From Bdellovibrio sp. (GTDB taxonomy: Bacteria; Bdellovibrionota; Bdellovibrionia; Bdellovibrionales; Bdellovibrionaceae), in NCBI GenBank assembly GCA_025359945.1, contig JANYDD010000003.1, positions 1-40,956 on the forward strand: a DNA stretch of 40,956 nt, read 5' to 3'. The translations under genes and the position numbers were made by a program. Below are positions 1-40,956 of this stretch, one piece after another. The notes beneath the pieces were generated by a model that did not search any database, was not told the origin of the DNA, and saw only the letters and a list, made by a program, of their open reading frames with translations. Position 1 is the stretch's first letter. Every line of letters starts with the position of its first letter.

Positions 1-274
1 ACGCAAAAGACTTTGGTGCGGCAGTTAGAAAGCATTGGGGTGTTGAAAACAATTTGCACTGGGTATTGGATGTTCAGTTTAAAGACGACGCGTGTTTAAA
101 AAAAGAAAAAAACTCGGCCGCAAATTTTAGTTCGTTAAAACGAGCGGCGCTAAATTTAATTAAAAACGTCGACAAGAAATTTAAAATCAAAAAGAAAATG
201 ACGCTCGCGGCGTACGATGATCAGTATCTACTTAAAATCCTTATGGGTGACTGCGGCTAAGTGCGTACGCCCTG
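1..274 (+). mobile_element. ISAs1-family insertion sequence, right end only
   Basis: The window opens inside an insertion sequence. The transposase C-terminus (3-260) is followed by a terminal sequence that reads outward on the minus strand as CAGGGCGTACGCACTTA, ending at 274. ISAs1-family ends typically begin with CAGGG. The left end lies outside the window, so the target duplication cannot be checked. The bases after the end (275-292, TAACTACCCG...) are host sequence, and the tmRNA 3' end lies at 293. The family call rests on the transposase motif and on the end sequence. Confidence 0.7.
3..260 (+). CDS. ISAs1-family transposase, C-terminal part (5' end outside window)
   Basis: An open frame runs in from the window edge and ends at TAA 258-260. 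Its first visible residues contain RKHWGVENNLHWVLDVQF. The HW(G/x)xENxLHWxLDVxF block followed by a basic tail and a DDxYLLK(I/V)L-like end is the hallmark C-terminus of the ISAs1 (H repeat-associated, DDE) transposases. In this family the conserved Glu of this block belongs to the catalytic triad, and it is present. Whether the full transposase is intact cannot be judged from this fragment. An ATG at 54 is internal and not the real start. Confidence 0.8.
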   Translation, partial: AKDFGAAVRKHWGVENNLHWVLDVQFKDDACLKKEKNSAANFSSLKRAALNLIKNVDKKFKIKKKMTLAAYDDQYLLKILMGDCG

Positions 275-292
275 TAACTACCCGTAAGAAAA

Positions 293-649
293 TGGTGGAG
301 GCGGAGGGAATCGAACCCTCGTCCGCAAGCGATTCACGATGAAGCGACTACATTCTTAGTCAGTTTTTTAATTGGATTTAAGAACTTCAACTGACAAAAT
401 TTCTTAAACCCTTTCCCCAGTTTTATTTAAGCAAAAAACCTGGCGAATTCATTTTTTGCCGAGATGACTAAAGTGACGAAACGAGATCCCCGTCATCACT
501 GAATCCCGTCTCGGCTCGCATGCAATTAAGCAGCTAAAGCGTAGTCGTAGTTGTTTGAAACTACAAATTTGCACATTTTTTACGAGGTCCCTATGCGCCT
601 CGGAATGCTCTTCATGCTTCAACACCCACGTCGAAACCAGGTCACCCCC
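293..649 (-). ncRNA. ssrA: tmRNA (transfer-messenger RNA)
   Basis: The minus strand begins GGGGGTGACCTGGTTTCGAC at 649, the conserved tmRNA 5' end, and finishes with a TΨC-like arm (GGTTCGATTCC) and CCGCCTCCACCA at 293, so the CCA tail is encoded. The 7-bp acceptor stem GGGGGUG/CGCCUCC pairs with two G-U pairs. The tag reading frame lies at 558-526 and ends NNYDYALAA-stop, matching the (Y)ALAA degradation signal recognised by ClpXP-type proteases. The likely resume codon is TCA (Ser), giving SNNYDYALAA. The length of about 357 nt is normal for a one-piece tmRNA. It rescues stalled ribosomes together with SmpB. A TTATAA -10-like hexamer sits 6 nt before the 5' end; no good -35 was seen. Confidence 0.95.
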
Positions 650-998
650 ATTGGCTTATAAACCTAGCACAAACTAGACCAGCCCTCTAGATAAAAATTT
701 AGATATTTCAAACGCTTACGAAAATAAATGAAATTTTCAAGCGGTTCTTACACGGACTTAAATCTGCTTAAAAAGTGGGAGTTTTCAACGCTCTCCACAA
801 ACTTATCCACACCCTCGTCGCGCAGACTTATTGTCGAGAGACAGGCATTAAGAATTGAAATGCAAATTAATTTTTTTTTCAGAACGAGCCTTAATTGAAC
901 AAAAAAATTTAACTGAAATCAAACAAAAAAAAATCAAACTTTTTATGACTCGAAATGCCAGCGAACGAACATAATTTTATTCGAAAACAAAAAAAATT
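650..998. other. Intergenic region upstream of ssrA
   Basis: No gene is seen here. The stretch separates two minus-strand transcripts. The part next to ssrA carries its promoter, with TTATAA just before the RNA start. At 803-811 there is a perfect DnaA-box consensus, TTATCCACA, with a weaker CTCTCCACA nearby at 791-799. The part after 840 is extremely AT-rich, with A-runs on both strands. No convincing hairpin terminator for the upstream gene was found. Confidence 0.5.
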
Positions 999-1916
999 TT
1001 AATCGGTCAGCGGAAAAAGTTCCAGATTCAGCTGATAAACTTTTTCGCCCTCAGAAGACATTCGGTGAATGGAGTTATCTTTATGAACTTGTTTGCGCAA
1101 TTTTCTAAGCTGAAAGCGCAGATCTTCGAACTCGACCTGTGTCAGTGCCAATGTCAAAGTTCCAAATTCGCGATTCTGAGGCTCGTCGTGAAATAGACTT
1201 TCTAATCCTAAAGACATTAATTCTGCTTGAAGTTGGCGAACCAACGAAACCGGCAACTCATCAAAGTTTTCCGAAAGTTGATTTGCCTTTTTCCAGCGTC
1301 CGGTGGACTCGTCTTTTTTAACTTTTCCGGTCAGCGCCAAATTTTCGAATGCCGATTTAATTTCCTCAAGCGAAGCTTTGCCTTTGAGTTTTTTTCTTAG
1401 AGTCTCGATATTAAATTCGAAATTTTTTAAATCCAACATCGCATACAAAATCCAGCCCACCCAGTTTGGAAAACGCTGGTAGAGCTGCAAATTAATTTCA
1501 CCGGACTTTACTTTTTTCTGAACTCGATACTGGACGATAGATTTCAATAAAAAATTTCTCTCTGAAGGGTCCGATGCGTGCCCAAATTCGACTAACATTC
1601 GAAATTCTATGGCTTCGTCTTTGGAAAGGTTCATGGCTTGCGAAAATTTTCCCACCATCTCGGCAGATAAATTTCTGCGACCTTCGATAATCATCTTTAG
1701 ATAATTCGGGGATTTAATATCGGCCGCCGCTGAAAACATGGCGTAACTGTAAGGCCGCAGATCATTTTTGGTTTGGCTTTTTTTAAACTCGAAAAAATCG
1801 CATAAAAAAATTCGGTAGTCCAAATACCGGCTTAAATCTGGCGAGGCCAATGGTGTGGGCCCCGGTGGCGAAAAAGTACTTTTTGGAATTGATACATTTG
1901 TAGGTTGAACTTCCAT
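999..1916 (-). CDS. TIGR02147-family protein (putative transcriptional regulator)
   Basis: This is a 305-residue soluble protein. The block around residues 30-120 (YLDYRIFLCDFFEFKK, then SYAMFSAAADIKSPNYLKMI and RNLSAEMVGKFSQAMNLS) matches the TIGR02147 family, which is abundant in Bdellovibrio and Fibrobacter. The region from SYAMFSAAADI to NLS reads like a Cro/C1-type helix-turn-helix. The C-terminal half (the DUF4423-like part) is helical and of unknown role. The start at 1916 is supported by AAGGGG 5 nt upstream. The gene stands alone and is not tightly linked to its neighbours. The molecular target of the family is unknown, so a regulator role is only inferred. Confidence 0.8.
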   Translation of the reverse strand: MEVQPTNVSIPKSTFSPPGPTPLASPDLSRYLDYRIFLCDFFEFKKSQTKNDLRPYSYAMFSAAADIKSPNYLKMIIEGRRNLSAEMVGKFSQAMNLSKDEAIEFRMLVEFGHASDPSERNFLLKSIVQYRVQKKVKSGEINLQLYQRFPNWVGWILYAMLDLKNFEFNIETLRKKLKGKASLEEIKSAFENLALTGKVKKDESTGRWKKANQLSENFDELPVSLVRQLQAELMSLGLESLFHDEPQNREFGTLTLALTQVEFEDLRFQLRKLRKQVHKDNSIHRMSSEGEKVYQLNLELFPLTD

Positions 1917-2001
1917 AGATCCCCTTATTAGACTCAGAACAAAGAGTCGGTGTCAAACAGACTTCTGCAGGGATCAGATAGCAAACTGCGTACCGCGCGA
2001 G

Positions 2002-3153
2002 CTACTTGGGTTCGGCAGAAAATAAAATTTCTTGATCTTGGGAAGCTTCATAGTTGGCCGAGACCACTCTAAGGTTTAGATGAATCTCGGAACCTTCGGT
2101 GGCATTGATTTTAACTGACCTAACTATTTGGGACGCCAATTGCGAGGTCTGATGGGATGCATCTAGCAATTGCGTATCCCCGGATTTTTGCCAAACCAAG
2201 CGCTGTGCATTTTTAGCATTGGCGATAAACTCAGCGGAAAAAAGTGGGCCAGAAATCTTCAAGCCCTCATTTGCAGAAGTTGCCAATTCCAGAACAGCAG
2301 ATGATTCTCCAAAGATAACTTCGAAACGCTGAAGCCTTGCCTTTTTAATCGTGACCATTCCGTCATCGAATTTCTGCATGCTAGTCAAGATTGAGTAAAT
2401 TCTTCGAAAGTTTCCATCGCTCATTATCGAAATTGAACCATCCAATGCGTTCGACGATATCACCCTGATCTTCAATTCGGAATTTCTATAAATCACTGCA
2501 AGTGAGTTTTTTAGAGAGCCTTCACTTAAGTTAGAAAAAACCAACGATTGGCTTTTACAATTTTGGTCGATGCACGACACCTGAAGGGCTGGTCCACCCG
2601 AATTTTTTTCGGTTTCAACGCTGATTCCATCGGGGCGAACAAAATTGATGGGGTTCGTCTTTGCGCCAGGGCTTACAAAACCTCGAAACACAAAAGTGGT
2701 TATTCGATTCAATTTTCTAATTTTTATAGTGTATGAATAAAGAAAAGGTTGGACTTCCTGCACGTCGATGTTTTCTACGGATCGCGCAAAAATCATATCC
2801 TCGTAACGTAGACCTAAGTCCTCGCCACCCCTTGAAGCGATCTGCGTCGCCAAAGTGTTATAGGCACCATCTGAAAGAATTTTAGAAAAATCTGACGAGA
2901 ATTTGTTTTCAAAAGCGGCTATAGGGATGGATTCAACGGTAATTTTTCCTTCGCCGTTAGATTTTGCGCCTGGTGAGCTGTCTAAATTTGATTTTTTATC
3001 TTTGTCAGCGGCTGCCCTTTGATTTGGAAGTTGACCTTGCCCAGAGGAACCTGGGGAATTCGAAGTCTCGCCTTTTTTGTCGTCTTTTTTTTGGCAGGCT
3101 ACAAAACCAATCGAGATAGATATCGCAGTAATAATAATTATCTTTTTTTTCAT
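2002..3153 (-). CDS. Predicted lipoprotein of unknown function
   Basis: The product is 383 residues. The N-terminus is a classic export signal: MKKK, a hydrophobic stretch, then FVAC with the lipid-anchor Cys at residue 20. A long polar linker rich in K, D, G and S follows (about residues 21-75), and then a globular part that looks mostly beta-stranded. It contains CIDQNC, a possible disulfide pair near residues 194-199. GGAG sits 6 nt before the ATG. No enzymatic motif was recognised. It is divergent from the receiver/cNMP gene at 3340, so the two share the 3154-3339 promoter region. Confidence 0.75.
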   Translation of the reverse strand: MKKKIIIITAISISIGFVACQKKDDKKGETSNSPGSSGQGQLPNQRAAADKDKKSNLDSSPGAKSNGEGKITVESIPIAAFENKFSSDFSKILSDGAYNTLATQIASRGGEDLGLRYEDMIFARSVENIDVQEVQPFLYSYTIKIRKLNRITTFVFRGFVSPGAKTNPINFVRPDGISVETEKNSGGPALQVSCIDQNCKSQSLVFSNLSEGSLKNSLAVIYRNSELKIRVISSNALDGSISIMSDGNFRRIYSILTSMQKFDDGMVTIKKARLQRFEVIFGESSAVLELATSANEGLKISGPLFSAEFIANAKNAQRLVWQKSGDTQLLDASHQTSQLASQIVRSVKINATEGSEIHLNLRVVSANYEASQDQEILFSAEPK

Positions 3154-3304
3154 TCTTTACTCCATAGCGTTTTAATTGAAAATAGACTTCGATTTTCTCC
3201 GAAGCTAAAGTGAACCAAATAAAAGACTGCAATCACCAGGCCTAAGATTATTCGCCTGATTGGGTGCATGCCTCGGTCTAGGAATAAGGCCACCGACTAA
3301 GTTA

Positions 3305-3333
3305 TTGACAAGGGCGCCAATTAAAGTCGTTAA
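3305..3333 (+). promoter_or_regulatory. Candidate sigma70 promoter, possibly giving a leaderless mRNA
   Basis: A perfect TTGACA lies at 3305-3310, and AT-rich TTAATT/TAATTT follows at a spacing of about 19-20 nt. A start about 35 nt after the -35 box would fall on or beside the ATG at 3340. No Shine-Dalgarno sequence precedes that ATG. Confidence 0.4.
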
Positions 3334-3339
3334 TTTAAT

Positions 3340-4107
3340 ATGGCCACCAATGCAGTCACTACTCAAAAAATCACCGTGCTGGTGGTTTCTTCTAGCCCCG
3401 ATAATATTTTTCTTTATTCATCCTTTATTCAAAAGCATTTGCCCCAGGCGACCATTTACACCGCTGCCGATGGGTTCGAGGCCATGAATAAAATCAACAA
3501 TGCGCCTCCGACTTTGCTGGTGATGGAATTTAGCTTACAAAAATTAGATGCTCCCCAGTTTCTAGAGCGGGTGTTTGCTAAAAAAACTTTGGACCGAGTC
3601 CCGATTTTAATTATTTCAGCGCTGCCCAACAAAGAGCTTTTTATGGATGAATTGGTTTCGGGTCGTGTGCAATTTATTGAAAACCCCCACCAAGACATCG
3701 AATTTGATCAATCACTAAAAAAAGCATTGGCGTTTCACTCGGGCGGGACCGGGGATACCAACCAATTCTACACAAAAACACTAGCCACAAAACAGCAGCT
3801 GATGAAAGAGGGCGACCCCGCAGATTCGGTTTACATTGTTAAAAAAGGAAAGCTTCGCGCCTACAAATATGAAAACGGCAAGGACGTGACCTTGGGCTTT
3901 ATTCAGGCCGGAGAATTTGTCGGTGAAATGGCTTACCTGAGCGGAAAAACCAGAACCGCCAACGTCGAAGCGGAAGAGCCTACAGAATTGGTGGAAGTCC
4001 CCGTAGGAACCTTTGATCGGGTCCTCAATCAGCGCCCTGCGTGGAGCAAAGCTTTAATGGCCACGCTGGCAAAACGCGTGAAAAATTCCAACTCGGATAA
4101 ACCTTAG
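3340..4107 (+). CDS. Degenerate receiver domain fused to a cyclic-nucleotide-binding domain
   Basis: The product has 255 residues. Residues 10-130 have the response-regulator receiver pattern (alternating strands, IIISA with Ser93, FIENP), but the key positions are changed: the usual acidic pair reads SSSPD, the phospho-acceptor Asp is Glu63 (VMEFS), and the conserved Lys before Pro is Glu114. Residues 145-245 form a CRP/PKA-type cNMP-binding domain, with GEFVGEMAYLSG then KTRTANVEA, so the Glu and the Arg-Thr used for phosphate binding in such domains are kept. There is no DNA-binding domain. It is probably a cytoplasmic cNMP sensor whose receiver is structural or constitutively on. The ATG at 3340 has no visible SD. 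Confidence 0.8.
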   Translation: MATNAVTTQKITVLVVSSSPDNIFLYSSFIQKHLPQATIYTAADGFEAMNKINNAPPTLLVMEFSLQKLDAPQFLERVFAKKTLDRVPILIISALPNKELFMDELVSGRVQFIENPHQDIEFDQSLKKALAFHSGGTGDTNQFYTKTLATKQQLMKEGDPADSVYIVKKGKLRAYKYENGKDVTLGFIQAGEFVGEMAYLSGKTRTANVEAEEPTELVEVPVGTFDRVLNQRPAWSKALMATLAKRVKNSNSDKP

Positions 4108-4115
4108 GTTGCGCT

Positions 4116-5753
4116 TTAAAGTTTTAATTCATCAATTTCATTTTTAAGAGCCGCAACTTTCTCGTATTTCAAAATCGGCTGACTTTTGAGGTCGGTCAGA
4201 AGGGTTCCGGCCAGATTAGTTTTTTTAAGTTCACGATAAATTTTAAAAAGTAAAATTCCAGCGGTGACTTTATTTTTTCCACTGGCCATCGAATAAGCTC
4301 GCAAAGCTAATGGCAAAGATTGATCAAAGGATTTTTTTTCGGCTAAAAAATTGGCGTGACGGTAAACGTAAGTCTGATCATTCGGGTAAGCCTTTTCCAT
4401 TTTCTTGTACCACACCAAAACTTCTGATACGGGCCTGATCTTTTTCATATAGTGAATCAAATAGATCACCTGCAGGGGTTGCTTGGGGGTGGGGTTTTGC
4501 TGCAAAATCGAATCGACGACCTTTTGATAAAATTCATCGCGGGCCACAGTGTCTTTTTTAATATCGGCAAATTCAGCAAGACTGCCATAGAGGTCTGCTT
4601 TTTCAATTCCTTGAATTGAACTTAAATCTTCCGAATGAGAAAACTCTTCCAAGCGCTTGGGATCCGCCAGAAATTTTTTGGCTAATTCAATGCCTTTTTC
4701 CACTGATTTAGAAAAGTCTTTTTTGGCCTTGATCTGATGCCCAGCCAATTTCAGCCACCAAGAAACCGTCGCGTAATTATCGGGGAATGCTTGAAAGCTT
4801 TTTTCAAATGAAGTCTGCAGTTCTTCGAAACTCATTTGTTGAGTTTTAAATTTACGTTCAGCGGCCCAAATCAAGCATTCATAATATTTGAGAGTTAGTT
4901 TTTTACTTTTCTCGTACCACGGCAAAGCTTCTGCAAAAAGTCCAGACTGGAATTTATTCTCGGCCAATAGGTAAGCCATTTCCAAATCCCCGTTTGATGC
5001 TTGAAGCTCGATTTTCGAAAGGGGCAAACCGGATTTCATTTGAGTGTTCAGATCGCTGATTAGTTTTTCGCCCGGAACAAAATCCGCCCAACGATAAATT
5101 TCCTGGCCCTGTGAATCCAATAAAATCAAAGTGGGCAAATTAAAAACATGATAGCTTTCAGTAGTCTTGATGTTGAAATCTTCATCCACGTCCAAAGAAA
5201 CAAAAATAATTTTCTTTTGAAATTCCTGAAAAGACTTTTTCTCGATAACTTCTTTTTGCAAGCGAATGCAGGCAGGACACCAGATCGCGCCAAAATCGAT
5301 CAACACAAATTTATTTTCTAGTTTTGCCTTTAACAGGGCTGTTTGCAATTCGTGATCGGCTGGCGAAGAAGTCACTGATCCTTTTTTTAGATTAGAATGG
5401 GCGTCGATGGCTGTCTGATGATTTTCACAAACTGTATTTTGATCATCACAAACATAATAGCTGACTAAAGAGTTTTCTTTTTTTGGAAACACCAGAAGAT
5501 TTAAGTCAGCAGATATGGGTTTCAATTTTTGCTCGTTCCACTTTACAAAGGTGGGAGCTTCAATATTAAAATGAAACCCCTTTTTTACCTGCACAACAAC
5601 TTGGTGAGGTTTAATTTTGAGTTGGGTTTGGCCCAATGTTTTAAACTGCGCGTGAACTTTGAAACCTACGATTAAAGCGAAAAAGGAAATAAAAAGATTT
5701 GCAATCACCACTGTCGACTTCGTTTTCTGTAATTTTTTTCTTTGGATAATCAA
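4116..5753 (-). CDS. Exported thioredoxin-fold protein with TPR-like C-terminus
   Basis: I place the start at TTG 5753, because GGAGGA lies 3 nt upstream and the reading frame from there begins with a proper signal peptide (MIIQRKK..., hydrophobic core, VHA-Q cleavage near residue 35). The frame is open further up to ATG 5900, but that would overlap the upstream gene. A domain resembling the C-terminal thioredoxin part of DsbD carries the redox motif W-C-P-A-C (Cys159/Cys162) and the cis-Pro region NLPTLILLD. A pair of Cys (YYVCDDQNTVC) lies before it. The remaining roughly 280 residues are helical and TPR-like. A periplasmic thiol reductase or oxidase role is inferred. Confidence 0.8.
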   Translation of the reverse strand: MIIQRKKLQKTKSTVVIANLFISFFALIVGFKVHAQFKTLGQTQLKIKPHQVVVQVKKGFHFNIEAPTFVKWNEQKLKPISADLNLLVFPKKENSLVSYYVCDDQNTVCENHQTAIDAHSNLKKGSVTSSPADHELQTALLKAKLENKFVLIDFGAIWCPACIRLQKEVIEKKSFQEFQKKIIFVSLDVDEDFNIKTTESYHVFNLPTLILLDSQGQEIYRWADFVPGEKLISDLNTQMKSGLPLSKIELQASNGDLEMAYLLAENKFQSGLFAEALPWYEKSKKLTLKYYECLIWAAERKFKTQQMSFEELQTSFEKSFQAFPDNYATVSWWLKLAGHQIKAKKDFSKSVEKGIELAKKFLADPKRLEEFSHSEDLSSIQGIEKADLYGSLAEFADIKKDTVARDEFYQKVVDSILQQNPTPKQPLQVIYLIHYMKKIRPVSEVLVWYKKMEKAYPNDQTYVYRHANFLAEKKSFDQSLPLALRAYSMASGKNKVTAGILLFKIYRELKKTNLAGTLLTDLKSQPILKYEKVAALKNEIDELKL

Positions 5754-5829
5754 AGTTCCTCCGTTCAATTTGTTCAGGTGCATCTTCACATGATCGTGAA
5801 GCTTTCTTTCCACTTTTCTCGAACACTTC

Positions 5830-6534
5830 CTAGCGAAATATCGTTGGAAATTGCCGAAGCTTTTTCTTTTCAGCTTTATAGTCGGGACAGTAATGCGCAA
5901 CTAAATTCCAAAAACGGGCCGAATGATTGGGAACTTTTAAATGCGCCAACTCATGAATCAACACATAGTCAGATGCGGTCTGAGGAAAAACGATCAAATT
6001 ACGGTTCATGGTTATAACCCCTTCGGCGCTACAACTGCCCCATCGCGATTTTTGATTTCGAAACTGGCATTTCGAGGGCGAGAGCCCCATTTGTTGAGCC
6101 CAAAAATAAAGGCGTGGGCCCAAATAGTTTTCGCTTTCGGTGCCCAAAAACTGTTTCACCGGGTCGACCAGGTCGAATTCAGCAAATCGTTTTACAGGGA
6201 TGTAGACCTGAAGGTGTTCTTCATGCAGTCGAAAAAACGTCTTTCCCAAGGGCGTGATTGTCTTAACGATCTGTCTTGCCCGGCCCAACCAAAAAAATTT
6301 TGAGCCCTCGGTTAACGACACCGACAAAGCTTTTGTCTTTTCAAGATTTTTAAGAAGCCATCCGGATTTTGACTGGACAAATTTTAGGATTTCTTCCAGG
6401 CCGGTGCCTTTATTGACTCGGATAAGGGGGCCATGCCCGGGTCGAACCAACAAGGTTAGGTATTTACGCCGCGCTCGTCTTTCGATCTGAAAAACTTCGC
6501 CTAAAAACTCAAATTTTTCTGGTTCGACAGACAT
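5830..6534 (-). CDS. YgjP/DUF45-like zinc metalloprotease (M48-type HExxH)
   Basis: The product is 234 residues, the usual length for this family. RWGSCS (residues 165-170) followed by LIHELAH (His194, Glu195, His198) and NHSARFW (His204) is the diagnostic pattern of YgjP-like proteins, in which HExxH and a third His bind zinc. No signal peptide is seen, so it is expected in the cytoplasm. The substrate is unknown for the family. The gene lies upstream of the thioredoxin/TPR gene with a 76-nt gap and may be co-transcribed with it. The ATG at 6534 lacks a strong SD. Confidence 0.85.
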   Translation of the reverse strand: MSVEPEKFEFLGEVFQIERRARRKYLTLLVRPGHGPLIRVNKGTGLEEILKFVQSKSGWLLKNLEKTKALSVSLTEGSKFFWLGRARQIVKTITPLGKTFFRLHEEHLQVYIPVKRFAEFDLVDPVKQFLGTESENYLGPRLYFWAQQMGLSPSKCQFRNQKSRWGSCSAEGVITMNRNLIVFPQTASDYVLIHELAHLKVPNHSARFWNLVAHYCPDYKAEKKKLRQFPTIFR

Positions 6535-6752
6535 CTATGAAGTGTCGAGCGGTAGAGAAAGTTGGTCAAAAATAACTTTTGAATTTTCCTAATGCATGAC
6601 GCCACTTTTGGCTTAACTTGTCTTGAATTTAGCTGTGCCTTTGCGTTTTCCCATGAATCCGCTTCAAAATATTTGTTCGGGCCATACGCCGGGTTTGGGC
6701 AAAATCAGGAAAAAGGAATTGCTTATTTTTCAATGGGACTTTAGACCAAACA

Positions 6753-6852
6753 TGCCGAGTTCCATACAATTGTTTGATGGAGGAAACCCGCTAGGCCCGA
6801 AAGGGAGCAACGGTGCCCAGAGAACTCTGTGATATGAAAACTCGGCACTTTT
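6753..6852 (+). ncRNA. ffs: Small signal recognition particle RNA (4.5S type)
   Basis: The core reads ACCCGCTAGGCCC, loop GAAA, then GGGAGCAACGG. This is the SRP domain IV signature (symmetric internal loop formed by the AGG and AGCA strands under a GNRA tetraloop), where Ffh binds. The outer ends pair: TGCCGAGTT at 6753-6761 with AACTCGGCA at 6839-6847, plus CATA/TATG inside. A T-run at 6849-6854 makes the closing stem double as a terminator. Size is about 95-100 nt, as in E. coli. It lies just before dnaX, as in Bacillus. The tetraloop is GAAA rather than the more common GGAA. A weak promoter (TTGCTT at 6719, TTAGAC near 6741) is possible. Confidence 0.85.
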
Positions 6853-6886
6853 TTCTCTGGTTTGAGAATCTTTTTTCAGGAAATTC

Positions 6887-8527
6887 ATGTCGTATTTAGT
6901 GTTAGCACGCAAATGGAGACCCCAGAATTTCGATCAGCTGGTCGGTCAGGTCCATATATCGCAGACTCTTTTGAACGCAGCAAAAAACAATCGAATGCCG
7001 CACGCGCTGTTATTTACTGGCCCACGCGGAACGGGCAAAACTTCTTCGGCTAGAATTTTAGCCAAAAGTTTACGATGCCAAAACCTAAATGAGTTTCAGC
7101 CTTGCAATCAATGCCAGGATTGCTTGGATATTTCTGTTGGCCGATCTGTCGACGTTTTAGAAATCGACGGAGCCTCACACAATGGCGTGGACGCGATTCG
7201 TGAATTGCGCGAAACCGTGGGATTTCTTCCATCGTCTGGCGAGTATAAAATTTTTATCATCGACGAAGTTCATATGCTTTCCACTAGCGCATTTAATGCT
7301 TTGCTAAAAACCTTGGAAGAGCCCCCCGCCCATGTCGTATTTATTTTGGCGACGACTGAGGTTCACAAAATTCCACAAACGATATTATCGCGATGTCAGC
7401 GTTTTGATTTTCGAAAAATATCCACCAAATTGATTGCTGATCATTTATTGAAAATTTGTCAGTCGGAAAATTTTTCGATCACCGAAGAAGCTTTGTGGCT
7501 GATTGCAAGGCGGGGCGATGGTTCCATGCGCGACAGCCAAAGTTTGCTAGATCAAGTAATTTCTTTTTCGACCGGAAAAATTGATCTGGACCAGGTTTCC
7601 GAGATTTTGGGATTGATCCACCAATCACTGATCGACAAGACGCTAGAGGCTTTGTTTCACCGCAGTGTTGAGAAATTATTATTGGTGTTTGCTGACCTTA
7701 AAAAAACCGCTCACGAACCCATTTTGTTTTTAGAGCTACTGTTAGAAAATTTGCGCCATGTTTTGTTGATTCAATATGGTGCGCAGTCTAGTGATATGGT
7801 GGAATTGCCGGATTCAGAAATTCGCTATCTAAAATCTTTGTCGACGTCGACCACGCCCGAGGATCTTTATTTTTTATTTGATATGGCCCTAAAGGGAAGT
7901 TGGGATTTGCAGAAAACTTCCGAGCCCTATTTGGTTCTTGAGATGATTTTGCTAAGGATGACTCATTCGCCCCAGATGCGGACGCTGGAACAATTGTTTG
8001 GACAGCAGGGTTCTTTGGTTGCCCCCCAGCCATCGCCAGCAATAGCGCAGCCCCAGCCACCTCCGCCGCCACTTTCCTTGCAGCAGACATCGCAGGCTGC
8101 TCGCGCTCACGCGGCTCCTGGACCCTTGAATTCAGAAAAGTGGTTGGACTTTGTTCAACAAGTAAAAACCAAAGATGCCCTATTGTTTGCAAAGGTCGAG
8201 AACGCTTTTTTTATTTCGGCCACAGAATCTGATTTGCAATTGGGCGTGTCTGGTAAAATGAGCTTTCTGAAGGATCAGCTTTTAGAAGCTCAAACTTTAG
8301 CCAAGTTAAAACTTCTGATGTTGGGTTTTTTTCAACGTCCCATCGGATTTTCTTTGAAGATTTCTAACGAACCTCCGGCTGCGCCTTCTGCCCATTCCGT
8401 CGAGCAGGAAAAAAAAGCAACTCAGCAAAAAAATATCATGGACGAAATCCAAAAAAACCCTAAAGTAATGGCGGTAGCTGATATTTTTAAGGGACAAATT
8501 AAATCCGTAAAGACAAAGGAGATTTGA
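6887..8527 (+). CDS. dnaX: DNA polymerase III subunit gamma/tau
   Basis: This clamp-loader ATPase has 546 residues. The start region (YLVLARKWRPQNFDQLVGQ) is typical of DnaX. Walker A is G45-PRGTG-K51-T52, the zinc module uses Cys64, Cys73, Cys76 and Cys79, Walker B is IIDEVHML (126-131), and the SRC motif is LSRCQRF. A Pro/Gln/Ala-rich linker (about residues 380-410) leads to the tau-like C-terminal domain. AGGAA precedes the ATG. It is the first gene of the operon dnaX-ybaB-recR-mglA-nadA. An A-run near 8408 sits too close to the end to make a separate gamma form of normal length. Confidence 0.97.
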   Translation: MSYLVLARKWRPQNFDQLVGQVHISQTLLNAAKNNRMPHALLFTGPRGTGKTSSARILAKSLRCQNLNEFQPCNQCQDCLDISVGRSVDVLEIDGASHNGVDAIRELRETVGFLPSSGEYKIFIIDEVHMLSTSAFNALLKTLEEPPAHVVFILATTEVHKIPQTILSRCQRFDFRKISTKLIADHLLKICQSENFSITEEALWLIARRGDGSMRDSQSLLDQVISFSTGKIDLDQVSEILGLIHQSLIDKTLEALFHRSVEKLLLVFADLKKTAHEPILFLELLLENLRHVLLIQYGAQSSDMVELPDSEIRYLKSLSTSTTPEDLYFLFDMALKGSWDLQKTSEPYLVLEMILLRMTHSPQMRTLEQLFGQQGSLVAPQPSPAIAQPQPPPPPLSLQQTSQAARAHAAPGPLNSEKWLDFVQQVKTKDALLFAKVENAFFISATESDLQLGVSGKMSFLKDQLLEAQTLAKLKLLMLGFFQRPIGFSLKISNEPPAAPSAHSVEQEKKATQQKNIMDEIQKNPKVMAVADIFKGQIKSVKTKEI

Positions 8528-8529
8528 AA

Positions 8530-8886
8530 ATGGGTCGACCAGGAAGCGGGGGCGGAATGCCCGGAAATATGGGTGGCGGGGGCATGGCCCAGATCATGAA
8601 GCAAGCCAACCAAATGCAAATGAAAATGAAAAAAACCCAAGAGGAATTGATCTTGCGTTCCTACGAAGGCACTGCTGGCGGAGGCGCCATCAAGATTACT
8701 ATCACTGGTGACTATTTAGTAACTAAAGTTGAGATCAAGAAGGATGTCTTGGAAACTCCGGATGTGGAAATGCTACAAGATTTAATTCTGACGGCGACCA
8801 ACGAAGCGGTCAAAGTAGCGAAGGACACCTCACAAAAAGAAATGGAAAAGATCACTGGTGGATTGAATATTCCTGGGTTATTTTAG
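8530..8886 (+). CDS. ybaB: YbaB/EbfC family nucleoid-associated protein
   Basis: The product is 118 residues. After a Gly/Met-rich N-terminus comes the family core: MKQANQMQMKMKKTQEEL, a helix, then the strand-rich part (GGGAIKITITGDY) and a second helix with LILTATNEAVKVA. These small dimeric proteins bind DNA and are almost always encoded between dnaX and recR, as here. I chose ATG 8530, which has AAGGAG 9 nt upstream; the TTG at 8524 is too close to that site. The region just before the start overlaps the dnaX stop. Confidence 0.95.
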   Translation: MGRPGSGGGMPGNMGGGGMAQIMKQANQMQMKMKKTQEELILRSYEGTAGGGAIKITITGDYLVTKVEIKKDVLETPDVEMLQDLILTATNEAVKVAKDTSQKEMEKITGGLNIPGLF

Positions 8887-8891
8887 AAGAT

Positions 8892-9491
8892 ATGCTTGGA
8901 ATTCCCTCGGTAGAACAACTTGTCCATGAGCTTTCTCGTTTGCCCGGGGTGGGTCCAAAAACAGCACAGCGTCTGGCGTATTATTTTTTAAAGTCTCCCA
9001 ATGAAATTTCTGATCAACTGGGCGAGGCCCTTCGCCGAGTTCAAGCAGAGGTTCGCGTTTGTTCCGAATGTTTTAGTTTTACTGATCGGCCCACGGTCTG
9101 TAAATTTTGTTCTGATCCCCAGCGCCATCAAGAATCTCTGTGCGTGGTGGAAGAGCCTTCCGATATTATGCGCATCGAAGGTTCGGGCGCGTTCCGGGGT
9201 CGCTACCATGTCCTGCACGGAGTAATTTCTCCGCTGGACGGAGTCGGCCCCCAAGATTTAAAAATCGGAGCCCTGCTGAAAAGACTTCAACAATCGCCCA
9301 TCACCGAGGTGATTTTAGCTTTGGATGCTGATCTTGAAGGGGACACCACTATTCTTTATCTGATGAAACAGCTTTCGCCCTTTGGAATTAAAATTAGTCG
9401 GATTGCTCACGGCGTTCCGATGGGCAGTGATATTGACTACATTGATGATCGCACCATGGGCCGAGCCCTGGACAACAGAGTGGAGCTTTAG
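8892..9491 (+). CDS. recR: Recombination mediator RecR
   Basis: The product has 199 residues, the standard RecR length. A helix-hairpin-helix is seen in LSRLPGVGPKTAQRLA (residues 14-29). The zinc motif is Cys57-x2-Cys60 with Cys70-x2-Cys73. The Toprim domain starts at LCVVEEPSDIMRIE, and HVLHGVISPLDGVGP is present, as is the C-terminal GVPMGSDIDY block. RecR works with RecO/RecF to load RecA on gapped DNA. It is tightly coupled to ybaB (5 nt) and to mglA (3 nt). Confidence 0.97.
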   Translation: MLGIPSVEQLVHELSRLPGVGPKTAQRLAYYFLKSPNEISDQLGEALRRVQAEVRVCSECFSFTDRPTVCKFCSDPQRHQESLCVVEEPSDIMRIEGSGAFRGRYHVLHGVISPLDGVGPQDLKIGALLKRLQQSPITEVILALDADLEGDTTILYLMKQLSPFGIKISRIAHGVPMGSDIDYIDDRTMGRALDNRVEL

Positions 9492-9494
9492 AAG

Positions 9495-10088
9495 ATGTCT
9501 TTTTTCAACCATAACGCCAAAGAAATTCACTGCAAAATTGTTTACTACGGTCCTTCACTTGGAGGCAAAACTACAAATTTGCAGTGGGTTTACCAAGAAA
9601 CTGCTCAGGATCAAAAATCTAAATTGGTCGCTTTAAACACCAATATTGAACGCACACTTTTTTTTGATTTTTTACCTCTGAATTTAGGCGAAATCCGCGG
9701 ATTTAAAACTCGCTTTCATCTGTACACGGTACCAGGGCAAGTGGTTTACGATGCCTCTAGAAAATTAATTCTTAAAGGTTTAGATGGAATTATTTTTGTT
9801 GCGGATTCCCAGGTCGAACGTATGGAAGAAAACTTGGAATCCCTGCGAAACTTGGAAAGTAACCTTGAAGCCCAAGGATATAACATCAAAGACATCCCGT
9901 TAGTGTTCCAGTACAACAAACGCGATCTTCCCAATGCGGCGTCAATGGTGGATTTGCGATCGCAGTTAAACACCTTTAATGCTCCTGAATTTGAAGCCAC
10001 AGCGTCCGAAGGCCACGGTGTGATGGATGCGTTGAAGACGGTTTCTAAATCTATTGTTCACGTATTAAAAGGCGGATCAACGATCTGA
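9495..10088 (+). CDS. mglA: MglA-type Ras-like polarity GTPase
   Basis: The product is 197 residues. The G1 loop is G19-PSLGG-K25-TT, switch II is TVPGQ (Gly81, Gln82), and G4 is NKRD (141-144). ERTLFFDFLPLNLGEIRGFKTRFHLYT is nearly identical in pattern to Myxococcus MglA. In myxobacteria MglA-GTP marks the leading pole and is switched off by MglB; in Bdellovibrio MglA acts at the invasive pole. No mglB gene is adjacent. The gene sits inside a replication/recombination operon, directly after recR and overlapping nadA (TGATG). Confidence 0.95.
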   Translation: MSFFNHNAKEIHCKIVYYGPSLGGKTTNLQWVYQETAQDQKSKLVALNTNIERTLFFDFLPLNLGEIRGFKTRFHLYTVPGQVVYDASRKLILKGLDGIIFVADSQVERMEENLESLRNLESNLEAQGYNIKDIPLVFQYNKRDLPNAASMVDLRSQLNTFNAPEFEATASEGHGVMDALKTVSKSIVHVLKGGSTI

Positions 10089-11065
10089 TGAATCCCTCGT
10101 ACGACTTGCGTTTTGAAATTCAAAAGTTAAAAAAAGAAAAAGACGTCACAATCTTGGCGCACTTTTATGAAGAAGGCGAAATCCAAGACCTAGCGGATTT
10201 TGTGGGGGATAGTTTTTATTTGGCGCAAATGGGTCAAAAAATTCAAAGCCAGGCCATTCTTTTAGCGGGCGTAGTTTTTATGGCCGAGAGTGTGAAAATT
10301 CTAAATCCCGAAAAAACCGTTTTGGTTCCTGATTTAAATGCCGGATGTTCGTTAGTTGAGGGATCTCCGTATGTGGACTATTTGGCTTGGCGTTTGAAAT
10401 ATCCAACAGGCATCGCCGTAACGTACATAAATTCCAGCGCTGAGGTTAAAGCGATTTCAGATGTGATTGTAACGTCTAGTAATGCGCAAAAAATTGTTGA
10501 ATCTATCCCGAAAGATCAGCCCATTTTATTTGGCCCCGATCAAAATTTGGGCCGCTATTTATCTACTAAGATCGGACGACCTTTTGAACTTTGGCCTGGG
10601 GATTGCGAAGTCCATGTGTTGTTTCACGCCCAAAGACTTTATGAATTGATTCAAGCTCATCCCGAAGCGCGAGTGATAGCTCATCCTGAGTGCGATGAAT
10701 CAGTTTTAAAATACGCGCACGTGGTGGGATCAACTTCGCGCCTGCTTGAAGAAGTCAAAAATCATCCAGCAAAAGTTTTTATCGTCGCTACCGAAACAGG
10801 AATTTTTCACCAGATGAAAAGGCTAAGACCAGATGTCGAGCTGATCCAAGCGCCCACCGCCGACCAATGCGGCTGCAACAACTGCCCCTACATGAAATTA
10901 AATACGCTTGAGAAAATAAAACGCACTATAGTTTCTTTCCAACCGCAGGTGAACGTCAGCGAGCCTTTAAGAAAAAGGGCAGAAATTTCGCTGCAACGAA
11001 TGATGGATATCACGATAGGAAAAAAAGTTGAATGGCCGCGCGAATTCCAACCACCAAAGATTTAA
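10088..11065 (+). CDS. nadA: Quinolinate synthase A
   Basis: The 325-residue enzyme condenses iminoaspartate (from NadB) with dihydroxyacetone phosphate to give quinolinate for NAD synthesis. The repeated NadA pattern is clear: ILAHFYEEGEIQDLADFVGDS, VPDLNAGCSLVEG with Cys87, the Cys in IAHPECDESV, and the Cys cluster in DQCGCNNCPYMKLN. Three such Cys positions hold the [4Fe-4S] cluster in the family. It overlaps mglA by one base. nadB and nadC are not in the window. Confidence 0.96.
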   Translation: MNPSYDLRFEIQKLKKEKDVTILAHFYEEGEIQDLADFVGDSFYLAQMGQKIQSQAILLAGVVFMAESVKILNPEKTVLVPDLNAGCSLVEGSPYVDYLAWRLKYPTGIAVTYINSSAEVKAISDVIVTSSNAQKIVESIPKDQPILFGPDQNLGRYLSTKIGRPFELWPGDCEVHVLFHAQRLYELIQAHPEARVIAHPECDESVLKYAHVVGSTSRLLEEVKNHPAKVFIVATETGIFHQMKRLRPDVELIQAPTADQCGCNNCPYMKLNTLEKIKRTIVSFQPQVNVSEPLRKRAEISLQRMMDITIGKKVEWPREFQPPKI

Positions 11066-11068
11066 TTT

Positions 11069-11602
11069 TTGAAAAAAGAAAACCTAGTTCAAGTGCTAAA
11101 AAGTTTTTTCAGTGATGAAAAAATAGATTTCGTATTTGAAGAGCCCCCGTTTAAAGAGCGCTCTGTTTACGCCATCACTTTGTTTTCACCAAGAATCAGC
11201 AAATCCGACTGCGCGTTTTTACGTGGAAGTTTCTCAACCGAAGATCTAAATCTACAAGTGGGCTTCGACGTCGAACTGACCGATCGCCTGAAACCATCCG
11301 CCATTCAAAGATCCTACCCAGCAATGACCGAAGAAGATAAAAAATTACCTCCAGCAATTATCTGGACGGCGTTAGAGGCGTCCTTCAAGTCTTTGTTCGA
11401 GTTAGGTCAACCGCAGACAATTTCGGAATTAAAATTAAAATTTAGTCAGGGGCCATGTGCAGGTGATTTGGCATATTTTTTTAATTTAGATTCATCCCAA
11501 TATCCACAAATAAAATCCTCCAAGGGAATCGCCTTGAATATGCAGTTTGTCTGCCACCCACTGACGCTCGCTTTTTTGATCGTGCGAAAAGCACAACAAT
11601 AG
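11069..11602 (+). CDS. Hypothetical protein downstream of nadA
   Basis: I do not recognise this 177-residue protein. It is soluble, has no signal peptide or membrane segment, and appears to be alpha/beta. Two Cys lie in SQGPCAGDLAYFF and MQFVCHPLTLAFL. It starts with TTG at 11069, 3 nt after the nadA stop, with no clear SD, so translation probably depends on coupling to nadA. Codon use looks like the neighbours. Confidence 0.6.
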   Translation: MKKENLVQVLKSFFSDEKIDFVFEEPPFKERSVYAITLFSPRISKSDCAFLRGSFSTEDLNLQVGFDVELTDRLKPSAIQRSYPAMTEEDKKLPPAIIWTALEASFKSLFELGQPQTISELKLKFSQGPCAGDLAYFFNLDSSQYPQIKSSKGIALNMQFVCHPLTLAFLIVRKAQQ

Positions 11603-11908
11603 CCATTGAGTTTTTCAAGGACCGTTGCCCAGAATTTGTTACAAAAGCAGACCGAAATGCCCCAGACTTCGTGAAAGTTGTTGGATCTTGAGTTAGACCA
11701 TATCCCAAAAACGGCGTACAATTTTTGAGTATGTTCAAACCTATAGTTAAATTATCAAATTCACATAGTTTTTTCTTGTTTGGCCCTGAGGCAAGGGGCT
11801 TAGGTTCAGCGAACAGCTAGTTATCTCGTTTTGAGATGAAAAAAAATCCCGCGAAAAAATCCTCATCTTTGGTCCAGTTGATCCGATAGGTTTGTACGAG
11901 GTGCTATT
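11603..11908. other. Intergenic region between the nadA operon and the PilZ-like gene
   Basis: No gene is seen here. It holds a small hairpin at 11822-11836 (ATCTC gttttGAGAT) followed by A8, and an imperfect GGCCCTGAGGCAAGGGGCT stretch at 11779-11797. Neither has a T-run on the plus strand, so neither is a convincing terminator for the operon. A promoter for the 11909 gene must lie here, but no good -35/-10 pair stands out. Confidence 0.4.
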
Positions 11909-12292
11909 ATGGCTAGAAACTTACGCTCGGCCCCCAGAAGAAATATTGAACACCTGCAGATTAACTCGGTTTCGTCGATGGCCAGTCTAACTAAGATCGC
12001 CAAAAAAGCTGAAATTATAGAAGCTTCATCTACGGGTTTTTTAATGGTGATCAAACGAGAAGATCTGATCCCCGCGGAACTGCGAAAAAATTTAACTCTT
12101 GAATCTTTAGTCGGTACTGAAATCCTAATCTACTTGCCCCAAATGAATTTAGAACTCTCGGGAAAAGTAGCTCGCACGCAGCTAAAGGGAAAAGCTGGTT
12201 TTCAAATCGGCATCGATTACACCGAAGACGCCCCCGAATACTGGCGCGAATGCCTGTTCGACTTACTACCAGCCCCCGGCGAACTGGATTAG
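11909..12292 (+). CDS. PilZ-like domain protein
   Basis: The product is 127 residues. The c-di-GMP-binding RxxxR motif is seen at R6-SAP-R10, and the (D/N)xSxxG motif appears as E38-AS40-STG43, with Glu in place of Asp/Asn. The C-terminal part (LELSGKVAR then KGKAGFQIGIDY) matches the closing beta strands of a PilZ barrel. It would be a cytoplasmic single-domain c-di-GMP effector if binding is kept. GAGGTG lies 5 nt before the ATG. The gene stands alone between the nadA operon and the IS256 remnant. Confidence 0.65.
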   Translation: MARNLRSAPRRNIEHLQINSVSSMASLTKIAKKAEIIEASSTGFLMVIKREDLIPAELRKNLTLESLVGTEILIYLPQMNLELSGKVARTQLKGKAGFQIGIDYTEDAPEYWRECLFDLLPAPGELD

Positions 12293-12367
12293 TCGGTGCC
12301 AGTTCTAGCCTATTTTGACTGGCCAAAGAAAATGTGATCTTAGTAGGGCAATCCCTGTTCAAGGAGG

Positions 12368-13063
12368 GAGTTGTCCCACCTAATCGTTAGGGTTTGAAAG
12401 TCGGGTTCCCCAGGATAAGATCCTGGAACAACTAAATTCTCTCCATAACAGAGAAAGGAACCCACATGAAGAAAACCAATTTTACGAGTGTAAGTCAATT
12501 GACCCAGGAAATTTCGAGCATCGACGTTCAGGAAATGTTAATGACAAGAGCAAAGAACGCAGTGCTCACAACAGCAATTGAGCTGATGGAGCAGGACATG
12601 GAGCGTCTCTGTGGAAAACCATTTGCGAGAAAATCAGGCGACGATCTCTGCCATCGCGGTGGTAGCGAGATGACATCGCTGATGGTGGACGGAGCGAAGC
12701 TATCAGTTCGACGACCACGAGTCAGAAAGAACGGCGAAGAAATTGAATTGCCGTCGCTCGAGAAAATGCGCGATCAAGATCTGCTCGATCGGCAGATTGG
12801 CGTGGCAAAAACGAAAATGAAGAATGTGAAAAACTGGAATTACCATTCGAAGATGAAAGCCAAAGTTCCGCGCGACAAAGCTTCGCGTTGGGTGGCGATG
12901 GCGATTCAGTCTCACCGAGAAAAAATGCGACGCCTTCGCGGCGGAAAGGAGCAGATGAAAATATTGATCAACAAGTTGAATGGAAATGAATTTGACTCTA
13001 GCAAACAGGCAGCTTAAACAATGATCGAGCCCGGCCAAACTCTAACGGCATTCGGGACAAGTC
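12368..13063 (+). mobile_element. IS256-type element, internally deleted
   Basis: The element is bounded by imperfect inverted ends. The left end reads GAGTTGTCCC, a 7-base gap, then GTTAGGGTTTG from 12368. The right end, read on the minus strand from 13063, is GACTTGTCCC, then GTTAGAGTTTG. Between them lies one frame made of the two ends of a Mutator-type transposase. Near the left end, 12405-12429 forms a hairpin (CAGGAT aag ATCCTG), a kind often seen just inside insertion sequences to block incoming transcription. No target duplication was found next to the inverted ends, so the exact limits are uncertain. Confidence 0.6.
12466..13017 (+). pseudogene. IS256-family transposase remnant with in-frame internal deletion
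   Basis: The frame has 183 residues where a full IS256/Mutator transposase has about 400. The N-terminal part (MERLCGKPFARKSGDD, then GGSEMTSLMVDGAKLSVRRP and LPSLEKMRDQDLLDRQI) joins directly to what looks like the extreme C-terminus (VKNWNYHSKMKAKVPRDK, SHREKMRRLRGGKEQMK). The central DDE catalytic core is absent. The fusion is in frame and open, with AAGGA 8 nt before the ATG, so it could still be translated as a small basic DNA-binding protein. It cannot transpose on its own. Confidence 0.7.
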
Positions 13064-13176
13064 CATCTGGACACATGGATCGCAAAGCTCAACTTTACGG
13101 AAATTTGGAAGCAAATTCTCAAAAACTAATGCCATAATTTTCCATAATTTTCAGAGTTGAGTTTTCATACCGAGCT

Positions 13177-13297
13177 CTTCCGCCTTCTAAAAATGCTTAA
13201 ATTATTGGCCATAAAATGCGAGTTCAGCGAGGCGTACTTCTGAGGACTGTTCGAGTATTTTAAGGCCAATAATTTAAGCATTTTTAGAAGGTGGAAG
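13177..13297. repeat. Large hairpin with 41-bp inverted arms
   Basis: Arms 13177-13217 and 13257-13297 pair along 41 positions with one G-T wobble (13182/13292) and one A-A mismatch (13211/13263). The loop is 39 nt. The arms begin CTTCCGCCTTC and run into AAATTATTGGCC. No T-run follows the right arm and no target duplication flanks the arms. It lies between the IS256 remnant and the convergent gene ending at 13316. It could be a MITE-like element or an unusually long terminator or processing hairpin. Confidence 0.85.
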
Positions 13298-13315
13298 TCT
13301 ACGGAACGAAATTTC

Positions 13316-13921
13316 CTAAATCCCCTGAAAAGGCGAAATGCCTTTTTCCGGAACGAGCAAGATCGAGTAATCGCCGGGTAAAAACCAACTAATGGCTTCA
13401 GCGATCCCAGCCCACTCGGTTTCAGGTGGATTGTCCAGGGACTCGACCGAGAAAGCCAGATCGAAATTGACCTGATCTTCGGTGAGCATCAACACGCGGG
13501 GATTTAAAATTCCCTGATCCAAGAAAAATTGTTTAAGTATCTTTCGAACATAGCCAGGCAAATAGCTTTCGGTTGGGTTTCCAAAAAAAAGTTCTTCGCT
13601 AGGATCAAGTTCAGCAGTACCAGCAGGTTTGTTTTCCTTAAGCTCGTTAAAAAAAACGCCACGCTCTTTAAAGTTCCAAACCATTCCGTAAGTCAAAACT
13701 GCGTCTGGAATTTCTTTCTCGGGATTAATAACTAACCCAATCCCACGCTGAGATAACCATTGGCAAAGCGGCGCGAAGGACTCGCCCTCTGAGGCGAAAT
13801 TTGCAAATAAATAGGGCCAGCCATCGGGCCCCATGCGAGCTTCCTTTTTGACTAAAGAAAACTTCATGGATGGAATTCCGCTTAAGAACTGAAGTTCATC
13901 TGAATTCATCGAATCATTCAT
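13316..13921 (-). CDS. Hypothetical protein
   Basis: I do not recognise this 201-residue soluble protein. It lacks a signal peptide and membrane segments, and is acidic and rich in Pro, Phe and Glu. The sequence suggests an alpha/beta fold with a helical centre (SYLPGYVRKILKQFFLDQ) followed by strands (RVLMLTEDQVNFDLAFSVES). Two ATG codons, 13921 and 13909, are possible starts; neither has a strong SD close by. It is divergent from the hydrolase gene at 14036. Confidence 0.6.
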   Translation of the reverse strand: MNDSMNSDELQFLSGIPSMKFSLVKKEARMGPDGWPYLFANFASEGESFAPLCQWLSQRGIGLVINPEKEIPDAVLTYGMVWNFKERGVFFNELKENKPAGTAELDPSEELFFGNPTESYLPGYVRKILKQFFLDQGILNPRVLMLTEDQVNFDLAFSVESLDNPPETEWAGIAEAISWFLPGDYSILLVPEKGISPFQGI

Positions 13922-13977
13922 AGTGTTTTGGTTTCTCCCAAACTAATCAGAATCTGGCAATCTGTTTGAAGCGCCTT

Positions 13978-14006
13978 TTGACGAAACATGGTCAACGCTT
14001 TATCCT
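13978..14006 (+). promoter_or_regulatory. Sigma70-type promoter for the hydrolase gene
   Basis: TTGACG at 13978-13983, a 17-nt spacer, and TATCCT at 14001-14006. The predicted start is near 14013, just before the AAGGAG at 14020-14025. Confidence 0.65.
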
Positions 14007-14035
14007 AAAAATTTAACCCAAGGAGAAAAATCCGT

Positions 14036-14878
14036 ATGCGACAACGATCAGAATCTTTTATCCCAGGATTCCAGGACACCAAGCTTTTTTACCAGGACTG
14101 GATGCCCAAACATCCTAAGAAGCTGATTTTCTTTACCCACGGTCAGGGAGAACACTCGGATTGCTATAGTCGATTGATCGAAGGCCTGGATACCAACGAA
14201 GTAGGCTTTATCGGCTGGGATTTACGCGGCCACGGAAAAAGCGAAGGCGTTCGAGGTTTCGTCGAAAACTTCAATGACTACCTGTTGGATTTCGAGATCA
14301 TGTACTCGCACCTAAAAAGTTCACCCAAATATCAGAATCTACCCACCTACTTTTTGGGACACTCGATGGGCGGATTGATCGTCGTCAATTCAGTGCTGTC
14401 GCAAAGAAGGTTTGAATATAAGGGACTGATTTTAAGTTCTCCGATGTTTGGGATCTCGGTCCCGGTCCCCGCCTACAAAGACATCGCCGCAAAAATTTTA
14501 AAAAATATTTTCCCCAAACTAACCCTGCACAACGAACTCACCTACGACATGCTAACCAAAGACCCTGCCGTGGTTAAAGAGTACGAAAAAGATTTACTTC
14601 GCCACAACAAAATCTCGGCAGGAACTTACCTAGGAAGCCTAGATGCCATGCGATTTGCATTGGAAAGGGCGCCAGACCTAAAAGGTCCGATCCTAGTTCA
14701 AATCCCCGAGCAAGACCCCGTCGTAAGCTCGCCAGCCACGCAAATATTTTTTGATAAAATCGCAGACCAACAAAAAACGCTAAAAACATACAAAGACCGC
14801 CGCCACGAGATCTACAACGACACCGCCAGGGAAGAAGTCTTTATGGACGTGAAAGATTTTTTGAGTGCTAAAAGCTAA
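14036..14878 (+). CDS. Alpha/beta hydrolase, lysophospholipase / monoacylglycerol lipase-like
   Basis: The product is 280 residues with the full serine-hydrolase triad visible: the nucleophile Ser in GHSMGG (about residue 114), the Asp in PEQDPVV and the His in DRRHEIYND. FFTHGQGEHSDCY supplies the oxyanion-hole HG, and GWDLRGHGKSEG is the family hallmark of the serine aminopeptidase S33/PldB group. There is no signal peptide, so it is expected to act in the cytoplasm on lysolipids or monoacylglycerols. AAGGAG lies 10 nt before the ATG. It is a single-gene unit with its own promoter. Confidence 0.88.
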   Translation: MRQRSESFIPGFQDTKLFYQDWMPKHPKKLIFFTHGQGEHSDCYSRLIEGLDTNEVGFIGWDLRGHGKSEGVRGFVENFNDYLLDFEIMYSHLKSSPKYQNLPTYFLGHSMGGLIVVNSVLSQRRFEYKGLILSSPMFGISVPVPAYKDIAAKILKNIFPKLTLHNELTYDMLTKDPAVVKEYEKDLLRHNKISAGTYLGSLDAMRFALERAPDLKGPILVQIPEQDPVVSSPATQIFFDKIADQQKTLKTYKDRRHEIYNDTAREEVFMDVKDFLSAKS

Positions 14879-15170
14879 AACGAGCATTGGGCCTTTTCCG
14901 ATTTCAGAAAATTCGAACCAAGACTTCTAACAAAAGTGATTTGGACCATTGTCTATGTAGCGCTGATTATGACGACTCCTTAGATTTCTAGAAAATTATT
15001 CATCAGTTTAAAATTGCCCGCGGAAATCCACGCTCGCGGTAGAGCTCTGTTAATTAGTCTTCAAGCCAATGGTCCTGCTAGGAAGACTCGACTTACGTTA
15101 AACGCCTTTAGAGATTCCTCCAAAAAACCGATCTATATTTAGACTATTGAACTTTAACTGGGGGTGTATT

Positions 15171-16262
15171 TTGAAATTACAAAAGAAAAATATTTTGAGC
15201 TTGGTTTTTAGTTACGTAAAAACTAAGCGGCAGTATTTTTTATTAAGTTTTGCATTGGTTTCTATATTAGTTTTTGGTTTTCAAAACTGCGCGGATAAAT
15301 ATACGTTGCGAAATATGACGGGTTCAACCGCAGCGTCCTCGGTAGCGCCTACTGGCACTCATACGCCCTCGGTAACGGCAAACTCGGGGCCACTTCCGAT
15401 AAACCAAAAAGAGATCGCTCAATTTTTAGAACTTTTCAAAGTACGTGGTCGCTGGCTGATGGTCTCGAAAAATGGCCAGTTTGTTTTTCCCGCTGATACA
15501 GCTGTTAATTCCATTGCACAGATCAAATTGGTCGGAGGCTCGGGCGGGGACGGCGGTCGCAATCCTGGTTGCGGGGAAAGAGGCTCTAGCGGCGGCGGTG
15601 GTGGTGGCGGTTTAAGCTGCGCTTTGCTGTCGATTCATCCTCCGCAAATGTTGATTGCATTTGGTGGTGATGGCGGTCGAGGCGCTCAAGACGGCGGGCC
15701 GGGATCGTCTTGCATCAGCAGCCAAAACGGCAAAAAAGGCGTCGAACAAATTACTTATATTCGTGTCAAACCCTTGCAAGTTATTGCAAACATCGTGTTA
15801 GGCGGCGGCGGTGGAGCCGGCGGTACGGGTCGTGGTAACGGCAAGGGACAAAATCTTTCTGGCGGCGGCGGTGGTGGCGGGTATCCCGGTGGCGAAGGCG
15901 GACATTCAACTGCCGGTGACAATGCCACAGCTGGTGGGATTGGCGGTTTAGGAGCAGTGGCTCAGGACGGATTTGGATGCAATCAACCCGCTTCTGACGG
16001 AAGGAGCGGACAACCCGATCCCGGACCATCTACCTGGGGAGCAGCTGGAATTGAACGGTCTCCTGACGGAAAGAGCGCACAAATTATTTATCGTTCAGCG
16101 GAAAAAACGGGCAGCCCCGGCATTGGATTTAATTATGGATCAACTTCGACTTCGACGCCAGGAGATGAAAAAATACCATTAAGCACGCTTGAGGAAGCTG
16201 CCTACACAGGATTTCGGGGACGGCTGGAAATTAATTTGATTGGAAATGCGGCTGCTCCTTAG
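15171..16262 (+). CDS. Glycine-rich predicted lipoprotein
   Basis: I chose TTG 15171, which has GGGGTG 4 nt upstream; the frame also opens at TTG 15147. The N-terminus is basic, then hydrophobic, and ends GFQNC, an atypical lipobox with Asn before the Cys. Such FQNC ends are, as I recall, common in Bdellovibrio surface proteins. After about 50 residues come three long Gly-rich blocks (GGSGGDGG, SSGGGGGGG, LSGGGGGGGYPGGEGG) separated by short strands and Cys-containing segments. This looks like a secreted beta-rich structural or adhesin protein. Its function is unknown. It converges on the metallophosphoesterase gene with a 29-nt gap. Confidence 0.75.
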   Translation: MKLQKKNILSLVFSYVKTKRQYFLLSFALVSILVFGFQNCADKYTLRNMTGSTAASSVAPTGTHTPSVTANSGPLPINQKEIAQFLELFKVRGRWLMVSKNGQFVFPADTAVNSIAQIKLVGGSGGDGGRNPGCGERGSSGGGGGGGLSCALLSIHPPQMLIAFGGDGGRGAQDGGPGSSCISSQNGKKGVEQITYIRVKPLQVIANIVLGGGGGAGGTGRGNGKGQNLSGGGGGGGYPGGEGGHSTAGDNATAGGIGGLGAVAQDGFGCNQPASDGRSGQPDPGPSTWGAAGIERSPDGKSAQIIYRSAEKTGSPGIGFNYGSTSTSTPGDEKIPLSTLEEAAYTGFRGRLEINLIGNAAAP

Positions 16263-16291
16263 AAACATCGCATTTTTTTACCTGGCACCAA

Positions 16292-18709
16292 CTACCGCAG
16301 GAAGTCGCTGGGGTCTGCTGAATCTAATTCTAGTTCTTTGTATTGGTCTTCTTTATCTGGGGTTTTTCTTGGATAGCCTGGGTAGAAGAAAGTTTTTTTG
16401 TCTTGGGCTGAGACTGGGCCTTGAGCGTAGAATTCTCCGTTGATAAAAATTAAAATTTGCGCGGTTCCTTCTTCGGTTTCAATTCCCATTGCTTGAACCG
16501 TTCGACTTAAGAAACCTTTTGAATAACCCAGACCTTGCTTTGCACCCATTCCCACATTAAGAACTTCGTTTTTGCGCTCGACAGCGTGCGTGTGACCAAA
16601 GAACGCGCCGTTGGTGCCCACTTGGTAGGACCGCATACTTCCGGCAGAAAAGCCTGCGCCTTTGTCTCCGTGAATTGAAAACTCGCTGCCACCAGGGCGA
16701 GTTTTAAACGACTCACCGGCTTCTAAAAACATCACTCGAGGCAAAAGTTCTGGATCGATTCTTGTGACCACAAAATATTCCAAAGGATTAAACGGAATTT
16801 TATCGCCAAACTTTTGGATGTGATCCGAGTATGCTTTTTGCAAAAAACTCCACATCGGGTTGTGAGCTGGAAAATCATTGTTTTTTGGATCTGAAAGCCA
16901 TCGTCGAACCCAGTCCCCATGATTATCTACAGGCAAAACGGCTGTCGTTCGTGGTGAAGCCCCCAACTGGGCCTCTAAATAACGAACATAGGCCATCATT
17001 CCATTGTCTACATCCAATTCGCCGGCCAATACCTTCGCCTGCATAATTAAATAATTTTTTTTGTCCCAATGTGAAAGTTCATTTCCAGAATATCCGTCGC
17101 CATGAAAAAGATATTCTGGTTCTAATTCTGCAATTTCTTTTAATGAAGCTTTCTCGAATTCTGGAGACTGTTCGCCGATATGGGGATCACCCAACACCAT
17201 CGCTTTGATTCTGGTTTTTTCAACGCGCCCGGTGCTGGAGTAGCGTCGGTTCAAGTCAATAAGCGATCCCGTAGCTGCATCAAATTGAATTTGCCGAACA
17301 TGAAAAAAACCATGATGAGCAAAATCTAAAGCATTATCGCTGCCCACCGATTTTTCCAAAAGTATCAAACCCATTCGGTGGTCTTCTTTTGCAATATCGG
17401 CGGCTCTTTGGCGTTGGGGCGATTTAGCGGGATAATAAAGATTGTTGATCACGCCAGTAGTAAACAAAATATGAGGCGCTTGGTGTGGGCCACTGGCATT
17501 ATCGTAAGTAGGCATGGTTCGAACATGCAGTTTTGGACTGGCAAAAATTTGTTGCTGTCCGCGAGCCCCCGCGCGATCAACACCCACCAATGGATTCACC
17601 TGTGTCGGAAGGACCTTGATACTTGAAATCGCTAAGTTCGGACCAAGCTCAATTCCCCAAGGGACCAAGTGCGCATTTTCGTAGTTACGAATTTGTGGAT
17701 CTAAGTAGGGTGAATTTTTTGAAGTAGGAACCACTAAAATCGGAACGTTTCGACCGACGGATTTGGCCAAAGTTTGCGCCGCTTTCATCAACGTCTGATT
17801 GATCTCGGGATAGCGAACGACTTTTTTCTTGCCGATGGTGACGACTTCACCGGGCATTAGCGAAACGACCACGATGTTGTCGCTCTCGACAGTTAAGGTT
17901 TTTAAATTTTCTAAGTAGGCTTCATCATAGAAATGATTATCGAAATAGTTTTCGAAAGCCTGCGGACGAAGTTTAAAAGTCAGATCTCGCAAATGGTTGT
18001 AGTCTTTAAAAATTCCTTTTTTACCCACCAATAAAGAGTACTGATCAACGCTTATGCCTGCGGCCTTGGCGATCTCGGCCTCTGTAGGATTTCTTTGCGT
18101 ATCTTTCAGCGCCGATGCAAAGGCATCAACCAATTTATTGCGCATTTTGTAGAGTGTCGCAGTGTCGTATTCTTTGAGTCTTAGGTAAGCCCCTTTGCCC
18201 GCCCCATAGAGCGCATTGATTTCGGCAACTGAAACTCCCATTTCTTCGGCGGATTCACGCGCGTCTGGCAGCCTAAGATTTCTGGTCAAAAATTTTCCAA
18301 TGTGGTCGGCATACTTTTTTTCGAACTGCACAAAAAGATCAGGCGAGGTTTGCTTTGCCGCAGCTACCATTTCTAGAATCTGATCGGCTATCACTTCTAA
18401 TTTTTTTCCCTTCTCAAAGGCTTCACCCGAGCGACCAAAAAAGAAACTTTCAACGGCGTCTTTGTTAACTCCCAGGCGGTGGACGTAGTCGTACACTGTT
18501 GGAATTCGTTTGAAATCTTTTAAAATGGCTTCAGTGGCTTTACGAACTTCCTTAGACTTTAGTGACGGCGTGGGTTTCTGAAGAGCCGGCGAGGCCAATT
18601 TCTTGGTCGGTTTTCGACAGGAATTGGCCGCCGCTAAAGAGCTTTGTGCCGCAAATATCATTGCCGAAAATACAAATAAAAACTTTATATTTTTTAGACT
18701 GATCATCAT
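16292..18709 (-). CDS. Exported metallophosphoesterase with three HTH-like repeats (phage T5 A1-like)
   Basis: The product has 805 residues. Residues 1-26 are a signal peptide ending SLA-A. Three related segments follow at 68-112, 146-193 and 206-249, each of the form R-x-P-(T/D)...(A/V)xxxG(V/I)(S/N)...(F/Y/V)G..., resembling helix-turn-helix units. The C-terminal part holds a complete set of calcineurin-like metal ligands: Asp508/His510 (LGDPHIG), Asp538 (HGDGYSGN), Asn596-His597 (DNHGD), His680 and GHTH (705-708). The segment with VVPTSKN, PYLDPQIRNYE, VLPTQVNPL and IFASPK resembles, from memory, the phage T5 A1 DNA-transfer family. AGGAAAG precedes the start, which overlaps the upstream gene by 4 bp. 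The function is not established. Confidence 0.75.
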   Translation of the reverse strand: MMISLKNIKFLFVFSAMIFAAQSSLAAANSCRKPTKKLASPALQKPTPSLKSKEVRKATEAILKDFKRIPTVYDYVHRLGVNKDAVESFFFGRSGEAFEKGKKLEVIADQILEMVAAAKQTSPDLFVQFEKKYADHIGKFLTRNLRLPDARESAEEMGVSVAEINALYGAGKGAYLRLKEYDTATLYKMRNKLVDAFASALKDTQRNPTEAEIAKAAGISVDQYSLLVGKKGIFKDYNHLRDLTFKLRPQAFENYFDNHFYDEAYLENLKTLTVESDNIVVVSLMPGEVVTIGKKKVVRYPEINQTLMKAAQTLAKSVGRNVPILVVPTSKNSPYLDPQIRNYENAHLVPWGIELGPNLAISSIKVLPTQVNPLVGVDRAGARGQQQIFASPKLHVRTMPTYDNASGPHQAPHILFTTGVINNLYYPAKSPQRQRAADIAKEDHRMGLILLEKSVGSDNALDFAHHGFFHVRQIQFDAATGSLIDLNRRYSSTGRVEKTRIKAMVLGDPHIGEQSPEFEKASLKEIAELEPEYLFHGDGYSGNELSHWDKKNYLIMQAKVLAGELDVDNGMMAYVRYLEAQLGASPRTTAVLPVDNHGDWVRRWLSDPKNNDFPAHNPMWSFLQKAYSDHIQKFGDKIPFNPLEYFVVTRIDPELLPRVMFLEAGESFKTRPGGSEFSIHGDKGAGFSAGSMRSYQVGTNGAFFGHTHAVERKNEVLNVGMGAKQGLGYSKGFLSRTVQAMGIETEEGTAQILIFINGEFYAQGPVSAQDKKTFFYPGYPRKTPDKEDQYKELELDSADPSDFLR

Positions 18710-19860
18710 GACGTCTTTCCTTTTGATCGCGCACTTTTGCGGCAGGATGCAGTTGCAGAAACCCCTTTAGGCTTTATTTTCTTTGTCGGCTTTCGAGCAG
18801 ATGCTGCTGGCCCTGTTGACCTGGATGGCCCAGATGAGTAAAGAAATGCAAATTCACTGCGCTCTTCAGCTCGGACGAGGCGAAGACTGCCCGACGAGGT
18901 CATTACAGAAATTTCTTCTCCGAAAAAAGGCGCACCCGAATTTAAACCCTTGGGATTAAAAAGAACTATTTTAAAGGGCATCGGGCGAAATTTTCCGCGC
19001 GCCAAAGACTGCAAGAAGTTGATCGTCGGCAGCCATGTTTCAAAATCGGTTTCGGCGATAACTACTAAATGATTGTATTCGCGCTGCTGGCCATCCGAAG
19101 ACCATCGCCAATTTGCGGGCGTTTGGTGCAAAGGCACTTTCCCGATCATTTCATAGACTGTGTGCCGAATAAAATCGGGAATTCGACCTTTAAAATCTTC
19201 GCCAAATCGATCAAATTCAGGCTGACCCAATGGATAAATATGTTTTTCAGAGGGCAAATGGGCCCAACTCTCGCGCTGACCTGCAAACTGAAGAGCTTGA
19301 AGAAATTCAAGGCGGTCTTGAGATCGATCAGAGTAAACCGCTAAACTCCCAGCCAGTTCAGGATCCATCAGTGCCGCTGTTACCAATGACCAAGTAGGAC
19401 CTTTGAAATTTTGATTCGGATCTAGCTGATAAACTTTTTCGACATCCTTTAAAAGAAAACTGGCTTGCCCCGGAGCTGGTGGAGAAAAATATCGATAAGA
19501 ATCAGGGTGACGAAGAAAGTAATTTTTCGCGAAAATCTTCTTATCGCCATCCGCAATCGCAACAGCCGGCGCAGCCCTTCCCGCATCGTGGGAATGTTTT
19601 GCAAGGTGGGGTTGAAGGATTTCGAACTCTTGGGGGGTGACGGTAATTTCCTGAGGGCCCTTTCCTAAGTCATCAGTGTACGTCAATCCCTTAGTTCTTT
19701 TGAATAGCACGATAGGGGTTTGAAATGTTCCTCCCTGAGAAGCTCTTGATTCAAAAAGAGTATTAAAATTAATTAGGAAAAGAGTTTCTGACCGGACGTT
19801 TGGCGAAACCACAAGCATCAATACTAGCGCGATATAAAAAGATCCACAGACAAGCCTCAT
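18706..19860 (-). CDS. Exported HAD-like protein with degenerate active site
   Basis: The start is ATG 19860 with GAGGGGG just upstream; the open frame extends further up, but from 19860 it begins with a good signal peptide (384 residues in total). The layout resembles a HAD family: a first strand with LINFNTLFES where DxDxT is expected (Asn31 and Asn33 replace Asp), a TPQEFEIL segment, GPTWSLVTAALMDPEL, and a second strand SLAVYSDRSQDRLEFLQAL. The loss of the nucleophile Asp suggests it does not act as a phosphatase. The C-terminal tail is basic (ARKPTKKIKPKG), echoed by RKPTKK near the start of the partner protein. It overlaps the metallophosphoesterase gene by 4 bp, so the two are made together. 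Confidence 0.65.
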   Translation of the reverse strand: MRLVCGSFYIALVLMLVVSPNVRSETLFLINFNTLFESRASQGGTFQTPIVLFKRTKGLTYTDDLGKGPQEITVTPQEFEILQPHLAKHSHDAGRAAPAVAIADGDKKIFAKNYFLRHPDSYRYFSPPAPGQASFLLKDVEKVYQLDPNQNFKGPTWSLVTAALMDPELAGSLAVYSDRSQDRLEFLQALQFAGQRESWAHLPSEKHIYPLGQPEFDRFGEDFKGRIPDFIRHTVYEMIGKVPLHQTPANWRWSSDGQQREYNHLVVIAETDFETWLPTINFLQSLARGKFRPMPFKIVLFNPKGLNSGAPFFGEEISVMTSSGSLRLVRAEERSEFAFLYSSGPSRSTGPAASARKPTKKIKPKGVSATASCRKSARSKGKTS

Positions 19861-20121
19861 ATTCCCCCTCAGAAATAATTGGTTTGCGAAAATTAAGAAA
19901 AAATTAACTTGGTTGTTTTCATTTGCACTTCGCAACTGGCGCGAAATCCCACCCCTCAGCCAATCTGCAAAAAATTAGAATCAATTAAAAGAAGGGGGTC
20001 AAATTTTTAATTGTCAGCGTTGAATTCATCGGCAGAAAAGCCAAATTGATGAGTCCTTTCAATTGACCGCCTGCGCCTTAAGCGCCGAATTATCAGGCAC
20101 CACCGGCGTTTTGATGGACGC

Positions 20122-22698
20122 TTAGTCTGCAAGTAATTGCGCCAAGGCAGTTTGTCTTTGCCGATTATCGATTTGTCCTATCGCGGTCGCAAAGGCCCGC
20201 CGTGATCCCACAAAGATGGCAAGCTTTTTGGCGCGCGTAAGACCGGTGTAAATTAAATTTCGATAAAGCATATTAAAGTGCTGTCCCAGCACCGGGACAA
20301 TCACTGCTTGAAATTCACTCCCCTGACTTTTATGAATCGTGATCGCATAGGCCAACGACAAATCGCCTAAATGATCGCGCTCGAATGTCACTTGGCGATC
20401 CTCGGGCCCCGGAAAACTAACCAAACAAGTTTGATCGTCAGTGTCGATTTCGGATATCAAACCGATGTCGCCGTTAAACACACCAAGCTCGTAATTATTT
20501 CTAGTTTGAATCACGCGATCGCCTTCGCGCAAAATTTTATTCCCCAACTGGATTTGGGATTTATGCACGGCCTGTGGGTTGCAGACATTCTGTAATACTA
20601 AATTAATATTTATCGTTCCCAAGGACCCCCTGACCTGCGGAGTTAGCACTTGAATTTCACACCCAAGCCCCAGCCATTCAGGGATGGATTTCGTTGCCAA
20701 TCGCACCAGGGTCTCTAAAGCGGTCAATCCAAAATTAAGTGAGGACCAAGGATGAATATTTTTAAGTACCGCTTTGAGTTCTGCAGCTGAACTTTCTGAC
20801 CTGGCCAAAGTGTTCAAATCCACGTGCCGGAATTTCTGCGGAATCGATAGCAAAGAATCTTGAAGCTCGGACCTCGTCAATGGATGAGTGGACGGCGAAG
20901 ACTCAAGACCCGATTGAGAAATCGCCCATTTCGATTTTTGGATAAACTGAATTTGTTCCCGAGTGGCCTCGTCCGCATCGACAAACAAGCAGTCGTTCCC
21001 TTGCAAAAAAGCTTTCGGGTTTTGAATCGGAGACGCGATTTCAGGAATCTCGCCCACATTAATTTGATGAGCATAGCGAATGATACTTGACGCTTGCGCC
21101 TGCCGAAAAACTTTTGTCAGTCTAAAGCTAACGATGCCTTTGGATTTCAACAAATCTGCTAAAACATCGCCTGCGCCCACCGAGGGCAATTGATCGGGGT
21201 CGCCGATAAATAAAACTTGAGCGCCCGTGGGCACGGATTTAAGCAGCGCCGAACCCAATGTAATATCCAGCATCGAGCTTTCGTCGATGATCAAAAAATC
21301 ACAGTCCAATGTTTCTTTATCGTTTTTGGCAAAACCATTCGGCCCCGGCTTCCATCCCAACAGCCGGTGAATCGTTTTGGCTTCAAAGCCAATCACTTCG
21401 GTCATTCTTTGAGCTGCGCGTCCGGTGGGAGCCGCTAACAGTACTGATTTTTTTAAACTGCGCAAAACTTGCACTAGGACTCGGGTGGTGGTGGTCTTTC
21501 CGCAGCCAGGCCCACCGGTTAATACTGAAAACGCTTGTTGGCAGATTCCAAAGATTGAACTCTCTTGTTCGGCACTCAGCTGAATTAAATTTTTTAAGCA
21601 ATAATCTTGAATTGTTTTTTTTAAAGACTTCGCATTCACCGAAAAAACTTGAGATTTAATTCTTTGCAAATTTTTAGCAAAAGTTAACTCATCAAAATAA
21701 AGTTTTTTGTCATAGTAACACGCGATGGAATTGAGCTTTCGCATTTTAATATTTTGGCTATTGATGAGTTTCTCAAGCGTCGCCAAAATTTTTTCTTGAT
21801 CTAATGTTTGCCTTAGAAGTTCCGGTGTTTGCAGGAGGATCTGACCTTCCGTTAAAAAGCAATGCCCTTGGTCTCGGCTGGTACTTAGGACATGGCGAAC
21901 GCCGGCCTCGATGCGAAGTTCACCATCTTTTTGCAATCCCATCGCAAGTGCGATTTTGTCCGCCGAGAAAAAGCCGATGCCGTAAATTTCCGCGGCCAAT
22001 CGGTAGGGATTTTTGCTAACGATTTCGATCGCTTTGTTTCCATAAGCTTTATAAATTTTGGTCGCATAAAGGGTGCTGACACCGTACCCTTGCAAAAAAA
22101 TCATCACGTCTCGGACGGCGCGATGGTCTTCCCAAGACGTTCGAATTTTTTGCAGCTTTTTTTCAGAAATCCCGGGAACAAACACCAGTTCGTCGATTTT
22201 TTTATCAAAGATTTCAAGCGTTCGATCGTCAAAGTGGGCCACAATCCGGCGGGCAATGGCGGGACCAATTCCCTTAATCAAACCAGAACCTAGATATTTT
22301 TCAAGAGCCGCCGTCGTTGCAGGCTTTTTTTCTAAAGCCATCACCGCTTTGAATTGCGACCCGTGCTGGGGGTGATGAGAAAACGCACCTTGAAACTCCA
22401 TCGTTGCCCCAGCAAACACTTGAGTTTGATGGACGACGACCGAAACTAGTCTCTCAGATCCCTGAAGGGCAGCTACCTTTAACACCGTCCATCCATTTTC
22501 TGGATTGTGATAGGTGATGCGCTCGACCACACCGATCAGAGTTTCAAGATGATCATTGGGAATTTCAGATTCGGCTTTTATAGACTTCTCCCGTATAGGT
22601 TTGAAAAGGGTCTTGGTCGCATTTATTTGGTCGCATTTATTCGCGCCTGCTTTTGGCCGGCACTTCGGACCCAAGTTAAACATCTTTGCGCCGGTCAT
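20122..22698 (-). CDS. recD2: RecD2-type ATP-dependent DNA helicase
   Basis: The product is about 858 residues from ATG 22698; a TTG at 22707 and an ATG at 22683 are alternatives, and none has a strong SD. The order is OB-like N-terminus (GVVERITYHNPENGWTVLKV), tandem helix-hairpin-helix region (GSGLIKGIGPAIARRIV, LVFVPGISEKKLQKI, AAEIYGIGFFSADKIA), then the SF1B motor: Walker A TGGPGCGKTTTT, motif II IIDESSML, motif III FIGDPDQLPSVGAG and the closing AITIHKSQGSEF. It is longer than typical RecD2 because of an N-terminal tail of about 50 residues and an insertion before HPWSSLNFG. RecD2 unwinds 5' to 3' and works apart from RecBC. Confidence 0.93.
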   Translation of the reverse strand: MTGAKMFNLGPKCRPKAGANKCDQINATKTLFKPIREKSIKAESEIPNDHLETLIGVVERITYHNPENGWTVLKVAALQGSERLVSVVVHQTQVFAGATMEFQGAFSHHPQHGSQFKAVMALEKKPATTAALEKYLGSGLIKGIGPAIARRIVAHFDDRTLEIFDKKIDELVFVPGISEKKLQKIRTSWEDHRAVRDVMIFLQGYGVSTLYATKIYKAYGNKAIEIVSKNPYRLAAEIYGIGFFSADKIALAMGLQKDGELRIEAGVRHVLSTSRDQGHCFLTEGQILLQTPELLRQTLDQEKILATLEKLINSQNIKMRKLNSIACYYDKKLYFDELTFAKNLQRIKSQVFSVNAKSLKKTIQDYCLKNLIQLSAEQESSIFGICQQAFSVLTGGPGCGKTTTTRVLVQVLRSLKKSVLLAAPTGRAAQRMTEVIGFEAKTIHRLLGWKPGPNGFAKNDKETLDCDFLIIDESSMLDITLGSALLKSVPTGAQVLFIGDPDQLPSVGAGDVLADLLKSKGIVSFRLTKVFRQAQASSIIRYAHQINVGEIPEIASPIQNPKAFLQGNDCLFVDADEATREQIQFIQKSKWAISQSGLESSPSTHPLTRSELQDSLLSIPQKFRHVDLNTLARSESSAAELKAVLKNIHPWSSLNFGLTALETLVRLATKSIPEWLGLGCEIQVLTPQVRGSLGTININLVLQNVCNPQAVHKSQIQLGNKILREGDRVIQTRNNYELGVFNGDIGLISEIDTDDQTCLVSFPGPEDRQVTFERDHLGDLSLAYAITIHKSQGSEFQAVIVPVLGQHFNMLYRNLIYTGLTRAKKLAIFVGSRRAFATAIGQIDNRQRQTALAQLLAD

Positions 22699-22787
22699 CA
22701 GAACCAATCAATAGTATTCCAACGCTTTCCATAAATTTGGCATTGCCAGTGACCTTTGCGGAAATATCGCGCTAATGTTTGTCACCT

Positions 22788-23558
22788 ATGAACCCCTTAA
22801 AGAACTTAGTATCTAAATTAACGATTGTAATCCCCACTTTGAACGAAGCCGGGAACATTGAGATTTTAGTGCGACGAATTTTACAGGTGTTACCCAAAGC
22901 TCAAATTGTGGTTGTCGACGACGGTTCAGAAGACGGAACTTTGCAGATTGTTAAAGAACTTCAAAAAACATTTTCTGGTTTGCGCTTTATAGATCGATCG
23001 CCGTATCCAAAGTGTTTGACCGATTCGATTGCTGCCGGGGTGTCCGGCTGTGACACCGAATTTGTAGCATGGATGGACGCGGATCTTTCGCATCCGCCAG
23101 AATTACTTCTGGATCTTTTAGCTAAAGGTCAGAGCACAGGTTGCGCCATAGCATCTCGATTTATTGCCGGAGGCGGACAAAAAAAAGCCGATAAAGATAC
23201 TCCCGATTCGCCTTTGGCCATTATTCTGTCGACAATAATGAATGTCCTAGTCAGATCTTGGCTTCGGATTCCCATTAATGATTTTACCAGCGGTTATATC
23301 GTTTGCAGAACCTCGTATTTAAAAAATCATCAGTTCTTGGGAGACTATGGTGAATATTTCTTAGAGCTCATGTATTATCTTTCCAAGAATAAAATTGTGA
23401 TCGCGGAGATTCCTTTTGTAAGCCCTCCACGAAAGCATGGCGAATCAAAAACAGGGACGACATTGTGGAAACTGGGAAAACGGGGAATCAAATACATAGC
23501 GATGGCTGTAAGATTAAAATTTTACAAGGTTCCCGAATTACCCAATACCAGCATTTAG
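22788..23558 (+). CDS. GT2 glycosyltransferase, polyprenyl-phosphate sugar synthase-like
   Basis: From ATG 22788 the product is 256 residues; a TTG at 22779 is an alternative. The GT-A fold is shown by TIVIPTLNEAGNIE, VVVDDGSEDGT and the metal-binding AWMDADLSHPPELL. RFIAGGG, NDFTSGYIVC and the C-terminal GESKTGTTLWKLGKRG match the DPM1 group, which transfers a sugar from a nucleotide to polyprenyl phosphate at the inner membrane. There are no membrane segments of its own. It starts the plus-strand pair with the GNAT gene. Confidence 0.88.
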   Translation: MNPLKNLVSKLTIVIPTLNEAGNIEILVRRILQVLPKAQIVVVDDGSEDGTLQIVKELQKTFSGLRFIDRSPYPKCLTDSIAAGVSGCDTEFVAWMDADLSHPPELLLDLLAKGQSTGCAIASRFIAGGGQKKADKDTPDSPLAIILSTIMNVLVRSWLRIPINDFTSGYIVCRTSYLKNHQFLGDYGEYFLELMYYLSKNKIVIAEIPFVSPPRKHGESKTGTTLWKLGKRGIKYIAMAVRLKFYKVPELPNTSI

Positions 23559-24109
23559 ATTTAAAAATAGAACTTGAAAAAATAAGCAAGATTCATCGGC
23601 AATGCCTGCCTTGGACTGCGTCTTCCAGAGCTGGCTTTTCAACCGTTAATAAGCTTTACCAAATTTTATTGAAGCATGATTCCTTTCTTCTGTTTTATAC
23701 GGAAACAGCCTTTTTATCGATCACGACCGACCGAAGGGCATGTGAAAAATTTCTAATTTCTAAGTTAGATTTTAAAATAAAAATAAAACTTTTTTTCTTT
23801 AATCTGCTTCAGCCTAAACACTTGTTGGCAAATATCTTTTTCAATCTTAAAAAAAGACAGGATATTAAGTCTGCTTACATATTGACCTTGGGAAGAAGAT
23901 CGCAGCATGAAAGCTGTGCACAAGTCAGTGCGGCTAAGGATCTACTTAAAGTATGCGAAAATTTTTTATTAGAAAGAGGGGTTCGCGAAATCTGGGTTGA
24001 CACAGAAGATTCAAACAAAAAAGCTATGCAATTTTATCAGCGTCATTTTTTTTCGATTAATGCACAAATTTTCGGAAACTGCTTTCTGCTAAAAAAATTA
24101 ACAAGCTAG
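23465..24109 (+). CDS. GNAT-fold acetyltransferase-like protein
   Basis: The end is secure; the start is not. GTG 23465 overlaps the GT2 gene by 94 nt, but no ATG, GTG or TTG with an SD occurs between it and residue 40, so translation probably begins near the GT2 stop or from the overlapping GTG. The segment SAYILTLGRR, then QVSAAKDLLKVCENFLLERG, then VDTEDSNKKAMQFYQRHFF follows the GNAT acetyl-CoA-binding and NxxAxxFYxxxGF patterns. It probably acetylates an amino sugar or lipid-linked precursor, inferred from its neighbours. It ends in a CTAG shared with the stop of the convergent membrane gene. Confidence 0.65.
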   Translation: METGKTGNQIHSDGCKIKILQGSRITQYQHLDLKIELEKISKIHRQCLPWTASSRAGFSTVNKLYQILLKHDSFLLFYTETAFLSITTDRRACEKFLISKLDFKIKIKLFFFNLLQPKHLLANIFFNLKKRQDIKSAYILTLGRRSQHESCAQVSAAKDLLKVCENFLLERGVREIWVDTEDSNKKAMQFYQRHFFSINAQIFGNCFLLKKLTS

Positions 24110-25932
24110 AATACTTTTTTCTTTTTCGCCACAATCCACAAAATGAAAAACAAAAACAGCCACGCGATCCAAATTTTCCAAACTCGTGGGCTAACCAACG
24201 GGTTTACTTTTAAGATAACCTGCGGCGCTGTTGGATCTGAAAATTTCCATTTCAATCGAAACGAATCAGGGTCCAGCGGTTCCCAATTGACCTCTGTGCC
24301 TGGGTCCAAGGGGCTAAAACCCAATTCTGGAATTTTTAAAAGTAAATCCACCGACCCCGAAGTCTTCTGCGAAAGAATTTTAATGGATTGGTGGGTGACT
24401 TGAATGAAATCGCAATCACCTTTGCAGATTGAAGTTTGGCTTAAGGGAGGTCCAATTCGCTTGTACATACGATCTGCGTAGGCCAAGCAAGCATGACCGT
24501 ACATGACTTCATTGTAGCAACTATTGCCCGCGGATTGAGGCAGCCCAATCAATCCGTAGCCTTCAGAAATACTCTCTGGGTTGTAGCGACTCCAAACTGA
24601 CGTCACATCTGAAAAAACACTTGTGGATCGAATTCCTTTCATTAACAAAGAATGCGATTTTTTCTCGCTCCAAATCTGGGATTGCCACGAGGGCCTTAAA
24701 AATTGCGCCATCTCGTGATTTGTAGCGTTCAAATAGAAATAGTAGGGCGCAAACGATAGTGGAATAAAAAGCAAATGCACCCAAAGAAATTGGGAAATAA
24801 ATTTTGAGTATTGCGAAGGCAGGTCGTCCCACGATTTTGCGGCTAGTACAGCTGAAGCCACCGAGACTAACATAAGGAATCGCCAAAGAACCCTAAACGC
24901 AAGGTTGGTGTGCGCATTTATCCAATTCACCAGCGGCATTGAATTTGTCAGCGCCAACGCCAGCACTACCGATCCAAGAACCAGCAAAAGCATTGTACGA
25001 TTTATTCGAAAGATGCTCTTAAAGCGGTAAATCAAAAGGACTTGAATTGGAAATAGCACCGAGATTTGAGATGTGTCTGCTCCGTATTGGCCCCACCAGT
25101 TTAAAGGTCTATGCCCCGCATAGACGGGAAGAAAAATTCCCGCCAACAAACCGCCCCACTTAAGGTCATAATCCGCAGGAATATTTCGAAAGGCTGGTAA
25201 TTGTAAAATCGCAACCACTCTTGGTAAACAAGTCAGGCAAGCAATAAAAAGTGCTAAAAGCAACAGGCCAAACCATTTTAGTAAATCAAAGCATTTTTTT
25301 TCTTTTGTCTGAAATAATAAAATCAAAGTCCACAAAGCAGCCACGGGAAAAACTAAATAAATCAGCGCGTGCATCGCCGGGGCCATCAATAGAAGTGTGA
25401 TGATCACGCTAAGCTGCAAGACACTGATCAAACTTTTTTTCGTTTTAATGTTCTCTATCGCTACTAACACCCAGGGCAAAAGCAGTCCGTATATAAACAT
25501 ATCGTTTCCAGATGCCAATCGAGTAAGTACCCAAAGATTAAGGCACCAAGCGGTGGCTCCGACGATCGACGCCGATTCCGAAAAATATTTTTTCAAAAAA
25601 TTAAAACAGCCCAAAAAACCAGAAAATGCCACAATTCCAATGACCAAACGCAAAGCCATTGCCGATGGAAATACAAAAAGTAGCGGCGTCAACAGCGAGA
25701 AAAACGGCGATTGCAAATCCTGCAAAAGATAGGAACCTTGATTCCAAAAAAAAGAAAAATAAGGGATTTCAGAATTTAAAATCGAGCTTTGAATAATGGA
25801 CGCATGTGTTTCAGAAATGTACCAATCCCAACCTCGCCAGAAACATGAAAAAATAAAAAGACCGCCCGATGTTAGAGCTGCCCAAAATACAACGGACTTT
25901 GGCTTAAGCAAAAGACGAAGCTCCACGAACAA
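24106..25932 (-). CDS. Polytopic membrane protein, GT-C/YfhO-like
   Basis: The product has 608 residues with a dozen or so membrane segments, a short loop after the first (WYISETHASII) and a soluble C-terminal domain ending in one last helix and a basic tail (FFILWIVAKKKKVF). The pattern resembles GT-C glycosyltransferases and YfhO-like proteins that use polyprenyl-phosphate sugars. GSYLLQDLQSPFFSLLTPLLF in the first loop region is typical of YfhO-like proteins. The start overlaps the aminotransferase gene by 29 nt, so the two are probably one transcript. The substrate is unknown. Confidence 0.65.
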   Translation of the reverse strand: MFVELRLLLKPKSVVFWAALTSGGLFIFSCFWRGWDWYISETHASIIQSSILNSEIPYFSFFWNQGSYLLQDLQSPFFSLLTPLLFVFPSAMALRLVIGIVAFSGFLGCFNFLKKYFSESASIVGATAWCLNLWVLTRLASGNDMFIYGLLLPWVLVAIENIKTKKSLISVLQLSVIITLLLMAPAMHALIYLVFPVAALWTLILLFQTKEKKCFDLLKWFGLLLLALFIACLTCLPRVVAILQLPAFRNIPADYDLKWGGLLAGIFLPVYAGHRPLNWWGQYGADTSQISVLFPIQVLLIYRFKSIFRINRTMLLLVLGSVVLALALTNSMPLVNWINAHTNLAFRVLWRFLMLVSVASAVLAAKSWDDLPSQYSKFISQFLWVHLLFIPLSFAPYYFYLNATNHEMAQFLRPSWQSQIWSEKKSHSLLMKGIRSTSVFSDVTSVWSRYNPESISEGYGLIGLPQSAGNSCYNEVMYGHACLAYADRMYKRIGPPLSQTSICKGDCDFIQVTHQSIKILSQKTSGSVDLLLKIPELGFSPLDPGTEVNWEPLDPDSFRLKWKFSDPTAPQVILKVNPLVSPRVWKIWIAWLFLFFILWIVAKKKKVF

Positions 25933-27022
25933 GGCTTATAGTGGTTTCACAAACCATTTGAATATCGGTCGACGATAAGTGGCTACTGGACGGAACGTAA
26001 AACCCGCGGGCCCCTAAAAAATCACTGACTGGCAAATCAAAATCAAGTTGAAGCGCAGGTTGCCTATTCATGGGAAAAAAGAAAGGACGTGTATCAACGC
26101 CGGCAAGCTTTAGTTTTGCCATCAGCTCATCACGCTGAAGGCAGCAATTTTTATTTATTGTTAAACCAAACATCCAGTACATGCTCTTGGCCCAAATGGC
26201 TTCTTTTTGAACACTAACGAAATCTGAAATGACCGAAAACGCTTGCTGGTAAATTCTGGCATTATTCCGACGGGCCTCTGCCAATTCTGGCATTCGATCC
26301 ATTTGCGCGCAACCAATGGCCGCCTGAAGATTTGTCATCCGATAGTTAAAGCCAATTTCTTGGTGAATATAATTTCTGGGTCCCCGCAAAGAGAATGCCA
26401 GGTTTTTTAAATAACGGCAGCGATCAAAAAGCTCACTGCTATTGGTGCAGACCATCCCACCTTCACCGGTAGTAACGATCTTGTTTGCGTAAAAAGAATA
26501 CGTGGTCAAATCCGGCTGGTGTGCCAAACCCATTCCATTAACAGTCGAAGCATGCCCTTCCGCTGCGTCTTCAATCCAAATCAGTGAATGTTTTTGTTTA
26601 ATGGAATCAATGACTTTATAATTCGAAGGGTGACCGTACATCGTCACCGATAAAATAGCTTTTGTCCTAGGAGATATTGCCGCTTCAATTTGGTTCACAT
26701 CAATTGTCCAGTGGTCAGGATCGACATCGACAAACACCGGAGTGGCTCCGCAATACTTCACTGCAATGGCGGTCGAAATAATAGTAAAGCCAGGCAAAAT
26801 AACTTCATCACCTTCTTTGATTCCGGCGGCTTTTAAAGCCAGATGCAGAGCTACGGTCCCATTACAAACGGCAACTCCGTATTGGGCGCCTACTTTTTTT
26901 GGAAACTCATTTTCGAAGCGATCTAGAAATTCGCCGGCAGATGAAATCCACCCGCTAGCCATTGCCTTTTGAACATTGGCACTTTCTAAAGGACCTAATG
27001 TGGGTTCACAAACTGGGATCAT
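25904..27022 (-). CDS. DegT/DnrJ/EryC1 (perosamine-synthase-like) sugar aminotransferase
   Basis: I chose ATG 27022 (372 residues), which begins MIPVCEPTLGPLE as these enzymes normally do; the frame opens as far up as TTG 27091, giving 23 odd residues. The PLP Lys is in YSFYANKIVTTGEGGM. Other hallmarks are CNGTVALHLAL, DVDPDHWTID and EDAAEGHAST. The NK(x)xTTGEGG pattern is closest to GDP-perosamine synthases, which aminate GDP-4-keto-6-deoxymannose. It overlaps the cupin gene upstream by 17 nt and the membrane gene downstream by 29 nt. Confidence 0.88.
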   Translation of the reverse strand: MIPVCEPTLGPLESANVQKAMASGWISSAGEFLDRFENEFPKKVGAQYGVAVCNGTVALHLALKAAGIKEGDEVILPGFTIISTAIAVKYCGATPVFVDVDPDHWTIDVNQIEAAISPRTKAILSVTMYGHPSNYKVIDSIKQKHSLIWIEDAAEGHASTVNGMGLAHQPDLTTYSFYANKIVTTGEGGMVCTNSSELFDRCRYLKNLAFSLRGPRNYIHQEIGFNYRMTNLQAAIGCAQMDRMPELAEARRNNARIYQQAFSVISDFVSVQKEAIWAKSMYWMFGLTINKNCCLQRDELMAKLKLAGVDTRPFFFPMNRQPALQLDFDLPVSDFLGARGFYVPSSSHLSSTDIQMVCETTISLVRGASSFA

Positions 27023-27494
27023 TTGGGCTCTTGGGAACAAACGTTCTTTTGTCTTGCTCTCGCGAGAAGTACGGCCCTTGCTTGACCTCAAGGATTTGCG
27101 TGGCCTTATCCATTTCTAGAGAATGTCCACCACAAACCAAAAAGATGGCATCCCCTTTTGAAAGCTTCGTCTTTTGAACTTCTTTGTCTTTCCAGAACAA
27201 AGTCATCCGAAGTTCGCCTTCGACGATATAAAGAAGCTCAAGGCTAACGATTGGATTTTCAACCGAAATAGGTCGCATAAAGTGTTCGTGAGGCACGCAA
27301 ACCTGACCCTCTTTATAAAAATTAAAACCAACCTGTAAAAGCCAATCATTCATAGAAATAAAATTGTATCCAGAAGCGAAGCAGTCCTTACGGATAATCC
27401 GCGCCAGAAGATTTCCCTCAAAAAGAATATCCTCAGAAACAGCTTTCAGGGCTGAAATTTCTGCAGACTTTTTTAAATGTTCTTCGTTTTGCAT
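27006..27494 (-). CDS. Cupin-fold protein of the sugar cluster
   Basis: From ATG 27494, with GAAGGA 9 nt upstream, the product is 162 residues (a TTG at 27521 is also open). A cupin barrel is suggested by VPHEHFMRP (His-x-His), then LLYIVEGELRMTLFW and LSKGDAIFLVCGGHSLEM. The first motif keeps the metal-binding His pair and a later His. It may be a sugar isomerase, epimerase or binding protein in the same pathway as the aminotransferase that follows. It is first in this minus-strand operon. Confidence 0.65.
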   Translation of the reverse strand: MQNEEHLKKSAEISALKAVSEDILFEGNLLARIIRKDCFASGYNFISMNDWLLQVGFNFYKEGQVCVPHEHFMRPISVENPIVSLELLYIVEGELRMTLFWKDKEVQKTKLSKGDAIFLVCGGHSLEMDKATQILEVKQGPYFSREQDKRTFVPKSPNDPSL

Positions 27495-27739
27495 TTGTTT
27501 CCATCCTTCTGGAAGGTCCAATCCTAGCTTTTAATTGAATCCGGTCCAAGTAAAAACTGATTCGAAATGTTGCGGATTCGACCTTAACGACTTTATCTTG
27601 GCACTACTAGAAGTTAAGACGGTCCAACTTTTTGAAGTTAGAATGCAAGCATGTCCAAGAGGGGCGTGGACATTGCCCTGTTTTTTGACTAGTTTGAAAT
27701 CCATCCAGCGAAGAAGAGCTGAAATAAGGAGTTTCTGAA

Positions 27740-28747
27740 ATGTTGATTGTTAAAGCCCCTTTAAGAATATCCATTGGTGGCGGCGGAACGGATCTGCCCT
27801 CGTACTATGAACATTTCGAATCTACTTTTATCAGCGCGGCAATTAACAAATATATCTATATTTCAGTGCATCCGATTTTTATCCCCGACATCATCGTCAA
27901 GTACACCGAGCTTGAGCGCGTTTTATCTGTCGACGAAATTAAACATCCGATTATTCGTGAATGTTTGAAATTAGTAGGCTTAGAAAAATCCATCGAGATT
28001 TCAAGTTTTGCGGATATTCCGTCAGGCACGGGCTTGGGGTCGTCGGGTACTTTCACCGTAGCCCTATTGAAGGCTTTGTTTACTTTGAAAAATATCAATC
28101 ACACGAATTTGTCCTTGGCCGAGACCGCTTGCCAAATCGAGATTGAAAAGCTTCAAGCACCCGTAGGAAAACAAGATCAATATATCGCATCTGTCGGGGG
28201 CCTGACCCGCTTTCACATTAACAAAAACGGTGAAACCTCGGCCTCTCCACTATCGATGAGGCCCCATGATTTGATCGACCTTGAAGAGCATCTACTTTTA
28301 TTTTTTACCGGTTACTCAAGAAGCGCGAACGTCATCTTAAAAGAGCAAGACGTTGCGACTAAAAAAACTTCCGCAAGCGATCGCGAAACAAAGCCCAGCA
28401 ACGACATGATCGAAAATCTTCATTTTGTTAAAGAACTTGGATTCCAAATCGAGAAAGCTTTGACCAACGGACATATCGATGAGTTTGGGCGATTGATGAA
28501 CGTCCATTGGGAACACAAAAAAAAGCGATCCAACAATATGTCGTCTTCAAAAATTGATGAATGGTACGAGCTAGCGATGAAAAACGGGGCCCTTGGTGGA
28601 AAGCTGATCGGGGCTGGCGGAGGTGGATTTCTTATGTTTTTAGCAGATGACAAAAGAAAACTTCGGGCAGTGCTTCGTGAGGCTGGTCTGCACGATGTCC
28701 CGTTTCGCTTTGATTATCTTGGCGCGCAAGTGGTGCTTAGAGAGTAG
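27740..28747 (+). CDS. hddA: GHMP kinase, D-glycero-D-manno-heptose 7-phosphate kinase-like
   Basis: The product has 335 residues. The N-terminus (KAPLRISIGGGGTDLPSYY) and the ATP loop PSGTGLGSSG (about residues 95-104) are typical of HddA-type sugar kinases, as is GGKLIGAGGGGFLMFL near the C-terminus. Such enzymes make heptose 1,7-bisphosphate, or phosphorylate fucose-like sugars, for nucleotide-sugar synthesis. The partner enzymes GmhA, GmhB and HddC are not in the window, so the substrate is unsettled. AAGGAG sits 9 nt before the ATG. The gene converges on the methyltransferase gene with a 5-nt gap. Confidence 0.85.
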   Translation: MLIVKAPLRISIGGGGTDLPSYYEHFESTFISAAINKYIYISVHPIFIPDIIVKYTELERVLSVDEIKHPIIRECLKLVGLEKSIEISSFADIPSGTGLGSSGTFTVALLKALFTLKNINHTNLSLAETACQIEIEKLQAPVGKQDQYIASVGGLTRFHINKNGETSASPLSMRPHDLIDLEEHLLLFFTGYSRSANVILKEQDVATKKTSASDRETKPSNDMIENLHFVKELGFQIEKALTNGHIDEFGRLMNVHWEHKKKRSNNMSSSKIDEWYELAMKNGALGGKLIGAGGGGFLMFLADDKRKLRAVLREAGLHDVPFRFDYLGAQVVLRE

Positions 28748-28752
28748 GATTT

Positions 28753-29559
28753 TTAGTGTTTCTTTTTAGCGTGAACTAAAATTCCGGAAGAACCAAAAGC
28801 TACTTTTCTTAAGAATTTCGATTCCCAGAAACAAAACGCATTCGCAAGTTCCAGCACTCTGGATGCTAGACCCTTTTTCTCATCTGGGCGATAAATGGAA
28901 TTTTTTGTCCACCACCACTTTTCGACAGCAGGAATCGCGCACGCAGCAAAAAACGTCGAATCCATCAGTGAACCAAAAATATGATAGGCGTAATTGAGTT
29001 CAACGATTTGATACTCAGTCTGGATTAACTGAATTAATTTTTTTCTAGAATAAGGCGTATGGTCCTTGGTTTTTTTGTAAAGATCCTTTCCAAGAAAAAA
29101 GCGAAAAATATTATAAAATGAAATTGATTGTCCTTCGGCGGGAATAAACAGAAACAGCGATCCATCGTCTTTCAATTGTTTTTTAATTTGTTGCAACGAA
29201 GTCGGAATAAAATCCACGTGTTCCAAGACATCCACTGAAACAACAACATCAAACTTTTGGTTTTCAAAAAGCGGTTCCGTATCGCTTTTTTTTAAAAAAA
29301 ATGGAAAAGCCAACCGCGAGCTTTTTGGCGGCTGTATGTCGGTCCCAAAAAGCTTGTACTGGGGCTGCTGCAAAGCCAATGTGTTCAGCAGTTTTCCTTC
29401 GCCACAACCATAGTCTAATATACTGATTTTGTCTTGGGGAAGGCGCTCGGCAATCCACCCTACTTTTAGCGAAGGCAACGACGGCACTGATAAATCGACC
29501 GCGCCTTCGCCCCAGCGTTTTTCGTATCCACTAAAATTGCCCACAACTTCAACTTCCAT
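28753..29559 (-). CDS. Class I SAM-dependent methyltransferase
   Basis: The product has 268 residues. SAM motif I is ILDYGCGEGKLL, followed by FGTDIQPP (post-I acid), then VVVSVDVLEHVDF and GSLFLFIPAEG. It is a soluble methyltransferase of the UbiE/sugar methylase type. It is the last gene of the minus-strand operon epimerase - GT2 - methyltransferase, with a 25-nt gap from the GT2 stop and AGGAGGT 6 nt before the ATG. It probably methylates a sugar or lipid-carrier-linked intermediate; the target is unknown. Confidence 0.85.
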   Translation of the reverse strand: MEVEVVGNFSGYEKRWGEGAVDLSVPSLPSLKVGWIAERLPQDKISILDYGCGEGKLLNTLALQQPQYKLFGTDIQPPKSSRLAFPFFLKKSDTEPLFENQKFDVVVSVDVLEHVDFIPTSLQQIKKQLKDDGSLFLFIPAEGQSISFYNIFRFFLGKDLYKKTKDHTPYSRKKLIQLIQTEYQIVELNYAYHIFGSLMDSTFFAACAIPAVEKWWWTKNSIYRPDEKKGLASRVLELANAFCFWESKFLRKVAFGSSGILVHAKKKH

Positions 29560-29584
29560 CTAGTGACCTCCTAGCGACCTCGGC

Positions 29585-30397
29585 TTAAGCTTTGGGCTCG
29601 GTAGAGGCACCGAAGCGCAAGAATTCTGCGAAATTTTTTAAAGCGTACTCGATTCGGCACATGGTCATCATCATCATACAGCGATAACCATCTTGAAAAA
29701 ACCGAATTTTTTTACCCTGCTCGACCCCGCGAGAGTTATAGGTGACCGGAACTTCATAAGGCGTAAATCCGGCCAAGATGAGTTTTCCCAACAATTCCAA
29801 ATCAAACTCAAAACGGTCACCGCGCAAAGTGATCTTGTCCAAGCAATCTCGGCGAAAGACCTTAAACATAGTGGTTGGATCAGTCACCTTGGACCAAAAC
29901 ATTAAATTGAAATAGCCATGAAAAAAAATTCCTGCAAAATTATAGATCGCCGCTTTGAAAGGCGTTTGGTCAAACTTTCGGATTTTCCAACTTCCGGCGG
30001 AAAGATGGCGACTTCCCACGACGACTTGGGACTTGCCCTCCATCAGCGGACGCAAGAGAGACGGGTAATCGTTAACGTCATATTCCAGATCACCATCTTG
30101 AATAATAATAAAATCTCCAGTGGCATTTTTAAAACCCTCGCGAACTGCATTTCCTTTTCCTGAAGGCTTGGCTTGCAGCACTAGTTTAATATCAAAACCA
30201 AATCTGGATTTATTTTTCGCAATGTAATCTTGAACTAGCTCGCGGGTCCCATCCTTCGAGTTGCTTTCTACGATCACAATCTCTCGGGTCACACCCTCGG
30301 GCAAAGGCGCGCTAACAACACGTTCTAGAAGCTGAATAACCGTGGCTGATTCGTTAAAGATGGGAACAACGATCGAAGTTTTTAAATTTGCTTTCAT
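29585..30397 (-). CDS. GT2 glycosyltransferase, DPM1-like
   Basis: I chose ATG 30397 (270 residues): GGAGAG lies 7 nt before it and it overlaps the epimerase stop as ATGA. The frame also opens at ATG 30418. Motifs are SIVVPIFNESATV, VIVESNSKDGT, KPSGKGNAVREG and the metal site IIIQDGDLEYD; VVVGSRHLSAG and TDPTTMFKVFRRD follow. It would transfer a sugar to polyprenyl phosphate or elongate a lipid-linked chain. It sits between an SDR epimerase and a methyltransferase in one operon. Confidence 0.88.
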   Translation of the reverse strand: MKANLKTSIVVPIFNESATVIQLLERVVSAPLPEGVTREIVIVESNSKDGTRELVQDYIAKNKSRFGFDIKLVLQAKPSGKGNAVREGFKNATGDFIIIQDGDLEYDVNDYPSLLRPLMEGKSQVVVGSRHLSAGSWKIRKFDQTPFKAAIYNFAGIFFHGYFNLMFWSKVTDPTTMFKVFRRDCLDKITLRGDRFEFDLELLGKLILAGFTPYEVPVTYNSRGVEQGKKIRFFQDGYRCMMMMTMCRIEYALKNFAEFLRFGASTEPKA

Positions 30398-31377
30398 TGT
30401 CTTCTCTCCAAAATCCATTCGTTTTGAGCTAGCCAGCGGACCGTTCCACGAATGGCCTGTTCAATCGACATCGACGTATCCCAATTCAGGGATTTGATTT
30501 TTTTAGTATCCAAATAAATAAACGGGTTGTCTCCAATCCAGCCCTGGCGGCCGCCGGTATAATTTAATTTCGGTTCAAGTCCCATTTCGCTGCTAATCCA
30601 ACCAGCGGATTCGCTGACCTGGCAGTAAGTAGTGGTACCCAAGTTGAAGACGCCGTATCGAGGTCGCTCATATTTGGCTTGGCCTTCGAAACAAGCTTTC
30701 ATAATTCCGCGGAGGCAGTCTTTAACGTCCAAATATGATTTTTTCTGAGTTCCATCCCCTAAAATTTCTAATTCGCGGGGATTGGCCTTTAATTTTTTAT
30801 AGAAATCAAAAATGTGGCCGTGAGTGTATCTTTTTCCGACAACAGAGGCGAAGCGAAAAACACAAGCATTAAACCCAAAGCCTTCGGCGTACGAGCTAAT
30901 AAGACCCTCCGCGGCTAGCTTGGAAGCTCCATAAAGTGAAGTTTGTATCGGTAAAGGACAGTTTTCCGGAGTCGGAATCACTTCGGCTTCTCCGTACATG
31001 GCACTGGTTGAAGAAAAGGCGATGTTTTTCACATTCTGCGCCCGCATGGCCTCTAGCAGATGATATGTCGCTATGGTGTTTTGTTCTAAATCGCGAAACG
31101 GATGGTTCAGCCCAAAGCGAACATCTGCATTTGCCGAGAAATGAAATACCCACTGACACCCTTGAACGGCGCGATCCAAGGTCGGTCGATCAAGAACGTC
31201 CCCCTCGATCAGTTTAAATTGCGGGTGGCGAGCGGCGTCGACCAGAAATTCGCGCTGGCCGGACGAAAAGTTATCCAAAGCAACGACTTCCCAACCGGTC
31301 TCGAGCAAGTGATCGACTAAATTTGACCCGACAAAACCGGCAGCACCGGTAACTAAAGCTTTTTGTTGAACTGGCAA
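30394..31377 (-). CDS. NAD-dependent sugar epimerase/dehydratase (extended SDR)
   Basis: The product is 327 residues, with the Rossmann motif VTGAAGFVGSN, then the active-site Ser-Thr-Ser before MYGE and Tyr-xxx-Lys in SLYGASKLAAE. RFASVVGKRYTHG and LGDGTQKKSYLDVKD match the UDP-glucose 4-epimerase/dTDP-glucose dehydratase group. The start is TTG 31377, backed by a perfect AGGAGG 4 nt upstream. It is the first gene of its operon. The exact sugar cannot be told from sequence. Confidence 0.88.
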   Translation of the reverse strand: MPVQQKALVTGAAGFVGSNLVDHLLETGWEVVALDNFSSGQREFLVDAARHPQFKLIEGDVLDRPTLDRAVQGCQWVFHFSANADVRFGLNHPFRDLEQNTIATYHLLEAMRAQNVKNIAFSSTSAMYGEAEVIPTPENCPLPIQTSLYGASKLAAEGLISSYAEGFGFNACVFRFASVVGKRYTHGHIFDFYKKLKANPRELEILGDGTQKKSYLDVKDCLRGIMKACFEGQAKYERPRYGVFNLGTTTYCQVSESAGWISSEMGLEPKLNYTGGRQGWIGDNPFIYLDTKKIKSLNWDTSMSIEQAIRGTVRWLAQNEWILERRQ

Positions 31378-31570
31378 GGGGCCTCCTGATTAAAGATTTT
31401 CCATTAATATTTCCCACTAGTATTTCAGCAACGTTTCAATAACTGTCGCTTCAAAGTTTCATCTCAAAATTACTAAAAACTTTGCAATCCCTTTTGTGAC
31501 AAACGTTTGCAACCGAAGATGGTCACCAAAATCTTAACCAGTATCAAAACTCTTCGATCTAGCTTTCAAG

Positions 31571-31599
31571 TTGACAAACATATCGTGAATTTATCAATA
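31571..31599 (+). promoter_or_regulatory. Candidate sigma70 promoter, possibly giving a leaderless mRNA
   Basis: TTGACA at 31571-31576, and at about 16-17 nt spacing an AT-rich ATCAAT/TCAATA. The expected start falls near 31605, on the ATG at 31604 or just before the ATG at 31610. No SD is present. Confidence 0.45.
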
Positions 31600-31603
31600 C
31601 TAA

Positions 31604-33001
31604 ATGCACATGAAAAAAACAAAAGCTAAACCAACAAAAAAAGCAATTCGTCCAAAAACTCAAAAGCAACAAACCTTGAAAGTTTTGTCCAAGGCCCAGT
31701 CTCAAACAATCACGGTGATTGGTTTGTGGCATCTAGGTTTGGTTCATACCGCTTCTTTGGCTAAACTTGGTTTTAATATTGTCGCGATTGATCCTGATCA
31801 AACGATTATTCAAGAATTGAATGCAGATAAAGTCAGGCTTTTTGAACCTGGAATGGCAGAACTTCTTAAGGCTTATAGAAAAAGTGGACAAATTCAGTTC
31901 ACCTCTGATTTTTCATTGGCGAAAAATTCAGATTTAGCCATCCTGGCTTACGACACTCCATTGACCCCAGAAGACGATGTCGACCTTGATCCTTTAAAAG
32001 AAAGTTTAAAAAATCTTGCGGCATTTTTGAAACCTTCGACCCCAGTGGTCGTCGCCAGCCAGACCCCAGTGGGGACATGCGAGCAATTTGAAAAATTGAT
32101 CCAGCAGGCCAATGCAAAATGGCAATCAGGAATCGTTTGTATGCCTGAAAATCTTCGTCTGGGCATGGCTATTGATCGTTTTTTAAAACCGGATTTTTTG
32201 GTTTTTGGGTCTAGAGATTTAAAAATCGGCCTGAAAGCGGCGCACTTCTTTGAAAAAATGGAATGTGAGAAAAGGTTTACCTCGTTGCGAAACGCAGAAA
32301 TGGTGAAGCATGCGATTAATTTCCATCTGGCCGTGTCCATTGCTTATGGTAATCAACTGGCACAATTGTCTGAAGCTGTTGGCGCGGATTCTGTGGAAGT
32401 GACAGAAATGATACGATTGGACCCTAGGATAGGAAAGCGCTCGCCACTATTTCCAGGGCTGGGCTATTCGGGGGGCACTTTGGCGCGGGACGTTCGTCTT
32501 TTGTCCCAGAAATCGAAGGAATTTGGAATAAAGGCGCCGCTGGTTCAGGCGGTCACCGAAATTAATGATCAGAGTTTTGAAAGTATTATCAGCAAATTGA
32601 CGGATCACTTAGGCGACTTAAACTTGAAAAAAATTGCCTTGTTGGGAATCACTTATAAGCCCAATACTTCGACGCTTCGAAGATCTCCGGCCGTGAGGTT
32701 GGCGGAAATGCTGAAATCTAGAAATGTGACCTGCGTCGCGTTTGATCCGATGGCCGACGACGCCGAGACTTCTACACACAAACATCTTTTCACAAGGTCA
32801 AAAACTCTCGAGCTAGCTTTGGCGAATGTGGATGGAATTATTGTTGTGACCGAATGGCCAGAGTTTCAAAAGTTAAATTTCAGTCGATTTGCTTCGATTG
32901 TGAAAACCCCTTTGCTGATTGATTCAAAAAACTTTTTGGATCCGAAAAAAATTAGAAAAGCCGGCTTTAAGTACGAAGGCTTTGGACGAATAAGGATTTA
33001 A
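31604..33001 (+). CDS. UDP-glucose/GDP-mannose dehydrogenase family protein lacking catalytic Cys
   Basis: The product has 465 residues. A basic, flexible N-terminal tail (about 34 residues rich in K, T and Q) precedes the NAD domain (ITVIGLWHLGLVHTA, residues 36-50). The middle domain keeps the catalytic Lys and Asn (NAEMVKHAIN, about 230-239). The hallmark PGxGxGGxCxxKD becomes PGLGYSGGTLARD, so Thr292 (codon 32477-32479) replaces the Cys nucleophile needed for the second oxidation step. The C-terminal UDP-binding domain (LGITYKPNTSTLRRSPAVRLAE) is intact. It may therefore not make a uronic acid. It begins the plus-strand run with the oxidoreductase and the SDR. Confidence 0.85.
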   Translation: MHMKKTKAKPTKKAIRPKTQKQQTLKVLSKAQSQTITVIGLWHLGLVHTASLAKLGFNIVAIDPDQTIIQELNADKVRLFEPGMAELLKAYRKSGQIQFTSDFSLAKNSDLAILAYDTPLTPEDDVDLDPLKESLKNLAAFLKPSTPVVVASQTPVGTCEQFEKLIQQANAKWQSGIVCMPENLRLGMAIDRFLKPDFLVFGSRDLKIGLKAAHFFEKMECEKRFTSLRNAEMVKHAINFHLAVSIAYGNQLAQLSEAVGADSVEVTEMIRLDPRIGKRSPLFPGLGYSGGTLARDVRLLSQKSKEFGIKAPLVQAVTEINDQSFESIISKLTDHLGDLNLKKIALLGITYKPNTSTLRRSPAVRLAEMLKSRNVTCVAFDPMADDAETSTHKHLFTRSKTLELALANVDGIIVVTEWPEFQKLNFSRFASIVKTPLLIDSKNFLDPKKIRKAGFKYEGFGRIRI

Positions 33002-33003
33002 TC

Positions 33004-34008
33004 ATGTTAAATGTGGCACTGATCGGAGCCGGTCTTCAGGGAAGACGACGAGTCGCACCCGTTTTAGCAAATAAAAATTGCAATCTAAGTTGGGTTATTG
33101 ACCGTAATTTAGAACGCGCGCAATCGTTAGCGGCTGGAACTCAAGCCACTACCGCGCAAAGTTTTCAAGCGGTTTTAGAAGACCCAAATGTGCAATTGGC
33201 GTTGGTTCTTACGCCTCCGGATAGTCATTTTGAAATCACGTCCGCGCTCTTAAAAAAAGGTATTCACGTTTTGTGTGAAAAACCGATGACGAGAAATTCT
33301 GTGGATGCCGAAAAGCTTGTCGATTTAGCTAAAGAAAATAAAGTTATTTTGAAATGTGGATTTAATCATCGCCATCACCCGGCTGTTCTTGAAGCCTACA
33401 AAAGGCTTAAAGAGGGCCAAATCGGGAAACCCGTTTTTATTCGTGGGAAATACGGCATTGGTGGTCGCACGGACATAAAGACAGAATGGCGAGCTAATCC
33501 CGAAATCGTTGCTGGCGGCCAATTGATGGAGCAAGGGATTCATCTTTTAGATTTGATTTCTTGGTTCACGGGTGGAGTTAGCGAAGTGTCGTGTATGACT
33601 TCGACCGCGGTATTCCCAATTGCTCCATTGGAGGACAACGCTTTTGTAACCTTAAGAAGTAAGTCCGGAACATTAAGCTCGGTGCACTCGACCCTTTGCC
33701 AATGGATTAACGAATTTGAATTTGAAATATATGGAGAAAAAGGATTTCTGGCGGTCGAAGGTTTAGGTGCAAGTTACGGAATTGAAAAATTAAAATTTGG
33801 TATCAACACTCCCGGCAAGCCCTTTAACTATGAAACCATCGAGTATCGCGGTGGCGATTCTTCTTGGACGCAGGAATGGGACGAGTTTCTTTCAAGTATT
33901 GCCGATCACCGTCAGCCCATTGGAAGCGGTGCAGATGGCGCACAAGCCGTGCGCCTTGTCGAAATGGCGTATCTTTCAAATAAAAGTCTGCAAACGCAAA
34001 AATTATGA
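33004..34008 (+). CDS. Gfo/Idh/MocA family sugar oxidoreductase
   Basis: The product has 334 residues. The Rossmann start VALIGAGLQGRRR and the family motif LCEKPMTRN (Lys-Pro) are clear, with the second-domain GGGxxx-like block GGQLMEQGIHLLDLISWF carrying the active-site His. These enzymes oxidise or reduce nucleotide-linked or free sugars with NAD(P). It begins 3 nt after the dehydrogenase stop and overlaps the SDR gene by 4 nt, so the three act together. Confidence 0.9.
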   Translation: MLNVALIGAGLQGRRRVAPVLANKNCNLSWVIDRNLERAQSLAAGTQATTAQSFQAVLEDPNVQLALVLTPPDSHFEITSALLKKGIHVLCEKPMTRNSVDAEKLVDLAKENKVILKCGFNHRHHPAVLEAYKRLKEGQIGKPVFIRGKYGIGGRTDIKTEWRANPEIVAGGQLMEQGIHLLDLISWFTGGVSEVSCMTSTAVFPIAPLEDNAFVTLRSKSGTLSSVHSTLCQWINEFEFEIYGEKGFLAVEGLGASYGIEKLKFGINTPGKPFNYETIEYRGGDSSWTQEWDEFLSSIADHRQPIGSGADGAQAVRLVEMAYLSNKSLQTQKL

Positions 34009-34931
34009 ATTACTTGGTGACTGGTGGTGGCGGATTTATTGGCCGTTCTCTGGTTGAATATCTAAGATCCAAAAACCATCAAGTTTTTTGGACTTCGCGA
34101 TTCAGCGAAAAAGCGGGCGCCCGTGCAAGCAAACCCAAACTACAGCTTGATCTCGGCGATTCTTCGTCAATCCTGAAAGCTTTGGAAATTTCAAATCCCC
34201 AAGTGGTGTTTCACTTGGCGGCGCAATCTTCAGTGAAAGATTCATTTACTGAATGGCAGAAAACTTTTCGCGCTAATCATGAAGGAAGTTTTGCCTTGTT
34301 CGAGGCCATTAGAAATCGCGGGACTGCTTGCAAAGTTGTTTCCGTGGGCTCGAGTGCCGAGTACGGAGCCCAAGCAAAATATCATGCTTTTCTGAACGAA
34401 AATCTGGACCCTCAACCTTCAAGCCCTTATGCACTTTCAAAATCGGCGCAGTCTCAGTTAGTGCAGTATTTTTATCGCGTGTTTGGGATGTCGATTGTTC
34501 ATATCCGGCCATTTGCAGTTATCGGTCCTGAAAAAAGGGGCGATTTTGTTTCTGATCTTTTAACCCAAAGCTTGAAAATAAAAAATGGCACTCAGGTCAC
34601 ATTAGAAATGGGCGACACCCAGCGCGAACGAGACTTCATCGACATTGAAGACTTTTGCCTTGCTTGTGAACTTTTGATCGAACAAGGGCAGCCGGGAGAA
34701 TCCTACAATGTAGCCAACGGAGTTGCGGTGTCTTTTGCTGAACTTATCCATTTGACCGCTGAACTTTTGCAGACTGAATTGCCTTTGAAATTAGACACCA
34801 GTAAGTTTCGCGCAGGAGATGATCAAAGACTAGTTGCGGACATTTCTAAATTGAAAAATTTAGGTTATTCTAGAAGCGTAAGCCTTTCTGTTGGCCTGCT
34901 AAGAATTCTTGATTCTCTGAGAAAGCTTTAG
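34005..34931 (+). CDS. SDR sugar reductase/epimerase, GDP-4-keto-6-deoxymannose reductase-like
   Basis: The product is 308 residues, with the Rossmann motif VTGGGGFIGRS, the SSAEYG block and the catalytic SPYALSKSAQ (Tyr-xxx-Lys). VIGPEKRGDFVSDL and RERDFIDIEDFCLA are typical of Rmd/Gmd-type enzymes that handle GDP-deoxymannose sugars. If so, it would fit with the perosamine-like aminotransferase of this cluster, but a dehydratase (Gmd) is not seen in the window. It overlaps the preceding oxidoreductase by 4 nt. Confidence 0.85.
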   Translation: MNYLVTGGGGFIGRSLVEYLRSKNHQVFWTSRFSEKAGARASKPKLQLDLGDSSSILKALEISNPQVVFHLAAQSSVKDSFTEWQKTFRANHEGSFALFEAIRNRGTACKVVSVGSSAEYGAQAKYHAFLNENLDPQPSSPYALSKSAQSQLVQYFYRVFGMSIVHIRPFAVIGPEKRGDFVSDLLTQSLKIKNGTQVTLEMGDTQRERDFIDIEDFCLACELLIEQGQPGESYNVANGVAVSFAELIHLTAELLQTELPLKLDTSKFRAGDDQRLVADISKLKNLGYSRSVSLSVGLLRILDSLRKL

Positions 34932-34935
34932 TCCC

Positions 34936-36282
34936 TTGAAAAAAAATGAGAAATTTCGTTTATCGCATAATTTTTTTCGAAGTCCCCTAGGCCATTTCTT
35001 CATCTGCGTAATTTTTTTTTCTTTCATCGTATTGTGTTTTTCGGAATTAATTCTTTCTGGGGTCATCTATGAAATTCTCAACAGCGATCTTATCTATATA
35101 GAGTCTCTTTACAGAGATTTGTTCGTGCGAGATTTTCCATTAAATGGATGGCTGGTAAGCCGAGCCCCGTATTTTTTCCCAGATTGGTTTCTTTATTTTT
35201 TTCTAAGAAAGCTGACAGGGGACTATGGCACCGCCTGGATCTTTTACGTTTTTGCTAACTTTTTTGCCTTGATCGGATTTTTTTACTTTCTTATTCGCTA
35301 TTTTTTTCCAGATTCAAAATGGCTAGATTTAAGATTAAGTTTAGGATGGGGAACATTGCTCATTCCGATAATAATAATGTGCCCAAAGGGAATGAGCTCC
35401 CAGACATTTATTTTCCCGGTCTACCATTCGGGAGCATTTTTAAATGGACTTTTTTTCATCGGGCTGTGGCTTGTTTCGCTGCGACGAAATCAAAATAAAA
35501 TAATTCTCTTCTTAACATCAGCAGTAAGCGCCGTTTCAATGGTCTCAGACCAGTGGTGGGCCCTCTGGTTCGCAGCCCCATTATTTTTAACGGAGTTTGT
35601 TTTTTTCATTAGAAAAAAAAGATCTCTCAGAAGAATTCTTCCATTTGTCTCGGCTGTCGCTTTGGGCACGATCATCGGCTTTTTATTACCGATGTTTATT
35701 GAACATCGGAAGTGGCTCTATTTCTCAAAAGCTCCACTTGGCGACGGGTCATCGAAGCCAGAAACACAGTTCCATTTGATAGTGAATGATTTTGGTCAAC
35801 TTTATTGGGCATCGCCGATTTTAGGTCTTCTGACTTTAACTCTTGTTGCGGGTTGGATTTTTCGGGTCGTAAAATGGTATCGCCTGAAAAAAAACAGCCG
35901 CTCTTTAGCTCCAGAGAACAGCGCTCAAGCAGGATTGCAGTCGTTCGTTTTATTTTCCGTGCTTGTTCCTTTTGTAGCAATAATTGTGATCGCGTTGTGG
36001 AGTCGTTTGAACTTTAGATACACGGTTCCTCTGTTAGTATTTCCTTGGGTACTCGTAGGACTGCAAATAAAAATTTGGAACTCGGATGTTTTTCGAAAAA
36101 TTACTTTGTTAATGCCTTTTCTGATAACAATTGGATTTTTTTGGAATAGAAATCAACCCCACGTACATCTACTAAAAACTCCTCTCCTTGCAGCGGCTAC
36201 CTGTTTAGATGTTGCTGCTAAAATTTACCTACCTATGCACATGACGCCAGCAAATTCGCCTTGTCGAATATTGTCGACTTGA
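34936..36282 (+). pseudogene. Large GT-C-like membrane protein, N-terminal fragment cut by a 106-bp insertion
   Basis: The frame opens at TTG 34936 (no SD), 4 nt after the SDR gene, and encodes about 10 membrane segments with an early acidic loop (IYIESLYRDLF), like GT-C glycosyltransferases. It should continue: the residues ATCLDVAAKIY, followed after the insertion by PIKNGASEYWNAKPL, form one uninterrupted coding frame. An inserted element at 36228-36333 supplies the stop TGA 36280-36282. Removing the insertion and one target copy (114 bp, 38 codons) restores the frame. The complete gene (34936-38094) would have encoded roughly 1000 residues: membrane enzyme, soluble domain and TPR tail. 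Confidence 0.75.
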
Positions 36283-36341
36283 ATGCGCTCCAGTCGAACA
36301 AGACAGGTAGGTGGCGTCATGTGCATACGTAAGAAAATTTA
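36220..36341. repeat. 8-bp target-site duplication flanking the MITE-like element
   Basis: AAAATTTA at 36220-36227 is repeated at 36334-36341. If the CC that follows each copy is counted, the direct repeat is 10 bp. Insertion plus duplication adds 114 bp, exactly 38 codons. Confidence 0.85.
36228..36333. mobile_element. 106-bp MITE-like element with 21-bp inverted ends
   Basis: Left end 36228-36248 and right end 36313-36333 are inverted copies matching at 19 of 21 positions; the core shared by both is TATGCACATGACGCC. The 8 bases AAAATTTA occur immediately on both sides, at 36220-36227 and 36334-36341 (with CC following each copy). The interior has no gene of its own. It ends one host frame and supplies an ATG (36283) for the remainder. 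The 8-bp duplication fits several DDE transposase families; the source transposase is not identified here. Confidence 0.85.
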
Positions 36342-37578
36342 CCCTATAAAAAATGGTGCCAGTGAATATTGGAATGCAAAGCCCTTGACTGAAAGCAACA
36401 CATCCGGAATTTGGGTCAATCAGTTTAATAACCAATTTCAGATCAATCACTGGATGAATAATCTGAATTGGTATTTGGATTCCGAAAGTCGCGAACCCCT
36501 TAAATATGATTTTATCGCAGTCGATACCGTCGATGAATCTTTAAAAAAATTAGTTTCCAATGTCGGCCCTCCCACGGAAATATTTTTTTGTGGAAGTACC
36601 GGATTTTATCTTTATCTTGACCAGCAAAAACAAAAACTAAACGGGGTACTGGGCTACAATGTAGAACAGTACTTTCGGTCTCTGCGAAATCAAAGTCCAA
36701 CTGGGGTAGATGTCCTGAATCTTGGCACTTGGGAAACCACAGCCTTTTCATCCACTGCGGATCGCATTCCTTCTGAGACCGTCAACCCGGCATTTTCGCT
36801 TCCCACAAATCGTGCTTATTCAAGTGCAAATACTTTGGAAAATATATCCTTTCAAAATGAGAAAGATCCTTCAGGAATGAATTCTGAATATTTTTTACGA
36901 TGGAAGGTTTTAAATTCAGTGGATTTTGCTTTTCTTGAAAAAAAATTTGAGAAAATCGAATCTGTTGCAGGAAAAAGTTTGGTCTTAAGTTTTTGGGCGA
37001 GATCGTTAAATGGGAACCTAAAGGCAAATAGCCACGGTTATTTATTGCCGAATGGATTTTTAGACAGTTCTACCCTTCATTTTGGAGGGTCTGACAATGA
37101 CACTTTTATTATTGATGGTCGCTGGCAGCCACACACTTTATTTTTAAATGCACCCGCATTGCCAGCGGCGGGGACAAATCCTTTAAGTTACTTAGTCATT
37201 AGGACGATTTTTTTTCAAAATTCCAAGGGTTCAGTTGATATCGACTTGGCAGGGGTTCGGCTATTGGCAAATCCCTTCGAAACGGCCCCACCAGAATATT
37301 TTTCTAATTATTCTCCTTACAACAATCGGACTGGTAAAGAACTGTTAGAACTTGCGGACAATGCCTTTAACGCTGGACAACTTTTGCAAACTTTCAAATG
37401 GCTAAAAGTTGCTGAAAACGCTATGGGAGCACACGCAGAAGCGCTTTTTCATTTAGCGCCGCGGGCCTCAAAAACCAAAGCAAACTCTCCTGCCGAAGAT
37501 TCCGAAATTCATTGGCGACTGGCGCGTTTTTATTATTATTACTATTTCAAATTGAAAATGGATGCCGGGGGGGGGTAG
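36283..37578 (+). pseudogene. Middle fragment of the same interrupted glycosyltransferase-like gene
   Basis: The reading frame is the same as that of the upstream fragment, but its ATG (36283) lies inside the inserted element, so the first 17 or so residues are not native. From KIYPIKNGASEYWNAKPLT the protein continues the host gene: a block with INHWMNNLNWYL, then a soluble, beta-rich domain and a helical TPR-like start (TGKELLELADNAFNAGQLLQ). It ends at TAG 37576-37578, directly after a run of nine G (37567-37575). One added G (or two removed) would carry the frame into the following segment. Confidence 0.7.
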
Positions 37579-38094
37579 AAAATCCCGAAGGCGAAGGCTA
37601 CATTCAGTCTGCGGCAAAGCATATCAGCGAAGCCGACCAAGTTTTTGGGGCGGCCAACACTAAAATGTGGGCAACGATAATTTCAAAAGGACTTTTAAGG
37701 TTCTCTGGTTTAGGATGGCGAAATAGTTTAGTGGTGGCATATGTTAAGGACATTGATAGCGCCATTGCACTAAATCCAAATTTGCCCGAGCTTTTTGCCT
37801 TTCGCGGTCGAATGGAATTTGATTTGGCTAGTCTTAGCGGTGTCTCTTGGTTTCGAAGTTTTTTTGATTTTGCAAAGCTCGCTGCAAATAGCAATAAAGT
37901 CTTTCGAAAAAGCTTCGACCCTGGCCCCTAACGACAAATTATTTCGGTTGTGGTTGGCAAATGCCCGGATAAAGAATAATTCTGGAACCATCGATGACCA
38001 ACAATTTTTGAGGGATTATCCGAGAGTCGGGCCATTAACCGAGAATCGAAAATTAGAGTTGAAGCAACTGTTGGGCGTGAATGCCGTTTTTTAA
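37579..38094 (+). pseudogene. TPR-like C-terminal remainder of the interrupted gene (two frames)
   Basis: Coding continues in a shifted frame from the G tract to about 37906 (VENPEGEGYIQSAAKH, then DSAIALNPNLPELFAFRGR), and then a second shift moves it to the frame that ends at 38094 (KSFEKASTLAPNDKLFRLW, then NARIKNNSGT). Both parts have TPR spacing and composition and clearly belong together. Dropping one A in the AAA at 37907-37909 would join them, although the exact site is not certain. Two shifts within about 340 bp mean a decaying gene or sequencing errors. Confidence 0.65.
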
Positions 38095-38113
38095 AAACCG
38101 AGAGGAAAACACT

Positions 38114-39820
38114 TTGAAGGTCTTTCGAAAAATTGTCTTAGTTCTTTTATTGGTTCTCCCGGCTGCGATTGTTTACCACGAAAACGTTTCGGTTGGCCGC
38201 GCTATGGTCGACGATCATTGGCCCCAGAAATTAACGTTGGGCGATCAAAACGGAATTTACGTCACATTTAAAGAAGCCATCGGAATTGGTACCGTTCCGC
38301 AAGGAATAAAAAACGGCTGGTTGGGCGTTGGATACATTTCGCTGATGGGATTTTACCACAAGCTTTCAGCCCTATGGATGACACCAAACCTTGACGAAAG
38401 TTTTGTTTTTAACGGAATTTTTTATATTGTCCTAGCTGTGCAAATCCTAAGTCTGATGATGTTTCGAATCGCTAGACATCAATCTCCGGCGACAGATCCG
38501 ATAGTGATTGCTATTTCAAGCGCGATATTAATTTTTTCTTTCTTTAAACTCAGTACCCTTTTAAGGTTCGCTTGGATCCCTTGGTCCCATTACGCTTCGG
38601 CATGTATGGGCATTTTATGTATTTGGTCTTTCTACGAAATTCTGCAATCTCAGAAGACGAAGTGGTTTTTTATTTTAGGTTTTTTTGGATTTTTATTTAT
38701 TACCACTCGCCGACACGAGGCCTCGGCAGTGTTGGTTGCCATGTTATTAACGGCCTCGTTTCTTGTGGGCCATAGTTTTTTAAGAAAAAAAATTAAATGG
38801 GACCCTCGGTGGGTTTTTAAAATTGGCGTCTTGTTAGTGGCACTTTTACCGGCTTACGGATTTGTAAAGTACTTCTCAAATAACATGCCAATGAACTCTC
38901 ACTACGCTCAACTGCGGGCTGAAAATTCTTATATTGACCAGTACATGAGAGTTTACCCGCACATGATCCCATTGCGTATTGTTCAAACTTTTGTTGATCC
39001 CAATTTTTACAGCCTCAACAACAAGTATGAAATTACAACTGTGATGGATCACAGTTTTAGTTTCGAGTCTTTCAAGATGCCCATGATCTATCAGATTCCG
39101 ATACTCCTCTATTTGCTACCTGCGGTTTTGTTTGCATTGATTTCTCTTTTTTTCAGAAAAAAAACTTGGAGCGACCCCCTGTCTCCGGCGCTTTTAGCTT
39201 TGGTTTTAGGATTTTCAACGTACTCAGTGATCACCTGCGGTTATTTGGCGACGGCAGTTTGGGGAGGCACTCACCTTCAAAACGGATCGGTCCGAGAATT
39301 TTTGTTCGCTAGTCTTGCTCTTCTTGTAGCCGCGGGGCCAGGACTGGCCCTTGTTGTTTTTAAAGAAGATTCTGGCTGGAAAAAATGGGCTTATCCGTTG
39401 GCGGGCATTCTTCTTTTACCAGTTCTTTTGGGACAAGTTGTATTTACCAACATGTGGAAACTGAATATGCCCTCATACACCTTGGAATCTGTTCAGGCCG
39501 AACACCAGTGCAGTCAGGGTCGATGCCATGTTAATTTTAAATTCTTTTTGCCCGGGCATCGCGAATTTCAACCGCCCTTTCAAGAAACGATTGTCAATTT
39601 TAATTGCCCGTTTGGGATTGATGGTAAACCTTTAGCGTTAGGCCAAGCTGGTATTACAAAACTAGGACCTTCTTTTGATTTCGAAGTTTTAAATTGTCCA
39701 AACCCTGTCGACATCGAGGTCTATCCTTTGTTCCTGGGGTATTGTGGTTCGGGAAATCCTTCGCTGAAAATCTCGGCTTGCTCGGCAGGTGCACAGGATC
39801 CTGCCTGCAAAAAGCTTTAA
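38114..39820 (+). CDS. Polytopic membrane protein with Cys-rich soluble C-terminus
   Basis: I chose TTG 38114, which has GAGAGG 8 nt upstream (568 residues); ATG 38081 is also open and overlaps the preceding frame by 14 nt. The N-terminus is a hydrophobic helix, then about 10 more membrane segments, with a loop rich in His/Arg (TTRRHEAS). The last 115 or so residues are soluble and contain eight Cys (CSQGRC, FNCPFG, LNCPNP, GYCGSG, KISAC, PACKKL), probably disulfide-bonded outside the cytoplasm. The function is not recognised; a GT-C-like or wall-glycan role is suggested only by context. Its TAA overlaps the stop of the convergent gene. Confidence 0.65.
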   Translation: MKVFRKIVLVLLLVLPAAIVYHENVSVGRAMVDDHWPQKLTLGDQNGIYVTFKEAIGIGTVPQGIKNGWLGVGYISLMGFYHKLSALWMTPNLDESFVFNGIFYIVLAVQILSLMMFRIARHQSPATDPIVIAISSAILIFSFFKLSTLLRFAWIPWSHYASACMGILCIWSFYEILQSQKTKWFFILGFFGFLFITTRRHEASAVLVAMLLTASFLVGHSFLRKKIKWDPRWVFKIGVLLVALLPAYGFVKYFSNNMPMNSHYAQLRAENSYIDQYMRVYPHMIPLRIVQTFVDPNFYSLNNKYEITTVMDHSFSFESFKMPMIYQIPILLYLLPAVLFALISLFFRKKTWSDPLSPALLALVLGFSTYSVITCGYLATAVWGGTHLQNGSVREFLFASLALLVAAGPGLALVVFKEDSGWKKWAYPLAGILLLPVLLGQVVFTNMWKLNMPSYTLESVQAEHQCSQGRCHVNFKFFLPGHREFQPPFQETIVNFNCPFGIDGKPLALGQAGITKLGPSFDFEVLNCPNPVDIEVYPLFLGYCGSGNPSLKISACSAGAQDPACKKL

Positions 39821-40833
39821 GAAGCGACTGTGCAGCTTTGTTTGCTTTTGTAAATTCTTACCGCCGGCCCATAAAATCCATTTGAAAATTCTTTTAACAA
39901 ATCAAATTTTTTTAAAAATTCCTGATTTCTGGTTTTTGGGTCATGTGGAATTTCAAAAGGGTAAAAACCTGTGGAGTTTATAAAATGAATATTAGAATAA
40001 ATTGGTTCTAAATACATTGATTTTCCTGGGCCGTAAGAATCCTGAAACCATTGGTCAATCACGTAATAATCAAGACATTTAGGCTGAAGCCATTCCTCTC
40101 CGAAAGCCATAGGGATAATTTCAAAGTGATTAGGGTCGACAGGATTTCCCCAGCCCCCTTTTCCCCATCCGATAGTTGAACCCAATGGAATCTGCTGACG
40201 GATCCAATGTTCTGCCGCGACTCGAGAATCCGGAAGAAAATTGGTGTAAACTTGGGCCGTGGTCTTTGCCAGGGGTTCAACCAGGATTAAAAAAATCAAT
40301 AGCGCTAAATATCTTTTTGATCGGCCTTTCGTTAGATTGTACTTCTCAAGTAAAAAAGAAAAACCTAACCCTTGCAGCAAAAATAAATAAGGCAAGGTCG
40401 CCGTCATATTTCTGGCAAGGTTGGTGCGGTATCTTCCTAGTAAAAAAATAAAAATTAGTGGCGTTACAAACAGCAGCCATGCTTTCCATCGATCCCAATT
40501 TAGGGACCTCCAAACACCTATCAAAATCACAAAAGCCCCCAAAACTCCAAACGAAGTGAAAAGAACATATTGAGCGTACATTCCAATTCCAAAATCGGAA
40601 GTGCCCCCCGCAAGACCAGCTTCGTAATTAAGAATATTTGTTTTGAAATCCGCCAGAAATCGCGTGGGCTCGACAACTGCAAAAGGATTAGAAGCTGCAA
40701 AGCCGCCAATAAAAGCCAAACCATGGACAAACCAAAACTGCGGCTTCAAAACCTCAAATAGTTTTTTTGAACGGGCTAACTGCGCAACTGCCACGGAAAA
40801 CAACATGAGCAAAGCATAATAGATCTCTTTCAC
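39817..40833 (-). CDS. Short GT39/ArnT-like membrane protein, N-terminal half missing
   Basis: The product has 338 residues from GTG 40833 and no SD. GGFAASNPFAVVEPTRFLADF and the following loop resemble the middle of GT39/ArnT-type glycosyltransferases, and WIRQQIPLGSTIGWG resembles their C-terminal domain. The catalytic loop near the N-terminus of such enzymes (an acidic pair after the first membrane segment) is absent, since an in-frame TAA lies only 9 nt upstream. It is therefore either a 5'-truncated gene or a shortened non-catalytic relative. It converges on the preceding membrane gene, overlapping by 4 nt. Confidence 0.55.
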   Translation of the reverse strand: MKEIYYALLMLFSVAVAQLARSKKLFEVLKPQFWFVHGLAFIGGFAASNPFAVVEPTRFLADFKTNILNYEAGLAGGTSDFGIGMYAQYVLFTSFGVLGAFVILIGVWRSLNWDRWKAWLLFVTPLIFIFLLGRYRTNLARNMTATLPYLFLLQGLGFSFLLEKYNLTKGRSKRYLALLIFLILVEPLAKTTAQVYTNFLPDSRVAAEHWIRQQIPLGSTIGWGKGGWGNPVDPNHFEIIPMAFGEEWLQPKCLDYYVIDQWFQDSYGPGKSMYLEPIYSNIHFINSTGFYPFEIPHDPKTRNQEFLKKFDLLKEFSNGFYGPAVRIYKSKQSCTVAS

Positions 40834-40853
40834 AATTGAGCTTTAAAACCAGT

Positions 40854-40956
40854 TTAAGCAGTTGAATTTAATGATTTTTTAGCGATTTCAATTTTTTCTT
40901 TAGATAATTGGATCGATAAATCGATAATTTTATCTACAATTTTTTTGAATTTCTTG
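40854..40956 (-). CDS. C-terminal end of a gene entering from the right edge
   Basis: Reading the minus strand from the window edge, 33 codons are open up to TAA at 40856-40854, ending KKSLNSTA. The peptide is amphipathic and rich in K, I and E, with no membrane segment. It is in a different frame from the GT39-like gene, whose start lies 20 nt downstream. No family can be named from so short a piece, and it could be a chance open frame. Confidence 0.4.
   Translation of the reverse strand, partial: KKFKKIVDKIIDLSIQLSKEKIEIAKKSLNSTA

Follow-up and report, generated by a model that had tools for sequence, protein, structure and literature searches.

An exported bacterial branch of the phage T5 A1 family, encoded beside a HAD-like partner and carrying a matching cysteine tail

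Results and discussion

An 805-residue protein of Bdellovibrio sp. belongs to a bacterial, exported branch of the phage T5 A1 family, and what is new about this branch is that it is exported, paired with the product of the gene directly upstream and cysteine-tailed. The explanation that we prefer for the whole is an exported phosphodiesterase of the T5 A1 family that cuts DNA outside the cytoplasm and is paired with a HAD-like protein via cysteine tails; we consider it about evenly balanced between right and wrong. The window, i.e., the whole stretch of DNA that was analyzed, comprises 40,956 nucleotides from an assembly of 2.74 Mb in 106 contigs. The A1-like gene is the second gene of a two-gene unit and shares an ATGA overlap with the preceding ORF (Table 1). 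On its other side it adjoins an ORF on the plus strand (window positions 15147-16262) for a glycine-rich, apparently exported protein without a family match.

Table 1. Positions of the A1-like gene, its partner gene and their features in the window
Feature	Coordinates	Strand	Basis
A1-like metallophosphoesterase ORF, predicted exported, 805 aa	16292..18709	minus	ATG start; PHROG 1745 E 1.1e-50; BLASTP against T5 A1 E 2e-19
Domain common to phage A1, residues ~290-762	16424..17842	minus	PHROGs, tblastn, BLASTP, alignment
Calcineurin-like metallophosphoesterase part, residues ~500-710	16580..17212	minus	Motifs GDPH, HGD, DNH, HGD, GHTH; fold comparison
HTH-like unit 3, residues 183-227	18029..18163	minus	Pfam Sigma70_r3 E 1.5e-7; pLDDT 80-96
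HTH-like unit 2, residues 123-169	18203..18343	minus	Model helices, low confidence; resembles unit 3, 5/2000 shuffles
HTH-like unit 1, residues 52-90	18440..18556	minus	Model helices, low confidence; resembles unit 3, 0/2000 shuffles
Cys31, sole cysteine of the A1-like protein	18617..18619	minus	Cys at positions 21-44 in 28/28 exported relatives with intact start
Predicted Sec-type signal peptide, residues 1-28	18626..18709	minus	Read from sequence; also in exported relatives with intact start
Partner: predicted exported HAD-like protein, 384 aa	18706..19860	minus	ATG at 19860, GAGGGGG upstream; ATGA overlap; family member directly upstream in 26/28 judgeable loci
Cys near partner C-terminus	18742..18744	minus	CRKSAR; cf. 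CRKPTK at Cys31 in the A1-like protein
Decayed HAD motif I of the window partner	19759..19770	minus	NFN-T; other partners with intact N-terminus have DxD

Homology to phage T5 A1

Phage T5 A1 and the A1-like protein are true homologues. Direct BLASTP alignment of the two gave 25% identity over 414 aa, and residues 352-762 matched PHROG 1745 ('DNA transfer protein'), the family to which T5 A1 itself is assigned at E 8.5e-244. With tblastn at an E limit of 1, similar genes were found in 1090 phage records, the best matches being annotated as A1-like or DNA transfer proteins (E 7e-21 and weaker). In a Foldseek comparison with BFVD, the predicted structure matched phage proteins (E 1e-38) and phage metallophosphoesterases (E 4e-7). 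The resemblance to T5 A1 that the original prediction had named is thus confirmed by direct alignment, by PHROG 1745, by phage genes annotated as A1 and by structure comparison, and the LPTQVNPL and IFASPK region that it had pointed to falls within the stretch aligned with T5 A1. A sequence search of the PDB gave an aldehyde dehydrogenase match at E 0.07, which is a chance hit, and PDB searches with alignments yielded nothing convincing.

The ligand set DxH, GD, NH, H and GHxH of calcineurin-like metallophosphoesterases is present in the A1-like protein. The corresponding residues are D508, H510, D538, N596, H597, H680, H706 and H708. None of them varies among 45 aligned sequences, of which 42 come from phages (T5 A1 included) and the others are the window protein and two exported relatives, so the claim of a complete ligand set also stands. 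All eight positions are filled in T5 A1 and in those exported relatives that cover them, except for replacement of H706 by aspartate in four. These four are the exported A1s of loci L050, L054, L056 and L057, which read ADSH, GDSH, GDRH and ADAH, respectively, and in which the choice of metal may change. The model qualifies as a metallophosphoesterase fold by its match to a phage metallophosphoesterase (Foldseek E 3.6e-7, prob 1.0). Its top PDB structure match was purple acid phosphatase 3zk4, a weak one (E 0.02), and Pfam Metallophos was matched by one of five relatives (E 9e-5) and not by the window protein.

Signal peptide and HTH-like units

The protein begins with MMISLKNIKFLFVFSAMIFAAQSSLAAANSC, which reads as a typical Sec signal peptide (MMISLKNIKFLFVFSAMIFAAQSSLAAA/NSC; slash, cleavage) with a charged start, a hydrophobic core and an AxA-like cleavage site. 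This was read directly from the A1-like sequence, and export itself remains a prediction.

The AlphaFold model (pLDDT 75.8, pTM 0.68) contains three tri-helical units in the region that follows. The third is predicted with confidence and carries a Pfam Sigma70_r3 match at residues 191-225 (31.8 bits against a cut-off of 25.3). Support for units 1 and 2, with pLDDT values of only about 50-65, consists of the low-confidence model and of internal similarity: shuffled sequences scored as well in none of 2000 trials for unit 1 against unit 3, in 5 of 2000 for unit 2 against unit 3, and in 57 of 2000 for unit 1 against unit 2. A profile grown from the units found three similarly spaced copies in the relatives at L228 and L232 and fewer in others, whereas neither shuffled copies nor the phage sequences gave a match. 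The E-values of this profile are optimistic because some of the sequences that it scores were used to build it.

The original prediction had named a signal peptide, three related HTH-type units and T5 A1 homology, and had proposed structure prediction and a repeat-against-repeat comparison as checks. Both checks were run and agree with it, the first two HTH-like units at low model confidence. What it missed were the conserved HAD-like partner and the terminal cysteines, which are the most informative features of the locus.

Distribution in the phylum

An A1-like gene was found in 32 of 369 Bdellovibrionota genomes, 29 encoding the exported type and three a cytoplasmic type (L058, L059, L218). 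The exported forms occur sporadically across the phylum, and within the order most genomes lack an A1-like gene (15 of 141 have one). A related-locus search with a closer pair identified two named relatives, in a Bdellovibrionales MAG (LNDT01000001.1) and a Bdellovibrionota MAG (CAUJGS010000049.1); the same search started from one protein or from a diverse alignment returned no loci. Other bacteria gave single matches on plasmids, other phyla not having been searched genome by genome.

Given the phage kinship, the gene might be the leftover of a recent prophage and not a bacterial gene at all. Cytoplasmic A1s without a signal peptide do exist in the phylum in element-like settings (L058, L059, L218 and plasmid pBdHM1), which speaks for such an origin. 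In the tree, however, the exported forms stand apart from the phage forms (branch support 100/100 on the phage side and a weak 61/78 on the exported side), the two-gene unit is kept across the phylum, and the scanned neighbors in the window are ordinary chromosomal genes (recD2, a glycosyltransferase and a DegT-type aminotransferase). We therefore reject a recent prophage remnant as very improbable. The three cytoplasmic forms are placed near the phages on long branches, and cytoplasmic A1-like proteins of the phylum are a possible source of the exported branch. Those in element-like surroundings lie at L058:5070-7175 (G076), L059:6810-8240 (G001), L218:4731-6983 (G194) and L338:3764-5692 (pBdHM1).

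The HAD-like partner gene

An exported protein with HAD-phosphatase motifs is encoded directly upstream of the A1 gene in 26 of 28 judgeable loci, which represent 13 GTDB families, and the two genes usually overlap. The spacing in 25 of these loci ranges from -37 to +25 bp, -4 being commonest; in the 26th (G277) only the tail of the partner is found upstream, at the contig end. The locus of G108 was left out of the count, its A1 gene being split over two contigs, with a partner gene beside the N-terminal piece. No partner gene was found in G362 (76% complete) or G363 (90% complete). In the window, the likely start of the partner is the ATG with GAGGGGG just upstream, not the TTG at 19935.

Two motifs link the partner family to HAD phosphatases, a DxD close to the N-terminus and, often, a second one resembling TAR. 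The HAD assignment is a motif call: Pfam HAD matches of the family are sub-threshold, the model of the partner is poor (pLDDT 58), and a fold search with that model matched no HAD fold. In the window partner, the catalytic DxDGT has decayed to NFN-T and the DxD expected of a HAD phosphatase is missing. Because of this loss the window partner is probably not an enzyme, and judged from its sequence it would probably serve as a structural partner only.

A profile comparison of the partner with T5 Dmp matched over the DxDGT stretch and nowhere else; homology to Dmp is unsupported beyond this motif, and the two have not been shown to share an ancestor. Most genomes of the order also encode a second family, about 310 aa in length (e.g., L060:5182-6120), that carries FDWDD-like and TARG motifs; the partner profile matches its middle part only.

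Terminal cysteines and matching tails

Every exported A1 with an intact start (28 of 28) has a cysteine soon after the predicted cleavage site, whereas the cytoplasmic relatives have neither a signal peptide nor this cysteine. In 21 of the 28 the mature protein contains no further cysteine, despite a mature length of about 650-930 residues in complete proteins; the figure of 21 varies with the end assigned to the signal peptide. Every partner, in turn, has a cysteine 5-24 residues from its C-terminus. A lipoprotein reading of the A1 cysteine was rejected since there is no lipobox, the preceding residues being ANS, ANT, AAT, ANM and similar.

The five residues that follow the cysteine are alike within a pair, as in CDGLF/CHGLF, CTKFLSSN/CVKYLSSN, CSVGYS/CEISYS and CRKSAR/CRKPTK. 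The BLOSUM sum of paired tails was 118, compared with -23 (sd 21) for shuffled pairings. The matching persisted when tails were shuffled only within GTDB families (p ~1.5e-4) and when one pair was drawn per GTDB family (median z 3.7, p 0.06 in the worst draw), and nothing significant was seen at control offsets. These p-values are not those of a planned test because the motif was noticed before it was tested.

The matching tails may mean that the HAD-like and A1-like proteins are directly joined by a disulfide, a reading to which we give slightly less than an even chance. The tails could also be a lineage-specific sorting or anchoring tag that is read by a common receptor on a few exported enzymes, the two proteins being merely two cargoes; we see this as possible, though doubtful. 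Two A1s without a detectable partner (G362 and G363) keep the cysteine, and other exported proteins carry a lone terminal cysteine with similar flanks: CNSRF, CPRFF, CDKTFF (an acyltransferase), CITLF, CNIHF (an M3 peptidase) and CNKLLF in G161, CSELF in G052 and CRSSEA in G000. The cysteine may for these two reasons not be meant for the partner. The flanks are, moreover, closer to those of the pair in their own genome than to those of other genomes (rank 2/120, post hoc). On the other hand, the protein lists were chosen with the data already in view, no other convincing case appeared in the sampled DNA of G127 and G305, and in G000 there were only one or two cases among 274 export-like ORFs. 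This survey covered sampled DNA of five genomes, all of them partial, and lone terminal cysteines were rare among the export-like ORFs in it. No relevant description of such a cysteine link or tag turned up in a literature search.

The exported proteins of G161 whose lone terminal cysteine has CxxxF-like surroundings are encoded at L234:1663-5301, L237:8735-15199, L242:2979-3752, L246:13239-15305 and 15431-16495, and L247:1-1480. With the M3 peptidase and the acyltransferase among them, they possibly represent a tag of wider use in sorting or linking. Shortly behind the signal peptide, a lone cysteine is also present in the products of L278:10354-11187 (G052) and of L264:13940-15055 and L326:1061-2080 (G000), in the settings CSELF, CKGRST and CRSSEA. 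Two exported proteins with a lone N-terminal cysteine are encoded near the partnerless A1-like gene of G362 (L231:4186-4659 and 9505-10695).

Proposed function

T5 A1 has long been puzzling. Both host DNA degradation and second-step DNA transfer depend on it as an essential factor (PMC13250531), yet according to a 2021 paper no nuclease activity had been reported for it (PMC8541194). It also associates with RNA polymerase (PMC3556154), and in view of these two observations it could affect DNA indirectly. Transcription cannot be the task of an exported homologue, which nevertheless keeps all metal ligands, and on this ground we argue that the conserved activity is phosphodiester hydrolysis. As regards host DNA degradation and second-step transfer, the nucleoid of its own cell is out of reach of an exported protein. 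Export, the nearly constant partner gene and the lone cysteine at the facing ends of the two proteins suggest that a phage host-takeover enzyme has been turned into one used outside the bacterium's own cytoplasm.

We propose that the A1-like protein is a metal-dependent phosphodiesterase, probably a DNase, that works outside the cytoplasm and is linked by the cysteine tails either with its partner or with a shared receptor; activity, metal and location are inferred. It would leave the cytoplasm through Sec and fold into HTH-like units followed by a two-metal phosphodiesterase, which would probably cut DNA in the periplasm, the medium or the prey, substrate being as much an inference as place. 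The HAD-like protein would be made together with it and exported as well, after which the short tails at the C-terminus of the one and the N-terminus of the other would bring the two together. The simplest outcome would be a disulfide-linked pair, the alternative docking on one shared receptor, and the chemistry of either is inferred. In most relatives, the HAD-like protein would then strip phosphate from released nucleotides or DNA ends (again a presumed substrate), comparable to the pairing of A1 and the deoxynucleotidase Dmp in T5. In the window genome, with the HAD-like active site lost, it would be only a structural partner. A bolder version, in which a domesticated phage nuclease acquired an export signal and acts outside the cytoplasm in a covalent complex with a phosphatase-like partner through cysteine tails that co-vary by lineage, with the same tail on other exported enzymes of the phylum forming an undescribed sorting or linking code, seems to us unlikely as things stand.

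As to purpose, Bdellovibrio secretes nucleases that degrade exogenous DNA (PMC7925074), which makes breakdown of external DNA a plausible setting, although the predator status of the MAGs is not known. The exported nuclease and phosphatase could digest environmental or prey DNA for phosphate and nucleosides. This concerns purpose, not mechanism, and is compatible with the explanation that we prefer. The known nuclease secretion fits such scavenging, as does the occurrence of nuclease-like and phosphatase-like exported genes side by side; the sporadic distribution (32/369 genomes) and the loss of the partner active site in the window's own genome do not, and we rate its chances as just under even. 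Sporadic distribution, export and phage-family kinship would suit an anti-phage barrier, in which phage DNA crossing the envelope is cut in the periplasm. We think this improbable, as neither the A1-like protein nor its HAD-like partner matched in a search of the PADLOC 2023 profiles and no defense gene was recognized among the scanned window neighbors.

The ligands that the phage proteins share with the bacterial ones indicate a metallophosphoesterase active site, which is open to mutational tests in both. Being away from RNA polymerase, the exported bacterial A1 offers a clean system for testing the catalytic part alone. The cysteine tails make a simple, testable prediction on the pairing or sorting of exported enzymes in a phylum that includes predatory bacteria.

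Comparison with known systems

The secreted nucleases Bd0934 and Bd3507 of Bdellovibrio bacteriovorus (PMC7925074) resemble the proposed system in that DNA would be broken down outside the own cytoplasm. A difference is that most genomes of the order lack the A1-like gene. Protein BFD64961.1 of the Bdellovibrio plasmid pBdHM1 has an A1-type core and lacks both the signal peptide and the lone N-terminal cysteine; its neighbors are annotated only as hypothetical proteins.

The pre-early region of T5, with A1 and dmp (deoxynucleoside-5'-monophosphatase), is similar in that A1 is encoded near a protein with a HAD-type DxDGT motif. Dmp differs from the bacterial partner in being cytoplasmic and encoded three genes away from A1, and it matches the partner only over DxDGT. 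T5 A1 and the window protein share a quarter of their residues over the aligned 414 aa, eight metal ligands and phage structure matches over the core. T5 A1 is cytoplasmic, 556 aa long, contains several cysteines and lacks a signal peptide. The window protein, by contrast, is predicted to be exported and has three N-terminal HTH-like units, a HAD-like protein encoded as its partner and one cysteine, directly behind the signal peptide.
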